Both the position numbers and the translations under genes were made by a program. Below, piece after piece: positions 1 through 64,000 of a DNA stretch of 64,000 bases; the stretch's first letter is position 1; each line of letters starts with the position of its first letter. The DNA comes from Desulfatibacillum sp. GTDB taxonomy: Bacteria > Desulfobacterota > Desulfobacteria > Desulfobacterales > SpSt-501. The notes beneath the pieces were generated by a model, which did not search any database, was not told the DNA's origin, and saw nothing but the letters and a program-made list of their open reading frames with translations. The stretch is taken from assembly GCA_020725555.1 (NCBI GenBank), contig DYEU01000004.1, forward strand, positions 1 to 64,000. Reading direction: 5' to 3'.

Positions 1-132
1 CCCGCGGGGACCCCGGAGGCCGGCGAGGCGGCGCAAAGGGATCCACGGGGAAGTCCAGCATAGCCGGGGCACCCGAATTTGCAAGCGAAATTTGACTTGC
101 CCGGCTCGGTGCCGTAGAGGACGGGGTGAGGC

Positions 133-1620
133 ATGTTTCCCGCCCCCCTCCTTCACCCGCCGACGCGGCTCGACCGGCGTTTCGAGGAGGCGCTCGCGCG
201 CCACCGGCTGATCACCGCGGGAGACCGGGTGCTCGTCGCGGTATCCGGCGGCCCGGATTCCATGGCCCTGCTCTACCTTCTCGCCGCAAGGCGGGAGACG
301 CTTCGCCTCTCCCTCGGGGTCGCTCACCTCGACCATCTCCTGCGTCCGGAATCGGGGGAGGACGCCGCCTTCGTCGCCCGGGCGGCGGCCGCGCTCGGGG
401 CCTCCTGGCACCTCGAGCGGGTGGACGTCCGGGCGCTGGGGCGCCGCCTCGGCCTGTCGGCCGAGGCGGCCGGCCGCCGCGCACGGCTTGAGTTCTTCGC
501 CGCGACCGCCCGCGCCTTCGGCTACGCCCGGGTCGCGCTCGGCCACCACGGGGACGACCTCGCCGAGGGCCTGCTGCTCAACCTGCTGCGGGGGGCCGGC
601 CCGCGCGGGCTTGGCGGGATGCGGCCGCTTCGCCCCGACGGCATCGTGCGCCCCTTGCTCGCCGCCCGGCGCGCGGAAGTCCTCGAGTACCTCGCGCTCC
701 GCAAGATCCCCTTCCGCGAGGACCCGTCGAACCGGGACCCCGCGATCGCGCGCAACCGCCTCCGCCACCGGCTGCTGCCGCAGCTCGAGCGCGAATACCG
801 CGCCGGCGCGGCCGACGCCCTGCGCCGTGCGGCGGAGATCTGCGCCGCGGAGGACGAATGGCTCGAATCCCTGATCGACCCCCTGGAGGAGCGGCTCGTC
901 CGGCCGCGGCCGGGCGGCGGGGTTACGCTCGATGCCGCCGGCCTGTGCGCCCTCCCGCCCGCCGCCCGGCGCCGCCTCGTGCGCCGGGCGTTCCGCCGCC
1001 TGACCGGAACGCTCGAGCGGCTCTCCTTCGTCCATGTCGAGGCCGCCGCCGCCCTCGCCGCGTCGGCCGCACCCGCGGGGCCGTTTCGCCTCCCGCGGGG
1101 CGTGCGCGCCCTGCGCACCGGCGAGGGGCTGGTCTTCACCGCGGCGGCCGGCCCGGACGGCGCGGTCGCGGGGCCGGTCACGTTCGAGTACCGCCTGGAG
1201 GGGTTCGGCAGCATCGCGATCCCCGAGGCCGGGGCGACGATCGCGCTCGCGCCGGTCCCGCCGAGCGCGGCGGCCCACCGCTTCGGCGACGACCCGCGCG
1301 TTGCCTTTCTCGACGGCGACGCCGTCCGCTTTCCGCTCACCGTCCGCAACCGCAGAGCCGGCGACCGCTTCCGGCCCCTGGGCGCCCCGGGAACGCGCAA
1401 GCTCAAGAAATTTTTCCGCGACGCCGGCGTCCCCGCAGAGCAGCGCGCCGTCTGCCCGCTCCTCGTCTCGGAGGGCCGCATCCTCTGGGTAGCGGGCTTG
1501 CGCCTCGACGAGGCGGCGCGGGTCACGGAAGAAAGCCGCTCCGCCGTGCGGGCCGAGCTGCGGTTGGCAAGGCCGGCAACCGTGGCTATGTTTCCCCCAT
1601 CGGAGGAGCCGTTTCCCTGA
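133..1620 (+). CDS. tilS: tRNA(Ile)-lysidine synthase TilS
   Basis: This 495-residue protein is predicted to modify the wobble C34 of tRNA-Ile(CAU) to lysidine, so that the tRNA reads AUA and is charged with isoleucine. The N-type ATP pyrophosphatase P-loop SGGPDS sits near residues 39-44, followed by the expected HLDH and GHHGDD segments. The C-terminal part has the TilS-type RNRRAGDRFRPLG stretch with KLKKFF, the tRNA-binding domain of the long TilS class. The ATG follows GGGGTGAGG closely. It lies directly upstream of ftsH on the same strand, an order known from deltaproteobacteria. Family call is firm; the exact start is less so, because the ribosome-binding site lies only a base or two from the ATG. 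Confidence 0.93.
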   Translation: MFPAPLLHPPTRLDRRFEEALARHRLITAGDRVLVAVSGGPDSMALLYLLAARRETLRLSLGVAHLDHLLRPESGEDAAFVARAAAALGASWHLERVDVRALGRRLGLSAEAAGRRARLEFFAATARAFGYARVALGHHGDDLAEGLLLNLLRGAGPRGLGGMRPLRPDGIVRPLLAARRAEVLEYLALRKIPFREDPSNRDPAIARNRLRHRLLPQLEREYRAGAADALRRAAEICAAEDEWLESLIDPLEERLVRPRPGGGVTLDAAGLCALPPAARRRLVRRAFRRLTGTLERLSFVHVEAAAALAASAAPAGPFRLPRGVRALRTGEGLVFTAAAGPDGAVAGPVTFEYRLEGFGSIAIPEAGATIALAPVPPSAAAHRFGDDPRVAFLDGDAVRFPLTVRNRRAGDRFRPLGAPGTRKLKKFFRDAGVPAEQRAVCPLLVSEGRILWVAGLRLDEAARVTEESRSAVRAELRLARPATVAMFPPSEEPFP

Positions 1621-1652
1621 ACGCCCGCGCAGGCCGCAGCGCAGATTTTTCC

Positions 1653-1681
1653 TTGAATTTCTGAGCTTCCTGCAGGATACT
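1653..1681 (+). promoter_or_regulatory. Candidate sigma-70 promoter upstream of ftsH
   Basis: TTGAAT at 1653-1658 and GATACT at 1676-1681 are separated by 17 bases in the 112-base gap between tilS and ftsH. It is a pattern match only, but it would place a transcript start about 45 bases before the ftsH start codon. Confidence 0.45.
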
Positions 1682-1732
1682 TAGAGGTCGCCGACCCACC
1701 GCCGGCGACGACGCGCCCGGAGGAACACGCCC

Positions 1733-3630
<1,898 letters not shown>

Positions 3631-3631
<1 letters not shown>

Positions 3632-4554
3632 TGCCGCCCCGAAGGCCATACCTCCTCCGCTGGGGGCGCTTCCGCCTGGAGCTCGGCCGCCGCACGGCGA
3701 TCCTGGGGGTGCTCAACGTCACCCCCGACTCCTTCTCGGACGGCGGGCTCTTCCTCGACCCGGAGGCCGCCTGCCGGCAGGGCGAGCGCCTCGCCGCCGA
3801 GGGGGCGGACATCCTGGACGTCGGCGGCGAATCGACCCGCCCCTTTTCCTCCCCCGTCCCCGCCGAGGAGGAGATCCGCCGCGTCGTGCCCGTGATCGCC
3901 GCCCTCGCCCCGCGGCTTTCGATCCCCATCGCGATCGACACCACCAAGGCCGCCGTCGCCCGCGCCGCCCTCGCCGCCGGGGCCTCCCTGATCAACGACG
4001 TCTCCGCCCTGCGCTTCGACCCGGACATGGCCGCGGTCGCCGCCGACCACGGCGTGCCCGTGGTGCTCATGCACATGCGCGGCGAGCCTCGGACCATGCA
4101 GCTCGACACCCGCTACGCCGATCTGCTGGGGGAGATCCGCGGCTTTCTCGCCTCGGCGGTGAAGTCGGCCGTCGCGCGGGGCATTCCGCGGGAGCGGCTC
4201 ATCCTCGACCCCGGCATCGGGTTCGGGAAAAGCGCCGAGCAGAACCTCGCGCTGATCGCGCGCCTTGCGGAGCTCGCCGACCTTGAGCTCCCGCTGCTCG
4301 TCGGACCCTCGCGCAAGGCCTTCCTGCGCCGGCTGCTGCAGCGGCCCGGCGAAGGCGAGCCCTCGCCCCGCAGCCCCGAGGTGGAGGACGCCACCCTGGG
4401 GGCCGTCGCCGCGGCGGCCCTGTTCGGCGCGCACATCGTCCGCGTGCACGCGGTGGCCCGCGCGCGGGCCCTCCTCCAGGTGATCGACGCCCTGGCCGCG
4501 GCGGGGCCCGACGGCCCCGCCCCGCCCCCCGCCCGGCAACGGCCGCAGCCATGA
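3631..4554 (+). CDS. folP: Dihydropteroate synthase FolP
   Basis: A 307-residue enzyme condensing 6-hydroxymethyl-dihydropterin pyrophosphate with p-aminobenzoate in folate synthesis. The family signatures are clear: VLNVTPDSFSDGG near residues 27-39, GGESTRP near 70, IDTTKA near 110, the DPGIGFGKS stretch near 193 and RVHAV near the end. The length is typical. The ATG shares one base with the ftsH stop, so translation is probably coupled. The ftsH-folP arrangement is common in Geobacter-like genomes, where diadenylate cyclase and glmM often follow; here a metallo-hydrolase follows instead. Confidence 0.96.
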
Positions 4555-5444
4555 CCGCCCCCCGCGCCGTGAGGCCCGACCCGATCCGGATCCCCCTGGT
4601 CCCCCCGCAGCCGGGCTTCGAGGATTTCATCAGCGCCTGGCTCGTCCCGGGGCCTCCGGCCTGCCTGGTCGACCCGGGCCCGGCGACGACCGTCGAGGCG
4701 CTCTTCGCCGCCCTCTTTGGCCTCGGGGTCCGCCGCATCGATTACTGCCTGCTCACCCACATCCATCTCGACCACGCGGGCGGCATCGGCCAAGTCGCCC
4801 GCCGCCTGCCCGAGGCGCAGGTCGTCTGCCACCCGAAGGCCGTCGCCCACCTCGCGGACCCCGCCCGCCTCTGGGAGGGGTCGCGCAAGGTGCTCGGGGC
4901 GCTCGCCGACGTCTACGGCCCGGTCGAGGCCGTGCCCGCCGAACGGCTGATCCCCGCGGACCGCTTCGCGCCGGAGGGAATCGCCCCGCTCCTCACCCCC
5001 GGCCACGCCCCGCACCACGTGAGCTTCGCCGTGGGGGAGGTCCTGTTCGCGGGGGAGGCCTGCGGCGTGGTCTTCGACCTGGGCGCGCGCGGGCTCTACA
5101 TGCGGCCCGCCACCCCGCCCGTCTTCGCCCTCGACCGGGCGCTCGAAAGCCTCGAGCGGCTGATCGCCCTGCGGCCCGGACGCATGGTCGTCGGGCACTC
5201 GGGGCTTTACGAAGACGGCGCCGGGCTCCTCCGCCGCCACCGCGAACAGCTCCTCGCCTGGGAGCGCCTCGTGGCCCAAGACCCGGGGCGCCCGGCGGCC
5301 GCGTGGGCCGAGGAGATCCTCGGCCGCGACCCGCTGCTCTCGGGGTTGGCGGCGTTTTCGCCCGCGGCGCAAGAGCGGGAGCGGTATTTCCTGGGGAACA
5401 GCCTGGCCGGCTTTCTCGGGTGGGCGGCCTCCCGCGGCGGCTGA
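4551..5444 (+). CDS. Metallo-beta-lactamase fold hydrolase
   Basis: A 297-residue cytosolic protein of the metallo-beta-lactamase superfamily. The metal motif THIHLDHAGG lies near residues 66-75, GHAPHH near 152 and a later histidine at VVGHSG near 215. These supply the expected dinuclear metal ligands. The C-terminal alpha-helical part (DALRRHREQLLAW-like) resembles hydrolases acting on thioesters or glyoxalase-II-like substrates, but no substrate can be assigned. Its ATG overlaps the folP stop in an ATGA, so it is the last gene of a translationally coupled ftsH-folP run. Confidence 0.85.
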   Translation: MTAPRAVRPDPIRIPLVPPQPGFEDFISAWLVPGPPACLVDPGPATTVEALFAALFGLGVRRIDYCLLTHIHLDHAGGIGQVARRLPEAQVVCHPKAVAHLADPARLWEGSRKVLGALADVYGPVEAVPAERLIPADRFAPEGIAPLLTPGHAPHHVSFAVGEVLFAGEACGVVFDLGARGLYMRPATPPVFALDRALESLERLIALRPGRMVVGHSGLYEDGAGLLRRHREQLLAWERLVAQDPGRPAAAWAEEILGRDPLLSGLAAFSPAAQERERYFLGNSLAGFLGWAASRGG

Positions 5445-5493
5445 GGCGGCGGGGCCGCGCCGCGGGAGCCAAGGGGGGGAAGGGGGGCGCGCT

Positions 5494-6144
5494 TCAGGCC
5501 CGGCCCGTCTCTTTCAGTTTTTCGCGGAAGATGCGGTAGAAGGCCAGGTGGTCGGTTAAGCCGCGGTTGAGGATCTTGGGGAAATCCTCGATGTTCTTCG
5601 TGTTCACGACGAGGTTCACGCTTTTCAGGAAGGCCGTCATGTTGTCCATGGTGCGGTGGCGGTTGGAGACCAGGACGACGAACATGTTGCGCCGGCTCGA
5701 CATCGCCATTCGTTCCATGAAGAGCAGCACGCCGTTGGTTTCGGGGTTGTCGGTGTCGAAGCCCTCGTCCACGACCACGACGTCGTAGGTGTGGTAGCGC
5801 ATGCGCTTCAGGGCCTCGCGGGCGTTGTCGGCGACCGTGATCTGGTACTCCATCTGCTGCAGGCTCTCGAGGATCGGCTTCTTGAGCAGCGGGTGCTGCT
5901 CGCAGACCAGGGCCGTCTTGCCCTCCTCCTCGATGAAGTCGAAGGGCCGGTCGGCGTCGTTGTAGGCCCCCGGGTCGATCTCCCGCAGGGAGACCGTCGA
6001 TTCCGAAGCGGCCGCGGGTCCGCCGCCGAGCGCGATCTGCCCGCCGCAGCGCGGGCAGGTGATCCCCCCGGCCCCCTCGGGCAGCGTCTTGCCCTGCGGC
6101 AGCCGGAAGCGGCTCTGGCAGCGGCTGCATGCGATCGTGGTCAT
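5494..6144 (-). CDS. Zinc-ribbon protein with receiver-like domain
   Basis: A 216-residue protein with an N-terminal MJ0042-type zinc ribbon (CSRC at residues 6-9, CPRC near 30) followed by a low-complexity linker. The second half looks like a response-regulator receiver: the pattern KTALVCEQHPLLKKPILESL starts the fold and DVVVVDEGFD could supply the phospho-acceptor aspartate. No output domain follows. It sits 42 bases downstream of two PilT-type ATPase genes and is probably co-transcribed with them, so a role in controlling twitching or surface motility is plausible. The receiver assignment rests on pattern rather than strong identity. Confidence 0.7.
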   Translation of the reverse strand: MTTIACSRCQSRFRLPQGKTLPEGAGGITCPRCGGQIALGGGPAAASESTVSLREIDPGAYNDADRPFDFIEEEGKTALVCEQHPLLKKPILESLQQMEYQITVADNAREALKRMRYHTYDVVVVDEGFDTDNPETNGVLLFMERMAMSSRRNMFVVLVSNRHRTMDNMTAFLKSVNLVVNTKNIEDFPKILNRGLTDHLAFYRIFREKLKETGRA

Positions 6145-6186
6145 CTCCCCGTCCCTCCCGGCCCCCGCCCCGACGCGGGGCGGCGG

Positions 6187-7353
6187 TCAGATCATCCGGC
6201 TGTAGGTCTTGTCGATCTCGAGCTTGCCGATATCGGTCGTGGCCTCGCCGCGGGCGCTCTTGATCATGTCGATGCCGCGCCCCACCACCCCGCGGTGGGA
6301 GGCGTAGGCCATGGCCGTCTCCTGCGTGATGCTCCCCTGCTCGAAGAGGGCGATCAGGTGCTGGTCGAAGGTCGTCATGCCGAAGGCGGTCCCGGTTTCC
6401 ATGATGTCGTAGAAGGTGCGGCCTTCGGCCTCGCCGTTGAGGATCGCGTCCTTCACGCGGAGGTTGGTGCAGAGGATCTCGAAGGTGGCGACCCGGCCCC
6501 CGCCGACCTTGGGCAGAAGCCGCTGGCAGACGATCCAGCGCAGGGCGTCGGCCAGCCGGATGCGGATCTGGCGCTCGTCCTCGTTGGGGAACATGCCGAG
6601 GATGCGGTTCACGGTCGAGCCGGCGTCCGTCGTGTGCAGGGTCGTCAGCACGAGGTGGCCGGTCTCGGCCGCGCTCAGCCCGATCTCCACGGTCTCCCGG
6701 TCGCGCATCTCGCCCACGAGGATGACCTTGGGTGCCTGGCGCAGGGCCGCCCGCAGGCCGTTCGCGTAGGAGTCGAAGTCCATGCCGAGCTCCCGCTGGT
6801 TGAAGGTCGCCTTCTTGTGCGGGTGCTGGTACTCGACGGGGTCCTCGAGGGTCACGATGTGCACGGGGCGGCGCTCGTTGATGTCGTTCAAGATGGCGGC
6901 GAGGGTCGTGGTTTTCCCGGAGCCGGTCGCGCCGGTGACGAAGACGATCCCGTTTTTCTCGCGGGCGATCTGGTACATGGCCTTGGGCAGCCCGCGCTCC
7001 TCGATCGTCGGGATCTTGGATTCGAGCTTGCGGCAGACGATCGAGAAGTTGCCCCCCTGGGAGAAGATGTTCACCCGGAAACGGGCCTTGCCGGGCAGGG
7101 CGTAGGAGAGATCGCAGGAGCCGCTGCGCAGCAGCGCCTCCGTCAGGCGGCGGTCGTGGTTGATCAGGTTGAGGGCGATCGTCTCGGTCTGAAACGCCGT
7201 GAGCGGTCGGGTGTGGTTGCGGATCTCCACGGGGACGAGCTCGCCGGCGGTCTCGACCTGCAGGGGCTTGCCCACGGTGAAGTTGAGATCCGAGACCTCG
7301 CGGTGCGAGTCGAGCATCTTGACGAGGATGTGGTCGACTTCCTGCTTCTTCAT
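6187..7353 (-). CDS. PilT/PilU-type twitching motility ATPase (second copy)
   Basis: A 388-residue GspE/PilT-family secretion ATPase, predicted to power type IV pilus retraction as a hexamer at the pilus base. Walker A is GATGSGKTT near residue 142; the Asp box reads VTLEDPVEYQH, Walker B is KVILVGEMRDRET and the His box is GHLVLTTLHTTDA. It differs clearly from the preceding pilT gene (different N-terminal domain and C-terminal tail), so it is a paralog rather than a recent duplicate; PilU is the closest functional analogy. It is 25 bases downstream of the first copy. Confidence 0.88.
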   Translation of the reverse strand: MKKQEVDHILVKMLDSHREVSDLNFTVGKPLQVETAGELVPVEIRNHTRPLTAFQTETIALNLINHDRRLTEALLRSGSCDLSYALPGKARFRVNIFSQGGNFSIVCRKLESKIPTIEERGLPKAMYQIAREKNGIVFVTGATGSGKTTTLAAILNDINERRPVHIVTLEDPVEYQHPHKKATFNQRELGMDFDSYANGLRAALRQAPKVILVGEMRDRETVEIGLSAAETGHLVLTTLHTTDAGSTVNRILGMFPNEDERQIRIRLADALRWIVCQRLLPKVGGGRVATFEILCTNLRVKDAILNGEAEGRTFYDIMETGTAFGMTTFDQHLIALFEQGSITQETAMAYASHRGVVGRGIDMIKSARGEATTDIGKLEIDKTYSRMI

Positions 7354-7378
7354 CTGCGGCTCCCCCCAGCGGACGGCC

Positions 7379-8461
7379 TCAGGCCTCGGTGAAATCGACG
7401 GGCGGGCCTTTCAGGAGCGGGCGGAAGCGCGCCTTGTCGTTCGCCTTGGCGTAGGCCTCCTCCGCGCTGATCGCCCCGCGCTTCACCAGATCCATGATCG
7501 AGTCGTCGAGCAGCGTCATCCCGTACTTCTTCCCGGTCTGGATCATCGAGGGGATCTGGTGGCTTTTCCCCTCGCGGATCAGGTTGCGCACGCCGGGGGT
7601 GGCGATCATGATCTCGAGCGCCACGATGCGGCCGATGCGGTCGACGCGCTTGAAGAGCACCTGGGAGATCACCGCGCGCAGGCCGTCGGCGAGTGTTGAG
7701 CGGATGAGGGCCTGCTCCTGCGCGGGGAAGACCTCGATCACCCGGTCGACCGTCTTCGTCGCCCCGGAGGTGTGGAGCGTGGAGAAGACGAGATGGCCGG
7801 TGGTCGCGGCCTCGACGGCGAGCGAGATCGTCTCGAGATCGCGCATCTCGCCGACCAGGATGATGTCCGGGTCCTCGCGCAACGCCCCGCGCAGCGCGGC
7901 CGAGAAGCTCTTCGTGTGGATGCCGACTTCGCGCTGGTTGATGATGCAGCCCTGGCTCTGGTGGACGAACTCGATGGGGTCCTCGATGGTGATGATGTGA
8001 TCCTTGCGCTGGCGGTTGGCGACGTCGATGATCGAGGCGAGCGTCGTCGATTTGCCGCTGCCCGTCGGCCCGGTCACGATGACGAGCCCGCGGGGCAGGA
8101 GCGCGAGCTTGGAGACGACCGGCGGGAGCCCCAGCTGCTCGGCCGTCATGATCGTGCTCGGGATCTCGCGGAAGACGGCGCCGACGCCGTTTTTCTGCAT
8201 GAAGTAGTTGGCGCGGTAGCGGGCGAGCCCCGGGATCTCGTAGCCGAAGTCCACGTCCCCGGTTTCCTCGAAGACCTTGATCTTGTGCTCGGGGGTGATC
8301 TCGTAGAGCATCGCCCGCAGGTCGTCGCTGGTGAGCACCTTGTACTTCACGCGCTCGATCTCGCCGCGGATGCGCAGGGCCGGGGGCTGACCGGCGATCA
8401 GGTGCAGGTCGGAGGCGCCCTGCTCGTGCATCAATCGGAAAAAGGCATCGATCTTGGCCAT
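7379..8461 (-). CDS. pilT: Type IV pilus retraction ATPase PilT
   Basis: A 360-residue PilT. The N-terminus MAKIDAFFRLMHEQGASDLHL carries the ASDLHL signature of the family. Walker A GPTGSGKST, Asp box ITIEDPIEFVHQ, Walker B DIILVGEMRDLET, and His box GHLVFSTLHTS are intact. The C-terminal region retains the AIREGK-like segment (LIREGKSHQIPSMIQTG) found in PilT. It precedes the second PilT paralog and follows a DivIVA-like gene by 27 bases, all on the same strand. Confidence 0.93.
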   Translation of the reverse strand: MAKIDAFFRLMHEQGASDLHLIAGQPPALRIRGEIERVKYKVLTSDDLRAMLYEITPEHKIKVFEETGDVDFGYEIPGLARYRANYFMQKNGVGAVFREIPSTIMTAEQLGLPPVVSKLALLPRGLVIVTGPTGSGKSTTLASIIDVANRQRKDHIITIEDPIEFVHQSQGCIINQREVGIHTKSFSAALRGALREDPDIILVGEMRDLETISLAVEAATTGHLVFSTLHTSGATKTVDRVIEVFPAQEQALIRSTLADGLRAVISQVLFKRVDRIGRIVALEIMIATPGVRNLIREGKSHQIPSMIQTGKKYGMTLLDDSIMDLVKRGAISAEEAYAKANDKARFRPLLKGPPVDFTEA

Positions 8462-8488
8462 GGCGTGCTTTCCCCCGCCGCCGGGACC

Positions 8489-8992
8489 TCAGGCGCCGGG
8501 CGGGAAGAGTTTCAGCTTTTCGTCCTCACCGTCGCGCTCGGCCTGCTCCTCGCGGCCGGCCTCGAGCAGCCGGCGGTGCGCGTCGATCACGAAGGCGATC
8601 TCCGACTCGAGCCGCACCCGCTGGCGCCGGAGCTCGGCGATCGCCTCCTGGAGCTCGGCAAGGCGCTTCTGGCCCTGCTGCACGAGCTCGCCGGCCCGTC
8701 TGCGGGCCTCGGCGACGATCAGCTCCGCCTGCTGCCGGGCGTTTTCCTGCATCTGGTCGAGGACCTTCTGCGAGTGGAGCAGCGCCCGCTTGATCGTCCC
8801 CTCGCGCCGCCGGCGGTCCTCGAGCTCCTCCTGCGCCCGCCGCAGCTCCTCCGTCAGCCGCAGCACCTCGCGCTGCAGCGCCTCGCAGGCCGCGGCCGCC
8901 TCCTCGAGAAAGCCTTCGACCTCGCGCGGGTCGTAGCCGCGGAACACGGTGCGAAACCGTCGCTGCTGGATCTCCAACGGGGTGAGCGCCAT
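8489..8992 (-). CDS. DivIVA-domain coiled-coil protein
   Basis: A 167-residue protein with the DivIVA N-terminal signature: MALTPLEIQQRRF then FRGYDPREVEGFLEEAA, the segment that recognises negatively curved membrane. A long glutamate/arginine-rich coiled coil follows. DivIVA-type proteins act at cell poles or septa. The gene sits directly after yggT, an arrangement common in deltaproteobacteria and Gram-positives, and before pilT, so a polar scaffold for pili is conceivable but not shown. Confidence 0.85.
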   Translation of the reverse strand: MALTPLEIQQRRFRTVFRGYDPREVEGFLEEAAAACEALQREVLRLTEELRRAQEELEDRRRREGTIKRALLHSQKVLDQMQENARQQAELIVAEARRRAGELVQQGQKRLAELQEAIAELRRQRVRLESEIAFVIDAHRRLLEAGREEQAERDGEDEKLKLFPPGA

Positions 8993-9014
8993 GTCGTCCT
9001 CCGTTCGCCCCCGA

Positions 9015-9314
9015 TCAGCGCAGCCCGACGGCGATCTCGACCAGGCTCGCCACCGCGAAGTGCTCGAGAAAGAGGATCGCCAGCACCACGACGAGCGGCG
9101 CGAGATCGACCCCCCCGAACACGACCGGGAGCCGCCTGCGGATGCGCCACAAGACGGGCTCGGTCAGGTTGTGCACGAAGCGCACGATGGGGTTGTAGGG
9201 ATCGGGGCTCACCCAGGAGAGAACGGCCCGGATGATGACGATCCAGAGGTAGGCGTTGAGCGCAAGGCTCAGGACCTTGGCCAGGGCGAGAAGGAAATGG
9301 CTTGCCAGAAACAT
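9015..9314 (-). CDS. yggT: YggT family membrane protein
   Basis: A 99-residue integral membrane protein with two hydrophobic segments (about residues 2-25 and 70-90). Between them is the family block WVSPDPYNPIVRFVHNLTEP-like with RIRR. The start is placed at the ATG at 9314 because a longer upstream frame adds 39 arginine- and proline-rich residues without homology, whereas the shorter form matches YggT length. It usually neighbours proC and divIVA; here proC lies about 7 kb away on the opposite strand, past the AOR operon. Confidence 0.85.
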   Translation of the reverse strand: MFLASHFLLALAKVLSLALNAYLWIVIIRAVLSWVSPDPYNPIVRFVHNLTEPVLWRIRRRLPVVFGGVDLAPLVVVLAILFLEHFAVASLVEIAVGLR

Positions 9315-9421
9315 CGCTCGTTCCCATGCTGAAGGTATTTTCGGCCGGACGGGTCGGGGACTTGAGAGGGCGGCCCGGGGCCCCCGGAGGCGCGCCCCGG
9401 GCGAAGGCCCCGGATTTGTGC

Positions 9422-9450
9422 AGGCTACCACGGATCGCCGGGGGGTTCAA
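9422..9450 (-). promoter_or_regulatory. Candidate promoter for yggT-divIVA-pilT
   Basis: On the minus strand TTGAAC (9450-9445) and TAGCCT (9427-9422) are 17 bases apart, between the MoaD-like gene and yggT. The minus-ten box is weak, so this is tentative. Confidence 0.3.
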
Positions 9451-9457
9451 ACCCCGC

Positions 9458-9655
9458 TCAGCCGCCGGCGATCATGGGGATGAGGAAGACTTCGGCGCCG
9501 TCGGGGATGCGGGTCGCACCGAAGCGGGGCCGGGAGACGAAGGTGTCGTTCACGCGCACGACGGGGGTGTCCTCGGCGCGGCCGAGCTCGGCGAGGAGCT
9601 CGGCCACGGTCAGCCCCTCCCGCCAGGGGTGCTCCTTGCCCCCCACGCGGATCAT
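9458..9655 (-). CDS. MoaD/ThiS-like ubiquitin-fold sulfur carrier
   Basis: A 65-residue protein ending in Gly-Gly, the hallmark of MoaD/ThiS sulfur carriers that are adenylated and thiocarboxylated at that terminus. The TVAELL and PVVRVNDTFV segments match the beta-grasp fold. Its ATG overlaps the stop of the AOR gene in an ATGA. Small MoaD-like proteins often accompany aldehyde:ferredoxin oxidoreductases, so it probably helps make the pterin cofactor of the upstream enzyme. It is too short for most automatic gene callers unless start choice is corrected, because its frame extends far upstream antisense to nothing functional. Confidence 0.85.
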   Translation of the reverse strand: MIRVGGKEHPWREGLTVAELLAELGRAEDTPVVRVNDTFVSRPRFGATRIPDGAEVFLIPMIAGG

Positions 9656-11799
9656 TCCCGCACCCCGTGCGCGGCGAGCAGCGCGACCACCTCGGGGAAG
9701 TCGATCCCCAGCCGCCTCACCGTGGCGAGGGTCGGGATCCCCTCCGGGGTCCAGCCCCGGCGGCGGTAGACGGCGTCCTGCAGGCGCACGTACTGGGCCT
9801 CGCGGTGGGCGCGAAGCAGCGCGCGCTTCTCGGCCGTGGCAAGCGAGGCGATGTCCCTCCCGGGGTGAATCTCGGCGAGCTGGCGGTCGTAGCGCTCGGC
9901 GCGCGACTCGTACTCCAGGTCCGTCACCGGACCGACGGCGCGGTAGGGGAGGGTGTCGTGCTCGCGGCGGCCGAAGCCCATGCGCAGGTTGAAGATCCGC
10001 TGGAAATTGTAGACGGCCTCGCTCATGCGGATGAGGTCCTCCGGGGTGGACTCGCGGCCGGTGACGGCGCTGAAGTACTCGGCATACCAGCGGACGTGCT
10101 TCATCACCTTGGCCGGCTCGGGGGTGTCGCGGTTGTCCTCGGGGACGATGTCGTTCCAGGGCAGCTTGCAGAGCCCGCAAAGCGAAAACCAGGTGCGGAA
10201 CATCGGAAACCAGTGCAGGGCCTCGGCCTTCTGCTCGAAGGTGGGCATGAAGTTGTGCACCATGTCGAGAAAGATGAGCCAGGCCTCGTCGTGCTGCGGG
10301 CCCTTCAGGGCGAGCCCGTAGCCCCCCTGCTGGGCGAGCGACTCCTTGGTCATGTACTCGGAAAACTCGAGCCCCTTCGCCTCCATGCCGATGTCGGCGA
10401 GCAGCCGCGGGTCGGCCCCCCAGCGCTCGGCGAAGAGCGCCTTCATCCGGCGCACCCCCTCGCCCACGATCCGGCCGAAGCCCTCGCCGCGGGCCATCTG
10501 GTGGATCAGCTCGAGCGCGGCGGCGCGGTTCCCGAAGCGCAGCTCGAGGCCGCCCGTCGCCTCCCGGCCGATCAGCCCGAGCTCGAAGCACTCCATGGCG
10601 AAGGCGGTCGCCGTCCCCACCGAGATCGTGTCCAGGCCGTAGGCGTCGCAGTAAAAGTTCATCTCGATCACCGTGTGGGGATCGAAGATGCCGAGCAGGG
10701 AGCCCAGCCCCGCGATCGTCTCGTACTCGGGCCCGTCGACGAAGACCGGGGTGCCGCGGTAGGGCCCCGTGAGGGGGACGAAGTCGCGCACCCCGTGCGA
10801 GCAGGCGACCGTGCAGCCCATCCAGCAGCCGTCGAAGCCGGGGTCGAAGAGGCGGCGGAAGACGGCCTGCCCGAGGTTTTCGGCCTCGCGGTGGCTGCCG
10901 AAGCGGAAGTTGTGCGTGGGCAGCAGGTCGTGGTCGTTCATGATCGTGACGAGGTGGGTCGTCCCGATCACGGACATCTCGTTCTGCTTGGGGTCGAGCT
11001 CGACGATCTCCCGCGAGTGCAGCCGCGAGACCTGCTTGAGCCGCTCGCGGTCGGCGGGGGCGTTCGTGTCGATCGTGACCGAGGAATCGGTGCGCGCGAC
11101 GAGGGCGCGGACCCTCTTGTGCGCCAGCACGGTGCCGATTCCGCCGCGTCCGGCCTGCTTGTAGCGCGCCCGCTTGCGCTTGGGGTCGTACCAGCTGAAG
11201 TTGAGGCAGCCGAAGCGGGTGTGCCGCGCGGCCGGCCCCGTGGAGACGACCGAGACGTCCCGGGGCCGGCCCTTCGCAAAGCGCTCGGTCAGGTAGGCGG
11301 TCAGGGCGTAGGCGTCCTCCGGGAGGCCCTCCGCCCCGTAGAGCGTCACCTGTTCCTCGATCCCGTCGACGACGATCACGACCTCCTCCGCGGAGAGGCC
11401 CTGGACCTCGAGGGCGTCGAAGCCCGCGAACTTGAGAAAGGGGCCGAAGTAGCCGCCCACGTTCGAGTCGATGACCGTGCCGGTGAGCGGCGAGATCGTG
11501 GCGGCGATGCTCTTGCCCGAGCCCGGGTAGCTCGGCGTCCCCCCCAGAGGCCCGCAGGCGATGCAGATCTCGTTTTCGGGGTCGTCCCAGCGGGTCTGCG
11601 GGGTGACCGCCTGCCAGAGGAGCCAGAGGTCGAAGCCCTTGCCGCCGATGAAGATCCGTTCCATCTCCGGCGGGACGGGCTTGACGGCGACCGCCGGCCG
11701 GGAGAGATCGACGTGGAGGGTCTGGCGGGTGTACCCGCGCTCGACGGCGGGCCGGCGATAGGGGAAGGAAAGCCTCGGTTCCAGTCGGGGGGCGCTCAT
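9652..11799 (-). CDS. Aldehyde ferredoxin oxidoreductase family protein
   Basis: A 715-residue AOR-family enzyme, expected to carry a tungsto- or molybdo-bispyranopterin and one [4Fe-4S] cluster and to oxidise aldehydes to acids at low potential. The N-terminal cofactor domain has GGKGFDLWLL and the ACGPLGGT and GSGKSI segments. The candidate cluster cysteines are at residues 325, 329 and 333 (CWMGCTVAC), plus CGLC much later. The spacing CX3CX3C is one residue longer than the usual CX2CX3C of the family. RBS GGAGC precedes the ATG. It lies between a D-amino-acid-oxidase-like flavoprotein and a MoaD-like gene in one operon. Substrate is unknown. Confidence 0.9.
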   Translation of the reverse strand: MSAPRLEPRLSFPYRRPAVERGYTRQTLHVDLSRPAVAVKPVPPEMERIFIGGKGFDLWLLWQAVTPQTRWDDPENEICIACGPLGGTPSYPGSGKSIAATISPLTGTVIDSNVGGYFGPFLKFAGFDALEVQGLSAEEVVIVVDGIEEQVTLYGAEGLPEDAYALTAYLTERFAKGRPRDVSVVSTGPAARHTRFGCLNFSWYDPKRKRARYKQAGRGGIGTVLAHKRVRALVARTDSSVTIDTNAPADRERLKQVSRLHSREIVELDPKQNEMSVIGTTHLVTIMNDHDLLPTHNFRFGSHREAENLGQAVFRRLFDPGFDGCWMGCTVACSHGVRDFVPLTGPYRGTPVFVDGPEYETIAGLGSLLGIFDPHTVIEMNFYCDAYGLDTISVGTATAFAMECFELGLIGREATGGLELRFGNRAAALELIHQMARGEGFGRIVGEGVRRMKALFAERWGADPRLLADIGMEAKGLEFSEYMTKESLAQQGGYGLALKGPQHDEAWLIFLDMVHNFMPTFEQKAEALHWFPMFRTWFSLCGLCKLPWNDIVPEDNRDTPEPAKVMKHVRWYAEYFSAVTGRESTPEDLIRMSEAVYNFQRIFNLRMGFGRREHDTLPYRAVGPVTDLEYESRAERYDRQLAEIHPGRDIASLATAEKRALLRAHREAQYVRLQDAVYRRRGWTPEGIPTLATVRRLGIDFPEVVALLAAHGVRE

Positions 11800-11815
11800 C
11801 GTTTTGCTCCTTGGG

Positions 11816-12970
11816 TCATTTGAGTTTTTCGACGCGGTGGAAGTCCCGGTAAGGGGAGAACTCCGCGAGAACGGTCTCGTCCTCGGCGTTCAGGGTCCCC
11901 GTGACCATGCGGCCGACGAGCTCGCCCACGCCCGCACCGAGCATGAGCCCCTGGCCGCACATCCCGGTGGCGTGCAGCAACCCCGGGACCTCCCGGTTCC
12001 AGCCGACGATCGGCGAGCCGTCGGGGGTCATGGGGTAGAGGCCGCGCCAGGTGCGCCGCACGCGCAGGTGCTTGAGCCGCGGCACGAGCTCGACCAGGCG
12101 CGTGCAGACCTGGGGGAGGAAGGCCGAGGTCTCCCGCTTGTCGGTCCCGACGATGGGCGGCTCGGGGGTGAGGCAGAAGACCACCTGGCCGTGGCGGTTC
12201 TGGTAAAAGTAGAAATTTTTGGAGCCGGGCGCGGGGCGCATGTCGACCACCATCGCGTGGAAGAAGGCGGCGACCGGCTCGGTGATGCCGGCCTCGTGGC
12301 TGTCGGGGACGACCGGCAGGCTCACCCCCACGCTCCGGCCGAGGGCCGCGGAAAAGGGCCCCGCGGCGTCGATCACGACGGGCGCCGCGTACCGCCCGCG
12401 GTCGGTCGTCACCCCCGCCGCGCGGCCCCCTTCGCGGTCAATGCGTTCCACGGACTCCCGGAAACGGAACTCGACGCCGAGCCGCCGGGCGTGCCGGTAG
12501 AAGGCGTCGGCGACCCGGAGCGGCGAGATCGAGCCGTCGCCCGGGGCGAAGGTCGCGCCGAGCAGCCCCTCGCGGCAAATGCCGGGCACGATCGCGGCCA
12601 CGGCCTCGGGGCCGATGAAGTCGATCGCCAGCCCGTAGGCGCGCTGCAGAGGGAGCAACCCCTGGAGCAGCCGCGCGTCCTCCTCGCGGTAGACCGGGTA
12701 GAGGTAGCCGCCGGGGAGCCACTCGATGTCGTCGCCGTGGGTGTCGCGCCAGGAGGCGAAGATCGCGAGCGACCGGCGGCAGACGAGGATCTTCCCCGGC
12801 GCCGAGTGCGTCGCCCGCACCCCGCCGATCGCGTGCTTGTTTTCCCCCTGGCCCGGCGAGGGGTGCCGGTCGAGGACGAGCACGCGCAGCCTCTCCCGGC
12901 CGAGGGCGAGGGCGGCGGGCAGCCCCACCGAGCCCGCCCCGACCACGATCGCATCCCAGCGCTCAGTCAT
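11816..12970 (-). CDS. FAD-dependent oxidoreductase, D-amino-acid-oxidase/glycine-oxidase type
   Basis: A 384-residue DAO-superfamily flavoprotein. The FAD-binding GxGxxG motif is at residues 11-16 (GAGSVG), and the C-terminal stretch WRGLYPMTPDGSPIVGW with GMCGQGLMLGAGVGEL is the typical FAD-contact end of the sarcosine/glycine oxidase group. In operons where a DAO-like subunit pairs with an HcnB-like Fe-S flavoprotein, the pair forms amine or amino-acid dehydrogenases such as HcnABC, dye-linked proline dehydrogenase or opine oxidases. The start overlaps the end of that partner gene by 8 bases here. The substrate cannot be read from the sequence. Confidence 0.87.
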   Translation of the reverse strand: MTERWDAIVVGAGSVGLPAALALGRERLRVLVLDRHPSPGQGENKHAIGGVRATHSAPGKILVCRRSLAIFASWRDTHGDDIEWLPGGYLYPVYREEDARLLQGLLPLQRAYGLAIDFIGPEAVAAIVPGICREGLLGATFAPGDGSISPLRVADAFYRHARRLGVEFRFRESVERIDREGGRAAGVTTDRGRYAAPVVIDAAGPFSAALGRSVGVSLPVVPDSHEAGITEPVAAFFHAMVVDMRPAPGSKNFYFYQNRHGQVVFCLTPEPPIVGTDKRETSAFLPQVCTRLVELVPRLKHLRVRRTWRGLYPMTPDGSPIVGWNREVPGLLHATGMCGQGLMLGAGVGELVGRMVTGTLNAEDETVLAEFSPYRDFHRVEKLK

Positions 12971-15041
12971 CGTCGGCCTCCCGCACGCCCGCGAAGGCGC
13001 CGATCGGCACCTCGACGAAGAGCGGCCGGTCGACGCGGTCGGTGATCGCGGCGGGGTCGATCCCCTCCTCGCGGTAGAGCCGATGGATGAGCGGCCGGCA
13101 GGTCTTCGACCCGCAGGCCCCCATGCCGGCGCGGGTGACGGCCTTGAGCTGGTTCAGGTCGCGGATCCCGTCCCGGATCGCGGCCCGGATCTCGCCGGCG
13201 GTGATGCGCTCGCAGCGGCAGATCACGGCCTCGTCGGGGGGCGGCGCCTTTTCGTAGAGGGCGAGCGGGTCGACGGCCCGCTCCTGGACCCAGATGCCGG
13301 CCGCCCGCTCCGCGGCCGCCCGCTCGACCCGGACGCCGACCAGGAGGGTGCCGGGGTGCTTCCTGCGGCTCTTCACCTTCACCACGGGGTAGCGCCCGAG
13401 GATCGCCCCCTCGGCGTCGGTGACCGGCACGAGGCGGCCGACCTCGACCTTCTCCCGCCAGATCTCGTAGGGGAGGATGACGAGCGGGTGCTCGGGGTCG
13501 TCGCGGGCGTCGACCAGGGTCACGGCGAGCCCGGGGCAGACCGCGACACAGCTCGCGCAGCCGGTGCACTCGGTCCCGGGGACGAAATAGGGCAGGCCCG
13601 TGATCGCATCGTTCTCGGTGCGGATGCCCTTCCGGGGGCAGACCGAGGTGCACGGGTTGCAGGGGATCTCCTGGAAGCAGTGAAAGACGGGGTAGACCGC
13701 GCCGGCCCCCTCGGGCGGCTTGCGGGCCGTGACCGGGCCGGGCCGGGATTTCAGCAGCGCCTCCTTCTCCTCCCAGTCGCGCGGGATGTCCCCGGTGTAG
13801 GCCCCCAGCGCGCGGGCGACCCGCAGCCCGGCGATCTTGCCGCTGAACATGGCCGCCGAGGCCTCGGCGATCTCCTGCGCGTCGCCGGCGCATTCGACGG
13901 GGATCCCGAACTGCTTCGCCTTGAGCGCGAACTCGTTCACCTCGGCCAGGCCGACGGCGACGAGCACCCCGTCCACGGGGAGGGTGCGGGCGGTTTCGGG
14001 CCGCATGCGGAAGCGCTCGTCCACCGCCGCGATCGTCGCCGCCTCCACGCGCTCCGTGCCGTGCGCGCAGACGATCGTGTGCCGCGTGAGGATCGGCACC
14101 CCCAGGCGCTTGAGCTTGTCGGCATGGACGCGGTAGCCCCCCACCTCGGGCAACGCCTCGACCAGGGCGGCGACCTCGATGCCCGCCTGCAGGGCGTGGT
14201 AGCCGGCGATGAGCCCGACGTTTCCCCCGCCCACGACGAGCACCCGCGAGGCGCAGCGCACGAGGTCCCGGTTGACGAGCGTCTGGAAGGCCCCCGCGCC
14301 GTAGACGCCGGGGAGGGTGTTGCCGGGGAAGGAAAGCATCTTCTCCCGCGCCCCGCAGGCGACGATGAGCCGCTCGGGCCGGATGAGGACATAGCGCCCC
14401 CGCGAGACGGCGCCGACCCGGCCGTCGGCGAAGACGGCGACCACCGTGGTCTCCAGGCGCATCGCGACCGACGGGAGCCCTTCGAGCTCGGCGGCGAGCC
14501 GCCGGCCGATCTCGAAGCCCCGGGTGCCGGCATGGCTGTCTTCGACCGAGCCGAAGAATTTGTGGGTCTGGAGGACGAGCTTTCCGCCCGGCCGGTCCTT
14601 GTCGTCGACGAGCAGGGTCGGCACCCCGAGGCGGCCGAGCTCGATCGCCGCCGAGAGTCCGGCCGGCCCGGCCCCGATCACGAGCACGGCAACCGCGATC
14701 TCCTCGACGCCGCCGGTGGCGACGGGGGCGTCGTCCTCGGGAAGCCGCGGCAGGCCGCGGAGGCTCTCTAGACGCATCCCCGCCCGGAGCGGGGTCATGC
14801 AGGCCTTGACGGGGCGGCCGTCGGCCATCACCAGGCACTGGGAGCACTGGCCGTTGGCGCAAAACACCCCCTGGGGGCTGCCGTCTTTCGGGTGGCGGCC
14901 GAGAACGTGGATGCCGCAGGCGGCGAGCGCCGAGGCGATCATCTCGCCGCGGAAGCCGGTCAGGGGGGTTCCGTCCCAGCTGAAGGGCACTTCCTCGCGG
15001 GCGGGGACGGGAAGGATCGGGTGGCGCGCAATGCGGTTCAT
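12963..15041 (-). CDS. Composite [2Fe-2S]/FAD/2x[4Fe-4S]/BFD oxidoreductase
   Basis: A 692-residue fusion. Residues about 1-110 form an HcnA-like [2Fe-2S] domain (CANGQCSQC and a later ACMTP cysteine). A pyridine-nucleotide-disulfide-type FAD/NAD domain follows (GAGPAGLSAAIELGRLG, then VVGGGNVGL). A bacterial ferredoxin module is inserted near 455-515, with CNPCTSVCP and CTGCASCVAVCPG. A BFD-type [2Fe-2S] end has CRC and ACGSKTC. It resembles the alpha subunit of amine dehydrogenases (HcnA and HcnB in one chain). The start at 15041 has GGAG upstream and overlaps the regulator stop in an ATGA; a longer upstream frame is not protein-like. It probably moves electrons from the DAO-like partner to ferredoxin or AOR-linked carriers. 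Confidence 0.87.
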   Translation of the reverse strand: MNRIARHPILPVPAREEVPFSWDGTPLTGFRGEMIASALAACGIHVLGRHPKDGSPQGVFCANGQCSQCLVMADGRPVKACMTPLRAGMRLESLRGLPRLPEDDAPVATGGVEEIAVAVLVIGAGPAGLSAAIELGRLGVPTLLVDDKDRPGGKLVLQTHKFFGSVEDSHAGTRGFEIGRRLAAELEGLPSVAMRLETTVVAVFADGRVGAVSRGRYVLIRPERLIVACGAREKMLSFPGNTLPGVYGAGAFQTLVNRDLVRCASRVLVVGGGNVGLIAGYHALQAGIEVAALVEALPEVGGYRVHADKLKRLGVPILTRHTIVCAHGTERVEAATIAAVDERFRMRPETARTLPVDGVLVAVGLAEVNEFALKAKQFGIPVECAGDAQEIAEASAAMFSGKIAGLRVARALGAYTGDIPRDWEEKEALLKSRPGPVTARKPPEGAGAVYPVFHCFQEIPCNPCTSVCPRKGIRTENDAITGLPYFVPGTECTGCASCVAVCPGLAVTLVDARDDPEHPLVILPYEIWREKVEVGRLVPVTDAEGAILGRYPVVKVKSRRKHPGTLLVGVRVERAAAERAAGIWVQERAVDPLALYEKAPPPDEAVICRCERITAGEIRAAIRDGIRDLNQLKAVTRAGMGACGSKTCRPLIHRLYREEGIDPAAITDRVDRPLFVEVPIGAFAGVREADDD

Positions 15042-15844
15042 GGGCGGGGCTCCTCGAGGCGGCGGGCGGGGAGGGCGGCGCGGGTCCGCGCCTTCGGCCG
15101 GCCGGTGCGCGGCCTGCGGGTGCGGCCGGCGGAGGCGGCCCGCGCCTGCATGCGCGCGTTGAAGCGCGTCACGTGGCCGGCCGCGATGCGCCGCGCTGCC
15201 TCGGCGTCGCCCGCGGCGACGGCCGCCACGAGGGCCTCGAGGTCCTCGTAGTTCTCGCGCAGCTCCGGGGCGGCCATCGACAGGAAGCGCTCGTAGTAGC
15301 GGTGGATGTTCTCGTGGACGGAGGCAAGCACGCTCTGGTAGATCGGGTTCCCGGTCGCATCGGCGATCGCGAGGTGAATGCGCTTGTCGGCCTCGAGGAA
15401 CTCCTCGCGCCGGCCGGGGCCGGCCTCGAGGCACGAACGCGCCTGCGCCAAAAGCTCCCGCAGGCGCGCGACGTCGGAGGCGCTGCGCCGCAGGGCGGCC
15501 TGCGCGGCGACTCGGCCCTCGATCCCCTCGCGGAACTCGGCGAGGTGCTCGAGCGCGACCCGCTGGGAGCGGATGAGCAGGCCGAGGCTTTCAGCCACGC
15601 GCCGGGCGTCCGGGCGGCGCACGACCGGGCCGCCTCCCGTGCCCAGGCGGATCTCGATCAACCCCTTCTCCTCGAGCACGCGCAGGGCCTCGCGCAGGGT
15701 GGGCCGGCTGACGCCGAACATCGCCTTGAGCTCGCGCTCCGAGGGCAGGGTCTCGCCGGCGGGGATCCGGCCGGAGAGGATCGCCTCCTCGATCTGGGCG
15801 ACCACGTCCTGGAAGACCTTGGTCGAACGCGCGGTCTGGAACAA
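15038..15844 (-). CDS. FadR-type GntR transcriptional regulator
   Basis: A 268-residue regulator with an N-terminal winged helix (LPSERELKAMFGVSRPTLREALRVLEEKGLI) and an all-helical FCD effector domain, which usually binds small carboxylates through metal-coordinating histidines. An arginine-rich tail of about 35 residues follows the FCD domain. It is the first gene of a five-gene operon (regulator, Fe-S flavoprotein, DAO-like, AOR, MoaD-like) and its promoter carries a perfect palindrome of FadR type, so the operon is almost certainly autoregulated. The effector is unknown but is likely the substrate or product of the flavoenzyme/AOR pathway. Confidence 0.93.
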   Translation of the reverse strand: MFQTARSTKVFQDVVAQIEEAILSGRIPAGETLPSERELKAMFGVSRPTLREALRVLEEKGLIEIRLGTGGGPVVRRPDARRVAESLGLLIRSQRVALEHLAEFREGIEGRVAAQAALRRSASDVARLRELLAQARSCLEAGPGRREEFLEADKRIHLAIADATGNPIYQSVLASVHENIHRYYERFLSMAAPELRENYEDLEALVAAVAAGDAEAARRIAAGHVTRFNARMQARAASAGRTRRPRTGRPKARTRAALPARRLEEPRP

Positions 15845-15860
15845 GGGGACCCTCCGACGC

Positions 15861-15879
15861 TAAATGGTCTGACCATTTA
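15861..15879. promoter_or_regulatory. Perfect 19-bp operator for the FadR-type regulator
   Basis: TAAATGGTCTGACCATTTA is a perfect inverted repeat around one central base and contains TGGTCnGACCA, the core of FadR-subfamily operators. It lies 17 bases before the regulator start codon and covers the minus-ten box of the promoter at 15876-15905, so binding should block transcription. Confidence 0.88.
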
Positions 15880-15905
15880 TAGCCGATCGCCCCCGACGCT
15901 GTCAA
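15876..15905 (-). promoter_or_regulatory. Sigma-70 promoter of the AOR operon
   Basis: On the minus strand a consensus TTGACA (15905-15900) is followed after 18 bases by TATAAA (15881-15876). The minus-ten box overlaps the regulator palindrome. Confidence 0.75.
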
Positions 15906-15927
15906 GGCGCCGCCGATCCGGAAAGGG

Positions 15928-15956
15928 TTGACACCCCGGGGGGGACCTCTTACAAG
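15928..15956 (+). promoter_or_regulatory. Sigma-70 promoter of proC
   Basis: TTGACA at 15928-15933 and TACAAG at 15951-15956 are 17 bases apart, divergent from the AOR operon promoter. The operator for the FadR-type regulator is about 50 bases upstream, so proC is probably not directly blocked by it. Confidence 0.6.
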
Positions 15957-15992
15957 GCGGCAGAAACGCGTGCGGAGGGGCGGCCCTCTCGC

Positions 15993-16014
15993 GGGGGGGG
16001 GGGGCCGGCCCCCC
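15993..16014 (+). repeat. G12 tract and GC palindrome in the proC leader
   Basis: Twelve consecutive G residues (15993-16004) run into a perfect 16-base palindrome (15999-16014, six G, CCGG, six C with flanking CC/GG). It ends just before the proC ribosome-binding site AAGGAGG. Such a tract is prone to slippage and could fold over the RBS; it is also a place where sequence errors are common. Confidence 0.7.
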
Positions 16015-16030
16015 GCGGAAGGAGGCCGTC

Positions 16031-16888
16031 GTGGCTGCGCTGCAAGGGAAGAAGATCGCCTGTTTGGGCTCCGGCAACATGGGCGAGGCCCTCGTCGCCG
16101 GGCTCGTGCAATCCGGGGCCGCATCCCCCCAGGACATCGTCTGCACCGACATCCGCGAGGAGCGTCTCGAGGAGATGCGCTCCCGCTACGGGGTGCACAC
16201 CGCCGCCGACAACCCCGGGGCGGTCGCCTCCGCGGAGATCGTGATCTACGCCGTCAAGCCGCAGCTCATGGCCGAGGTCCTCAAGGAGACCGCCGACCGG
16301 CTCGACCTCTCGCGGCTGGTGATTTCGATTGCGGCCGGGGTCCCCCTGCGGGCGATCGAATCGCTCCTGCACAAGGAGCTGCGCCTCATCCGGGCCATGC
16401 CCAACATCGCCGCCTCGGTCAAGGAATCGGCGACGGCGATCTCGGCCGGCAAACACGCCCGCCGCGAGGACGTCGATCTCGCCCTCGAGATCTTCAACAG
16501 CGTCGGCCGCACGGTGTTCCTGCGCGAAAACTACCTCATGGACGCGATCACGGGCCTGAGCGGCTCGGGGCCGGCCTACATCTTCATCATCGTCGACGCC
16601 CTGGCCGACGCCGGCGTGAAAATGGGGCTGTCGCGCAAGGACGCCCAGTTTCTCGCCGCCCAGACGCTGCTCGGGGCGGCCAAGATGCTCATGGAAACGC
16701 GCGAACACCCCGGGCAGCTCAAGGACCGCGTCACCTCCCCGGGCGGGACGGCGATCGCCGGCATCCACACCCTGGAAAAGGGAGGACTGCGGACGACGCT
16801 CATCAACGCCGTGGAAGCCGCCACCCTGCGCTCGAAGGAACTCGGGGAGACGATGATCCGCTATTTCGCCGAGGCCAACCACGCCTGA
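16031..16888 (+). CDS. proC: Pyrroline-5-carboxylate reductase ProC
   Basis: A 285-residue NAD(P)H-dependent enzyme for the last step of proline synthesis. The Rossmann motif GSGNMGEAL is at residues 11-19 and the family signature (GLSGSGPAYIFIIVDALADAG) lies near residue 176, followed by the conserved VTSPGGTAIAGIHTLE block. The start is GTG at 16031 with AAGGAGG 8 bases upstream; no ATG fits. A gamma-carbonic-anhydrase-like gene follows after 16 bases. ProC usually neighbours yggT in this lineage; the AOR operon separates them here. Confidence 0.96.
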   Translation: MAALQGKKIACLGSGNMGEALVAGLVQSGAASPQDIVCTDIREERLEEMRSRYGVHTAADNPGAVASAEIVIYAVKPQLMAEVLKETADRLDLSRLVISIAAGVPLRAIESLLHKELRLIRAMPNIAASVKESATAISAGKHARREDVDLALEIFNSVGRTVFLRENYLMDAITGLSGSGPAYIFIIVDALADAGVKMGLSRKDAQFLAAQTLLGAAKMLMETREHPGQLKDRVTSPGGTAIAGIHTLEKGGLRTTLINAVEAATLRSKELGETMIRYFAEANHA

Positions 16889-16904
16889 AGAGGAGAGCCG
16901 CATC

Positions 16905-17486
16905 ATGACGACTGAGGCCTTTTCGCCTTCCGTCCGCCCGAACCCCGCCGGCGACCGGCCCCGCGTCGACCCCAGCGCCTACGTGGACCCGAGCGCCCAG
17001 GTCATCGGCCGGGTGGTGATCGGCCCGCGGGTCTTCGTCGGGCCGCAGGCCGTGCTGCGGGCCGACGAGCCCGACGCCGGCGGCCGGGTGCACCCCATCA
17101 CGGTCGAGGAAGACGCCTGCCTCCAGGATGGCGTCGTCGTGCACGCCCGTGCGGGAACGGAAGTGCGCATCGGGCCGCGTTGCAACATCTCCCACGGGGT
17201 CGTGATCCATGGGCCGGCCGTGATCGGGGCCGACAGCTTCATCGCCCTGCGCGCGATCATCTACCAGGCGGAGGTGGAGGAGGGGGTCTGGGTCGGGGTC
17301 GGCTCGATCGTCATGGGCGGCCGCATCCCCGCCCACGTCTGGGTCCCGGCCGGCTCGCTGATCCGCTCGGAGACCGACACCCGCAGCTTCCGCCTGATCG
17401 ACCTCAAGGAGGAACGGCATAAAAAGGACATCTACGACGCGACCGCCGCCCTGCGCGAAGCCTACCTGAGGCTCCGTTCCGGATGA
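16905..17486 (+). CDS. Gamma-carbonic-anhydrase-like hexapeptide protein
   Basis: A 193-residue left-handed beta-helix protein with repeated hexapeptides (for example AQVIGRVVIGPRVFVGPQAVL). Histidines in VVVHAR, ISHGVVIHGP lie at the positions that bind zinc or iron at the trimer interface of the gamma class. It could hydrate CO2 or be an inactive relative such as YrdA/PaaY. GAGGAG precedes the ATG. It is probably co-transcribed with proC. Confidence 0.82.
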   Translation: MTTEAFSPSVRPNPAGDRPRVDPSAYVDPSAQVIGRVVIGPRVFVGPQAVLRADEPDAGGRVHPITVEEDACLQDGVVVHARAGTEVRIGPRCNISHGVVIHGPAVIGADSFIALRAIIYQAEVEEGVWVGVGSIVMGGRIPAHVWVPAGSLIRSETDTRSFRLIDLKEERHKKDIYDATAALREAYLRLRSG

Positions 17487-17514
17487 AAAAGCCGGGCGGG
17501 GAGGCCCGCCCGGC
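17486..17514 (-). terminator. Intrinsic terminator after the decarboxylase beta gene
   Basis: A GC-rich hairpin (10-base arms 17491-17500 and 17505-17514) is followed on the minus strand by TTTTT (17490-17486). It lies 25 bases past the beta-subunit stop codon, and abuts the end of the convergent carbonic-anhydrase-like gene. Confidence 0.75.
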
Positions 17515-17538
17515 CCGCGGCCGCCAAGGAAGGACGCT

Positions 17539-18687
17539 TCAGGGGATCACCCCCATCCCCTTGAGCACCGAGAGCATGATGGCGGCGGCCATCACCGAAC
17601 CCACCTGCCCCCCCGTGTTCGCCCCCACGGCGTGCATCAAAAGGAAATTCATGCGGTCGTACTTCAGCCCTTCCTTGTGGACCACCCGCGCCGCCATGGG
17701 GTAGGCGGAGATCCCCGCGGCGCCGATCAGGGGGTTGATCTTTCCCCGCGTCGCCGCGCACATGAGCTTGCCGAAGAGCACCCCGCAGATTGTGTCGAGG
17801 CAGATGGCGACGAAGCCGAAGACGAGGATCATGACGGTCTGGGGGGTGAGGAAGGCGCGCCCGTCCATGGTCGCGCCGATGGAGATCCCCAGGAAGAGGG
17901 TGACCACGTTGGCGATCTCGTTTTCGGTCGCCTTGACGAGCCGCCCAACGACGCCGCATTCCCTCATCAGGTTGCCGAGCATGATGGTCGCCAGCAGCGG
18001 CAGCCCGCCCGGGGCGATGAACCCGCCGAAGATCGTCACGACGATGGGAAAGAGGATGCGCGCGGTCTTCGACGCGGGCGTGGTCGCGGTGATCTCGGAC
18101 ATGTTGATGCGGCGCTCGCGGTCGGTCGTGAGAAAGCGCATGATCGGGGGCTGAATGATGGGGACGAGCGACATGTAGGAGTAGGCGGCCACGGAGACCG
18201 CGGCGAGCAGATGCGGCGCGTACTTCGAGGAGACGTAGATCGCCGTCGGGCCGTCGCAGGCCCCGATCACGCCGATCGCGACCGCGTCCAGCTTGCCGAA
18301 GCCGAAGAGGAGCGCCAGCCCGATGGTGAGGAAAATCCCGAACTGCCCGGCCGCCCCGAGAAGGAAGATCTTGGGGTTTTCGAGCAGGGGGCCGAAATCG
18401 GTCATGGCGCCGATGCCGATGAAGATGAGCAGCGGAAAGAGCTCGTTGGCCACCCCCATGTTGTAGATCGTGCGCAGGAAGCCCTCCTCGCCCATCACGT
18501 CGGCGAGGGGGATGTTGACGAGAATCGCGCCGAAGCCGATCGGGACGAGAAGCAGCGGCTCGACGTCCTTGCGGATGCCGAGGTAGAGGAGCAGGCACCC
18601 CACCGCGATCATCACGGGGTTGGACCAGTGCAGGTGCAACACGCCTGCGGCAAGACCGCTCAATCCGTGGACGATGGCATCCAGCAT
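17539..18687 (-). CDS. Sodium-translocating decarboxylase beta subunit
   Basis: A 382-residue membrane protein of the OadB/GcdB/MmdB family, which couples decarboxylation of biotin-bound carboxylate to sodium export. At least nine hydrophobic segments are visible, with the conserved motifs GVIGACDGPTAIYVSSKYAP and, near the C-terminus, NFLLMHAVGANTGGQVGS. The partner alpha (carboxyltransferase) and biotin carrier subunits are absent nearby; only a short gamma-like gene precedes it. In deltaproteobacteria the alpha subunit is often encoded elsewhere, so whether the pump acts on oxaloacetate, methylmalonyl-CoA or glutaconyl-CoA is open. Confidence 0.92.
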   Translation of the reverse strand: MLDAIVHGLSGLAAGVLHLHWSNPVMIAVGCLLLYLGIRKDVEPLLLVPIGFGAILVNIPLADVMGEEGFLRTIYNMGVANELFPLLIFIGIGAMTDFGPLLENPKIFLLGAAGQFGIFLTIGLALLFGFGKLDAVAIGVIGACDGPTAIYVSSKYAPHLLAAVSVAAYSYMSLVPIIQPPIMRFLTTDRERRINMSEITATTPASKTARILFPIVVTIFGGFIAPGGLPLLATIMLGNLMRECGVVGRLVKATENEIANVVTLFLGISIGATMDGRAFLTPQTVMILVFGFVAICLDTICGVLFGKLMCAATRGKINPLIGAAGISAYPMAARVVHKEGLKYDRMNFLLMHAVGANTGGQVGSVMAAAIMLSVLKGMGVIP

Positions 18688-18717
18688 GGGGGCATCCTGT
18701 CTTCGGGGTCCGTGGGA

Positions 18718-18849
18718 TCAGGCCTCTTCGTCTTTGACCGGGAACAGCTTCTTGAGGAGATTCATGAGGCCGGCAAGCAGGGCGAGGGCGGCGAGCGTCC
18801 CCCCCATGCCGACGACGAGCAGGGTCAATCCGAAACTCAACGTGTCCAT
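18718..18849 (-). CDS. OadG-like small gamma subunit
   Basis: A 43-residue protein, MDTLSFGLTLLVVGMGGTLA then a short hydrophobic helix and the charged end LLKKLFPVKDEEA. One transmembrane segment near the N-terminus with GMG matches the OadG/gamma subunit that holds sodium-pump decarboxylases together. The ATG at 18849 follows GAGGGA. It is 30 bases upstream of the beta subunit on the same strand. The usual C-terminal extension of OadG is missing, as in short MmdD-type subunits. Confidence 0.75.
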   Translation of the reverse strand: MDTLSFGLTLLVVGMGGTLAALALLAGLMNLLKKLFPVKDEEA

Positions 18850-19024
18850 GATTCCCTCACAGGCGCGTGCGGTTCCGGCTCCCGGGCCGCAAGCGAAATC
18901 CCCTCCCGCCGGGGTGTGGGGGCCGGGCCGGAGAGGGCGCCATTTTAGCCCCGGCTCCCCCGAGGTCAAGGAAAAAGAGGCGGTGGAATCTCCGGCGGCT
19001 CCCTTTTCGCCGGGCGCTTCGGGT

Positions 19025-19053
19025 TTGCCACGGCCGCGGGGCGATGCTACAGT
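19025..19053 (+). promoter_or_regulatory. Candidate promoter of the radical SAM operon
   Basis: TTGCCA at 19025-19030 and TACAGT at 19048-19053 are 17 bases apart. The predicted transcript start near 19060 would make the ATG at 19062 nearly leaderless, which leaves open whether the ATG at 19107 is used instead. Confidence 0.45.
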
Positions 19054-19061
19054 GAAGGGAA

Positions 19062-20138
19062 ATGGCGCCGCCGGGTGCGATCGCCTCCCCGGCGGCGGCT
19101 TGCCCCATGAAGACGACGCCCTTGCGCATCGACCGGCTTGTCGCGGGAGGGGTGATCCCCGGGTATTTCTGCACCTCCGGCTGCCGCCACTGCCTCTACC
19201 GCTCGGGGCCGTGGCGGGGGAAGGGGTTCCTGGAAGCCGGCCCGGCCGAAGAGCTCTTCCGCCGGGCCCGGTCGCTCGGCTGCCGCTCCCTGCACATCGG
19301 GGGCGGCGAGCCGCTCCTGCAGCCGGCCGGGGTGGAGGCGCTGCTTGCGGCCGCGCGGAGGGCCGGCGTGGGGATCGACTACCTGGAGACAAACGCCGCC
19401 TGGTTCCGGGATGAACCCTCGGCCGTGGAACTCTTCGGCAGGCTGCGCCGCGGGGGGCTGCGCGCGGTTCTCGTTTCCATCAGCCCCTTTCACAATGAAT
19501 TCATCCCCTTCCGGAAAACGCAAGGCGCGATCGCGGCCGCCGAACGGGCGGGCCTTAGCGTCTTCCCCTGGGTTGCGGACTTCATCCCCGAGCTCGAAGC
19601 CCTCGGCACCGACCGGCCGCACGGGCTCGCGGAGTTTGCGGCGCGCTTTGGGGAGGACTACCTGGCCAGGATCCCCGGCCGCTGCTGGATCCACCCCGGC
19701 GGCCGGGCCCTCGACACCTTCCGCCCCCTCCTTGGCCGCAAGCGGCTCGCGCACGTCCTGGAGGAAAGCCCCCCCTCCTGCGGCCGGGAGCTCGGCGACA
19801 CCCGCCATTTCCACCTCGACCTCCACGGCAACTACATCCCCGGGTTGTGCGCGGGGCTGGCGATCGCCGCGGCGGACCTGGGAGCCCCGCTGCCCCCGGA
19901 GCGCTACCCTTTGATCACGACGCTCGCCGCCTCAGGCATCCGCGGGCTCTTCGCCTTCGCGCAGCGCGAGGCGGGCTTCGCCCCCGCGCACGACCGCTGG
20001 TGGAACCGCTGCGACCTGTGCGAGGCGATCCGCCGTTTTCTCTTCGAGCAAGGCTGGGACCGCTCGCGGGAGCTCGCCCCGGAGGGATTCTACCGATCAA
20101 GGAGTCCTGCATGCGAACCGCCGTCGCCCTCTTCTTGA
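19062..20138 (+). CDS. Radical SAM protein
   Basis: A 358-residue protein (or 343 if it starts at 19107). The cluster motif CTSGCRHC (residues 37-44) is the CX3CX2C of radical SAM enzymes, and GGGEPLL is the SAM-contacting GGE segment. A C-terminal CDLC pair near residue 313 could ligate a second cluster, though a full SPASM domain is not evident. No substrate can be assigned. It overlaps the thioredoxin-like lipoprotein gene by 28 bases and a ChaN-like gene follows, so the three are probably one operon. Confidence 0.82.
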   Translation: MAPPGAIASPAAACPMKTTPLRIDRLVAGGVIPGYFCTSGCRHCLYRSGPWRGKGFLEAGPAEELFRRARSLGCRSLHIGGGEPLLQPAGVEALLAAARRAGVGIDYLETNAAWFRDEPSAVELFGRLRRGGLRAVLVSISPFHNEFIPFRKTQGAIAAAERAGLSVFPWVADFIPELEALGTDRPHGLAEFAARFGEDYLARIPGRCWIHPGGRALDTFRPLLGRKRLAHVLEESPPSCGRELGDTRHFHLDLHGNYIPGLCAGLAIAAADLGAPLPPERYPLITTLAASGIRGLFAFAQREAGFAPAHDRWWNRCDLCEAIRRFLFEQGWDRSRELAPEGFYRSRSPACEPPSPSS

Positions 20139-20518
20139 CGCTCGTTGCCTGCACCGCCGCCCCGGCCGAGGAGATCCAGTGGCACGGGTTCGAAAACGGC
20201 ATGGCCCGCAGCCGCTTCGAGAAACGCAAGGCCGTCCTCTTCTTCCGGGCCGACTGGTGCCCCTTTTGCACCGAGATGGAGCAGAAGACCTTTCGCGACC
20301 CGGTCGTGGTCCAGGCGCTGAACCGCCACTTCATCCCCATCCGCGTCGACTCCGACCGCGAGGCGGAGACGGCGCGGCTGTTCCGGGTGAAAAGCCTACC
20401 CGACCTGTGGTTCATGAGCGAGGCGGGCGAGGTGATCGGCCACCGCCCCGGCTACATCCCCGTCGAGCAGATGCTCAAGATCCTCAACGCCGTGAACGCA
20501 ACCGGGAAGCTGCAATGA
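20111..20518 (+). CDS. Thioredoxin-fold lipoprotein with CPFC motif
   Basis: A 135-residue protein with a lipoprotein signal peptide (lipobox LVAC, cysteine near residue 15) and a thioredoxin-like domain with the active site WCPFC near residue 54, then the SLPDLWFM segment holding the cis-proline. It is likely a membrane-anchored periplasmic disulfide oxidoreductase of the DsbD-gamma/SoxW type. The ATG follows AAGGAG and overlaps the end of the radical SAM gene. Confidence 0.82.
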   Translation: MRTAVALFLTLVACTAAPAEEIQWHGFENGMARSRFEKRKAVLFFRADWCPFCTEMEQKTFRDPVVVQALNRHFIPIRVDSDREAETARLFRVKSLPDLWFMSEAGEVIGHRPGYIPVEQMLKILNAVNATGKLQ

Positions 20519-21438
20519 GCCCGAAGCAGCCGGGCGCGCGACGCGCGGCCCGGACGGCTTTTCCCGTCCGGGGGACGATCGCGCGGCGGTGGCTGGCGGT
20601 GGTGTGGATCGCCGCCGCGGCCGCCTGCAGCCACCCGGCCCTGCGTCCGACGCCGCCGGATGCGGATCTGCCGCGCTGGCGGGTCCTCTCCGGACCGGGG
20701 GGCGGGCCCGTCTCCTGGGAGGAGATGATCGCCGGGCTGCGCTCCGCCCGGGTCGTCTATATCGGCGAGACCCACACCCGGCCGGCGCACCACGAGCTGC
20801 AGCTCGACATTCTCCGCGCGCTCGTCCCGGCGGATCCCGCGGGCTGGTCGCTCGGTCTGGAAATGTTCGACCGCAGCTACCAGCCGGTTCTCGACGCCTG
20901 GTCCCGCGGGGAACTATCGGAGGAGGAATTCCTGCGCCGCACCCACTGGTACGCAAACTGGCGCTACGACTTCGGCCTCTACCGCGCGGTTCTCGAGTTC
21001 GCCCGCGACCGACGGCTTCCCCTCCACGGCCTGAACCTCCCCTTTCACATCCCCCCCAAGATCCGCGTCGGCGGCACCGAGCACCTCGCCGCCGCGGAGA
21101 AAGCCTTTCTCCCCGCGGAAATCGATCTCACGGTCGAAGCGCACCGCCGCTTCGCCGAGGCGGTCTTCGCCCGGCATGACTTCCGCGACCGGGTGCGCTT
21201 CGAGGATTTCTACCTCGTCCAGTGCATCTGGGAGGAGGCGATGGCCGAAACCGTCGCCGGCCGCCTCGGCACAGGCCGCATGGTGGTCCTCGCCGGAAAC
21301 GGGCACATCCAATACGCCTACGGCATCCCGGAGCGCGCCTTCCGCAGAAACGGGCTCCCCTTCCGCACGGTCTACGCGCTCTCCCCCGGCGAGGAAGTCC
21401 CCCCGGGCATCGCCGACTACGTGGTGGCGGAACGCTGA
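20515..21438 (+). CDS. ChaN-family lipoprotein
   Basis: A 307-residue lipoprotein (signal helix then lipobox AAAC near residue 36). The EreA/ChaN-like domain has YIGETHTRPAHHELQLDIL and LEMFDRSYQ, then a conserved late segment VLAGNGHIQYAYGIP. ChaN of Campylobacter binds heme and members have been linked to iron uptake. The start overlaps the previous stop in an ATGA. Function in this organism is unproven; a heme or metal role together with the periplasmic thioredoxin is a reasonable guess. Confidence 0.83.
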   Translation: MSPKQPGARRAARTAFPVRGTIARRWLAVVWIAAAAACSHPALRPTPPDADLPRWRVLSGPGGGPVSWEEMIAGLRSARVVYIGETHTRPAHHELQLDILRALVPADPAGWSLGLEMFDRSYQPVLDAWSRGELSEEEFLRRTHWYANWRYDFGLYRAVLEFARDRRLPLHGLNLPFHIPPKIRVGGTEHLAAAEKAFLPAEIDLTVEAHRRFAEAVFARHDFRDRVRFEDFYLVQCIWEEAMAETVAGRLGTGRMVVLAGNGHIQYAYGIPERAFRRNGLPFRTVYALSPGEEVPPGIADYVVAER

Positions 21439-21503
21439 GGGCGGCCCCCAACGGCCGTGCCGCCCCCTTCCCTGCGGGGAAGAGGGGGAATTTTTTCGAA
21501 TGA

Positions 21504-21519
21504 TCACTATATGTTGTAA
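21504..21519 (+). promoter_or_regulatory. NrdR box 1
   Basis: The segment containing CTATATGTTGTA (from 21507) matches the NrdR box consensus CwAtATaTwgtg at nearly every position. NrdR is the ATP-cone repressor of ribonucleotide reductase operons. Confidence 0.75.
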
Positions 21520-21526
21520 ATTTTCC

Positions 21527-21556
21527 TTGACCACCCCCAAGATGTTGGGGTAAGAT
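21527..21556 (+). promoter_or_regulatory. nrdDG promoter overlapped by NrdR boxes
   Basis: TTGACC at 21527-21532 and TAAGAT at 21551-21556 are 18 bases apart. Box 1 lies just upstream of the minus-35 and box 2 fills the spacer, the classic repression layout. Confidence 0.65.
21535..21550 (+). promoter_or_regulatory. NrdR box 2
   Basis: The segment with CAAGATGTTG (from 21538) repeats the conserved bases of box 1 exactly 31 bases downstream, the three-turn spacing typical of tandem NrdR boxes. It is also part of the inverted repeat CCCCAA-GATG-TTGGGG. Confidence 0.72.
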
Positions 21557-21606
21557 GAATCCATTAGCGTCACTCACGAAGTGTCCAGCCGCCCTCGCCC
21601 GAAGAC

Positions 21607-21629
21607 GGCCCCGGCCTGCGGCCGGGGCC
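21607..21629 (+). other. Perfect hairpin in the nrdD leader
   Basis: Ten-base arms GGCCCCGGCC and GGCCGGGGCC enclose TGC. It lies within the roughly 140-base untranslated leader of nrdD and has no following T-run, so it is not a standard terminator. No known riboswitch class was recognised. Confidence 0.6.
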
Positions 21630-21700
21630 GCGAAGCGGAAGGTGTTTGCAGAGGCACGTCCCGAACCCAAAATCGCCTGTAGTCGACGAAGGGGTGTTTC

Positions 21701-23797
21701 GTGTTCGAGCAGATCGAAAAACGTGACGGCAGGGTTGTCGAGTTCGATTCCTCCAAGATCACGGCGGCCATCGCCAAGGCGGGGCGGGCGACGGGCGAGT
21801 TCGAGGAGCGCGAGGCCAAAAAACTCACCCTCCGCGTCCTCACCCTCGCCCACGAAATGCGCCTCGGGCCCGTGCCCAAGGTGGAGGAGATCCAGGACAT
21901 CGTCGAACGGGTGCTCCTCGACTCCCCCTTCCACCGCACGGCCAAGGCCTACATCCTCTACCGCGAGCAGCACGCCCAGATCCGGCGCATCGCCACGCGG
22001 GCGCACGTCGACCTGGTCAACCACTACATCGAGAAGCTCGACTGGAAGATCCGCGAGAACAGCAACATGAGCTACTCGCTCCAGGGGCTCAACCACTATA
22101 TCTCCTCGGAGATCACGGCCGAGTACTGGCTGAACAGCATCTACCCCCCCGAGATCCGCCGGGCCCACCTCGAGGGCGACCTGCACATCCACGACCTCAA
22201 CCTGCTCGCCGTCTACTGCGTGGGCTGGGACCTCCTCGATTTGCTGCGCCAGGGGTTCCGCGGCGTCGAGGGCAAGGTCGAAAGCTCGCCCCCCAAGCAT
22301 CTCCGCAGCGCCCTCGGCCAGATCGTGAACTTCTTCTACACCCTCCAGGGCGAGGCCGCCGGCGCCCAGGCCATCTCCAACTTCGACACGCTGCTCGCCC
22401 CCTTCGTCGCCTGGGACCGCCTGGATTACCCCGAGGTCAAGCAGGCCATCCAGGAGTTCGTCTTCAACATCAACATCCCGACGCGGGTGGGGTTCCAGAC
22501 CCCCTTCAGCAACATCACCGTGGATCTCAAGCCGCCCGCCAACCTGCGCGATCTCCCCGTCGTGATCGGCGGCCGGGAGCAGCAGGCGACCTACGGCGCG
22601 TTCCAGGCGGAGATGAACCTCCTCAACCGCGCCTTCGCCGAGGTGATGATGGAGGGGGATGCCCGCGGCCGGGTCTTCACCTTCCCCATCCCGACCTACA
22701 ACCTGACCCGGGATTTCGACTGGGAAAACCCCGAGCTCGAGCCCCTGTGGCGCATGACCGGGAAGTACGGCATCCCCTACTTCTCCAACTTCATCCAGTC
22801 CGACATGTCCCCCGAGGACGCGCGCTCGATGTGCTGCCGGCTGCGGCTCGACAACCGCGAGCTCCTCAAGCGCGGCGGCGGCCTCTTCGGCGCAAACCCC
22901 CTCACCGGCTCGGTCGGCGTGGTGACGCTCAACCTGCCGCGGCTGGGCCATCTCAGCGGCTCGGAGGAGGACTTTTTCGCGCGCCTCGGCCGCCTCGTCC
23001 ACCTCGCGGCCGAGAGCCTGCAGATCAAGCGCAAGGTGCTCGAGCAGTTCACCGAGAAGAACCTCTACCCCTACTCGCGCTTCTATCTGCGGGAGATCAA
23101 GAAGGCCTTCGGCGTCTACTGGAAAAACCATTTCTCGACGATCGGCATCATCGGGATGAACGAGGCCTGCCTGAACTTCTTGGGCTGCGACCTCACCGCG
23201 CCGGAGGGCCAGCGCTTCGCGTTGCGGGTCATGGACTTCCTGCGCGAGGCCCTCTCTGGGCTCCAGGAGACGACCGGCACGCTCTTCAACCTGGAGGCGA
23301 CCCCGGGCGAGGGGACCTCCTTTCGCCTCGCGAAGCTCGACCGGGAGCGCCACCCCGACATCCGCTGCGCGAACGAGGAGGACGTGCGCTCCCGCGGGGC
23401 GGCCCCCTACTACACGAACTCGACCCACCTGCCCGTCGGGTTCACCGAGGATCTCTTCGAGACGCTGCGGCTGCAGGACGAGCTGCAGACGAAATACACG
23501 GGCGGCACCGTGCTGCACATCTTCCTCGGCGAAGAAATCAAGGACCCGCACGTCGTGCGCCACCTCGTCCGCCGGATCGCTTCCGGCTACCGGCTGCCCT
23601 ACTTCACCCTCACGCCGACCTTCAGCGTCTGCCCGACCCACGGGTACCTCGAGGGCGAGCAGCCGGTCTGCGGCCGCTGCCAGTCCCCCACCGAGGTCTA
23701 CTCCCGCGTGGTGGGGTACCTGAGGCCCGTCAAGCAGTGGAACAGCGGCAAGCAGGCCGAGTTCGAAAACCGGAAAACCTACCGCGTGGCCGTCTGA
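21701..23797 (+). CDS. nrdD: Anaerobic (class III) ribonucleoside-triphosphate reductase
   Basis: A 698-residue glycyl-radical enzyme making deoxyribonucleotides without oxygen. Residues about 1-90 are an ATP-cone allosteric domain. The C-terminus has a zinc site (CPTHG and CGRC) and the glycyl-radical motif RVVGYLRPVKQWNSGK with the radical glycine near residue 672. The start is GTG at 21701 after GAAGGGG. NrdG follows after 15 bases. The tandem NrdR boxes upstream indicate repression when dATP/ATP is high. The enzyme implies anaerobic growth; no class I or II reductase is seen in this window. Confidence 0.97.
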   Translation: MFEQIEKRDGRVVEFDSSKITAAIAKAGRATGEFEEREAKKLTLRVLTLAHEMRLGPVPKVEEIQDIVERVLLDSPFHRTAKAYILYREQHAQIRRIATRAHVDLVNHYIEKLDWKIRENSNMSYSLQGLNHYISSEITAEYWLNSIYPPEIRRAHLEGDLHIHDLNLLAVYCVGWDLLDLLRQGFRGVEGKVESSPPKHLRSALGQIVNFFYTLQGEAAGAQAISNFDTLLAPFVAWDRLDYPEVKQAIQEFVFNINIPTRVGFQTPFSNITVDLKPPANLRDLPVVIGGREQQATYGAFQAEMNLLNRAFAEVMMEGDARGRVFTFPIPTYNLTRDFDWENPELEPLWRMTGKYGIPYFSNFIQSDMSPEDARSMCCRLRLDNRELLKRGGGLFGANPLTGSVGVVTLNLPRLGHLSGSEEDFFARLGRLVHLAAESLQIKRKVLEQFTEKNLYPYSRFYLREIKKAFGVYWKNHFSTIGIIGMNEACLNFLGCDLTAPEGQRFALRVMDFLREALSGLQETTGTLFNLEATPGEGTSFRLAKLDRERHPDIRCANEEDVRSRGAAPYYTNSTHLPVGFTEDLFETLRLQDELQTKYTGGTVLHIFLGEEIKDPHVVRHLVRRIASGYRLPYFTLTPTFSVCPTHGYLEGEQPVCGRCQSPTEVYSRVVGYLRPVKQWNSGKQAEFENRKTYRVAV

Positions 23798-23812
23798 GGC
23801 GGGGGGGGGACG

Positions 23813-24511
23813 ATGCGGATCGGCGGGCTGCAGAAACAATCCTTCATCGACTACCCGGGGAAGATGAGCTGCGTGGTCTTCCTCTCGGGGTGCAACTTCG
23901 CTTGTCCCTATTGCCACAACCCGGAGCTGGCCGGGAAGCCCGGCTCCTGCGGGGAAGCGCTCCCCCCCGGCGAGCTCTTCCGCTTTCTGGACGAGCGGCG
24001 CGGGTTTCTCGAAGGGGTCGTCGTCTCCGGCGGCGAGCCCACGCTCCATGAAGAGCTCCCGCCGTTTCTCTCGCGCATCAAGGCGCTCGGCTACCCGGTC
24101 AAGCTCGACACCAACGGCAGCCGGCCGGAGATGCTCGCCCGGGTGATCCGCGAGGGCCTGGTCGACTACGTCGCCATGGACCTCAAGACCGACCCCGAGC
24201 GCTACCCCGAGTGCCTCTGCGAGCAGGCCCGGGGAGCCGACATCCGCCGGAGCATGCGCCTGCTGCTCGAATCGGCGATCGACTACGAGTTCCGCACCAC
24301 CTGTGCGCGGCCGTTCATCTCCCCGGAGATCGTCGAGCGCATCGCCCGCTGCATCCGGGGTTGCCGGCGCTACGCCCTGCAGCCCGTGCGCCTGGGCCGC
24401 GTCCTTCGCCCGGGGTTCTTCGAGGGGCTCGATGCGGCCTTCAGCCCCGAGGAGATGCGGCACCTGCACGCGAGCGCCGCCCCCTGGGTCCGGGAGTGCG
24501 TGCTGCGCTGA
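23813..24511 (+). CDS. nrdG: Anaerobic ribonucleotide reductase-activating protein
   Basis: A 232-residue radical SAM activase that generates the glycyl radical on NrdD. The cluster motif CNFACPYC (residues 27-34) is CX3CX2C and VSGGEPT is the GGE segment. It begins MRIGGLQKQSFIDYPGKMSC, typical of the longer NrdG2-type activases. It directly follows nrdD and shares its transcript. Confidence 0.95.
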   Translation: MRIGGLQKQSFIDYPGKMSCVVFLSGCNFACPYCHNPELAGKPGSCGEALPPGELFRFLDERRGFLEGVVVSGGEPTLHEELPPFLSRIKALGYPVKLDTNGSRPEMLARVIREGLVDYVAMDLKTDPERYPECLCEQARGADIRRSMRLLLESAIDYEFRTTCARPFISPEIVERIARCIRGCRRYALQPVRLGRVLRPGFFEGLDAAFSPEEMRHLHASAAPWVRECVLR

Positions 24512-24623
24512 AAAAGCCCTTGTCTTGCCCCGGCGATCGTGCTAAGCGCAGGTTCGCTCGCCCGGAAGGTTTTCCCATCCCCCGCTCAACCGCGACGACC
24601 CGGCGCATTGAAGGAGGGACCCG

Positions 24624-25118
24624 ATGGACAGCGGCACCCGATTCCTGACCTTCACCTCGATCCTCATGCTCGCCCTGATCCTGCAGGTGGTGCTGGCGGT
24701 CGCCGACCAGCGCGACACCCCCGAGAAGGCGGCCGTCGAGTTCGCCGAGGCCTATTTCTGGCTCGAGCCCGCCATGGCCGAGCGCCTCTGCCGGGAGATC
24801 GCCCCCTCCGCCAAAGCCGATCCCGTCGCCGCCTTTCTCGCGCGGAAGGAACAGGAGGCGCGCGCCTCGGGGTTTGCGCCGCATTACCTGAAGCAGGGCC
24901 TCTACCACGTGGACGCGCGCACCCTGGAAAACGACGGCGAGACCGCCCGCGTCCTCCTCCGCGGCGAGCGGCGCCGCACGATCAACCCCGTCTACGGGCT
25001 CGTGGCCCGCTGGTTCGGCGTGGGCGAGACCCATGCGGTCGAGGAGACCCTGCTGCTGAAGAAGGAGGCCGGGACCTGGAAGGTCTGCGGTCGCCCCTTC
25101 CAGCTGCTGGAAGGCTAA
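24624..25118 (+). CDS. Hypothetical protein with N-terminal membrane anchor
   Basis: A 164-residue protein of no recognised family. A hydrophobic segment at residues 8-27 acts as signal anchor, and the rest is a soluble, probably periplasmic domain (FAEAYFWLEPAMAERLC and a C-terminal stretch with lysine-rich KKEAGTWKVCG). The shape resembles NTF2-like or DUF4878-type lipoprotein folds in which a helical start precedes a beta sheet, but this is only a resemblance. GAAGGAGGG precedes the ATG. It stands alone between nrdG and the HD gene. Confidence 0.6.
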   Translation: MDSGTRFLTFTSILMLALILQVVLAVADQRDTPEKAAVEFAEAYFWLEPAMAERLCREIAPSAKADPVAAFLARKEQEARASGFAPHYLKQGLYHVDARTLENDGETARVLLRGERRRTINPVYGLVARWFGVGETHAVEETLLLKKEAGTWKVCGRPFQLLEG

Positions 25119-25206
25119 ACCGCACGGCGTCCCGGCTGCGGCCTTCGCCGGGCGCGGGTTCCGCCCCCCGGAAACCTTCGTTTCCCCTGCCGCAGCGAGG
25201 CCGTCC

Positions 25207-25995
25207 ATGAGGGAGGCCGCAGCCCTCTATGCCCGGCTGCAGGCGCGGGCGCGCGAGATCGCCCGCGGCATGCCGCCGCCCGCCTTCTACCGCGACGAGG
25301 CCGAGGCCGTCGGGCGGTCACTCGCGGTCTTCGAATCCGCCCCCCTTGTCCGCAGCCTGCGGCACGACCTGGGGGGGATCCTCGACGAAGGCTACGGGCA
25401 CGGGATGCGGCACGCCACGCGGGTCGCCCTCGACGCCGGCGCCCTGGTCTGGGTCGAGGGCGCGAAGGCCGGGATCGAGGAGGCGGCCCTCCTGCGCCGC
25501 GTGGAGATCGCCCACTTGGCCGGCTTGCTGCACGACATCCTGCGGCGCGAGGAGCGCCACGCCGAGCGCGGGGCGGACCTCGCCGCAGGCCTCCTCTCCG
25601 GCCGGTCCCTGCGGGTGGAGGAGATCGAGGACATCCGCATCGCCATCCGCAACCACGAGGCCTTCCGGCCCGTCGTCGGGGTCGACACGCGGGAGGGGGC
25701 GCTGCTCTCCGACTGCCTCTACGACGCGGACAAGTTCCGCTGGGGCCCGGACAACTTCACCGACACCCTCTGGGAGATGGTCTCCTCGGCCGGGCTGACA
25801 CCCGAAACGCTCCTTGCCCGCTGGCCGCTCGGGATCGACAGCCTGGCCCGCATCCGCGACACCTTCCGCACCCCGACCGGCCGCCGCTACGGGCCGCAGT
25901 TCATCGACGACGGCATCGCCATCGGCAACGAGCTGCACCGCCTGCTGGCAGCGGAAGTCGCCCGGCAGCTTGGAGGATCGGCCGCGCCGCGTTGA
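25207..25995 (+). CDS. HD-domain phosphohydrolase
   Basis: A 262-residue protein with the HD superfamily metal site: HATRVALDAG near residue 65, then HLAGLLHDI near residue 103 and a later histidine at RNHEAF. This supports metal-dependent phosphohydrolase activity, but no partner domain shows whether it cleaves a nucleotide, cyclic dinucleotide or other substrate. There is no clear ribosome-binding site at the ATG, so the start is uncertain. Confidence 0.75.
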   Translation: MREAAALYARLQARAREIARGMPPPAFYRDEAEAVGRSLAVFESAPLVRSLRHDLGGILDEGYGHGMRHATRVALDAGALVWVEGAKAGIEEAALLRRVEIAHLAGLLHDILRREERHAERGADLAAGLLSGRSLRVEEIEDIRIAIRNHEAFRPVVGVDTREGALLSDCLYDADKFRWGPDNFTDTLWEMVSSAGLTPETLLARWPLGIDSLARIRDTFRTPTGRRYGPQFIDDGIAIGNELHRLLAAEVARQLGGSAAPR

Positions 25996-26021
25996 CACCC
26001 CCCGACGACTTCCTCTATAGT
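25992..26021 (+). promoter_or_regulatory. Sigma-70 promoter of the acyl-CoA ligase gene
   Basis: TTGACA at 25992-25997 and TATAGT at 26016-26021 are 18 bases apart. The minus-35 overlaps the stop codon of the HD gene. Confidence 0.65.
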
Positions 26022-26079
26022 CCCCCCGTTTTCCCCCTTTCCGTCTTTTCCTCTCCCCACCCGAACGAAGGAGGCCGTG

Positions 26080-27813
26080 ATGACCGCAGGAGGTTGGCCC
26101 ACACCCCACTGGCCCGAAGGCGTCCCTCGCGAGATCCGGGGCTACGAAAAGCCGCTCTTCTCGGTGCTCGATGAAACGGCGCGCGCCTTCCCGGACCGGG
26201 TCTACACCGTGTTCAGCGACGCGGGACGGACCTACGCCCAGGTGAGGGACACGGCCGACCGGATCGCCCGCTTCCTCGCCGACCGCGGCATCCGCAAAGG
26301 CGACCGGGTGGCGATCTTTCTGCCCAACCTGCCGCACTATCCGCCGGTCTATTTCGGGATCCTCAAGGCCGGCGCGGTCGCCGTCACCTGCAACCCCCTC
26401 TACAAGGCCCAGGAGCTCCAGCACCAGCTCAAGGACTGCGGCGCGAAAGCCGTCTTCTGCATGGACCATCCGGTCTTCTACCCCACAACCGTCAAGGCGA
26501 TCGAGGAGACGGCGGTTGAAACGGTCGTCATCTGCGGCGTGAAATCCTACCTGCCCAAGGTCAAGGCCCTGCTCGGCGGGCTGCTCGGCAAGATCCCGCG
26601 GGCCGCCTCCCACGAGGCCGGCCACCTCTTCTTCGACGACGTCGTGGCCCAATCCCGGCCCGAGCCGCCGGCGGTCACGATCGACCCGCTCGAGGACCTG
26701 GCGCTCATCCTCTACACCGGCGGGACGACGGGGGTGCCCAAGGGGGCCTGCCTCACGCATGCGAACTTCTCCTACGACCTCGCCGCCATCACCACCTGGA
26801 TCCGCCTCGTGCACGAGCCGGGCGCAGCCCCCGAACCCCAGCGCATGGCCTTCCACACCTACCTCGGGGTGCTTCCCTGGTACCACAGCTTCGGCATGAC
26901 CTGTGCGATGCTCTCGGCCTGCGCGAGCGCAAGCCGCCTGATCTGCGTCCCCGACCCCCGCGCCGGAAACCCGCCGTTCACCGAGGTGCTCAAGATCGTG
27001 CAAAAGCAGCGGCCGACGGTCATGCCGGCCGTGCCCACGATCTTCATGGCCTTTACCAACCACCCCCACCTCGACCGCTACGACCTCTCCTCGCTTCTGG
27101 GCTGTTTCTCGGGCGGGGCGCCGCTGCCGCCGGAGGTCTGCCGGCGGTTCGAAGAAAAAACCGGGGCGGTCATCTTCGAGGGCTACGGCCTGAGCGAAAC
27201 CGCACCCGTCGTCACCGTGAACCCCACGAACACCCGCCAGCGCCGCATCGGCACGATCGGCTTTCCCATCCCCGGAACCGATGTGAAGATCGTGGACCTC
27301 GTGACCGGGCTGCAGGAGCTGCCGCAGGGCGAGGACGGCGAGCTCGCCGTCTGCGGCCCGCAGGTGATGAAGGGCTACTGGAACAAGCCGGACGAGGACG
27401 AGCGGGTCTTTCGCACGATCGGGGGCAGGCGTTACTTCCTGACCGGCGACATCGGCCACATCGACCCCGAGGGCTACATCCACATCACCGACCGCAAGAA
27501 GGACCTGATTCTCGTGGGCGGCTTCAACGTCTACCCGCGGGAGGTGGAAGACGTCCTCTTCCAGCACCCGAAAGTGGCCATCGCCGCGGTGATCGGGGTC
27601 CCGGACGAGAAGAGCGGGGAGGCGGTGAAGGCCTTCATCCAGCTCAAGCCCGGCGAGACGGCGACCGAAGAGGAGATCCTCGCCTTCTGCCGCGAGAAGA
27701 TGGCGGGCTACAAGCGGCCCAAGTTCATCGAGTTCCGCGACAGCCTGCCCATGTCCAACGTCGGCAAGGTGCTGCGGCGGCTGTTGCGGCAGGAGGAGCT
27801 GGGGAAGAAATGA
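26080..27813 (+). CDS. Long-chain fatty-acid-CoA ligase (AMP-binding)
   Basis: A 577-residue member of the adenylate-forming superfamily, activating carboxylic acids as CoA thioesters. The AMP-binding motif LILYTGGTTGVPKG lies near residue 210, GYGLSETAPV near 368, and the core DRKKDLILVGGFNVYPREVE near 470, with the catalytic lysine expected in GKVLRR. FadD-type length. The ATG at 26080 has AAGGAGG at ideal distance; a GTG one codon earlier is less well placed. It has its own promoter and a small membrane-protein gene follows. Chain-length preference is unknown. Confidence 0.93.
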   Translation: MTAGGWPTPHWPEGVPREIRGYEKPLFSVLDETARAFPDRVYTVFSDAGRTYAQVRDTADRIARFLADRGIRKGDRVAIFLPNLPHYPPVYFGILKAGAVAVTCNPLYKAQELQHQLKDCGAKAVFCMDHPVFYPTTVKAIEETAVETVVICGVKSYLPKVKALLGGLLGKIPRAASHEAGHLFFDDVVAQSRPEPPAVTIDPLEDLALILYTGGTTGVPKGACLTHANFSYDLAAITTWIRLVHEPGAAPEPQRMAFHTYLGVLPWYHSFGMTCAMLSACASASRLICVPDPRAGNPPFTEVLKIVQKQRPTVMPAVPTIFMAFTNHPHLDRYDLSSLLGCFSGGAPLPPEVCRRFEEKTGAVIFEGYGLSETAPVVTVNPTNTRQRRIGTIGFPIPGTDVKIVDLVTGLQELPQGEDGELAVCGPQVMKGYWNKPDEDERVFRTIGGRRYFLTGDIGHIDPEGYIHITDRKKDLILVGGFNVYPREVEDVLFQHPKVAIAAVIGVPDEKSGEAVKAFIQLKPGETATEEEILAFCREKMAGYKRPKFIEFRDSLPMSNVGKVLRRLLRQEELGKK

Positions 27814-27856
27814 GGCGGCGTTTGCTCCACCCCCCGGCAGCGGAGGCCTGGGTCTC

Positions 27857-28153
27857 GTGAGGAAGCATGCGGCGGCGCGCTGGCTCTCACGACACCCCTA
27901 CACGGTGACGAGCCTCGTCTTCTTCGGGGCGATCCTCTGCGGCTGGTTTCTTCTTGGCTGGGGCGAGCGCCAGCTCGCCTTCGTCCTGCTCCTCTACTTC
28001 ATCGTCGCGCTCGGCGTGCGCTTGGACGAGATCTTCCGCGCGATCGGCGGCCCGAGCGGCAACCCCTCGCCCTCGGCCACCGACTCCGAAACCGTCCTCT
28101 CGCAGCTGCGCGAAATCCGCGACCTCCTCCGCCGCATCGAAGAAAAACTCTAG
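27857..28153 (+). CDS. Small membrane protein with C-terminal coiled coil
   Basis: A 98-residue protein. Two hydrophobic segments (about residues 17-34 and 40-55) form a hairpin, followed by a linker and an amphipathic helix (LSQLREIRDLLRRIEEKL). No family recognised. The GTG start has GGAGG upstream. Its TAG stop abuts the inverted-repeat element at 28153-28264. Confidence 0.6.
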   Translation: MRKHAAARWLSRHPYTVTSLVFFGAILCGWFLLGWGERQLAFVLLLYFIVALGVRLDEIFRAIGGPSGNPSPSATDSETVLSQLREIRDLLRRIEEKL

Positions 28154-28264
28154 GGACGTCCATTCAGATATCACTTGAAGCGCCGCCCCGACTGGGGAAG
28201 GCCGGGGCCTTCCTGCCCGGGGGGGCCTGTGCCGTGTCCTAATGATATCAGAATGGACGTCCCC
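28153..28264. repeat. Inverted-repeat (REP/MITE-like) element, copy 1
   Basis: About 112 bases bounded by near-perfect inverted ends: GGGACGTCCATTC then GATATCA on the left, mirrored by TGATATCAGAATGGACGTCC on the right. The ends resemble those recognised by REP-associated IS200-like transposases. It sits between two convergent genes, and the stop codon of each (TAG) lies at the element end. A related element lies at 42426-42678. Confidence 0.75.
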
Positions 28265-29061
28265 TAATTTGCTTTGGCGAGGGGGTTGCGGAAGCTGCAA
28301 GGCATGAGCGCGGCGCATTTGCCGCAGACGTGGGTGCTCTCCGGCAGGTGCGCAAACGCCGGCACCGCGGCGCGGTTTTCCTTGAGCCGCTCCCAGCAGC
28401 GGCGGCGATCGAACCCCTCGGTCGAAAGGGCGGAGACGGGGCAGGAGGCGATGCATCGGCCACAGCGCTTGCCCGCCTTTAAGAGGCAAGCTTCAGCGGC
28501 GGGGAGAAGCGGCTGTTCCCCGAGTTCGGCCTCGGTGACGAGGCTTCCCAGCCTTCCCGCACATCCGGCCGGGGTGATGAGGAGCCGATGGGTCCCGAAG
28601 CGCCCCAGGTTCACCAGATGGCCCAGATGCTTGTGCGACCAGCGGGCGACAAGCCGCTCCTCGTCGAAATTGTGGGTCGCCGGCGTCAGGGCGCAGCGGA
28701 AGCCCCGGCCCTCCAGCCACGCGGCCATCGTTTTCCCGAGATGCTCGATCAGCGCGTTCGTCTGCACGTAGGAGAGCCCCCAGTCCGGGGAGGGCCGCTC
28801 ACCCGGCCGGTTGTCCCGCACGAGCCCCGTGTGGAAGGGGACAAAGAAGACGACCACCGCGGCCGCGCCCGGCAGCAGATCCCGCGGCAGCAGGTGGTCG
28901 GGGGCGGCGATCGCGGGCAGCCGATTGAAGCGCTCATCGGCCGGCGCCGCGGCGACAAGGGGCTTGCGCCACCAGGGCCGTGCCCCGCTGCGGGCCGGTT
29001 CGGCCGCAACGGCCTCCTCGGCCATGCGGCGCAGGGCGGTGATCAGTTCCGCTCCGTTCAT
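28264..29061 (-). CDS. Epoxyqueuosine reductase (QueG)-like 4Fe-4S protein
   Basis: A 265-residue protein resembling the corrinoid/iron-sulfur reductase family of QueG but shorter than true QueG. The ferredoxin-like end has CGRCIASCP near residue 200 and a second group CGKCAALMPC, giving two incomplete-to-complete [4Fe-4S] sites. Upstream is the family-like FVPFHTGLV and NALIEHLGKTMAAWLE region. True QueG carries an extra HEAT-repeat domain that is missing here, so it may act on another substrate. The start overlaps the ClC gene stop in an ATGA, choosing 29061 over an upstream ATG. Confidence 0.75.
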   Translation of the reverse strand: MNGAELITALRRMAEEAVAAEPARSGARPWWRKPLVAAAPADERFNRLPAIAAPDHLLPRDLLPGAAAVVVFFVPFHTGLVRDNRPGERPSPDWGLSYVQTNALIEHLGKTMAAWLEGRGFRCALTPATHNFDEERLVARWSHKHLGHLVNLGRFGTHRLLITPAGCAGRLGSLVTEAELGEQPLLPAAEACLLKAGKRCGRCIASCPVSALSTEGFDRRRCWERLKENRAAVPAFAHLPESTHVCGKCAALMPCSFRNPLAKAN

Positions 29062-30935
29062 GTGGGCCGTTTCCCTTCCTCCGGCGCCCGGCGCGCGGTT
29101 TTCCATTCCTGCACCTTGCGGTTGTAGCAGTCGATCACGTCGCGCCGCGAGAGCATCCCGATCAGGCTCCGCGGGTCATCGTCGGCGACGACCGGCAGGC
29201 TGTCGATGTTTTTGATCGTGAACTTGCGAAGCACCGTGCTCAGGTCCTCGGAAGGGGTGGTCGTGATGATCTGCGCGTTGGCGATGTCCTTCACCACGAC
29301 AAGCGGTTCGACCTCGGGGGCAAACAGCACGGCGCGCACGTCGTTGACCGAAAAGATGCCGCTCAACTTCCCCTCCCCGTCGCACACCGGGAAGTAATGC
29401 TGCCGGCCCTGAGCGAACAGGGCCTTGAAATCGACGAAGCGCATGCCCTCGGGGATCATCTCGACCTGGCGCACCCGATCCAGGATGTCGCGCACGCGCA
29501 TCCGCTGGAGGACATCCACGAAGAGCTCGCCGGCGTGGGCCGGCGAATCGAGGCGGCGCCGGACCTGCGCGGGAAAGAGGCTGTGGCGGCGCGTTGCGAG
29601 ATAGGCGACCGAGCAGACGAGCAGACAGGGGATGAGCAGACGGTAGGAGCCGGTCATCTCGCTGACGAAGAGCATGATCGAGATCGGGGTGTTGGCGACG
29701 GCGGCGACAAATCCCGCCATGCCCACCAGGGCGAAGGCGCCGGGGGAGGAGACGACCCCGGGGAGCAAGGCCTGGAACAGACTCCCGGCGATCCTCCCCA
29801 GCGCGGCGCCGATGACCAGCGAGGGCCCGAAAAGGCCCCCGCTCCCTCCGGAGCCGACGGAAAAGGAGGTCGTCAGCATTTTCCCGACGGCAAGGGTGAT
29901 GAGCAGGGAAAGCGGGAGGTCTCCGGCGATCGCCTGCTCCGCGTAGCCGTATCCGAAGGAAAGCGTGTGCGGCAAATAGAAGCCGATCAGCCCCGTCAGC
30001 AGGCCCCCCAGCGCGGGCTTGAAGGCGGGGGAAAGGGCAAGCCGACGGAACCCGGAGGCGATGCCGTGATAGCCGCGGATGAAGACCACGGCCGCCCCGG
30101 CGACGAAGAGGGCAAGCAGGAAATAGGGACCGAGCTCCAGCGGGTTGCGGAAAAAAAAGGGGGGCGCGGCGAGCAGCGGGTCCCAGCCGTACACGCTGCA
30201 GAACAGGCAGTAGGCCACGATCGAGGCCAGCCCGGCCGGGATCATCACCTCGAACTCGAACTCCGGCTCGCGGTAGAGGAATTCGGCGGCGAACAGCGCC
30301 CCCGCAAGGGGGGCGCGGAAAATGCTCCCGATGCCGGCGGCGATGCCGGCCGCCATCAGGATGCGGCGCTCGCGGGGCGTGAGACCGAGCCTCACGGCAA
30401 GCAGCGAACCCAGCCCCGCCCCGATGTGGGCGATCGGCCCTTCTCTCCCGCCGGAGCCGCCGCTTGAGATCAAGATCGCCGTGGCGACGGTCTTGACGAG
30501 CGGTACGCAGGCCGGGATCCGGGCGTCGCTTTCGTGGTAGGCACGGATCGCGGCATCGTTTCCTCCGCCTGCCGCCTCGCGGCAGAAGCGCTCCACGAGA
30601 AGGCCGCTGGCCAGTCCCCCCGCCGCCGGCAGGAAAAGAAGCACCCAGCGGGAAAACTCCCCGTCCCCCGCGGAAAAGAGCACGGCCTCCCCCGTTGCCG
30701 CGGGCGGCCGGAATCCCGCCAGCGCATCCAGGAGAAAGCGCATGCCCGCCTGGCAGAGGAAGAAAAAGACGATGGCGGCCGCCCCCGCGGCGAGCCCGAT
30801 CGCGGCCGTGTAACACGCCCAGCGGCCCGCCCGGCCCCAGCCGGTCGGGATCAGGTGCTGCGGCACCCCGTCTCGCTGCTCCATGGAGAAACCCGCCGCC
30901 TCGCCACTTCCGGGGACAACTTCCTTTTGTACCAT
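29058..30935 (-). CDS. ClC-family chloride channel/antiporter with CBS domains
   Basis: A 625-residue membrane protein of the ClC family. The ion-path motifs are SSGGSGGREGPIAHIGAG (in place of the usual GSGIP-GREGP) and GSGGSGGLFGPSLVIGAALG. A C-terminal pair of CBS domains (about residues 470-600) could sense adenine nucleotides. The family exchanges chloride for protons or conducts fluoride/chloride. The first codon is uncertain: ATG at 30935 lacks a clear RBS and ATG at 30884 is an alternative. Translation is coupled to the QueG-like gene. Confidence 0.88.
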   Translation of the reverse strand: MVQKEVVPGSGEAAGFSMEQRDGVPQHLIPTGWGRAGRWACYTAAIGLAAGAAAIVFFFLCQAGMRFLLDALAGFRPPAATGEAVLFSAGDGEFSRWVLLFLPAAGGLASGLLVERFCREAAGGGNDAAIRAYHESDARIPACVPLVKTVATAILISSGGSGGREGPIAHIGAGLGSLLAVRLGLTPRERRILMAAGIAAGIGSIFRAPLAGALFAAEFLYREPEFEFEVMIPAGLASIVAYCLFCSVYGWDPLLAAPPFFFRNPLELGPYFLLALFVAGAAVVFIRGYHGIASGFRRLALSPAFKPALGGLLTGLIGFYLPHTLSFGYGYAEQAIAGDLPLSLLITLAVGKMLTTSFSVGSGGSGGLFGPSLVIGAALGRIAGSLFQALLPGVVSSPGAFALVGMAGFVAAVANTPISIMLFVSEMTGSYRLLIPCLLVCSVAYLATRRHSLFPAQVRRRLDSPAHAGELFVDVLQRMRVRDILDRVRQVEMIPEGMRFVDFKALFAQGRQHYFPVCDGEGKLSGIFSVNDVRAVLFAPEVEPLVVVKDIANAQIITTTPSEDLSTVLRKFTIKNIDSLPVVADDDPRSLIGMLSRRDVIDCYNRKVQEWKTARRAPEEGKRPT

Positions 30936-30995
30936 ATCGCGAAATGCCCGGGAAACTCAAACCCGGACACCCGCCGACGCCGAGAGGTGCACAAA

Positions 30996-31024
30996 CGGAA
31001 AGGGCCGGGGAAGCCCCCCGGCCC
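30996..31024 (-). terminator. Terminator of the DctA-type symporter gene
   Basis: Nine-base arms GGGCCGGGG (31002-31010) and CCCCGGCCC (31016-31024) form a hairpin; on the minus strand it is followed by TTTCCGTTT. It lies 34 bases after the symporter stop codon. Confidence 0.55.
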
Positions 31025-31057
31025 TGCGTGTCCAAGGGTTTTCGCAGCGATCGGCCT

Positions 31058-32347
31058 TCAGGCCCACTTCTCCAGATCGATTGCCTTTTCGGTCTTGGCC
31101 ACGATCGCGGTGCCGGCGAGATCGCCGGTGATGTTGAGGCAGGTGCGGCCCATGTCGAGAATGGCGTCGATCCCCAAAATCATGGCGTAGGCCATGGCGA
31201 TCGCCGAGCCTTCCTTCACCTCGAGACCGACCGAGTTGAGGACCATGAGCAGCATGATCACGCCCGCGCCGGGCACCCCGGCCGCGCCGATCGAGGCGAG
31301 CGTCGCCGTGATGATGATGGTCATCTGGGCCCCGAAATCGAGCGACTGGCCGATCGCGAAGGCGACGAAGAGTGCGCAGACGCCCTGATAGATGGCCGTT
31401 CCGTCCATGTTGATCGTCGCCCCGAGCGGGAGCGTGAAGGAGCCGATGCTGCGAGGCACCCCCAGGTTTTCCTCCGCGTTGCGCATGGTGATCGGAAGGG
31501 TGGCGCTCGAGCTCCGGGTCACGAAGGCCGTGAGCATGGCTTCCTTGGCGCCCGCGAGGAAGCGGCTGAACTTGAGGCCGTAAATCTTGAGCGCAACCCC
31601 GTAGGTGATGAGCAAGTGCGCGACCAGCGCGAGGTAGACCGTGAGCGTCACCATGCCGAGCGGACCCAGGGCCTTCGAGCCCTGCTGGGCGAAGACGACG
31701 GCGATCAGGGCGAAGACGCCGATCGGCGCATACTGCATCACCCCGCGCACGATCGAGTACATCGCCTCGGCGGCACCGTCGAAGAACTTGAGCACGGCCG
31801 CGGCCCCGCCGCTTACCCGCTCATCGCGGCTCTGGGCGAGAAAGGAAAGCGAGATCCCGAAGATGATGGCAAAGAAGATGATCGGGAGCACATCCCCCTT
31901 GGCGAGCGACTCGATCGGGTTCACGGGGATGATGGCCAGCAGCGTATCGATGATCTTGGGTTGGGTGAGCGCTTTCCCGGCCGCCTGCCCGGCGCTCAGG
32001 TCGAGCCCGGTGCCGGGACGGAAGATGTTGGCCGAGATCAACCCGAAGATCACCGCCACCACGGTGGTCAGCATGTAGTAGATGAAGATCTTGACCCCGA
32101 CGCGGCCCAGCTTGGAGGGGCTCAGGCTCGCTGCGCCCACGACGAGCGAAAAGAAGATCACCGGAACCACGATCATGCGCAGGAGGCGGATGAAAACATC
32201 CCCGAAGGGCTTGACCCAAAGGATGGAGGAGCCCGCGGCCAGTCCCACGATGGCCCCCAGGACGAGGCCGATCAGGATCCGCACAAGAAGGTTGGACTGG
32301 AAATACCATGACATGAACCCCGATTTGCGCGCCGTTTCCTCTGCCAT
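31058..32347 (-). CDS. Dicarboxylate/amino-acid:cation symporter (DAACS)
   Basis: A 429-residue sodium- or proton-coupled symporter of the DctA/GltP/TcyP family with about eight transmembrane segments. The conserved signatures are RSSSATLPITM near residue 280 and NMDGTAIYQGV near 313, matching the substrate-binding hairpin and sodium site. Members carry C4-dicarboxylates, glutamate/aspartate or cystine. GGAGGTGAG precedes the ATG. Base composition is GC-rich like the host, unlike the TRAP island immediately upstream. Its likely original neighbour is the D-cysteine desulfhydrase gene beyond the island, which would favour a cystine or amino-acid substrate. Confidence 0.92.
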   Translation of the reverse strand: MAEETARKSGFMSWYFQSNLLVRILIGLVLGAIVGLAAGSSILWVKPFGDVFIRLLRMIVVPVIFFSLVVGAASLSPSKLGRVGVKIFIYYMLTTVVAVIFGLISANIFRPGTGLDLSAGQAAGKALTQPKIIDTLLAIIPVNPIESLAKGDVLPIIFFAIIFGISLSFLAQSRDERVSGGAAAVLKFFDGAAEAMYSIVRGVMQYAPIGVFALIAVVFAQQGSKALGPLGMVTLTVYLALVAHLLITYGVALKIYGLKFSRFLAGAKEAMLTAFVTRSSSATLPITMRNAEENLGVPRSIGSFTLPLGATINMDGTAIYQGVCALFVAFAIGQSLDFGAQMTIIITATLASIGAAGVPGAGVIMLLMVLNSVGLEVKEGSAIAMAYAMILGIDAILDMGRTCLNITGDLAGTAIVAKTEKAIDLEKWA

Positions 32348-32817
32348 GGCTCACCTCCGAAGGTTGGGGGGAACTTCGATCGAGACCGAACACGCCCTGT
32401 TGCTTCAGGTGGAAGTGGATTCTACCTCTTGGCAACCAGAAGTTTCAAGGGGCTTCTGCTTGTATCGCAAATTGCCGACGACAAGCTCCCCATGCGATCT
32501 TGCAGGCGCGTTTTCCTTCCCTTCGGATAACACCTTCCGCTTCCAGGCCGAATTTGCAGGCGGAACTTGATGGAACTTCTTTTTCCTCTCGCGATTTTCG
32601 AAAGCCCCTTATCCCATTTTCTTTATCTCTTTGCTTTCGACATCATCAAGAAATGCTTGCAGCGCATCTTGGTTGTCTTAATTTAATGTTGGGTGAGCCA
32701 AAAGAAGATCATTTTATGTTGGCTTAAAAACAACCGCAACGAAAGTCAATGTCGCCAATTAAAGGTTCTTTGCCTTTTTAACTGTGCCAGTGCATTTTTG
32801 ATCTTGCGGATAATTTT
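32348..32817. other. Gene-free junction of the TRAP island
   Basis: These 470 bases hold no supported gene. The first 230 bases are GC-rich like the host and probably carry the symporter promoter; beyond about 32580 the sequence becomes AT-rich. The change marks the likely left border of the island. No tRNA, integrase or clear flanking direct repeat was seen. Confidence 0.5.
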
Positions 32818-34098
32818 TTAATGGTTAATTCTCTTTACGGGACCTCTATTTTTTAAAGATTTTAATGCAACTTTTTCAATTGATTTGATTCTTTTTTTGG
32901 AAATTGCTTTTTTGACCAACTCTTCATTTGCTTCGTGAATTTTTTGGCCTAATAATTTCAAGGCCTCATAAATTGTTTTTTCATACATCTTAATATCGTC
33001 ATTTCTTAGGAGCGGAATTTTGTATTTAGCTGCATAATCACTTGTCACCGCGGACGAAAGAACAGCTGCAGTTCCAGGCAAGAGACCACCATTATCGAAG
33101 ATGTCGTTTATTTTATCACTCATGAAAGTGATGCCACCCAAATCATTTTTTATGATCATGGAAAGCTTAGCCGCTAATCTATTTTTATCTCCCGATGTTT
33201 TCGCCTTTGCAAGCCCCTTTCCAAGACTGATTATTTGATCGGAAATATCTTTCTGAACTCTCGACAATGCTCCTGTTCGTCTTGGGTAAGGGTTGTCTGG
33301 TTGAAAAACAGGATATCCTAACGATCTTGCTCCTTGTATCAAGCATTCCCGAACTACCGTATTATCATACATATCGTTTGCTCTTACTACCAACGTTGTT
33401 TCTTTGATTTGTTCCTTCCAAGCGGGAACGAATGCCTTCGACTCGACGATAATGGTCGGTAGACGATCCAAACCGAGTTTTTCCATTAATTTGCGTTTAT
33501 TTCCTATCGGAATATTTCCTTCCGTATCCTCGTTGGGTCCGATCCCGCCTTCGCCCGCATTGATGGTTAGCATCGTTGAAACGGTCATGTCTCCAATTCG
33601 CAATATTGTTCCTATTGTGCACCCGGCACTGAGTGGCGTATCTTCTGCAGCGTAAATAAATTGGTCAGGATAGTGAATCATAAAGCCATTTACGACAGCC
33701 TTTGATACCGCAGTGATAAACGCGGATGGAACCTCCAAAACCCCCTGCCCTATTATCCTACCGAAGATTGCGGTTGCCAGCGATTGAGGGCTGACTGCGC
33801 TTTTTCCTACAGCATGTTTCATCAGGGTTTTTTCCGCTTGTGTAAACCCATGACACGCATGGGCTTTTCCCTCCCCACCGTTTTTTAAATGAATATCAAT
33901 TTCACCGTTCTTAGGATTTACGTTCACTTTGGTTATTCGCAGATCAAGTGAAGCCGCCTTGTTGATGATCGTTGTTACAACGGAAAACCCTGCACCATCT
34001 TCCTGCACGAAGCCCGAGTGGCTTGTCACATGACTGACTCCGATATGCCCGGCAAGACCCGCATGGCCACGGTGATCTTTTGAAAATTTGATTTTCAA
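32818..34098 (-). CDS. Unrecognised protein in the TRAP operon
   Basis: A 426-residue soluble protein of no family I recognise. It is probably real: it lies 15 bases after dctM on the same strand and reads as an ordered globular protein. Notable segments include an early histidine-rich GHAGLAGHIGVSHVTSHSG (residues 12-30), a single GKAHACHGF, CTIGTILRIGDMTV near 173 and NAGEGGIGPNEDTEGN near 194. Lysine-rich ends follow. There is no signal peptide or membrane segment. Conserved His, Cys, Glu and Asp clusters suggest an enzyme acting on the transported substrate. Low GC like the rest of the island. Confidence 0.7.
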   Translation of the reverse strand: MKIKFSKDHRGHAGLAGHIGVSHVTSHSGFVQEDGAGFSVVTTIINKAASLDLRITKVNVNPKNGEIDIHLKNGGEGKAHACHGFTQAEKTLMKHAVGKSAVSPQSLATAIFGRIIGQGVLEVPSAFITAVSKAVVNGFMIHYPDQFIYAAEDTPLSAGCTIGTILRIGDMTVSTMLTINAGEGGIGPNEDTEGNIPIGNKRKLMEKLGLDRLPTIIVESKAFVPAWKEQIKETTLVVRANDMYDNTVVRECLIQGARSLGYPVFQPDNPYPRRTGALSRVQKDISDQIISLGKGLAKAKTSGDKNRLAAKLSMIIKNDLGGITFMSDKINDIFDNGGLLPGTAAVLSSAVTSDYAAKYKIPLLRNDDIKMYEKTIYEALKLLGQKIHEANEELVKKAISKKRIKSIEKVALKSLKNRGPVKRINH

Positions 34099-34113
34099 CT
34101 TTTTAACTTTCCT

Positions 34114-35385
34114 TTATAGCAGACAAAGAGCGATTTTAGGAATGTAGGCGATGACAAGAATCGCTGCCGTCATTGTAAAAACAAACGGCAATACTGCATA
34201 GCTTAACTTTTCTATGCTTATGCCACTGATACCACAACCAACAAACAGATTTACCCCAACTGGAGGCGTAAGAAATCCAACGGAAGCTGTTGCAATCATG
34301 ATAATGCCAAAATGTGTCATGTTTATTCCAGCTTTCATTAGCAGCGGCTGAAGCAGAGGTGTTAAGATCAGTATGTTCGCCAAGGCATCCATAAATGTTC
34401 CCAAAATCAAAAGCATAATGATTATGGCAAGCAGCAAGAGATTTGCATTGTTTGCTAACCCCGACAAAGCGTTAACAAGTGCGTTCGGAACATTATAAAT
34501 AAGCAATATTTGCCCCAATGCCGTAGCGGTTGCAACCACCAAAAATATTGTGGCGTTGGTTATCGTCGTGCCCCGCAGAATTAGCCATATTTTCTGTTTG
34601 GTTAACTTCTTTAACACAACGCCCTCTATAAACAGGGCATACGCGACCGCTATCGCCCCTGCTTCTGTAGGCGTGGTAATTCCACCGTAAATGCCCCCAA
34701 GTACGATAATGGGAACCAATAGGGCGTATTTTGCATCAAACAGAGCTTGAAGTGTCTCTTTATAAGTTGCTTTTTTGCTTTTCGTGTTGAAACCATGATG
34801 TTTTGCCAAAAAGAAGCACGTGATCATCAACACGATACCGATAAATACTCCCGGAACAATACCAGCAATAAATAAATCACCCACCGACACATTAGCCGTT
34901 GTTCCGTAAATGATCAGAGGAACACTCGGCGGGATCATCACTCCTAAGCATCCTGCTGCAACATTTGTGGCCGTTGAAAATGATTTTGAAAACCCCTCCT
35001 TCTCCATCGAGGGAATCATTATGCCACCCACCGCAGCCACGGTCGCCGGTGCTGACCCGCTTAGCGCGCCGTAAAACAAACACGTGAGAACCGAAACATG
35101 CGCGAGCCCTCCGGTCACATGACCGATCAAGCAACGCGAAACCTTTAACAAAGACTCCGCCATGCTTCCTTTTTGCATCACCTCGCCGGCCATGATGAAA
35201 AAAGGAACAGCGAGCAAAGGGAATGCATCCAATGACATAAACATCTTTTGCATCAAAAATTGGACAGGAAGCCCTGCCGAAATGATCGCCAAAGCAACGC
35301 TAAGGCCAATCGCCACTCCTATCGGGACGCTTAAAATCAACAGCAATGGAAGCATGATCGTGATGATCAAAATCGGGAAATCCAT
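34114..35385 (-). CDS. TRAP transporter large permease (DctM family)
   Basis: A 423-residue membrane protein with about 12 hydrophobic segments, the sodium-coupled transport subunit of a tripartite ATP-independent periplasmic transporter. Family landmarks include PLLAVPFFIMAGEVMQKGSMAESLL near residue 55, GALSGSAPATVAAVGGIMIP near 109, and PPSVPLIIYG near 153. In most TRAP operons the small permease gene ends within a few bases of this one; here a 619-base gap intervenes. Confidence 0.95.
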   Translation of the reverse strand: MDFPILIITIMLPLLLILSVPIGVAIGLSVALAIISAGLPVQFLMQKMFMSLDAFPLLAVPFFIMAGEVMQKGSMAESLLKVSRCLIGHVTGGLAHVSVLTCLFYGALSGSAPATVAAVGGIMIPSMEKEGFSKSFSTATNVAAGCLGVMIPPSVPLIIYGTTANVSVGDLFIAGIVPGVFIGIVLMITCFFLAKHHGFNTKSKKATYKETLQALFDAKYALLVPIIVLGGIYGGITTPTEAGAIAVAYALFIEGVVLKKLTKQKIWLILRGTTITNATIFLVVATATALGQILLIYNVPNALVNALSGLANNANLLLLAIIIMLLILGTFMDALANILILTPLLQPLLMKAGINMTHFGIIMIATASVGFLTPPVGVNLFVGCGISGISIEKLSYAVLPFVFTMTAAILVIAYIPKIALCLL

Positions 35386-36004
35386 GGGTTCGCCCTCAAT
35401 TGGCAGCTTGTGTTCGTTTTTGTAAATCTGTCCAGTTCATTTAACACTTGAGAAAATATTCATAGACGTGAATACGCCACGTTCTGTTGGCTGTTTATGG
35501 CATTATTATTCTGGATTTCTTTATAGCGTCGTGATGCCTCAGATTCACACATTTGACCTCACCGCCCTGTAGAAGCCTTCAAGGAAGTTTGGCCCCGTCT
35601 TGCGATCAACCTCCGTACCGAGGCGATCCTTCGTCCCCGGGCTTTCCCATCGTCTCGATTACACGATCTCCCATCCTGCCGGGGTAGGGTTTTTTTCATG
35701 CCCGGGCGCAGCAATGCTCGCTCGGTTAAAAATCGTAACGATCCCCCAGCATTGCTCGCCATCGTAGCCTCTTCCTGGTACCGGCATTTTTATGGCATCA
35801 AACGCATATCGCCGTGATCATCTTGATCTTCTGAGACAAAGGCTTCGTTATCTAGCTTCTCAGCGCCCCTTCGGCTTCGTTGCGACGAATATCTCAGCAA
35901 GACGGAAGTCAACACGATTCTGTGGCGAATCGCCGCGGGACCTATGTTTCTTCATATGGCTCTCGTGGATTCCTTGTTCTGGAAGTGCAGCTAATACTCA
36001 TTCC
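35386..36004. other. Unassigned interruption between the two TRAP permease genes
   Basis: This 619-base gap holds no gene I can support. Its centre (about 35545-35990) is visibly richer in GC than the flanking permease genes and contains an interrupted inverted repeat, AGCAATGCT and AGCATTGCT (about 35710-35755). A plus-strand frame open from about 35556 to 35816 lacks a start codon, and a second (35792-36013) lacks a ribosome-binding site. It may be the remnant of an inserted element. Confidence 0.4.
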
Positions 36005-36547
36005 TTATTGTGATTTTGCAGTGTTATACTCTCTGTCGAGTAAACGCTTTAAATCCTCAGAAACCAATTTTTTTATTGTGAAGGCAGTGCGCAGCATCAT
36101 GAGAAGAAAACCAAGCGGCAAGCAAATATAAGAAATATACATCGGAAATTGGAGCGCAGGCGCAAGCTGGTTTGAAGCCACAACAAAACCAACCATCTTG
36201 ACCCCCCAAACAAACATCAATCCACAGAAACCTACAGTTACTATGTAAGCAATAATCGCGATGATAACCCCGGTTTTCTCGCCAAATATCGTTCGGGCGA
36301 CAGTCACTTCAAGGTGTCGTCTTTCCGCTGCCGCAAAACTCGCACCAAGATAAACAGAAAATATAAAAAGGTATCTCGCCAACTCTTCGGGCCAATCAAG
36401 TGAATCTTGCAAAATGTATCTTTGAAAGACCTGCAAGATGATAATTAAAGCCATTCCGGCAAGTGCAATCGAAGAGGTAACCTCTTCAAACCGGTTTAGC
36501 CAATTGAATGAAGTTTTCATAAGCTCTCTTGAGATTGGGGCAGACAA
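36005..36547 (-). CDS. TRAP transporter small permease (DctQ family)
   Basis: A 180-residue membrane protein with four hydrophobic segments and the DctQ pattern QRYILQDSLDWPEELARYLFIF near residue 47, then GASFAAAERRHLEVTV. It joins the large permease to form the membrane part of the transporter. It lies 40 bases after the binding-protein gene and before the unusual gap. Confidence 0.92.
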   Translation of the reverse strand: MSAPISRELMKTSFNWLNRFEEVTSSIALAGMALIIILQVFQRYILQDSLDWPEELARYLFIFSVYLGASFAAAERRHLEVTVARTIFGEKTGVIIAIIAYIVTVGFCGLMFVWGVKMVGFVVASNQLAPALQFPMYISYICLPLGFLLMMLRTAFTIKKLVSEDLKRLLDREYNTAKSQ

Positions 36548-36587
36548 GTTTTTTATTTGCCTGCCCCATCTTGTTTGTTCAATCCCG

Positions 36588-37607
36588 TTATTGATTTAGT
36601 TTTTCCCTAATCGTTTTTCGCATTTCTTCGATGAGTTCAGGGGGCACTGCAGACGCAAATGATGGGGCTACGTTCTCCGTAGCCTTGATCCACCGAGCTC
36701 GTTCTTCTGAAGACAACTCGATGACTTCGCCTCCTGTTTCTTTGATCTTCTGGATAATCATCGATTCATTGCTTCGGATTTTATTGCGCTCAAATTTTTG
36801 CATAACCGCGAATGATTCATTGATCCATGATTGCTCTTGCGGTGTCAGTTTTTCCCAGAACGGCTTGGATACCAAAACCAAGTGGCCGCTATAAAAACTG
36901 CGTGTAAGCGTTACATATTTTGTTATTTCGGGGAATTTATTGAACCATGCCAAATTCAAATCGATGTCTATGGCATCAACCGTCTTTTGCTGCAATGCCG
37001 TGTAGACCTCACCCCAAGCAACCGGTGTGGGATTCATACCAAGAGCCTTAAGGATTGCGATATGCGCTTTGGAATGCGTTGCTCGAATTTTAAGTCCCTT
37101 AGCGTCTTCCAGCTTACGAATCGGCCGGTTTGCGAATACCTGTCTGAATCCAATATCGATATAGCCCAATCCTAAAATACCATTTTTTTCAAGTGCCCCG
37201 GCCAGCTTTTTCCCAATAGGGCCATCTGTAATTAGATCGGCTGCCTCATAGCTGGGTATGATAAATGGCATATCAAGAAACATCAATTGCGGATTAAATA
37301 CCGAAAAGTTGTTGCAGGCATCTGATCCCATCTGCAAAACGCCCATCTGGAGGCCCTGAACCACAGCATCAAAGTTTCCGTATTTCGAGCTGTCATAAAT
37401 ATCAACTCGGAACACTCCCCCAGATCGCCTTTCAAGATCAGATTTAAACAACTCATACCCTTCTCCCATGGGATGCTGAGGGACATTGGGATGGGCGAGT
37501 TTAATGATGATTTCTTTTGCCTCTACATGCGTATAACATAGACTAAATACGATCAATAAAGCTGCGGAAATGACGTTGCAAATCGTTTTGCGGCACAGTT
37601 GTCTCAT
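36588..37607 (-). CDS. TRAP transporter substrate-binding protein (DctP family)
   Basis: A 339-residue periplasmic binding protein with an N-terminal signal peptide (hydrophobic core about residues 12-26, cleavage near VEAK). The family block LKIRATHSKAHIAILKALGMNPTPVAWGEVYTALQQ carries the arginine that normally clamps the substrate carboxylate, so a carboxylic or sulfonic acid is the expected ligand. It is the first gene of the TRAP operon, with GGGGGAAGG just before the ATG and paired palindromes upstream. Confidence 0.95.
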   Translation of the reverse strand: MRQLCRKTICNVISAALLIVFSLCYTHVEAKEIIIKLAHPNVPQHPMGEGYELFKSDLERRSGGVFRVDIYDSSKYGNFDAVVQGLQMGVLQMGSDACNNFSVFNPQLMFLDMPFIIPSYEAADLITDGPIGKKLAGALEKNGILGLGYIDIGFRQVFANRPIRKLEDAKGLKIRATHSKAHIAILKALGMNPTPVAWGEVYTALQQKTVDAIDIDLNLAWFNKFPEITKYVTLTRSFYSGHLVLVSKPFWEKLTPQEQSWINESFAVMQKFERNKIRSNESMIIQKIKETGGEVIELSSEERARWIKATENVAPSFASAVPPELIEEMRKTIREKLNQ

Positions 37608-37663
37608 CCTTCCCCCTTTCTGATATTGGTAGAGCTGCCCATCGTGGAGAGATTTGCTTTCAC

Positions 37664-37688
37664 ATTGAATTTCAATTCATTAAATGAA
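37664..37688. promoter_or_regulatory. Paired palindromes upstream of dctP
   Basis: Two perfect 13-base palindromes share a base: ATTGAATTTCAAT (37664-37676) and TTCATTAAATGAA (37676-37688). They lie 57-81 bases before the dctP start, just inside the right end of the AT-rich island and 20 bases from the end of the desulfhydrase gene. They are good candidates for the operator of the TRAP operon; the regulator is unknown. Confidence 0.6.
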
Positions 37689-37708
37689 AAGAACGAAAGC
37701 CATTGCAC

Positions 37709-38725
37709 CTACTCCGCCACCGGCTCAAGGCCCAAGACCGGGCGGAGGTAGGCATAAAGCCCCGGGGAGCCGCCGGTGTGGACGAAGAGCACCTTTTCCC
37801 CCTTGCGCAGGCGCCCCTCGCGGCTCAGGCCGATCAGGCCCGCCATGGCCTTGCCCGTGTACACCGGATCGAGCAGGATGCCCTCGGTCCGGGCGAGCAG
37901 CTGCACGGCCTCCACCATCCTCCGGTTGGGGACCGAGTATTTCGGCTGCCAGTAGCCGCCGACACAGGTGACCGCCTCCCGCGGGATCCCCCCGCGCACG
38001 CCCAGCCGCTCGGCGGTGCGGCAGGCGAGGTCGTAGACGAGCGGTTCCTGGTCTTCGGGGTCGCGGCTCACCCCGACGCCGAGGATGGGGATGTTCAGGT
38101 TGCAGCCGACGAAGCCGGTGACGAGACCTGCGTGGGTTCCGGCGCTGCCCGAGGCAACGACCACGCGGTCGATGGCCAGCCCCAGATCGAAGAGCTGCTC
38201 CTGGAGCTCCTGGGCGCAGGCGACGTAGCCGGTAGCCCCGATGGGGTTCGAGCCGCCGCCGGGGATGATGTAGCCTTTTCTCCCCTCGCGGGCGAGATCC
38301 TCGGCCACCTTCTGCATGGCCGCCATCATGTCCGTCCCGCCGGGGACAACCTCGATTTTCTCCACCCCGAGCAGCCGGAAGAGAAAATTGTTTCCCGAGG
38401 CCTCGGGGTGGTAGCTCTTCGGCACGCGTTCCTCGAGAACCAGCCGGCAGTGCAACCCTTCCTTCACGGCCGCGGCGAGGGTCAGCCGGCAGTGGTTCGA
38501 CTGCACCGCCCCGCAGGTGATCAGCGTGTCGGCACCCTGGCCGAGCGCGTCAGCGACGAGAAACTCGAGCTTGCGCGTCTTGTTGCCGCCGGCGGTGAGG
38601 CCGAGCAGATCGTCGCGCTTGATGTAGATTTCGGGCCCGCCAACCGCCTTGGAAAATCGGGGCAAAAACTCGATCGGCGTGGGGCCGGGCGTGTACCGGC
38701 GTCGTGGGAATCGGGCAAGATTCAT
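37709..38725 (-). CDS. D-cysteine desulfhydrase / ACC-deaminase-family PLP enzyme
   Basis: A 338-residue pyridoxal-phosphate enzyme of the D-cysteine desulfhydrase (DcyD) and 1-aminocyclopropane-1-carboxylate deaminase family. The PLP lysine lies in AGGNKTRKLEF near residue 51; TCGAVQSNHCR near 76 is the phosphate/substrate loop. DcyD converts D-cysteine to pyruvate, ammonia and sulfide. It follows a RidA gene, which would remove the reactive enamine intermediate such enzymes release, and precedes the TRAP island. Substrate choice between D-cysteine, D-serine and related compounds cannot be made by eye. Confidence 0.88.
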   Translation of the reverse strand: MNLARFPRRRYTPGPTPIEFLPRFSKAVGGPEIYIKRDDLLGLTAGGNKTRKLEFLVADALGQGADTLITCGAVQSNHCRLTLAAAVKEGLHCRLVLEERVPKSYHPEASGNNFLFRLLGVEKIEVVPGGTDMMAAMQKVAEDLAREGRKGYIIPGGGSNPIGATGYVACAQELQEQLFDLGLAIDRVVVASGSAGTHAGLVTGFVGCNLNIPILGVGVSRDPEDQEPLVYDLACRTAERLGVRGGIPREAVTCVGGYWQPKYSVPNRRMVEAVQLLARTEGILLDPVYTGKAMAGLIGLSREGRLRKGEKVLFVHTGGSPGLYAYLRPVLGLEPVAE

Positions 38726-38742
38726 GGATCACCTCCTTGGGG

Positions 38743-39138
38743 TCAGCGTTCGATGACGGCCTCGATTTCGATATCCGCCCCCCGGGGCAGCGCCGCGACC
38801 TGCACCGCGGAGCGGGCGGGAGGGGGGCCGTTTGCGAAGTGGCGGGCATAGACCTCGTTGACCCGCGCGAAGTCTCGGAGATCGGTCAGAAAGACGGTCA
38901 GCTTCACCGCACGCGAAAGATCCGTCCCCGCGGCGTGCGCCACGGCGGCAAGGTTTTTCAGGCAGCGGTCGGCGCGCTCCTCGATTCCGCCCGCGACCGG
39001 CTCGCCGGTCTCCGGGTCGAGAGGAAGCTGGCCGGAGACGAACAGAAACCCCCCGGCGACTATCCCCTGGGAGTAGGGCCCGATCGCGGCGGGTGCTTCG
39101 GCCGTGGATACCGGCCTGGGTGCGTTGGCAGATTCCAT
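38743..39138 (-). CDS. RidA family enamine/imine deaminase
   Basis: A 131-residue RidA (YjgF/YER057c/UK114) protein. The N-terminal AIGPYSQGIVAGGFLFVSGQ block and the active-site arginine in PARSAVQVAALPRGADIEIEA near residue 108 are intact, which fits the active deaminase subgroup. It sits 17 bases upstream of the desulfhydrase and presumably handles 2-aminoacrylate made by it. Confidence 0.95.
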   Translation of the reverse strand: MESANAPRPVSTAEAPAAIGPYSQGIVAGGFLFVSGQLPLDPETGEPVAGGIEERADRCLKNLAAVAHAAGTDLSRAVKLTVFLTDLRDFARVNEVYARHFANGPPPARSAVQVAALPRGADIEIEAVIER

Positions 39139-39178
39139 CGTTTCTTTTTTCTCCTTTCCGGACTTCGCCTTGGCGGGT

Positions 39179-39841
39179 TCAGGGCTGAGGGAGCTCCTGC
39201 TCCAGGCGGATTTTCTTGAGATACCCGTACACCGTGTACTTGGAGACCCCCATCCTCCGGGACACCTGATCGACCGACCCCTTGATCCGGAAGACCCCGT
39301 TTTCCTCGAGCGCGCGCAAGAGATCGAGCCTCTCCGCGGTCGACATGTACGCCGGCTGCTTGCCGATCCGGGCGACCGTCTGCTCGAAGAGCGCCTCGAT
39401 CGTCTCGTGGATCGAGGTGGCGAAGGTTTCGATCTTCTCCTCGTCGTCGAAACCCGCTGCCGCGCTCGAGAACACCTCCAGGGCCTGGCAGGCGTTGCGA
39501 TAGTCGGTCGTGTCGAAGTTGACGCAGAAGGCGGCGACGACCTCCCCCTGGCGGTCGCGGACGAAGGTCGTGGTCGACTTGAGCACCCGCCCGTCCCGGG
39601 TGGTGGTCCGGTAGTTGTAGCGATCGCGGATTTCGCGGCCTTCGCGCCTGAGGACCCGCACGACGAGGTCGGTCAACGGGCCGCCGACCTTGCGGCGGGT
39701 CACGTCGCCCGCAATGTGGCGGATGGAGTGCCGGGGGTCGGAGAGGTCGTGGACGACGACTTCGAGGTTGCGCGGGAAGGTGCGAACAAGGGACTCCGCA
39801 ATCTGGGCCAGCGTCCGGAGGATCCATTCCCGCTCGTTCAT
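39179..39841 (-). CDS. YheO/DauR-type PAS-like transcriptional regulator
   Basis: A 220-residue regulator with an N-terminal YheO-like PAS domain (VVVHDLSDPRHSIRHIAGDVTRR near residue 33) and a C-terminal helix-turn-helix (FRIKGSVDQVSRRMGVSKYTVYGYLKK). DauR of Pseudomonas, in this family, controls D-arginine catabolism, and relatives often sit next to RidA and PLP-enzyme genes as here. It is the first gene of the cluster; GGAGGTG precedes the ATG, and a promoter with repeated AT-rich sites lies just upstream. Confidence 0.9.
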   Translation of the reverse strand: MNEREWILRTLAQIAESLVRTFPRNLEVVVHDLSDPRHSIRHIAGDVTRRKVGGPLTDLVVRVLRREGREIRDRYNYRTTTRDGRVLKSTTTFVRDRQGEVVAAFCVNFDTTDYRNACQALEVFSSAAAGFDDEEKIETFATSIHETIEALFEQTVARIGKQPAYMSTAERLDLLRALEENGVFRIKGSVDQVSRRMGVSKYTVYGYLKKIRLEQELPQP

Positions 39842-39879
39842 GACACCTCCCGGGGGCGACGTGACTGGTGCGGTTCAGG

Positions 39880-39908
39880 CCTGTAACAAACAAATTTTTT
39901 GAAGTCAA
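39880..39908 (-). promoter_or_regulatory. Promoter of the YheO-type regulator gene
   Basis: On the minus strand TTGACT (39908-39903) and TACAGG (39885-39880) are 17 bases apart, 39 bases before the start codon. Two direct repeats flank and overlap the minus-35 (see 39892-39920). Confidence 0.6.
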
Positions 39909-39920
39909 ATAAATTTTTTG
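39892..39920. promoter_or_regulatory. Direct repeats at the YheO-type promoter
   Basis: AAATTTTTTG occurs twice, at 39892-39901 and 39911-39920, 19 bases apart (about two helix turns), one on each side of the minus-35 box. They are likely the binding sites of the regulator encoded next to them. Confidence 0.5.
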
Positions 39921-39994
39921 TTTTCCGGGGGTGCCGGGGAGGACCGCCCTCGGCGCCTCCGCACGGCGTCGGCGCCCACGCCCGACCCGGACCT

Positions 39995-40023
39995 TTGACA
40001 TTGGTGGGTCCATGGGATAAAAG
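39995..40023 (+). promoter_or_regulatory. Candidate promoter of the SulP gene
   Basis: TTGACA at 39995-40000 and TAAAAG at 40018-40023 are 17 bases apart, about 79 bases before the SulP start. Confidence 0.55.
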
Positions 40024-40101
40024 GCGAGCCTTCTTTCGCCGGACGGGCCGGCCGCACGCGACGGGCGCTGCACACCGACCCCGGCACCCGGGGGGTGCAC
40101 C

Positions 40102-41796
40102 ATGAAACGTTTCGCGGCTTCGCTTTCCCTTCTGCGCGGAGACCTCTTCGGCGGGCTCACCGCCGGCGTCGTGGCCCTGCCGCTTGCGCTGGCATTCGGC
40201 GCGGCGAGCGGGGCCGGCCCCATTGCCGGGCTCTACGGCGCGATCGCCCTTGGGTTCTTCGCCGCCCTGCTGGGCGGCACCCCCTGCCAGGTCTCCGGCC
40301 CGACCGGCCCCATGACCGTGGTCTTCGCCGCGGCGGTGGCCGCCTTCCCGGGGGATCTCTCCCTCGTCTTCACCGTCGTGGTGCTGGCCGGCGCGCTGCA
40401 GATCGCATTCGGCTGGGCCCGGATCGGCGGCTTCGTGCGCTACATCCCCTACCCGGTGATTTCGGGGTTCATGAGCGGCATCGGGGCCATCATCCTGCTC
40501 CTGCAGATTCACCCGCTGCTCGGCCTCCCCAGCGTGGGCTCGCCGCTGCTTGCGCTGCGGTCTCTCCCGGAAGCCGTGGGCGGCGCACGGCTCGAGAGCC
40601 TGCTCCTCGGCGGGTTCACGTTGCTGGTCGTTTTTCTCACGCCGGCGCGCATCACGCGCGTGGTCCCCTCGCCGCTCATCGCGCTCCTTGGCGCAAGCCT
40701 CCTGGCGGGCTGGCTGAAGCTCCCCGTGAACACCATCGGGGAGATCCCCTCCGGGCTGCCGGAGCTCAGGCTGCCTGCGTTCTCGGCGGAGCACCTGCCC
40801 CGGGTGCTCGCCATGGCGATCGCGTTGGCCGCCCTGGGCAGCATCGACACGCTGCTCACCTCGCTCGTCGCCGACTCGATGACGCGCGTCCGCCACGATT
40901 CGAACCGCGAGCTCATCGGCCAGGGGGTCGGCAACATCGCGGCAGGCTTGATCGGCGGGTTGCCCGGCGCCGGGGCGACCATGCGCACCGTGGTCAACAT
41001 CAAGGCCGGCGGCCGAACCCGGCTCTCGGGCATGATCCATGCGCTCTTTTTGCTTGCCGTCCTGCTCGGTCTCGGCAAGGCCACGGCCCACATTCCCATG
41101 GCGGCCCTGGCGGGGATCCTGATCAAGGTCGGTGTCGACATTCTCGACTACCGCATGCTCAAGATCCTCAAGCGCGCCCCCCGGCCGGATCTCGTGGTCA
41201 TGATCGCCGTGTTTGCGATCACGGTCTTCGTCGATCTGATCGTCGCCGTCACCATCGGCATCGCCCTGGCGGCCCTGATGCTCACCTGGCAGATGGCGCG
41301 CCTGACCCAAGTCAACGTCTTCGAGGTCGCCCCGGCCGACTGGGAGCGCGCGCTCGGCAAGGAACTCCAGGAAGAGAGCGACTACGGCATCCGTGTGATC
41401 GCGGTGCGGGGGGCCTTCTTCTTCGGAATGACCGCCCAGATGCAGGACAAGATCAACAAGCTTTTAGGGGCGAAGGTCGTCATCATCAACTGCTACCATG
41501 TCCCCTTCATGGACACCTCCGCCGCCTTCGCCCTGGTCGAAATGGTGGAAAAGCTGAAAGCCGAAGGCATCCGCCCGATCCTCGTGGTGAACGAAGGGGT
41601 CGGGCTGGACCGCGTCCTCGCGAACATCGGCTGTGCCGAGGTCTTCGGCAAAGAAGGCATCCAGACCGACTACCGCCGGGCCGTGGAACTCGCCCGCGGC
41701 CTCCTCAAGCCCGGCTCCGACCTCAACCCCGCCGGCGGGCCTGCGGCGGAAGGCCGGGCGGCGGCGAAGAACCCGCGCCCCGACCGGCCGGCTTGA
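40102..41796 (+). CDS. SulP family anion permease with STAS domain
   Basis: A 564-residue membrane protein: about 12-14 hydrophobic segments (residues 15-420) followed by a cytoplasmic STAS domain (about 430-545, with VIINCYHVPFMDTSAAFALVEM as the anti-sigma-antagonist-like core). Landmarks of the transport domain are GAASGAGPIAGLYGAI and GLIGGLPGAGATMRTVVNIKAGGRTRLSGM. SulP proteins move sulfate, bicarbonate or dicarboxylates. The short form lacking a carbonic anhydrase leaves the anion open; nearby sulfur genes make sulfate plausible. Confidence 0.92.
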   Translation: MKRFAASLSLLRGDLFGGLTAGVVALPLALAFGAASGAGPIAGLYGAIALGFFAALLGGTPCQVSGPTGPMTVVFAAAVAAFPGDLSLVFTVVVLAGALQIAFGWARIGGFVRYIPYPVISGFMSGIGAIILLLQIHPLLGLPSVGSPLLALRSLPEAVGGARLESLLLGGFTLLVVFLTPARITRVVPSPLIALLGASLLAGWLKLPVNTIGEIPSGLPELRLPAFSAEHLPRVLAMAIALAALGSIDTLLTSLVADSMTRVRHDSNRELIGQGVGNIAAGLIGGLPGAGATMRTVVNIKAGGRTRLSGMIHALFLLAVLLGLGKATAHIPMAALAGILIKVGVDILDYRMLKILKRAPRPDLVVMIAVFAITVFVDLIVAVTIGIALAALMLTWQMARLTQVNVFEVAPADWERALGKELQEESDYGIRVIAVRGAFFFGMTAQMQDKINKLLGAKVVIINCYHVPFMDTSAAFALVEMVEKLKAEGIRPILVVNEGVGLDRVLANIGCAEVFGKEGIQTDYRRAVELARGLLKPGSDLNPAGGPAAEGRAAAKNPRPDRPA

Positions 41797-41797
41797 C

Positions 41798-41868
41798 CGG
41801 GAAACCGTTTTCCCGGATAGTCGACCCTGCGGTGCGGCGCGCGACCGGGACCGCCGGTCCCGGGGGGC
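41798..41868 (+). other. Two hairpins between SulP and NosL-like genes
   Basis: One hairpin has arms CCGGGAAA and TTTCCCGG (near 41799-41817) and a second has CCGGGACC and GGTCCCGG (near 41848-41866). Neither is followed by a T-run, so they may slow or protect the transcript rather than end it. Confidence 0.4.
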
Positions 41869-41910
41869 GCCGCAAGGCCGCCGCCAAACACTCAGGGAGG
41901 CGAGTGGCTC

Positions 41911-42402
41911 ATGAAAACCCCTTTTCTCCTCATTGCCGCCATGTTTCTCGGCGCCGGCTTCGCGGCGGCCAGCGAGGCCGATATCGCCCGACACCCCGCC
42001 TGCCCGCTCTGCGGCATGAACCGCTGGGAATTCGCCCACAGCCGCATGGTGATCGTCTTTGAGGACGGAAGCGAGACGGGGACCTGCAGCATTCATTGCA
42101 CGGCGGTCGAGCTCGTCAACCGCCTGGATCGGGCGCCGGTGTCCTTCGCGGTGGGGGACTACCTCACGCGAATGCTGATCGATGCCGAGAAGGCGATCTG
42201 GGTGATCGGCGGTGACCGCCCGGGGGTCATGAGCGCGCGGGCGAAGTGGGCCTTCGCCCGGCGCGAGGACGCCGAGCGCTTCGTCAAGGCCCACGGCGGG
42301 ACGATCGTGGGCTTCGAGGAAGCCCTGCAGGCCGCCTTCGCCGACCTCTACCACGACACGAAGATGATCCGCGACCGGCGCAAGGCGAAACAGGCCCGCT
42401 GA
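41911..42402 (+). CDS. NosL-family copper-binding-like protein
   Basis: A 163-residue exported protein with a signal peptide (residues 1-20, AAAS cleavage). The motif HPACPLCGMNRW near residue 29, followed by GTCSIHC near 57, matches NosL, which binds Cu(I) and helps load nitrous oxide reductase. The usual lipobox cysteine is not evident. No nos genes are nearby, and stand-alone NosL-like proteins exist in anaerobes without N2O reduction, so a general copper role is more cautious. Confidence 0.82.
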   Translation: MKTPFLLIAAMFLGAGFAAASEADIARHPACPLCGMNRWEFAHSRMVIVFEDGSETGTCSIHCTAVELVNRLDRAPVSFAVGDYLTRMLIDAEKAIWVIGGDRPGVMSARAKWAFARREDAERFVKAHGGTIVGFEEALQAAFADLYHDTKMIRDRRKAKQAR

Positions 42403-42425
42403 GCCAAACCGGGGACGGCCAAACC

Positions 42426-42678
42426 GGGGACGTCCATTCACATATTGGTTGACTTCCTTTCCCCCGTGCGCTTCCGCCGGGGAAGCGCATTGGGGGAGGA
42501 TGCGGTGCAGAGCCTCCCTGGCGTGCCGTTGGCCATTCCCCGCCGCCTCGGAGTCCTCCCCCTCCCGGTCGTCACGGGCCGCCTTTCCCAGGTGCGGGGG
42601 ATCGTGCTACCTCTGCAGACAATGAACGTCCCCTACGCCAGGTCGAGGGAAGATCATGATATGACAATGGACGTCCCC
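42426..42678. repeat. Inverted-repeat (REP/MITE-like) element, copy 2
   Basis: GGGGACGTCCATTCACATAT at 42426-42445 mirrors CATGATATGACAATGGACGT at the right end (to 42678, ending CCCC). Each end also holds a second, degenerate copy (GGGGACGGCC from about 42411 and AACGTCCCC near 42625). It fills nearly the whole 291-base gap between the NosL-like and DUF169 genes and shares its ends with the element at 28153-28264. No transposase is inside. Confidence 0.75.
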
Positions 42679-42693
42679 TGAAAGGAGAAGAAG

Positions 42694-43515
42694 ATGGAAT
42701 CGCGGATCGCTGCGGCGCTCGGCGGCGCCTACGGGCCCGTCGCCGTCGTCCTGGCCGACGAGAAGCCCGAAGGGGCGCTTGAATTCAAGCCGGGAAGATG
42801 GGGCTGCGTCATGTTTCTCTTCGCCAACGCCGCCAAGGGCAAGACCGCGGCCTTCTCCGCCGAGACCTACGGCTGCTGGGGAGGCGGGGTAGGCCTGGGC
42901 TTCGGGAACGCCTACTTGCGCTTTCCGGGGGGAGTGGATTGCTTCGCCCATTTTCTCTCCTCCGGAAATGCGGACTGGGAGCAGGGAAGGCAAGTGGGCG
43001 AGGCCCTCAAGGCGCAGGCGGGCAAGGAGTTCCCGCGCGACTTCCTCGAGGGCGAGGGCTACCTCAAGACGCCCGAGCACGTCCACCGCTGGCTGGAGGA
43101 GCTGCCCATCATGGAGATCGCCTCGCGCTTCGTGGTCTTCAAACCCCTCGCCGAAGTCGACCCGGGAACGGAAACGCCCGCGACGGTGGTTTTCCTCGCC
43201 GACCCCGACCGGCTCGCCGCGCTGGTCATCCTCGCCAACTACGCCCGCGGGGGGATGGAGAACGTGATCATCCCCTGGGCCGCAGGCTGCCAGACGATCG
43301 GCATCCTTCCCTTCCGGGAGGCGCGCACGGATTCCCCTCGGGCGGTCGTCGGCCTGACCGACATCTCGGCCCGCAAGTACGTCCGGCCGCTTCTCGGGGG
43401 GGACCTGCTGACGTTTGCCGCCCCCTGGCGCCTGTTCGTCGAGATGGAGGAAAACGTCCCCGGCAGCTTCCTCGAAAAGCCCACCTGGCAGGCACTCATC
43501 CGGGCGCAACGTTGA
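42694..43515 (+). CDS. DUF169 family protein
   Basis: A 273-residue protein of the DUF169 family, common in anaerobes and archaea and without proven function. Family-like features include GAYGPVAVVL near the start, RWGCVMFLFANAAKGKTAAFS with CWGGGVGLGFG near 60, an NYARGGMENVIIPWAAGC block near 182, and RKYVRPLLGGD. The three cysteine-bearing glycine-rich stretches hint at a metal or cofactor site. AAAGGAG precedes the ATG, directly after the inverted-repeat element. Confidence 0.85.
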   Translation: MESRIAAALGGAYGPVAVVLADEKPEGALEFKPGRWGCVMFLFANAAKGKTAAFSAETYGCWGGGVGLGFGNAYLRFPGGVDCFAHFLSSGNADWEQGRQVGEALKAQAGKEFPRDFLEGEGYLKTPEHVHRWLEELPIMEIASRFVVFKPLAEVDPGTETPATVVFLADPDRLAALVILANYARGGMENVIIPWAAGCQTIGILPFREARTDSPRAVVGLTDISARKYVRPLLGGDLLTFAAPWRLFVEMEENVPGSFLEKPTWQALIRAQR

Positions 43516-43584
43516 TTGCCGCCTGCGGATCGAAGCGCCCGCGACGTTCCCTGCCGGGTCCGCCTTGCGGGAGGCGGGTTTCTC

Positions 43585-44052
43585 TCAGGGAAGCTCCTCG
43601 AGGATCAACTCGTCCTCGAGGCGGATGCAGCCGATCACGCTTTGGGCCGCCGGGCAGCGGGAAAGATAGTCCGCGAAAGCGGCCTTCGCCTCCGCGGAGC
43701 GTCCCGCCGGCAGCTTCAGGCGATACCTCACGCGGATGCAGGTGATCTTCAAGACCCCCTCCACGTTCTCGATCTCCCCCTCGACCTCGGCCTCGTACCG
43801 GTCCTCGGGGGTGGGAATCCGCTTTCCGGCCAGCACCGCGGCCAGTGTGCCCATCATTCAGGCCGCGGTCGCCGCCACGATGTGATCGAGGGTCGCCGCG
43901 TGTTCCCGGTCGGGATCGATGCGGTAGAAGTTTCGGATCCCGCCGTGAACGCCGTAATAGACCGGTTCGTCAAAGCCCTCGATCACGGCGCGACGGGTAG
44001 GCCCTTTTTCGCGCACGATACGAACCCGGGAAACATGCACCGGCTCTCCCAT
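43585..44052 (-). CDS. OsmC-family protein, probable selenoprotein (in-frame TGA as Sec65)
   Basis: Two abutting frames, 44052-43858 (64 residues) and 43857-43585 (90 residues), are in the same phase and separated only by TGA at 43860-43858. Read through, they give one 155-residue OsmC-fold protein. The TGA falls exactly at the peroxidatic cysteine: DHIVAATAA-U-MMGTLAAVLAGKRI fits the family block where AAC is followed by a helix. The second active-site cysteine (CPAAQSV, residue 133) is present. The ATG at 44052 has a perfect AAGGAGG, while the ATG right after the TGA has none. A SECIS-like hairpin follows the TGA. OsmC-like selenoproteins are known from deltaproteobacteria and marine metagenomes. 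Role: thiol peroxidase for organic hydroperoxides. Confidence 0.85.
43826..43845 (-). promoter_or_regulatory. Bacterial SECIS-like hairpin
   Basis: Starting 13 bases after the TGA, CTGGCC and GGCCGG form a six-base stem (one G-U pair) around the eight-base loop GCGGTGCT, whose first base is G and which contains GGT. Distance and loop match the bacterial SelB-binding pattern. Confidence 0.7.
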
Positions 44053-44125
44053 GGGAGACGACCTCCTTTCCGGAAGAGGGCGAGGGAATCGCCCCGGCTG
44101 CGGCGCAGGCGGCGGCCGGGTCCGG

Positions 44126-44458
44126 TCAGCCGCGGATCATGACGAGCATCATCTTGAAGCGCTCGATCGCTTTCAGCGCATGGGGAACCTGGGCGGGCAT
44201 GATCACCACCCCGCCCGCCGCCACCTCGTTCACCTGGCCTGCGAGCGTGATCGCGGCCCGCCCCTCCAGCACGAAGACCAGCGCATCGAAGGGCGCGGTG
44301 TGCTCGCTCAAGCCCTGGCCGGCATCGAAGGCAAAGAGGGTCACGTTCCCCGACTCGCGCTGGAGGATCGTCCGGCTCACGATCGCGCCCTCGCCATACT
44401 CGACAAGCCGGCTTGCAACCAACGGCACGCCCCGAAGTTCCGCAGGATCCTGGGTCAT
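44126..44458 (-). CDS. Cupin-domain protein
   Basis: A 110-residue single-domain cupin. GQGLSEHTAPFDALVFVLEGRAAITL contains cupin motif 1 with its metal-binding His and Glu-like positions, and GGVVIMPAQVPHALKAIE is motif 2. Small cupins of this type appear in redox-responsive and regulatory roles, with no assigned reaction. The ATG at 44458 has AAGGAG; an upstream ATG adds 23 basic residues without support. It lies 73 bases upstream of the OsmC-family selenoprotein gene on the same strand and may share its transcript. Confidence 0.85.
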   Translation of the reverse strand: MTQDPAELRGVPLVASRLVEYGEGAIVSRTILQRESGNVTLFAFDAGQGLSEHTAPFDALVFVLEGRAAITLAGQVNEVAAGGVVIMPAQVPHALKAIERFKMMLVMIRG

Positions 44459-45261
44459 GGTCTTCTCCTTGCGCCCGAAGCCAAAACGCCTCTCTCCGGG
44501 CAAACGATCGTTTCCTCTCAGGCCCATTTTTCGAACGGATCCTTCCCCGCGCTGCTGATATGATGCTCCCTAACACGCCTGCCGCACGGCGGGCAACCCG
44601 CCGCAGCAAGCGAACGAGACAGATCGCAAGGAGGCCCGATGATTCCCGCCGCCCCGCCGACCGCGGCGGGGGGTGAAACGGGGGGCCGGCTTGAAGACAG
44701 CGGCGTCCCCGAAACCCATGCCGAGCGTCAGAATCCCTTCCGCCCCCACGGCGGCCGCCGGAGACTCCCGGGCGAGGGCCATCCCCGCCCCCGCCCGCCC
44801 CCTATGGCCGAGGGCGCTCATCATCCAACAGACGTCGGCCCGGCGGCGTGCGACGAGCGAGCGGTGCGGCGGGATCTCACCGGAAACGGCCTCGCGTTCG
44901 CATCGGCGTCGGTCGCGGACCTGGGGCCGGGCGATCGTGTCCCCCGGGGTGCGTTTGCGCCAGGGCACCCGTTCCGGCGCAGAGCGCTTTCCCGGATCCC
45001 CACGGCGTTTGCGGCGCTAAGGAGCTGCTTGAATAAAATTTTGGTGCGCCTTGGATCGCACCCCCCTCGCGTTGGCGCTCCACAGGAAAAGAACGCGCAG
45101 AGGAAATTCGCCGGGTCGTCGGGGTCCGCGACCGCGAAGCGGAGTTCCCTCGTGCGGAGCCACTTCGCAATACAGGCGACGATCTCTATGGCCGGGATGG
45201 GGGGGAAAGAGGATGGCCCTCCGGGCCGGAGGATCGCCCGGCCGGGAGGGGAAACCGAGGC
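44459..45261. other. 800-base gap with a perfect palindrome and possible decayed gene
   Basis: No gene here can be supported. AAACGATCGTTT (44502-44513) is a perfect 12-base palindrome 44 bases before the cupin start and may be its operator. AAGGAGG at 44628-44634 precedes an ATG at 44639, but the frame that follows is proline- and arginine-rich and later runs antisense through the glutaredoxin-like gene, so it is probably a decayed or chance frame. Confidence 0.45.
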
Positions 45262-45498
45262 TCACCGGAGGTCGGCCAGGCTCGCCCCGAAGTTGATGTG
45301 GAAGACCCGGCCCTCGAGGACGAGGGCCGGAACGGATTTGACCCCCAGCGTTTCGGCCTCGGCGATGCGCGCCTTGTCGCTTCCGAGGTGCACGATCTCG
45401 ACGTCGAAACGGCTGCGGTCGAGGGCGCCGACCACGGCGCTCTCGGCACTCCGGCAAACAGGGCATCCGGCATGGTAAAAAACGGCTTTCGGTTTCAT
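45262..45498 (-). CDS. Glutaredoxin/thioredoxin-like small protein
   Basis: A 78-residue protein with the redox motif HAGCPVC (cysteines at 12 and 15) and the cis-proline segment VKSVPALVLEGRVFHINFG near residue 53. It is a minimal thioredoxin fold, probably cytosolic. AGGAGG precedes the ATG; the much longer upstream frame is not used. It is divergent from an HxlR-type regulator, across a shared promoter with nested inverted repeats, so it is the likely target of that regulator. Confidence 0.85.
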   Translation of the reverse strand: MKPKAVFYHAGCPVCRSAESAVVGALDRSRFDVEIVHLGSDKARIAEAETLGVKSVPALVLEGRVFHINFGASLADLR

Positions 45499-45513
45499 GG
45501 CTTCGAGCCTCCT

Positions 45514-45557
45514 GTTTTCGGTTGCGGCTTGCCGTGCCCTGCACGGCAACCGAAAAC
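45514..45557. promoter_or_regulatory. Nested inverted repeats in the HxlR/glutaredoxin intergenic region
   Basis: Outer 12-base arms GTTTTCGGTTGC (45514-45525) and GCAACCGAAAAC (45546-45557) are perfectly complementary, and inner arms GCCGTGC and GCACGGC (45531-45547) form a second stem. A third half-site, CTTTTCGGTAAG, occurs near 45589-45600. This is the expected place for HxlR-family binding. Confidence 0.65.
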
Positions 45558-45630
45558 TTTGCCCTTGCCCGGCGGGCATCAAGAACGTACTTTTCGGTAA
45601 GCCGCATCCGGCCGCAAGAAGGGTCCGCCC

Positions 45631-46002
45631 ATGAGCGCCATCGACAACGCCCCCTCCGGGGTCTCCGGCATCCCCGTCGCCCGCATGGTGGAGGAGATCG
45701 TCGGCTGCAAGTGGTCGCTTCGCCTGCTTGCGCTCTCCGCCGCCGGTGTGACCCGGCCGGCCGAGATGCAGCGCGCCTGCCCGGGGCTCTCGGCCAAGGT
45801 GATGAACGAGCGGCTGAAGAAGATGGTGCGCTTCGGGATCCTCGAGCGATCCGCCTACGGGGAGAAACCGCCGCTTGCGGTTCACTACCGGCTGACGGCG
45901 TTCGGCGAGCGTTTCCAGGGCCTCCTGCGCGAGATCTGCAGGCTGCAGGAAGCGTTGGACGGCGGGGCATTCGCCCCGGGAAAGGCGCGGGAGGAGGGCT
46001 GA
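45631..46002 (+). CDS. HxlR-family winged-helix regulator
   Basis: A 123-residue regulator of the HxlR (MarR-related) family. The core VEEIVGCKWSLRLLALSAAGVTRPAEMQRACPGLSAKVMNERLKKM is the winged helix; Cys27 in GCKWS occupies a position where redox-sensing family members (YodB, QorR) carry their reactive cysteine. With a divergent glutaredoxin-like gene, a thiol- or electrophile-responsive switch is plausible. Confidence 0.9.
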   Translation: MSAIDNAPSGVSGIPVARMVEEIVGCKWSLRLLALSAAGVTRPAEMQRACPGLSAKVMNERLKKMVRFGILERSAYGEKPPLAVHYRLTAFGERFQGLLREICRLQEALDGGAFAPGKAREEG

Positions 46003-46048
46003 ACGGCCGGGATGCCCTCGATGGGGGAGGCTCCCGATCGGGGGGCCG

Positions 46049-46477
46049 TCATGGTGCGGGATTCGGGGGCGAAGACGGCCCGCCGTCGAAAGGCCGTTTG
46101 GCGGCGAGGAAGCAGCGGCGGCGGCCGGCCGCCTCGATCTTCTCCATCACGTCGGCCATCTCGACCGGCTTGGCCACGAAATCCATCGCCCCCATCCGGA
46201 GCGCTTCGACGCCTTTCGTCAGGGAAGGGTGGCCGGTGACCAGGATGACCTGGAGCTCGGGCCGTCTGCGGCGCATCGCCTGAAGGGTCTCGATCCCCCC
46301 CACTTCGGGCATCATCAGGTCCAAGAGCACGGCGTCGTATTCCTTGCGGTCCACAAGCGCCAGGGCCTCGGCCGCGGAGCCCGCCGTGTCCGCGCGACAA
46401 CCGCGAAGTCGGATGCGCTCGGCGAGAAGCTCGCGGAACTCCCGGTCGTCGTCTACGATCAGAACTTCGAGCTCCAT
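46049..46477 (-). CDS. Response regulator receiver protein
   Basis: A 142-residue single receiver domain. The acid pocket (VDDDREF), phospho-acceptor Asp in VLLDLMMPEVGG near residue 53, and the switch lysine in FVAKPVE are present. A short proline-rich tail replaces any output domain. It follows the NtrC-type gene by 89 bases and is the last member of the signalling block. Confidence 0.92.
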   Translation of the reverse strand: MELEVLIVDDDREFRELLAERIRLRGCRADTAGSAAEALALVDRKEYDAVLLDLMMPEVGGIETLQAMRRRRPELQVILVTGHPSLTKGVEALRMGAMDFVAKPVEMADVMEKIEAAGRRRCFLAAKRPFDGGPSSPPNPAP

Positions 46478-46566
46478 CCCGTTTCTTCTTTCCCGCGATC
46501 CGCTCCCGGAACGCCCTCCCCCCCGAGGCTCCGGGGGAAGCCGCCTCCGCCCACCCCTCGGTGCCT

Positions 46567-47979
46567 TCAACGCAGATCACGGATCCCGTAGCGCCGCATC
46601 TTGCGCCAAAGGGTCGTGCGGGGGATCCCCAGGACTTCCGCCGCGCGGCGACGGCTGTAGTTGGTCCCTTCCAGGACGCGCAGGATGTGGGCTTTTTCGA
46701 CCTCCTCGAGCGTCGTCAACCCGTTGCAGGAAACCGTGTCCACTTCGAGATTCCGGATGTCGTCAGGCAGGTCGGAGAGCCCGATGGTCTCGGTTTCACA
46801 CAGGGCCACGGCGCTGCAAACGATGTGTTCGAGCTCACGCACGTTTCCGGGGAAGGCATAGCCCAGGAGCAACTCCCGCGCCTCGGCGCTGAACCCTTGG
46901 ACGGGTTTGCGATACAAGCGGGCGTACTGCTCGAGGAAATGGTTCATCAGGACCGGGATGTCTTGCCGGCGTTCCCGCAAGGGCGGGACCCGGATCACCA
47001 CGACCTTCAGCCGGAAAAAAAGATCCTCGCGGAACCGGCCGGCTTCGACTTCGTGTTCCAGGTTCTTGTTGGTGGCGGAAAGCAGGCGGAAGTCGAGCGC
47101 TATCGGCCGCTGGCCGCCGATGCGGCGGATCTTGCGCTCCTGGATCAGCCTCAGCAGCTTGACCTGGGCCGAGAGCGGCATCTCCCCCACCTCGTCCAGA
47201 AAAACGGTCCCTCCCCGCGCCTGCTCGAAAAGGCCCGGTTTGCGGCTGTCGGCTCCGGTGAACGACCCCCGCTCGTGTCCGAAAAGCTCACTGGCAACGA
47301 GTTCCTCGGCGAATCCGCCGCAGTTCAAACCCACGAACGGTTTGTCCTTGCGCTGGCTCTCCGCGTGGATGGCCCGCGCCACCAGTTCCTTCCCCGTGCC
47401 GCTTTCGCCCTGAATCAGGACGTTGCAATCGATGAGCGCGACCTTGTGAATGACCTTGACGAGTTCCCGGATCGCGGTGCTGACTCCCAGGATCTCGCGG
47501 GCCGGTTCCCGCCGGGCGAGTTCCTCGCGCAGCCGCAGGTTGTCGTCTTGCAGGGCGATTTTCTCGGCAGCCCTGCGGATCACCGCCTCGAGCCGCTCGG
47601 GGGAGACCGGCTTTTCGATGTAGTAAAACGCTCCGGCTTTCACCGCTTCGACGGCGTCGTTCACGGCGGCATAGCCCGTGATCAGGATCACCTCCGTTCT
47701 CGGGTGACGCGCCCGGATCCGCCGCAGGAGCTGCATGCCGCTCATCTGGGGCATGCGCAGGTCGGTGAGGACCACGTCGGCCGGGGATTGCTCCAGACGG
47801 GCCAGGGCCTCGCGCGGATCGGCATATCCCTCGACCCGGTAGCCCCGGCGCCGCAGCATCCGCTCCATCTGACGCAAGGCGACGGCCTCGTCGTCGATCA
47901 CCATCAGCCGCAACGCCCCCGCGGTCGGCACGCCCGGCGGCTGCGGACCGGTGCCGCAGGTGGATTCCGCGACACTCAT
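46567..47979 (-). CDS. NtrC-family sigma-54-dependent response regulator
   Basis: A 470-residue activator: receiver (about 25-140, LMVIDDEAVALRQME, Asp in VVLTDLRMPQMSG), AAA+ domain (Walker A GESGTGKE near 192, then GSFTGA where the usual sigma-54 contact loop is GAFTGA, and Walker B GTVFLDEVGEMP) and a Fis-type helix-turn-helix at the end (NYSRRRAAEVLGIPRTTLWRKM). The start overlaps the kinase stop in an ATGA, which fixes it at 47979. It is the probable activator of the sigma-54-like promoter at 53153-53168. Confidence 0.94.
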   Translation of the reverse strand: MSVAESTCGTGPQPPGVPTAGALRLMVIDDEAVALRQMERMLRRRGYRVEGYADPREALARLEQSPADVVLTDLRMPQMSGMQLLRRIRARHPRTEVILITGYAAVNDAVEAVKAGAFYYIEKPVSPERLEAVIRRAAEKIALQDDNLRLREELARREPAREILGVSTAIRELVKVIHKVALIDCNVLIQGESGTGKELVARAIHAESQRKDKPFVGLNCGGFAEELVASELFGHERGSFTGADSRKPGLFEQARGGTVFLDEVGEMPLSAQVKLLRLIQERKIRRIGGQRPIALDFRLLSATNKNLEHEVEAGRFREDLFFRLKVVVIRVPPLRERRQDIPVLMNHFLEQYARLYRKPVQGFSAEARELLLGYAFPGNVRELEHIVCSAVALCETETIGLSDLPDDIRNLEVDTVSCNGLTTLEEVEKAHILRVLEGTNYSRRRAAEVLGIPRTTLWRKMRRYGIRDLR

Positions 47980-49493
47980 AGCGGCGTCTCCATGCTCGGC
48001 AGGAAAATTTCGAAGCGCGTGCACCCCGGCCGGCTTTGGACCTGGATGCGGCCGCCGTGCTTGGTCACGATCCCGTGCACCACGGCCAGCCCCAATCCGG
48101 TTCCTTGGCCGACCGGCTTGGTGGTGAAAAAGGGGTCGAAGATGTTCGGCATCGCCTGCGGAGGGATCCCGCAGCCGTTGTCCTCCACCTCGACGGCCAG
48201 GCCGCCTGCGGTGCCCCGCCGCACGGCCACCCGGATTCGCCCCTCCTCGCCGATGGCGTCGAGGGCATTCAGGATCAGGTTGAGCAGGGCCTGCTTCAAT
48301 TGCTGGCGGTCTCCGCTGATCCGCGGGAGGTTCGGCTCGGCTTCGAAGGAAATGAGGGCCCGCTTGACCTTGGCCTGGTTGCGCGCCAGCCGCACGGTCT
48401 CTTCCACCAGCTTTTCGAGCTGCAGGGGTTCCATGATCGATTCGCTTTCGCGGGTGAAGTCGAGCAGGTTGCGCACGATGGCCCGCGAGCGCTCGGTTTC
48501 CGCGACGATGTCCTTCACCATCTCCACGACCTCCTCGCGGGAGAGCTCGCCGGCCTCTTCGAGGAGGGCGTGGGCGGTCAGCATGATGTTGTTGAGAGGG
48601 TTGTTCAACTCGTGGGCCACGCCCGCCGTCAGGATGCCCACGGCCCTCAGCTTGTGGGCCTCGATCAACGAATGCTGCCGGGTTTCCAGCTCGCGCAGCA
48701 TGCGGTTGATCGCCTCTTCCATGGTGGTGAACTCGTCGCGGTAGCGGCGGCCGGAGTGGACGGAGGAAAAATCACCCCGCGCGATCCGCTGGGTCTGCCG
48801 CACCAGCTCGTTGAGCGGCCGCATGAAGCGATGGGAAAGAAAGCGCGTCAAACAGAGAACCAGCAAAAAATGGAAGAGCAGATAGTACAGGGGGACCTTT
48901 TTGAGAATGTCGAGCCAGGAAAGGGCCTCGATGCTTTGGCGGTGGCTCACCTCGGCGGCGTCGTCCACCACGAGTGCCCCGTAGCGGCGAAGCGAAATCT
49001 CGATTTCGTCCTTGATCGGCTCGGCGACCCGTCCTTGTTGGGCCAGGCTGAAGAGATCCTCCAGCAGCTGATTGTATTTCTCGATGTGCAGCAGGATCTC
49101 TTCCTGCTTGCGCGGGTCGGTCAGCTTCTGGAGGGAGGCGAGGTTCTTGAGGAGGGTGATCCTGGCCTTTTGGGTGGCCTCGAGGGCGTCCTTGAGGTTG
49201 GTGCCGTAAAGAAAAAAATTCTTCTCCCAGCGCCGGGCTTGCTCGGCCTCAAAGAGGAAACTCTGCCAGGTCTGGGACGCGAGCAGGAGTTGCTCGACCT
49301 TGTGCACGGTGAGGATCGCCCCCGCGATGATCGCGACCGAAAGGATGAAGATCGCGGCGAAGGCGAGGATGATCTGGAAGCGGAAAACGAAGGCGGGCCG
49401 CCCCTTCTCCTTGGGGTCCGCGGCCGAGGTCGACGGAAGGGAGGAGGGGGGGAGTCGGGTTGCGGGAAGCCGCAGAAATTGTCCGATGTTCAT
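47976..49493 (-). CDS. Membrane sensor histidine kinase
   Basis: A 505-residue kinase with two membrane segments (about residues 40-60 and 205-225) around a helical periplasmic sensor of about 140 residues, then HAMP, HisKA (phospho-acceptor in AGVAHELNNPLNN near 290) and HATPase (NLILNALDAIGEEG, DNGCGIP, GTGLGLAVVHGI). The first 35 residues are proline- and serine-rich. The periplasmic part has no recognised ligand fold. It is the cognate partner of the overlapping NtrC-type regulator. Confidence 0.94.
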   Translation of the reverse strand: MNIGQFLRLPATRLPPSSLPSTSAADPKEKGRPAFVFRFQIILAFAAIFILSVAIIAGAILTVHKVEQLLLASQTWQSFLFEAEQARRWEKNFFLYGTNLKDALEATQKARITLLKNLASLQKLTDPRKQEEILLHIEKYNQLLEDLFSLAQQGRVAEPIKDEIEISLRRYGALVVDDAAEVSHRQSIEALSWLDILKKVPLYYLLFHFLLVLCLTRFLSHRFMRPLNELVRQTQRIARGDFSSVHSGRRYRDEFTTMEEAINRMLRELETRQHSLIEAHKLRAVGILTAGVAHELNNPLNNIMLTAHALLEEAGELSREEVVEMVKDIVAETERSRAIVRNLLDFTRESESIMEPLQLEKLVEETVRLARNQAKVKRALISFEAEPNLPRISGDRQQLKQALLNLILNALDAIGEEGRIRVAVRRGTAGGLAVEVEDNGCGIPPQAMPNIFDPFFTTKPVGQGTGLGLAVVHGIVTKHGGRIQVQSRPGCTRFEIFLPSMETPL

Positions 49494-49548
49494 GCCGACT
49501 GTGGGGCGGCGGACGCGGCGCCTGAAATCCGTCGGCGGGCTTCGTTCA

Positions 49549-49941
49549 CTACGCCGCCGGGGGCGCGGGTATCCCCAAGTCCTGCATAGCTCGAATCACG
49601 AGCGCGCGCAAGTCCGAGGGCTTGAAGGGCTTGGCGATCATGTCGTAGGCGCCTTTTTCCATCGCCTCGCGCGCAAGCGCCGTGGTGGCGTAGCCGGTGA
49701 TGACGATGACCTTGGCCTCGGGTGTCGTCTTGCGGACGGCTTCGAGAACCTGGAGGCCGGAGGCCTCGGCCATCATGATGTCGGTGATGACGATGTCGAA
49801 GCGCTTCTCGGCGATCCGCGCCATCGCCTGCAACGGGTTTTCAAACGTCTCCACCTCACAGCCCAGCTTCTCGAGTCCTCCCTTGAGCCTCTGGCCCACG
49901 ATGGGCTCATCGTCGAGCAACAGCACCTGAACCGTGTGCAT
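49549..49941 (-). CDS. Response regulator receiver protein
   Basis: A 130-residue single receiver (LLLDDEPIVGQRLKG, Asp in IVITDIMMAEASG near 54, lysine in MIAKPFKPSDL). No output domain. It sits between the cytidylate-kinase-like gene and the histidine kinase and may be an extra phosphate acceptor in the same phosphorelay. Confidence 0.92.
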   Translation of the reverse strand: MHTVQVLLLDDEPIVGQRLKGGLEKLGCEVETFENPLQAMARIAEKRFDIVITDIMMAEASGLQVLEAVRKTTPEAKVIVITGYATTALAREAMEKGAYDMIAKPFKPSDLRALVIRAMQDLGIPAPPAA

Positions 49942-49971
49942 CGGCGGCCTCCTCGCTCCCGTGTGTCTCTT

Positions 49972-50742
49972 TCATCGGATCTGCCCGCAGGCGACCTCGT
50001 CGAATCGTTTGCGGCTGCCGTAGACCTCCACATAACGCACGCCCTCAAGCCCCAGGACCTTTTGCTTGACCTCGGCGGCGGTCTGTTGCCGGCCGCGGTT
50101 CAAGGCGGCGGAATAGACCCACACGCTGCCGTCGTGGGCCTTCACGGAGACATCCGGAAAGGCATCGACCAGCAGGGTCTTCACCCGGCTGGAGAGCTCG
50201 AGGTTCACGAGGCATTGCCGTGAGTAGGTCATCGGAGAAAACTTGTGGTGACGCAGGGTGTCGCGGATGATCCGGACGGCTTCGGCCTTCTCGATCGTGC
50301 CGCGATTGACCGTGAGGTCGTATTGCCTGGCATCCTCGAGGTCCCGGCCGTAAACGGCGCGGAACCACTTGCGGGCCGCCTCCCCCTCCCGCGACTTCTC
50401 CTTGCCGCCGAGGATCAGGACGCGCAGCACATGGGAGATCTGCGAAAAAAGCTCGGGCCCCACATACCCCACGAACACCAGCCGGTCCGCGGAAACCAGG
50501 CGGCAGAGCTGCTCCTCGAGGCGGGCGAGGCCGCAAAGGCGTTTTTTCGTAAGGCGTCCCCTCCAGAAGCCCCCCGTGCGGAAGACCTCCTCCAGCTGCA
50601 CGGCCGGGAGACCCTGATCGTGGGCCGTCAGGGCGAGCAGCTCCTTCAAGGTGACCAGCCGGTAGTCGAGCTCCGAGGCGACCGCAAGGCCGATCTCCCG
50701 GCCGAGGGCCTCCTCCGCGGAAACGATGGCGATGGAAGACAT
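49972..50742 (-). CDS. Cytidylate-kinase-like protein with BON-like C-terminus
   Basis: A 256-residue protein. The first two thirds resemble the cytidylate-kinase-like (AAK6) family: GREIGLAVASELDYRLVT replaces a classic P-loop, and the later part YDLTVNRGTIEKAEAVRIIRDTLR is the family signature. The last 75 residues (SRVKTLLVDAFPDVSVKAHDGSVWVYSAAL, VKQKVLGLEGVRYVEVY) look like a BON domain. Members of this family sit with SLC13 permeases and response regulators in deltaproteobacteria, which argues for a signalling rather than a nucleotide-synthesis role. Confidence 0.8.
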   Translation of the reverse strand: MSSIAIVSAEEALGREIGLAVASELDYRLVTLKELLALTAHDQGLPAVQLEEVFRTGGFWRGRLTKKRLCGLARLEEQLCRLVSADRLVFVGYVGPELFSQISHVLRVLILGGKEKSREGEAARKWFRAVYGRDLEDARQYDLTVNRGTIEKAEAVRIIRDTLRHHKFSPMTYSRQCLVNLELSSRVKTLLVDAFPDVSVKAHDGSVWVYSAALNRGRQQTAAEVKQKVLGLEGVRYVEVYGSRKRFDEVACGQIR

Positions 50743-50810
50743 TCGTTCACCTCCCGCAACAAGGCGCTATCGAAATGCACCGGTGTTCTTGCCCCTGCCT
50801 GCCGCCGGCC

Positions 50811-52619
50811 TCAAATGCCGCACACCAGGGTGAGCATGGCCATCAGGACCACGATGAAGATCACGGTCATCATCCCCCCGCCCTTTACGAAATCGATGCT
50901 GCGGTAGCGGCCGGGTCCCATGTAGAGGGCGTTCACTTGGTGGGTGGGCAGCACAAAGGAGTTGGACGTGGCCAGGCCCACGACCAGCGCGGCCATGCGG
51001 GGATCGGCACCGGCGGCCATGGCCATGTTGACGACCAGAGGCACCAGCAGCACGGTGGCGCCGACGTTGGAGATCACGAGCGTGAAAAACGTGGACAGCA
51101 CGGCGATCGCCGTCAAGAGCACGAACGGGGTCACCTCACCGAACATGCTGAGGACTGTTTTGGCGATCCACGCCGCAGTGCCCGATTTCTCGGTCGCGAT
51201 GCCCAGGGGAATCAGCCCCGCCAGGAGAAAGACGGTGCGCCAGTCGACCGACTGGTAGGCCTCGTCGATCGTGAGCACGCGACAGACGATCATGCCGAAC
51301 GCGCCGGTCATGAGCGCCACCGAAAGCTGCACGTTGAAACCGATGATCATGACGAGGGCGACCGCCATCCAGAAGCCGGCGAATATCGCCTTTTCGGGCT
51401 TGAGCACCTCGCCGAGGGGCGTGCTGAACACGAGCTTGCGGCTCTGTTCGAGGATGGCGAAACGGTCCCACCGCCCGTAGAGCAGAAGCGAGTCGCCCGG
51501 CCGAAGCACCATTTCGGTCAGGCCGTTGCGGTGGACCTGGTCGGAGCGGTAGAGAACGATCGGGTTGACCTGGAACTGCTCCCAGAAATGGACTTCCTTG
51601 AGGGTCTTGCCGACCCATTCCGAGCGCGGGGAAACCACTGCCTCGACCGTTCCCGAGAAGGTGGGCGAAAGGTCCTCGGCAAAGGCTTCGAGGGCGGGCA
51701 GGATCCGCACCCCGGTATCGGCCGCGAGACGCTCCACGTCGTCTCGCGCGCCGATCACGACGAGCCGTCCGCTGCCGTGGATCTCCATGTCGGGCTTCAG
51801 GCTGAAGAGCTTGATGCCGTCCCGGCCGGCGAAGGCGACGGCGTTCAGCCGGTAGCGCTCCCGCAAGGCATCGACGGTCAGCGGGTCCCGGAACATCGTG
51901 AAATCTTGCGGAATCACCAGCTCAACCGGCTCCGCCGGGCCCTCAAGACCGACCAGGCGGCCCTCGCCGCCCCCGGCCTCCCTTTCGACCTCGCCGCGGG
52001 GAAGGACAAACCGCCCGAAGAGAATGAAGGAGCCGATCCCGCTGACCACGAGCGCGATGCCGATCGGCGTCACGTCGAAGAGCCGGAAGGGCTCCAGCCC
52101 GAACGGCGTCAGCAGGTCGTTGAGGAGGATGAGCGGGCTGGAGCCGACCAGCGTCACGGTGCCGCCGAGTATGGCGCAGAAGCCGATCGGCATGAGCATC
52201 TGCGACAGAGGGACCTTCATCGATCGGCTCACCCGCTTGACCGCCGGCAGAAAGAGCGCCGCCGCACCGATGTTCTGCATGAAGCTCGAAATGAAGGCGA
52301 CGGTGGCCCCCATGGCGATGACCACGCGGGAGGCGCTGTTGCCCGCCAGACGCACCACGGGCTTGACCAGACGGTTGATCAGGCCCGTCTTGTCGAGTCC
52401 CGCACCGATGATGATGACGGCGATGATGGAGATGACGGCGTTGCTGGCAAAACCCGAGAAGGCCTCCTTCGGCGTGACCAGGCCCAGCAGGGGCAGGACA
52501 ATGGTCATCAAAATGGCGACCATGTCCACGCGGATCCACTCCACGATGAAGAGAAAAATGGCCAGCGCGATCATGGCCAGGACCATGGCGATCTCGGGGG
52601 TCATTCCGCTGAGTTCCAT
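50811..52619 (-). CDS. SLC13/DASS-type permease with RCK-C (TrkA-C) domains
   Basis: A 602-residue permease of the ArsB/NhaD-DASS superfamily, with about 11 hydrophobic segments split by a soluble block (about residues 200-400) of TrkA-C type (for example DALRERYRLNAVAFAGRDGIKLF). Landmarks are GFASNAVISIIAVIIIGAGLDKTG early and the late ASNSFVLPTHQVNAL. Substrates of relatives include sulfate, thiosulfate and dicarboxylates. The ATG at 52619 has GAGGAG, whereas a TTG 18 bases earlier starts a longer frame. It lies behind a Usp-like gene, both probably under sigma-54 control. Confidence 0.88.
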   Translation of the reverse strand: MELSGMTPEIAMVLAMIALAIFLFIVEWIRVDMVAILMTIVLPLLGLVTPKEAFSGFASNAVISIIAVIIIGAGLDKTGLINRLVKPVVRLAGNSASRVVIAMGATVAFISSFMQNIGAAALFLPAVKRVSRSMKVPLSQMLMPIGFCAILGGTVTLVGSSPLILLNDLLTPFGLEPFRLFDVTPIGIALVVSGIGSFILFGRFVLPRGEVEREAGGGEGRLVGLEGPAEPVELVIPQDFTMFRDPLTVDALRERYRLNAVAFAGRDGIKLFSLKPDMEIHGSGRLVVIGARDDVERLAADTGVRILPALEAFAEDLSPTFSGTVEAVVSPRSEWVGKTLKEVHFWEQFQVNPIVLYRSDQVHRNGLTEMVLRPGDSLLLYGRWDRFAILEQSRKLVFSTPLGEVLKPEKAIFAGFWMAVALVMIIGFNVQLSVALMTGAFGMIVCRVLTIDEAYQSVDWRTVFLLAGLIPLGIATEKSGTAAWIAKTVLSMFGEVTPFVLLTAIAVLSTFFTLVISNVGATVLLVPLVVNMAMAAGADPRMAALVVGLATSNSFVLPTHQVNALYMGPGRYRSIDFVKGGGMMTVIFIVVLMAMLTLVCGI

Positions 52620-52662
52620 GCGCTTTATTCTCCTCAAACGAAGGGTTCCGGATCTACCGGAC

Positions 52663-53094
52663 TCAGTTCGACGATGTTTTCGGCTTGACGGTCAGAATGC
52701 GGCAGCGGGTCAGCTGGGCCAGCAGCTGCAGGTCCTCCTCGGTCTCGCGGGATTCGCCGGGCCGTGAAATCACGATCTCATCGCCGTGGCGCTCGTGCAC
52801 GAAACGGCGCAGTTCCTCGAGAAAATGCCCCCGGCGCTCGCAGATCTCGGCCTCGAGCGTCCGCCGGGCGCTTTCCTTTTCCAGAAGCGCCTGGAGCGTC
52901 CGCCGGACCGGGCCGGGCCTGCGGGCGGAAGCGCCGGTTTCGCCTGAGCCTGCGGCGAACGGCTCCGGGAAGGGCTCCTCCACGAGCAAAAACAGCAGGC
53001 GGGCCCGGCTGCGCTTGGCGTATTCCAGGGCGAAGTGCACCGCCGTCAGATCCAGCCCCTCCCGCACCCGCAAGGGAACCACGACCCCGGACAC
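52663..53094 (-). CDS. UspA-like universal stress domain protein
   Basis: A 143-residue alpha/beta protein with the Usp layout: VVVPLRVREGLDLTAVHFALEYAKRSRARLLFLLVEE at the start and GDEIVISRPGE, CRILTVKP at the end. The ATP-binding G-2x-G-9x-G(S/T) motif of nucleotide-binding Usps is absent. It is the first gene of the block that includes the SLC13 permease, with GAGGAGG before the ATG, behind the sigma-54-like promoter. Confidence 0.75.
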   Translation of the reverse strand: MSGVVVPLRVREGLDLTAVHFALEYAKRSRARLLFLLVEEPFPEPFAAGSGETGASARRPGPVRRTLQALLEKESARRTLEAEICERRGHFLEELRRFVHERHGDEIVISRPGESRETEEDLQLLAQLTRCRILTVKPKTSSN

Positions 53095-53152
53095 GGAACC
53101 TCCTCGTTTCTTTCACCGGCTGCTCTCGTCGGAACAACCGGCGAACCCTCTT

Positions 53153-53168
53153 TACAAAAAGCGTGCCC
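53153..53168 (-). promoter_or_regulatory. Sigma-54-like promoter of the usp-SLC13-kinase operon
   Basis: On the minus strand GGGCACG-CTTT-TTGTA matches the sigma-54 consensus TGGCACG-N4-TTGCA with two mismatches. The -24 GG and -12 G are spaced correctly, about 60 bases before the Usp-like start codon. Two enhancer-like repeats lie 80-110 bases further upstream. Confidence 0.6.
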
Positions 53169-53232
53169 GGTCCGTGAGGGCTTGAAACCCGGGCCGCATC
53201 TTGGCTGGAGAGGGCTTCGGCCTCCCGGATCG

Positions 53233-53247
53233 GTTGCGCAATGAAAC
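53233..53247. promoter_or_regulatory. Enhancer-like repeat A
   Basis: GTTGCGCAATGAAAC is one of three copies of GTTnnnnAATGAAAC in this block and lies about 80 bases upstream of the sigma-54-like promoter. Confidence 0.6.
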
Positions 53248-53263
53248 GATATCTTAGCCCATC

Positions 53264-53278
53264 GTTCAAAAATGAAAC
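53264..53278. promoter_or_regulatory. Enhancer-like repeat B
   Basis: GTTCAAAAATGAAAC lies exactly 31 bases from repeat A, on the same face of the helix, about 111 bases upstream of the sigma-54-like promoter. Confidence 0.6.
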
Positions 53279-53319
53279 GGTTTTCGCCGGGGCGGACGGC
53301 GCGGCCGGGAGGGACGAGG

Positions 53320-53691
53320 TCAAACAAAGGGCCCGTGCTCGAGCGCCTCTTCCAGCGTCTCCTCGAGGCGTTTCAGGTCGATCGGCTTGGTGAGGTAGGT
53401 GAAGGCCCCCTGTTTGAGGCTGTCCACTCCCGTTTTCACCGAAAGATTGCCGGTGAGCATGATCACCGGCATCTTGGGCTTGAGGGTCTTGAGCCGCGTC
53501 AGCACCTCCATCCCGCTCATGCCCGGCATGAGAATGTCGAGCAGCACGACGTCGAAATCCCGACCCGCCGCCCGGGCGATCGCGCTCTCGCCGTCCGCCG
53601 CCGTCTCCACCTCGTGCCCCCTGCGCTCGAGGAGCCGGGCCAGATAGACGCGGACCTTTTCCTCGTCATCGACGATCAACAGCCTGGCCAT
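53320..53691 (-). CDS. Response regulator receiver protein
   Basis: A 123-residue single receiver (LLIVDDEEKVRVYLARL, Asp in VVLLDILMPGMSG near 53, lysine in YLTKPIDLKR). No output domain. It stands upstream of the sigma-54-controlled block and has its own copy of the GTTnnnnAATGAAAC repeat about 31 bases before its start codon. Confidence 0.92.
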   Translation of the reverse strand: MARLLIVDDEEKVRVYLARLLERRGHEVETAADGESAIARAAGRDFDVVLLDILMPGMSGMEVLTRLKTLKPKMPVIMLTGNLSVKTGVDSLKQGAFTYLTKPIDLKRLEETLEEALEHGPFV

Positions 53692-53721
53692 GGGCGGTGT
53701 CCCTTCCTTCCCGAAACCGAT

Positions 53722-53736
53722 GTTTCAGAATGAAAC
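53722..53736. promoter_or_regulatory. Enhancer-like repeat C
   Basis: GTTTCAGAATGAAAC is a perfect inverted repeat (GTTTCA/TGAAAC) and the third copy of the motif. It lies very close to the receiver gene start, where no sigma-54 promoter was found. Confidence 0.5.
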
Positions 53737-53938
53737 TTTCTTTCCCCCCTGGGGCATGTCCCGCGGCCGGATGCCGCGGGGGTGTGAGCGTGCGGGATCG
53801 GGCGCGCGGCGGTGACGGGACCCGCCGCGCGGCTGCGGGTGGCCGGTGCGGGACGGCATGAGGCGGCCGCCGCCGTTTAGGATTCTGCAAGAAAAATGCC
53901 CCGGCGGCGAAAGGGGGCGGGGAGGGATTGCAGAAGGG

Positions 53939-54637
53939 TCAGAACAGTCTTGCGGCGAGGGCCTGGAGCGCCTGCCAGGCAAGCGGCACAAAGACCGCGG
54001 GGAGCATGTTGCCGATCTTGAGCTTGCGGAGCTCGAGGAGGTTGATGCCGATCCCCACGATCAACAGCCCCCCCACGGCGGACATCTGCGCGACCACCTC
54101 CGGCTGCAGCAGGGGCTGGATCGCGGCCGCGCTGACCGTGATCAGCCCCTGGTAGACGAAGACCGAGACGGCCGAGAAGAGGACCCCCACGCCGAGAGTC
54201 GAGGCGAAGAGAATCGAGCCCACCCCGTCGAGGATCGACTTGGCGTAGAGCGTCTGATGGTTGCCGGCGAGCCCGCTTTCCATCGCACCCACGATCGCCA
54301 TCGCCCCCACGCAATAGAGCAGGCTGGTGAAGACAAAGCCGCGGGCGATCCCCCCCTCGTCGGTGCGGGAGACCCTTCTCCCCACCCAGCGGCCCAGCGT
54401 CTCGAGCCGGTCCTCGATCCTCAGCCCCTCGCCCACGGCGCTGCCGACGGCGAGGCTCAGGATCACGAGCAGCAACGCCTCGGAGGCGAGCGCCGACTTG
54501 ACGCCGATCAGCAGGACGGCCAGGCCGATCGCGTGCATCACGGTCCGGGTGTAGGCCTCCGGGATGCCGCCGCGGAAGAAAAGCCCGATCAGGCTCCCGG
54601 CGACGATGGCGAGCGTGTTGACGACGGTTCCCAGCAA
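53939..54637 (-). CDS. DUF554 family membrane protein
   Basis: A 232-residue integral membrane protein of the DUF554 (YdfK/YqgA) family with about seven hydrophobic segments. It starts LGTVVNTLAIVAGSLIGLFF, has LLYCVGAMAIVGAMESGLAGNHQTLYAKSILDGV near residue 96 and ends ALQALAARLF. Some members are proposed transporters. The start is a TTG at 54637 with AAAGGGGAT upstream; a longer frame runs antisense-like through the lipoate ligase region. It is 115 bases after the ligase, and may or may not belong to that operon. Confidence 0.83.
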   Translation of the reverse strand: MLGTVVNTLAIVAGSLIGLFFRGGIPEAYTRTVMHAIGLAVLLIGVKSALASEALLLVILSLAVGSAVGEGLRIEDRLETLGRWVGRRVSRTDEGGIARGFVFTSLLYCVGAMAIVGAMESGLAGNHQTLYAKSILDGVGSILFASTLGVGVLFSAVSVFVYQGLITVSAAAIQPLLQPEVVAQMSAVGGLLIVGIGINLLELRKLKIGNMLPAVFVPLAWQALQALAARLF

Positions 54638-54752
54638 GGAAATCCCCTTTCGGAGCGCAGCATGCGGCGGGCATCCTATACGGGAAAAGAGGGCCCGGGG
54701 CAACCCCTGGGGGGAGAACGGGCCGGGTCGCATGAGCCGCCCGGCCCGGGGT

Positions 54753-55802
54753 TCAGAGGGCGAAGAGGGCGGCCCAATCGGCGGCCGTGACCCCGGGGAG
54801 CTCGACCCCTTCCGCGGCGAGAAAGGCCTCGATCCGGGGGACGGCCTCGGCGGGGCGTGCGCCCTCGAGGAGGGCCTCGAGCCGTTCGACCCCATCGGGC
54901 GGGTAGCAGAAAAAATCGCCCGAGAGCGAAACGGCGTGCAGCCTTCCTTCGACGAGCTCGAAATCGGCCCGCAGGAGGCCGCCTTGCGCCTTGTGCAGCC
55001 GGTGGAGGACCTGCAGGCCGGAGCGGATGCGGATCTCGCGGCCGCGCCCCCTGCCGCGCCGCGCAAGGAGCCAAGCCTCGCTTTGGAAGACCGGCCGCAG
55101 CGCCTCGGCGCGGCCGCGGAGTGCGGCATCCGGCTCCCGCGGCACAAGCGGCCCCAGGAGCCGGGCGAATTCCTCGGCCAGCAGGCCGCGCACGCGCTCG
55201 GCGGTCCAGGCGGCGGCCCGCTCCGCCCCCAGCTCGCGGCGCACCGTGGAGAGGTTCTCTGCGAGGGTCCGGAAGACCTTGTCCCGGAATTTTTCGTCGG
55301 GCACGTTCAGCACCCGCGCCATCGTCCGGTAGTCGAAGTCGAGGATCACGTTGCCCACGAAGACGAGTCCCTCCCCGATCTCGCCCACGCCGCTTCCGCT
55401 CACCTTGCGCGCCCCCACGACCAGGTCGTTCACCGGCTTGTATTCCGCGGCGATCCCCATGCGGCGGTAGACGCGCACGACCGGCTCGAGGAATGTGCGG
55501 TAGAAGGCGTCGCGGGAGGCGGGGATGCGCGGGTCCTCCCGCCGCAGGACGAGCTGGAAGAAGACCTGCCCGCCGTCGAGATAGACCGCGCCGCCGCCCA
55601 CCTCGCGGCGAAAGACAGGAATCCCCCGCGCGCGGCAGAAGGCGAGGTCGACCTCGCGCGCAGCATCCTGGTGGTAGCCGACGCAGACGTAGGGGGAGGC
55701 GGGGGAGAGAAGAAAGAGCCCCTCGCGGCCGAGATCGGCCAGCGCATGGTAGAAAAGCTGGGAATCCAGGGCGGGGACGCTTCCCAGGTCGTAGAGGTCC
55801 AT
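54753..55802 (-). CDS. lplA: Lipoate-protein ligase A family protein
   Basis: A 349-residue biotin/lipoate A/B ligase-domain protein. The family motif FRREVGGGAVYLDGGQVFFQLVL (RRxxGGGAVxxD) near residue 66 binds lipoyl-AMP, and VVGARKVSGSG near 137 carries the catalytic lysine. The second half contains the accessory domain (LLRADFELVEGRLHAVSLSGDFF) of LplA. GGAGGAA precedes the ATG at 55802. Placed 47 bases after the HdrD-like gene, it is positioned to lipoylate the GcvH-like protein and the E2 of the same operon. Confidence 0.9.
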   Translation of the reverse strand: MDLYDLGSVPALDSQLFYHALADLGREGLFLLSPASPYVCVGYHQDAAREVDLAFCRARGIPVFRREVGGGAVYLDGGQVFFQLVLRREDPRIPASRDAFYRTFLEPVVRVYRRMGIAAEYKPVNDLVVGARKVSGSGVGEIGEGLVFVGNVILDFDYRTMARVLNVPDEKFRDKVFRTLAENLSTVRRELGAERAAAWTAERVRGLLAEEFARLLGPLVPREPDAALRGRAEALRPVFQSEAWLLARRGRGRGREIRIRSGLQVLHRLHKAQGGLLRADFELVEGRLHAVSLSGDFFCYPPDGVERLEALLEGARPAEAVPRIEAFLAAEGVELPGVTAADWAALFAL

Positions 55803-55849
55803 CGCTTCCTCCGTGGGGGACCTTCCGCGGGGACCCGCGTTCCCGGCGC

Positions 55850-57055
55850 TCAGCCCGGCGGGCGCTTGGGGCCCGCGAGCGCGCGCCGCAGAAGCTGGAC
55901 GATGTCCAGGACCTCGAGCGGCACCCGGTTGCGGCGCACATGGCTCGTCATCACCCGCACGCACTGCTGGCAGGCGGTGACGACCGCCCGGGCGCCGGTG
56001 GCGAGCACCTCCTCGATCTTCGCCGCGGCGATCCGGGCGGCAAGCTCCGGGTCGACCATCTCGAGGTTGCCCCCGCCCCCGCAGCAGAGGCATTCCTCGC
56101 GGTGGTGGGCGAGCTCGACGAGGCGGATTCCGGGGATCGCGCGCAGGATCTCCCGCGGCGCGTCATAGACCCCGGCCCCGCGCCCGAGATCGCAGGGGTC
56201 GTGGTAGGTGACGGTGAGGGAAAGTTCTTGCAGGGGGAGGCGGCCCGCGCGCACCAGGGAAAGCAGCATCTCGGGGGCGGAGAACAGCGTGAGGTCCGTG
56301 CCGTAGTGTTCGCGCCACATGCGGTAGCAGGAAGGGCAGGCGAAGACCGCCGCCTTCGCGCCCCGGGCCGCCGCCGCGGACAGGTTGTGCTCGCGGAAGG
56401 CGGCGAACATCTCCATCAGGCCGGCCCCGAGCATGGGAAAGCCGCAGCACCACTCCTCCTCGCCGAGCAGTGTGAAGTCGACGCCCGCCGCCTCCAGGAT
56501 CTCGGCGAAGGCGATCGGGATCTTCTGCGCGAGCGGGAAATAGGCCGCGACACACCCGGTGAAATAGACCACCTCGGCCTGCTCCTTGCGGAAGCCGTGC
56601 TCGGGGGGCCGGCGCATCTCCTCCACCCACTCGGCCCGCTCGGCGTTGTCCTCGCCGAAGACGTTCCGGCTGTCCTCGAGGTTGCGGCGGATCGCCTCGA
56701 TCTTCGCCGGGAAATGCTTTCCCCGGACGAGTTCGCCGCGCAGCGTCGTCCAGAGCTCCTTCAGGCGGATGCCGAGCGGGCAGACCGATTCGCAGCGGCC
56801 GCAGAGCGTGCAGCGGAACGCGTCCTCCGCGAAGCGCTCGAGCGCGGCCGGCTCCGGCGGCCGGCGGCGCAGGAGCTTCGCGAGCAGCGTGCGGTCGCGC
56901 AGCAAAAGGGTGTCCACCCCGCGCAGCCTCGTCAGGGGGGCCAGCCCGCCGCTTGCGGCAGCGGATGCCGCGGGGCAGACCTCGGCGCACAGCCGGCAGC
57001 GCGTGCAGGCGCCGGCCTCGAGCATCTGGCGCAGGCTGAAGCCCGTCCGGCTCAT
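55850..57055 (-). CDS. HdrD-like iron-sulfur protein with two CCG domains
   Basis: A 401-residue protein. Two ferredoxin-type clusters are predicted from CTRCRLCAEVCP (cysteines 17, 20, 23, 27) and CTLCGRCESVCP (near 92). Two CCG domains follow: CVAAYF then EEEWCCGFPMLG and FACPSC, and HDPCDLGRG then ECLCCGGGGN and TACQQC. In heterodisulfide reductase HdrB/HdrD the CCG domains hold the noncubane cluster that reduces disulfides. A heme or membrane anchor is supplied by the neighbouring cytochrome gene. The start overlaps the GcvH-like stop in an ATGA. Its place next to a lipoyl protein suggests the lipoyl disulfide/dithiol as substrate. Confidence 0.9.
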   Translation of the reverse strand: MSRTGFSLRQMLEAGACTRCRLCAEVCPAASAAASGGLAPLTRLRGVDTLLLRDRTLLAKLLRRRPPEPAALERFAEDAFRCTLCGRCESVCPLGIRLKELWTTLRGELVRGKHFPAKIEAIRRNLEDSRNVFGEDNAERAEWVEEMRRPPEHGFRKEQAEVVYFTGCVAAYFPLAQKIPIAFAEILEAAGVDFTLLGEEEWCCGFPMLGAGLMEMFAAFREHNLSAAAARGAKAAVFACPSCYRMWREHYGTDLTLFSAPEMLLSLVRAGRLPLQELSLTVTYHDPCDLGRGAGVYDAPREILRAIPGIRLVELAHHREECLCCGGGGNLEMVDPELAARIAAAKIEEVLATGARAVVTACQQCVRVMTSHVRRNRVPLEVLDIVQLLRRALAGPKRPPG

Positions 57056-57474
57056 GGCTTGGCGAATTTCGCGATGTCGGCGAGCAGCCAGGCGCGCACG
57101 GCCTCGGGCCCGTGGATCAGGCCCCGGAGCTCGGCCTTGTCGTCCGGCCGGATGCGGTACATCCAGCCCCTGCCGTAGCAGTCCTCGTTCACCAGGCCGG
57201 GGTTCTCCTCGAGCTCCTCGTTCACCGCGGCGAGCTCCCCGCTCACGGGGGCGTTGATCTTGCCCAGCCACTTGCCGGATTCGACCTTGGCGAAGCGCTT
57301 GCCGGCCTCGAGCCGTTTTCCCGGCTCGGGGAGCTGGACAAAGACGATCTTGCCCGCGAGCTTCTGGGCGAAATCGTCCATGCCCATGACGAGGAACTCG
57401 CCCTCATCGCGCACCCAGTAATGGTCCTTCTCGTAGTAGAGCTCATCAGGCATGAGGTAGCCTTCGATCTCCAT
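57052..57474 (-). CDS. GcvH-like lipoyl carrier protein
   Basis: A 140-residue H-protein of the glycine cleavage family. The lipoyl lysine is K68 in VESGKWLGKINAPVSGELAAVNEELEENPGLVNEDCYGRGWMYRI, where canonical H protein has ESVKA. The replacement of VKA by GKW is shared with lipoate-binding proteins of other redox systems. GcvT, GcvP or GcvPAB genes are absent, so a role outside glycine cleavage is likely. It overlaps the cytochrome gene (29 bases) and the HdrD-like gene (4 bases). Confidence 0.9.
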   Translation of the reverse strand: MEIEGYLMPDELYYEKDHYWVRDEGEFLVMGMDDFAQKLAGKIVFVQLPEPGKRLEAGKRFAKVESGKWLGKINAPVSGELAAVNEELEENPGLVNEDCYGRGWMYRIRPDDKAELRGLIHGPEAVRAWLLADIAKFAKP

Positions 57475-59260
57475 GGTCCCCCCCTTGTTCCGGGCGGTTC
57501 CCCGGCCTTGCGCGCCCGTTCACCGGCGGCGCCCGCCGCGCCGCGGGGCGGACGCCGCCGCCCTCCGTCCCCAGCGCGATCAGGACGGGGGCAAGCAGGA
57601 TGTGAAACATCGGCCCGAAGGGGATCCAGGCGGCGAAGATCCCCGCGAGGGTCGCGTGGACATACCAGGCCGGCGCGTAGAGCTCGTCCAGGCCCGGCCG
57701 GCCGTGGAAAAAGCGGGCAAGCCCGTCCCCCACGAAGGCGAAGGCCGAGCCGGGCGGGTGTCCCGACATCGCGATCCGCAGCCCCTCGAGCAGGAAGCCC
57801 GCGCCCGCAATCGCCGCAAGCAGCGCCGACCCCGCCCAGGCCCCGCCGGGGAGTCCGGGAATCCCCGTCCGGCGGCGGGGAAAACGGCGGAGCAGAGCGG
57901 CCGCCGTCCCCGCAAGGAGCGCCAGGCCGGTCAGCTCGAAAAAGAGCGCCCCCGCGGCGGCGTTGCGATCCAGAAGCGCCCAGGGCCAGGCACGCTCCTT
58001 CTCCCAGAGCGAGCCGCCGAGGGCCGCCAAGCCCCACAGGCAGCGCAGGCCGATCGGCCAGGCGATGAGCGCGTGGATCAGCCAGCGGCCGGGCGCCTGG
58101 CGGTAGAGCCCCCGCTGCAAAAGCCCCTCGAGCACGAGGTGCGCGATCCGCGCCCCCGCTCGCCAAGGCCCCGGGCCGGGGCCGGCCGCGGGCACGGCCG
58201 CCAAGGAGCTTCCGCCGCGCACCGCGCCGAGCCACAGAAAAAAGCTCCCCGCGATTCCCAGGCCGAAGACGACGAGCGCCCCGCGGGTCACGGCATCGGC
58301 CGCGGTGAGGGTCCCGGGGTGGCAGGGGATGCAGAGGACCCCCTTGGGGGGAAGCGCGGCGGCGGCCGCGCCGACCCCGTTCCCCGCGTGGTGGCAGCGG
58401 CGGCAGGCCCCCTCGCCGGAAGCCGCGGTCAGGTCGTGGCGGAAGCCGCCCGGCGTCGCGGCCGACACGGCCGTCACCCGGCCGCTTCCCCGGTCGCGGC
58501 GGGGTTCGACCCCTTCCAGATGGCAGGCGGTGCAGGAAACCGCAAGGTGAGCGTCGTGGGCGACCCTCTCGTCGTGCCGCACGTGGCAGCCAAGGCAGTC
58601 GACTGCAGGCTGCCCCCCGTGGCCGTAGCGCGCGGCCTCCCGGTGGCAGGCGAGGCAAGAGACCTCCGCGTGGGGCCGGAAGGATTCCGGCTCCGTCCGC
58701 AGGCGGGGCGGCGGCGGGAGAAACGCCGGCCCGGCCGCCCCGCCGTCGTCCCCGTGGCAGGAAAGGCAAAGCCGCCTTGCGTCCCCGGCCGCCTGCGGGT
58801 CCGCCGGGTCCCGGAGCCGGTGGCAGGCCATGCACGCCTCCTCGGCGGCCGCAAGCGCGGGCAGCCGCTTTCGTTCCTCGTGGCAGCGCGCGCAGGAAAC
58901 CCGCGTCGCGGCCGCGCCGGCGCCCGGGGCATGCGGGTCGTGGCAGGCGATGCAGCGGCGGTAGTCCAGCGCCGGGTCGATCGGTTTCCCGGCATGACGC
59001 CCTTCGCTGAGGTCTTCAAACGCCTCGGCGTGGCAATCGGCGCAGCGGCCGGGGTCGAAACCGGCTCCGGAAACGCGCCCCGGGTCGGGGTGGCGGGGCT
59101 GGCGGGCGATCTCGGCGTGGCAGTCGCTGCAGAGCATGCGGCCGTGGCCGGAGGCATGCCAGCGGGCCTCGTCCACGAGCCAGCCCCCCCGGACCGGCGC
59201 CGGCGCCGCAACCAGGCCAAGGAGCGCAATCCCGAGCAAAAATCGCGTGCCCTCGCGCAC
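57446..59260 (-). CDS. 11-heme cytochrome c fused to a cytochrome-b-like membrane domain
   Basis: A 604-residue protein from a GTG at 59260, which starts a signal peptide (VREGTRFLLGIALLGLVAAPAPVRG). The soluble part holds eleven CXXCH heme-binding motifs: CSDCH, CADCH, CIACH, CARCH, CMACH, CLSCH, CLACH, CLGCH, CTACH, CRRCH and CIPCH. The last 260 residues hold five hydrophobic segments with histidines in WLIHAL, YVHATL and MFHILL that could ligate heme b, resembling NarI/HmeC/DsrM-type quinone-reactive subunits. It starts 7 bases after the lipoamide dehydrogenase gene. It would pass electrons across or out of the membrane. Confidence 0.88.
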   Translation of the reverse strand: MREGTRFLLGIALLGLVAAPAPVRGGWLVDEARWHASGHGRMLCSDCHAEIARQPRHPDPGRVSGAGFDPGRCADCHAEAFEDLSEGRHAGKPIDPALDYRRCIACHDPHAPGAGAAATRVSCARCHEERKRLPALAAAEEACMACHRLRDPADPQAAGDARRLCLSCHGDDGGAAGPAFLPPPPRLRTEPESFRPHAEVSCLACHREAARYGHGGQPAVDCLGCHVRHDERVAHDAHLAVSCTACHLEGVEPRRDRGSGRVTAVSAATPGGFRHDLTAASGEGACRRCHHAGNGVGAAAAALPPKGVLCIPCHPGTLTAADAVTRGALVVFGLGIAGSFFLWLGAVRGGSSLAAVPAAGPGPGPWRAGARIAHLVLEGLLQRGLYRQAPGRWLIHALIAWPIGLRCLWGLAALGGSLWEKERAWPWALLDRNAAAGALFFELTGLALLAGTAAALLRRFPRRRTGIPGLPGGAWAGSALLAAIAGAGFLLEGLRIAMSGHPPGSAFAFVGDGLARFFHGRPGLDELYAPAWYVHATLAGIFAAWIPFGPMFHILLAPVLIALGTEGGGVRPAARRAPPVNGRARPGNRPEQGGDHGDRRLPHA

Positions 59261-59267
59261 CGTCGTC

Positions 59268-60656
59268 TCAGGGGAGGAAGAGGGTCCGGCCGAGGGCTTC
59301 GCGGGCGGCCTCGGCGAGCGACTCGGCGATCGTGGGGTGCGGCAGGGCCGCGCCGGCCAGCTCCTCGAGGGTGGCCTCCATCTGCAGGGCGAGCACCCCC
59401 GCGCCGATGATTTCGGTCGCAAACGGGGAGAGGACGTGGACCCCGAGAAGCTCGCCGTAGCGCTTGTCGCCGACGACCTTGACCACGCCGTGGGCGGCGC
59501 CCTGGATCATCGCCATCGGCCCGGCCGCGATCGCCGCCGTGCCGGTGATCACCTCGCCGCCCGCCTCCTCGGCCTCCTCCTCGCTCAACCCCACGGAGGC
59601 CGCCTGCGGGCTGGTGAAGGCGATGCGGGGGACCCGGCGCGGGTCGTAGGCGCGATTGGCCCCCAGGGCGTTCTCGGCGGCGATGACCCCCATGGCCGTC
59701 GCCCCGTGGGAGAGGTCGGGAAAGCAGCCGGTCGCGTCGCCCACGGCCCAAAGGCCGGGGACGGCCGTCGCGAGGCGCTCGTTCACCCGCAGGTCCTTCA
59801 AGCCGACCGACTCCAGACCGAGCCCCTCGAGTCCGGGCCGGCGCTCGAAGTGGATCGCGCGCTCGAAACGCCGGGTCTCTTCCCGGTCTTTCACGGAAAG
59901 CGTGACCGCAAGCCCCCCCTCGGGGTGTTCCTCCGCCCGGACCACGCGGCAGCCGGTGAGGAAGGCGATCGGCTCGTTCTTCCAGGCGTTGCGCAACCGC
60001 TGGCCGATCTCGGGGTCGAACCCCGGCAGCAGGCCGCGCTCGCGCGCAGCGACCGTGACGCGGCAGCCGCAGGCGGCGAGAAACTGGGCCCACTCGAGCG
60101 CCCAGGGCCCTGCACCCAGAACGAGGGCCGAGGCGGGGATCTTGGCCTCCTCGAGCAGCCGCCCGGGATGAACGACGCCCGCGAGCCCGGCCCCGGGAAA
60201 GTCGGGCCGGCCCCAGGCGGCGCCGACGGCGAGGATCACGGCGTTTGCCTCGTAGAGGGATTCGCCCACGGCCACGCGGCCGGGCCCGGAAAGCCGCCCG
60301 CGGCCCGCAAGCAGGGTCACCCCCTTTGCCTTGAGCAGCCCCTCGGTCCCCTGGGCGAAATAGGACACGAGCTCCTCTTTCAGCGCAAAGAGCGCCGCGG
60401 GGTCGATCTCGCCGCCGACGTCCCGCAGCCCCATGCGCGCCGCGGTCGCAAGACCCCGGCGGCGTTCCACCGCGGCCGCGAAGAGCTTGGTCGGGACGCA
60501 GGCGCGGTTCAGGCAGAAGCCTCCCCAGTGCACGGCCTCCACGAGGGCGACTTTCGCACCGAGCTGCCTGCCGCGGACGGCGGCCGCGACCCCGCCCGGC
60601 CCGGCGCCGATGACCATCAGATCGTAGGATTCCGACACGGTCTCCTCGCTTCCCAT
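59268..60656 (-). CDS. lpd: Dihydrolipoyl dehydrogenase (E3)
   Basis: A 462-residue class I pyridine-nucleotide-disulfide oxidoreductase. FAD motif GAGPGG at residues 17-22, redox-active CLNRAC with cysteines 48 and 53, the second dinucleotide motif LGAGPWALEWA near 184, and the catalytic His in LPHPTIAESLAEA near residue 440. The motif CLNRAC differs from the usual CLNVGC. It follows the E2 gene by 16 bases and would regenerate the lipoyl disulfide using NAD+. Confidence 0.93.
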   Translation of the reverse strand: MGSEETVSESYDLMVIGAGPGGVAAAVRGRQLGAKVALVEAVHWGGFCLNRACVPTKLFAAAVERRRGLATAARMGLRDVGGEIDPAALFALKEELVSYFAQGTEGLLKAKGVTLLAGRGRLSGPGRVAVGESLYEANAVILAVGAAWGRPDFPGAGLAGVVHPGRLLEEAKIPASALVLGAGPWALEWAQFLAACGCRVTVAARERGLLPGFDPEIGQRLRNAWKNEPIAFLTGCRVVRAEEHPEGGLAVTLSVKDREETRRFERAIHFERRPGLEGLGLESVGLKDLRVNERLATAVPGLWAVGDATGCFPDLSHGATAMGVIAAENALGANRAYDPRRVPRIAFTSPQAASVGLSEEEAEEAGGEVITGTAAIAAGPMAMIQGAAHGVVKVVGDKRYGELLGVHVLSPFATEIIGAGVLALQMEATLEELAGAALPHPTIAESLAEAAREALGRTLFLP

Positions 60657-60672
60657 GGCTCGTGACCAGGGT

Positions 60673-61887
60673 TCAGAGCATGAGCGCCGGCTCTGCGACG
60701 AAGCGGCTCACGGTCTGCAGAAAGGCCGCCCCGGCCGCGCCGTCGATGATGCGGTGGTCGAAGGTGAGGGACAGCGCAACCCGCGCCTCGACCCGCACTT
60801 CTCCCCCGGCGGCGACCGCCTTCTCCTCGATGCGGCCGACACCGAGGATGGCGCTCTCGGGGGGGTTCACGATGGGGGTGAAGCGGTCGACCCCCCAGGC
60901 CCCCAGGTTGGTGAGGGTGAAGGTCCCGAGGCTCATCTCATCCAGGGTGAGCCGACCCGCCCGGCCCGCCTCGGTGAGGCGCCGGAGCTCATCCTCGATT
61001 TCCGCGAGCGTTTTCGCGTCCGCATGCCGCACCTTGGGGACGAAGAGGCCGCCGCCGAAATCCATCGCCACCCCGACGTGGATCTCGCGCCAGACGCGGA
61101 TCCGGTCCCCCTCGACGGAGGCGTTGAGGCGAGGGTGGCGGCGCAGGGCGCGGGCGATCGCCTGGACGAAAACGGCGTTGTAGGAGACCGGGGCCCCCGC
61201 TTCCTTTCTCCGCTGCCGCAAGCGGAGCAGCGCCTCGGCCGAGGCCTCGGTGTGCAGCGTGATCTGGGCCTGGGTGGCGAGGCTTGCCTGCATGTTGCGG
61301 AAGATCGCCCGGCGGACGCCCGTGATCGGGATGTCCTCGAGCACCGTGAGCAGCGTGGCGGGGGCGGCGGGGGCAGCGGGGGCAGCGGCGGAGGGGCGCG
61401 GCCGCTCGAGCGCGGCGAGGACGTCGGCGCGGACGATGCGTCCCCCCGGGCCGGAACCGGAGACCCCGGAGAGCTCGATCCCGTGGGCCCGGGCGATCGC
61501 GCGTGCGGCCGGGGAGGCCTTGACCCGACCGGGGGCGGGACCGGGGGCGGCGGGGGGCGCCTCCGTTGCGGCGGCCGGCAGGCCGGCCGCCGCCGGCTCC
61601 GCCGCCGCGGCCGCCGCGGGGTGTTCCGCGGCCAGCCTGGCGAGCTCGGCCGCGTCGGCCGCGAGGTAGCCCACGACCTGGCCGACCGCGATCCGGCTTC
61701 CCGGGGGCACCAGGGGATGGAGGAGACCCTCGCCGGGCGAGGGCATCTCGAAGGTGACCTTATCGGTTTCCAGCACGAGGACGATGTCGTCCTTGCGGAC
61801 CCGGGCCCCGGGGGCCGCCTTCCAGGCGACGAGCACCGCCTCTTCCATCGTCAGTCCGAGCTTGGGCACCGCGATTTCGATCGCCAT
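60673..61887 (-). CDS. 2-oxoacid dehydrogenase E2 acyltransferase
   Basis: A 404-residue E2. The lipoyl domain has K43 in ETDKVTFE. A long Ala/Pro-rich linker follows, then the E3/E1-binding domain (KASPAARAIARAHGIELSGVSGSGPGGRIVRADV), another Ala-rich linker, and the catalytic domain ending SLTFDHRIIDGAAGAAFL with the DHRxxDG active site. It matches acetoin/pyruvate-type E2. It is 15 bases after the E1 beta gene and 16 before E3. Confidence 0.94.
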   Translation of the reverse strand: MAIEIAVPKLGLTMEEAVLVAWKAAPGARVRKDDIVLVLETDKVTFEMPSPGEGLLHPLVPPGSRIAVGQVVGYLAADAAELARLAAEHPAAAAAAEPAAAGLPAAATEAPPAAPGPAPGRVKASPAARAIARAHGIELSGVSGSGPGGRIVRADVLAALERPRPSAAAPAAPAAPATLLTVLEDIPITGVRRAIFRNMQASLATQAQITLHTEASAEALLRLRQRRKEAGAPVSYNAVFVQAIARALRRHPRLNASVEGDRIRVWREIHVGVAMDFGGGLFVPKVRHADAKTLAEIEDELRRLTEAGRAGRLTLDEMSLGTFTLTNLGAWGVDRFTPIVNPPESAILGVGRIEEKAVAAGGEVRVEARVALSLTFDHRIIDGAAGAAFLQTVSRFVAEPALML

Positions 61888-61902
61888 GGGCTATCGCCTT
61901 TC

Positions 61903-62886
61903 TCAGCGGTTGCAGACGCTGCGGGCGGCCGCGACCACGTCGGCCGCCCGGGGCAGGACGAAGTCCTCGAGCGGGGGCGAAAAGGGGATGGGGACGTCCT
62001 TCGCCGCCACCCTCAGGACGGGGGCGTCCAGGAAATCGAAGAGCTCGGCCTGGATGCGCGCGGCGAGCTCCGCGCCGAAGCCCCCGGTCAGGCAGGCCTC
62101 GTGCACGATGACCGCCCGGTAGGTCTTGCGCAGGGAGGCCGCGACCGTTTCGAAATCGAGCGGCTTGAGCGTCCGCAAATCCACGATCTCGGCCTCGATC
62201 CCCTCGCGGGCGAGCTCGGCGGCGGCCTCCTGGCAGAGGAAATACCCCGAGCCGTAGGTGAAGAGCGAGACGTCCCGGCCTTCGCGCTTGACCGCCGCCT
62301 TCCCGAGGGGGATGACGAAGTCGGGGTCGTCCGGGACCGGGCCCTCGCGCCGGAAAAGGCGCTTGTGCTGGAAGAACATGACGGGGTTGTCGTCGCGGAT
62401 CGAGGCCTTCATCAGCCCCTTCACGTCGGCGGCCTCGGAGGGGACGACCACCTTGAGGCCCGGGGTGTGGACGAACCAGGCCTCGAGCGACTGGCTGTGC
62501 TGGGCGGCGGCGCGCAGCCCGGCGCCGTCGGGGCACCAGACGACGAGCGGCAGCTTCACCTGGCCGCCGAACATGTAGCGGATCTTCGCCGCCTGGTTGC
62601 AGAGCTCGTCCATGCCGCAGGTGACGAAGTCCGAAAAGTGGAAATCGACGATCGGCCGCATCCCGGTCAGCGCGGCCCCGACGCCGCAGCCGGCGATGCA
62701 GGTCTCGCTGATCGGGGTGTCGAGGATGCGCCCGGGGAACTTCTCCGGGATGCCCTTGAACTGGCCGAAGATCCCGGCGTGGGCGGTCAAGTCTTCGCCG
62801 AGGATGAAGATCCGCTCGTCGCGGGTCATCTCCTCGATCAGGGCCTCGGCCAGCGCGGCCGAGGCGGTGAGCAGGCGATCGCTCAT
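61903..62886 (-). CDS. 2-oxoacid dehydrogenase E1 beta subunit
   Basis: A 327-residue transketolase-like beta subunit of a pyruvate/acetoin-type E1. Landmarks are LTASAALAEALIEEM with ILGEDLTAHAGIFGQFKGI near the start, RILDTPISETCIAGCGVGAALTGMRPIVDFHFSDF and LRTLKPLDFETV near 235. It pairs with the alpha subunit 64 bases upstream to form the thiamine-diphosphate active site. Confidence 0.94.
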   Translation of the reverse strand: MSDRLLTASAALAEALIEEMTRDERIFILGEDLTAHAGIFGQFKGIPEKFPGRILDTPISETCIAGCGVGAALTGMRPIVDFHFSDFVTCGMDELCNQAAKIRYMFGGQVKLPLVVWCPDGAGLRAAAQHSQSLEAWFVHTPGLKVVVPSEAADVKGLMKASIRDDNPVMFFQHKRLFRREGPVPDDPDFVIPLGKAAVKREGRDVSLFTYGSGYFLCQEAAAELAREGIEAEIVDLRTLKPLDFETVAASLRKTYRAVIVHEACLTGGFGAELAARIQAELFDFLDAPVLRVAAKDVPIPFSPPLEDFVLPRAADVVAAARSVCNR

Positions 62887-62950
62887 CGCTTCTCTCCTTC
62901 CTGCCGTGGAGGCCGCGCGCGCGCACCTGCCGGCGGCGCCGCGCGGGGCG

Positions 62951-63943
62951 TTAGACGAAGAGGTCTTCGAGCGCCTCCTCGGGGCGCGGAAACGGGCTTT
63001 CCTTGGCGAAGGCGACCGCGGCGTCGAGCTCCGCCCGGACCTCCTCCTCGATGCGCCGGATCTTCTTCGCCGTCAGCACCCCGCGCCGGCGCAGGAAATC
63101 CTCGAAGCGGCGGAGGGGGTCGTTTTCGGCCTGCCAGCGCTGCACCTCCGCGGCGTCGCGGTACTTCTGGGGGTCGCCCTCGAAGTGGCCGCGCACGCGG
63201 TAGGTCTTGTTTTCGATCAGGCTCGGCCCCTGCCCCGCCCGCGCCTCGGCCACGGCCCGGGCCGCCGTCTCGCGCACGGCGAGGACGTCGTTGCCGTCGA
63301 CGCCGTAGCCGGGCATGTTGTAGGCCGCGGCCCGCTGGCAGAGATCGCCGATGGCGCAGGAGTAGCTCTGGGGGGTGGTCGAGGCGTACTGGTTGTTTTC
63401 GATCACGAAGAGGACCGGGAGCTTCCAGATGGAGGCGAGGTTCATCGCCTCGTGCACCGGGCCGCGGTTGGCCGCCCCGTCGCCGAAGAAGACGACCGCC
63501 ACCTGGTCGGTCCGGCGCAGCTTGATCGAGAGCCCGGCCCCCACGATGAGGGGCAGGCCGCCGGCGACGACGCCGTTGGCCCCCAGGATGCCGATCGAGA
63601 AATCGGCGATGTGCATGGAGCCGCCCTTGCCCCTGCAGTAGCCGGTCGCCTTGCCGAAGAGCTCGGCCGCCATGCGCTTGACGTCGGCGCCCTTGGCGAT
63701 CATGTGGCCGTGGCCGCGGTGGGTGGTCGCGACATAGTCGTCCGGCCGCAGGCAGGAGCAGACCCCCACGCTCGAGCCTTCCTGGCCGATCGAGAGGTGA
63801 ATGAAGCCGGGGATCTGCCCGGCGGCGAAGTACTCCCCGGCCAGGGTCTCGAAGAGCCGGATCTTCACCATCGTGCGGTACATCGCCCGCCAGGTCTTCG
63901 TCTCGACGGGGCGATCGTCCTTGCGTTCCTTCTCCTTGGCCAT
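62951..63943 (-). CDS. 2-oxoacid dehydrogenase E1 alpha subunit
   Basis: A 330-residue alpha subunit. The thiamine-diphosphate motif is GDGAANRGPVHEAMNLASIWKLPVLFVIENN near residue 153, with the preceding CRGKGGSMHIADFSIGILGANGVV and YRVRGHFEGDP segments. AcoA-type acetoin and pyruvate dehydrogenase alpha chains have this length and pattern. A strong AGGAGGAG precedes the ATG. It is the first gene of the operon that continues with E1 beta, E2, E3, the cytochrome, GcvH-like, HdrD-like and LplA genes. The promoter is beyond the window. Confidence 0.94.
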   Translation of the reverse strand: MAKEKERKDDRPVETKTWRAMYRTMVKIRLFETLAGEYFAAGQIPGFIHLSIGQEGSSVGVCSCLRPDDYVATTHRGHGHMIAKGADVKRMAAELFGKATGYCRGKGGSMHIADFSIGILGANGVVAGGLPLIVGAGLSIKLRRTDQVAVVFFGDGAANRGPVHEAMNLASIWKLPVLFVIENNQYASTTPQSYSCAIGDLCQRAAAYNMPGYGVDGNDVLAVRETAARAVAEARAGQGPSLIENKTYRVRGHFEGDPQKYRDAAEVQRWQAENDPLRRFEDFLRRRGVLTAKKIRRIEEEVRAELDAAVAFAKESPFPRPEEALEDLFV

Positions 63944-64000
63944 GCTCCTCCTTTCCCCCGGGCCGTGAGGGCCCGCCTCAGGCTGCGCCTCCGCCCTCGC

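Follow-up and report, generated by a model that had tools for sequence, protein, structure and literature searches.

The window analyzed here, a stretch of 64,000 nucleotides from contig DYEU01000004.1 of a Desulfatibacillum sp. genome (GenBank assembly GCA_020725555.1), carries on its minus strand two abutting reading frames that very probably are a single intact gene. Judging from the sequence comparisons described below, we put the probability at about 0.94 that the UGA at codon 65 of this gene is decoded as selenocysteine (Sec) and that its product is a selenoprotein with a predicted OsmC fold.

Two abutting frames joined by an in-frame TGA

The two frames, 43858-44052 (minus strand, 64 amino acids) and 43585-43857 (minus strand, 90 amino acids), share the same phase and are joined at the TGA at 43860-43858. 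Reading through this codon yields a product of 155 amino acids with U65, ended by a terminal TGA. The relevant features are the following:

43588-44052, minus strand: predicted gene of an OsmC-family selenoprotein, 155 codons with Sec as codon 65, terminal stop TGA at 43587-43585
43858-43860, minus strand: UGA predicted to be decoded as Sec (U65), with TGA at this place in all 49 family genes
43654-43656, minus strand: codon of Cys133, the invariant second redox Cys, presumed to be the resolving one
44061-44070, minus strand: Shine-Dalgarno sequence GAAAGGAGGT of the upstream ATG, its AAGGAGG ending 9 bases 5′ of the ATG at 44052

An earlier note on this DNA, made from the letters alone, had claimed that the TGA splits one OsmC-fold protein in phase. 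The reading frames and their translation bear this out, as does the Pfam match of the read-through protein to the OsmC domain (PF02566), which reaches 40.8 bits at a gathering cut-off of 27.5 (E 3.1e-10, residues 56-143). All 17 members of our profile set A1 match PF02566 as well, with E 0.01 or better. The start signals are also as the note had described them: an AAGGAGG stands before the upstream ATG, and the window sequence shows nothing resembling a Shine-Dalgarno sequence upstream of the ATG at 43857, directly after the TGA.

The genome encodes the machinery for selenocysteine insertion

The genome from which the window derives (3.59 Mb in 35 contigs, rated 100% complete) contains a tRNA-Sec with the anticodon TCA (77.6 bits) together with SelA (530.7 bits), SelB (370.2 bits) and SelD (371.2 bits). 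Thus all four genes selA, selB, selC and selD are present, the absence of which the earlier note would have taken as the mark of a nonsense mutation. The SelD gene of the same genome (G000:C18:22871-23794, L043) harbors its own in-frame TGA within GAGUASK, the usual Sec site of SelD, and probably encodes a selenoprotein itself. Because tRNA-Sec, SelA, SelB and SelD are present and SelD carries a TGA of its own, this genome very probably decodes UGA as Sec.

Across genomes, SelB scored above the cut-off in 42 of 45 carriers of the selenoprotein gene compared with 33 of 35 non-carriers. The three carriers in which it did not (G006, G149 and G396) are all drafts of 260-710 contigs. Since SelB is equally common in non-carriers, its co-occurrence with the gene provides little information.

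The internal TGA is conserved in all 48 relatives read

We read 49 genes base by base, and all of them have TGA at codon 65. This set consists of the window gene, nine loci from named public genomes, ten loci from relatives of the window genome and 29 loci from a scan of the phylum; it comprises 48 distinct proteins, one pair being identical. The 48 relatives share 38.2-75.5% identity with the window protein (median 63.2%) and are collinear with it across the TGA. Those from named public genomes belong to Syntrophaceae (two), Neomarinimicrobiota (two), Syntrophobacteraceae, Desulfobacteraceae, Desulfatitalea, “Deltaproteobacteria” and Actinomycetota (one each), and eight of the nine records are titled MAG. 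The ten others were found among 57 relatives of the window genome; together, these two groups show TGA at codon 65 in 19 of 19 cases. The codon opens a common motif, U-x-x-G-T, in all 49 genes (UMMGT in 42, ULTGT in five, UMTGT and UTTGT in one each).

These data bear on the possibility of a nonsense-mutated pseudogene or an assembly error. A stop inside the reading frame is what such a gene would show, and a few relatives elsewhere are indeed fragmentary or interrupted twice (G246; G703 and G748). For the window gene, however, this explanation is refuted by the 48 relatives that share its TGA, some of them only 38% identical and with Syntrophaceae, Desulfobacteraceae and Neomarinimicrobiota records among them, and none of the 49 genes contains a further stop inside the frame. 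We regard its probability as negligible. Close homologs lacking both Cys and TGA at this position had been named in the earlier note as a second sign of a nonsense mutation; the TGA is found in 48 of 48.

A stop-start coupling at the TGAATG sequence, by which two polypeptides would be made and then assemble into a split OsmC protein, would agree with the ATG that directly follows the TGA in 43 of the 49 genes. But the other six genes, all with TGA, have CTG (five) or ACG (one) at this place. Moreover, a real stop would allow TAA or TAG, which serve as terminal stops in 19 genes (12 TAA and 7 TAG, next to 30 TGA) and never occur internally, where the stop is always a single TGA. The split would also cost the protein its catalytic Cys, and no ribosome-binding site precedes the second ATG in the window. 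We therefore reject the split gene as highly improbable and retain the selenoprotein as our reading.

To this comparison we added scans of whole genomes with the profile A1, in which Sec was entered as Cys to ensure that Cys forms would not rank below Sec forms. The phylum scan covered 395 genomes; in 36 of them, including the window's own, it gave 37 rows of at least 129.9 bits, each with one internal TGA, and the next row scored 63.1 bits. The class scan covered 389 genomes and gave 68 rows of at least 114 bits in 66 of them (own included), again all with internal TGA, one of them with two TGAs and another with a TAA in addition. Pooled, the scans gave 102 distinct strong rows in 99 genomes, with three genomes common to both; at most nine candidates were scored per genome, and the stops are counts, their positions having been checked for the 49 genes only. 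Partial sequences among the strong rows are found in G104 (twice), G703, G648 (its second row) and G684 (twice). We did not count the 12 phylum-scan rows at 63.1 bits or less: eight that extend over the OsmC domain and have no stop, three N-terminal fragments from G246, one of which has a TAA, and a C-terminal fragment from G438. The five lowest rows of the class scan, four short pieces and a domain match lacking a stop (G016), were set aside as well. Among these 395 phylum and 389 class genomes, we encountered no branch member with a Cys codon in place of the TGA. One family match, G748:C1:6468856-6469320, has two internal TGAs.

Sec65 aligns with the peroxidatic Cys of OsmC proteins

We aligned the 49 family members with 29 ordinary OsmC proteins using MAFFT. 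The latter represent the loci that could be placed by script, leaving out L089 (the same gene as L012) and L090 (a clipped locus). The column of U65 holds Cys in 29 of 29 ordinary proteins, and the result was the same whether Sec was written as Cys or masked as X. The proposal that residue 65 occupies the exact place of the peroxidatic Cys is thereby confirmed. In column 133, every one of the 49 family members has Cys; the ordinary proteins have Cys (23 of 29) or Ser (6 of 29). Sec65 and Cys133, which the earlier note had assigned to a reductase, hence both fall into canonical OsmC/Ohr columns. Taken together, the presence of selABCD, the TGA in all 48 homologs and the Cys in all 29 distant OsmC proteins make the Sec reading secure by comparative standards, and insertion of Sec at residue 65 is what we infer from them.

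In a phylogenetic tree, a branch with an SH-aLRT of 97 separates the 49 Sec proteins of the family from the remaining sequences, with two Cys proteins (L095 and L098) next to them; the tree was built rapidly, its branches outside the family are long, and the placement of L078 is unsure. We consider the chances about even that the family is a monophyletic OsmC branch in which Sec is obligatory and no Cys ortholog survives or ever existed. The same balanced confidence applies to its distribution over many families of the window's phylum, which is Thermodesulfobacteriota by the nearest named relatives, and over Neomarinimicrobiota records. If Sec is obligatory, this would suggest a chemistry out of reach for a Cys enzyme of this branch, and the branch would be among the rare selenoproteins without Cys counterparts inside their own clade.

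A candidate SECIS hairpin downstream of the UGA

In bacteria, decoding of UGA as Sec would be aided by a hairpin shortly after the codon, for which the window offers one candidate:

43826-43845, minus strand: SECIS-like hairpin with a six-pair stem (CUGGCC/GGCCGG) and the loop GCGGUGCU, its first base being the 13th downstream of the TGA

Stem, loop and their distance from the TGA are as the earlier note had stated. Its emphasis on a loop starting with G does not extend to the family: the window's type comprises 43 members with 40 distinct sequences, of whose loops 18 begin with G and the others with A, and 37 of the 40 contain a GU at some point in the loop.

Folding of the window sequence alone gave a hairpin no better than chance against dinucleotide shuffles (z 0.10), and we therefore rejected single-sequence folding as proof of a SECIS element; against synonymous-codon shuffles, p was 0.09. 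A search of Rfam returned four matches, all below their gathering scores, with no SECIS among them. Folding of all 49 members against synonymous shuffles resulted in a mean z of –1.33, with p <0.05 in 11 of 49; in one member (L072), the native sequence folds less well than its shuffles do on average.

Comparison across relatives was more informative. Within the 40 distinct sequences, 94.6% of the stem positions are paired, compared with 90.7% after random redistribution of the letters of the 3′ arm, where none of 2000 shuffles reached the observed value, and with at most 52% when the partners were shifted by 1-3 bases, in a statistic that, like the codon statistic below, ignores kinship among the sequences. 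All six pairs form in 32 of the 40, and the two arms covary, for example as CUGGCC/GGCCGG (21 sequences), UUGGCC/GGCCAA (three) or UUCGCC/GGCGAA (two). The Leu and Ala codons that form the arms, at +5, +6, +9 and +10, show codon entropies of 0.82, 0.70, 0.46 and 0.54, against 1.36-2.14 in the nine remaining columns of conserved Leu or Ala, although the Leu/Ala columns were picked after viewing the table and some columns of less degenerate residues elsewhere reach equally low values (e.g., 0.54 for the Ile at –41). This codon restriction is the strongest sign for the hairpin. The check by SECIS-type folding proposed in the earlier note thus had a divided outcome: the single sequence was not significant, and comparative pairing and codon restriction, through which alone the hairpin gains weight, support a bacterial SECIS hairpin.

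A second type within the family (ULTGT/UTTGT; L022, L023 and L031-L034) has no ATG after the TGA. Five of these six genes have another hairpin downstream, rich in GC and following the pattern GCGCGC-UGGAA-GCGCGC, and the sixth (L023) carries an in-frame insert there.

Predicted fold and possible function

An AlphaFold2 model of the window protein has a mean pLDDT of 86. Its top solved structures in Foldseek are OsmC/Ohr proteins (1lql, E 1.7e-6), and the best VIA-align hit is 3cje (Z 12.6, 2.3 Å over 120 residues), so that the predicted model has an OsmC fold. S-adenosylmethionine synthetases, which appear in VIA-align from Z 8.3 downward, just under the lowest-ranking Ohr/OsmC structures (Z about 8 to 10), were dismissed as background.

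With respect to the peroxiredoxin-like OsmC/Ohr hydroperoxide reductases (TIGR03562, TIGR03561, PF02566), the window branch is alike in its predicted fold and in both redox positions. It differs by Sec in place of the first Cys and by the lack of a Glu at –10, and the window protein stays below the NCBIfam cut-offs: it scores 17.8 bits against TIGR03562 at a cut-off of 85.8, and the Ohr model TIGR03561 is not listed for it in the NCBIfam search. Five of the 17 A1 members match TIGR03561 at E up to 1 (best E 0.004), and the 17 show only weak matches to NCBIfam names other than OsmC-type. Ohr enzymes have a Glu ten residues before the catalytic Cys; residues –10/–9 from Sec are Leu-Asp in all 49 members.

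Given the selenoprotein reading, Sec-based peroxide reduction is the somewhat favored function, suggested by the fold and the two redox positions. As these positions fit OsmC/Ohr, we regard a putative Sec peroxide reductase as most likely, with the peroxide chemistry less sure than the Sec itself because the Ohr Glu is not conserved and is replaced by Leu. The “active organic-hydroperoxide reductase” of the earlier note is accordingly a label that we infer only. In the proposed mechanism, SelB and Sec-tRNA(Sec) would decode the UGA at 43860-43858, presumably aided by the hairpin from the 13th base downstream, as its conservation suggests. The resulting protein of 155 residues would carry Sec65 where OsmC proteins have their peroxidatic Cys, with Cys133 at the position of the resolving one. 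Sec65 would attack the O-O bond of the presumed substrate, a peroxide; the selenenic acid would condense with Cys133 to a selenenylsulfide, and a cellular dithiol, the presumed reductant, would reduce it again. The protein would thus scavenge peroxides, organic or other, on its own.

Alternatively, the selenoprotein may not be a hydroperoxide reductase and could perform another thiol/selenol chemistry, for instance by exchanging disulfides or selenenylsulfides, by reducing sulfur or metalloid species, or by acting on a specific metabolite. The distance of the family from the named peroxidase models and the invariant Leu-Asp in place of the Ohr Glu would agree with this, but both OsmC redox positions are kept and the predicted fold matches OsmC and Ohr structures alike. 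We consider such a chemistry a real, if less probable, possibility.

Relation to known OsmC-like selenoproteins

OsmC-like selenoproteins with a UxxT motif were predicted in 2005 and 2008 from the Sargasso Sea and GOS surveys, in the pertinent passages of these papers (PMC1088965, PMC2398784), and excerpts of two reviews list them in tables (PMC9312934, PMC13188914). As far as these passages describe them, the survey proteins resemble ours in the OsmC domain (PF02566/COG1765), in a Sec predicted to lie within a redox motif and in a bacterial SECIS element that is likewise predicted. They have UxxT whereas the window branch has UxxG, a distinction based on the printed motif rather than on a sequence alignment. 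The word OsmC is absent from the main text of deep-Sep (PMC12013277), and the parts of the literature on OsmC with selenoprotein or selenocysteine that we covered contain no description of a UxxG branch. OsmC-like selenoproteins as a kind are therefore known, and the UxxG branch with its apparently obligatory Sec is a variant that the literature covered does not describe. In the literature passages, the kind amounts to one table line and a few sequences; here, it is represented by a coherent branch of 102 rows.

NCBIfam provides a model for OsmC selenoproteins, NF041052 (OsmC_like_Se, OsmC-related (seleno)protein), with a cut-off of 95 bits. The window protein scores 16.8 bits against it, and one of 198 phylum genomes passes the cut-off. 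The one member that we read, L078 (G092:C73:12355-12780), has Sec at the same alignment column; its motif is UMFS, and the tree puts it outside the clade, on a long branch whose position is unsure. The genome of L078 has four rows matching this model. Because the window protein is far below the NCBI model, genes of the branch may well be annotated as fragments. Since Sec is kept down to 38% identity, the role of selenium versus sulfur in the OsmC fold becomes a testable question.

Genomic context

No conserved neighbors were found among mechanically called reading frames, six on each side: no cluster occurs in more than five of 20 loci, and the widest one, in five of 20, is response-regulator-like by eye. 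As no neighbor recurs more often, the context points to no partner or reductant. Relatives were searched for on plasmids, with no match, and one scan of viral contigs revealed none. An upstream gene in the window lies on the same strand:

44126-44527, minus strand: cupin gene (Pfam Cupin_2, 3.9e-9)

This gene is possibly co-transcribed with the selenoprotein gene; by conservation, it is not part of the system. On the other side, a gene for a DUF169 protein (42694-43515, plus strand, 1.1e-45) is convergent with the selenoprotein gene. Also nearby, a Thioredoxin_3-like gene (45262-45555, minus strand) is divergent from a gene for an HxlR-type regulator (45631-46002, plus strand), and the two could form a possible redox pair.
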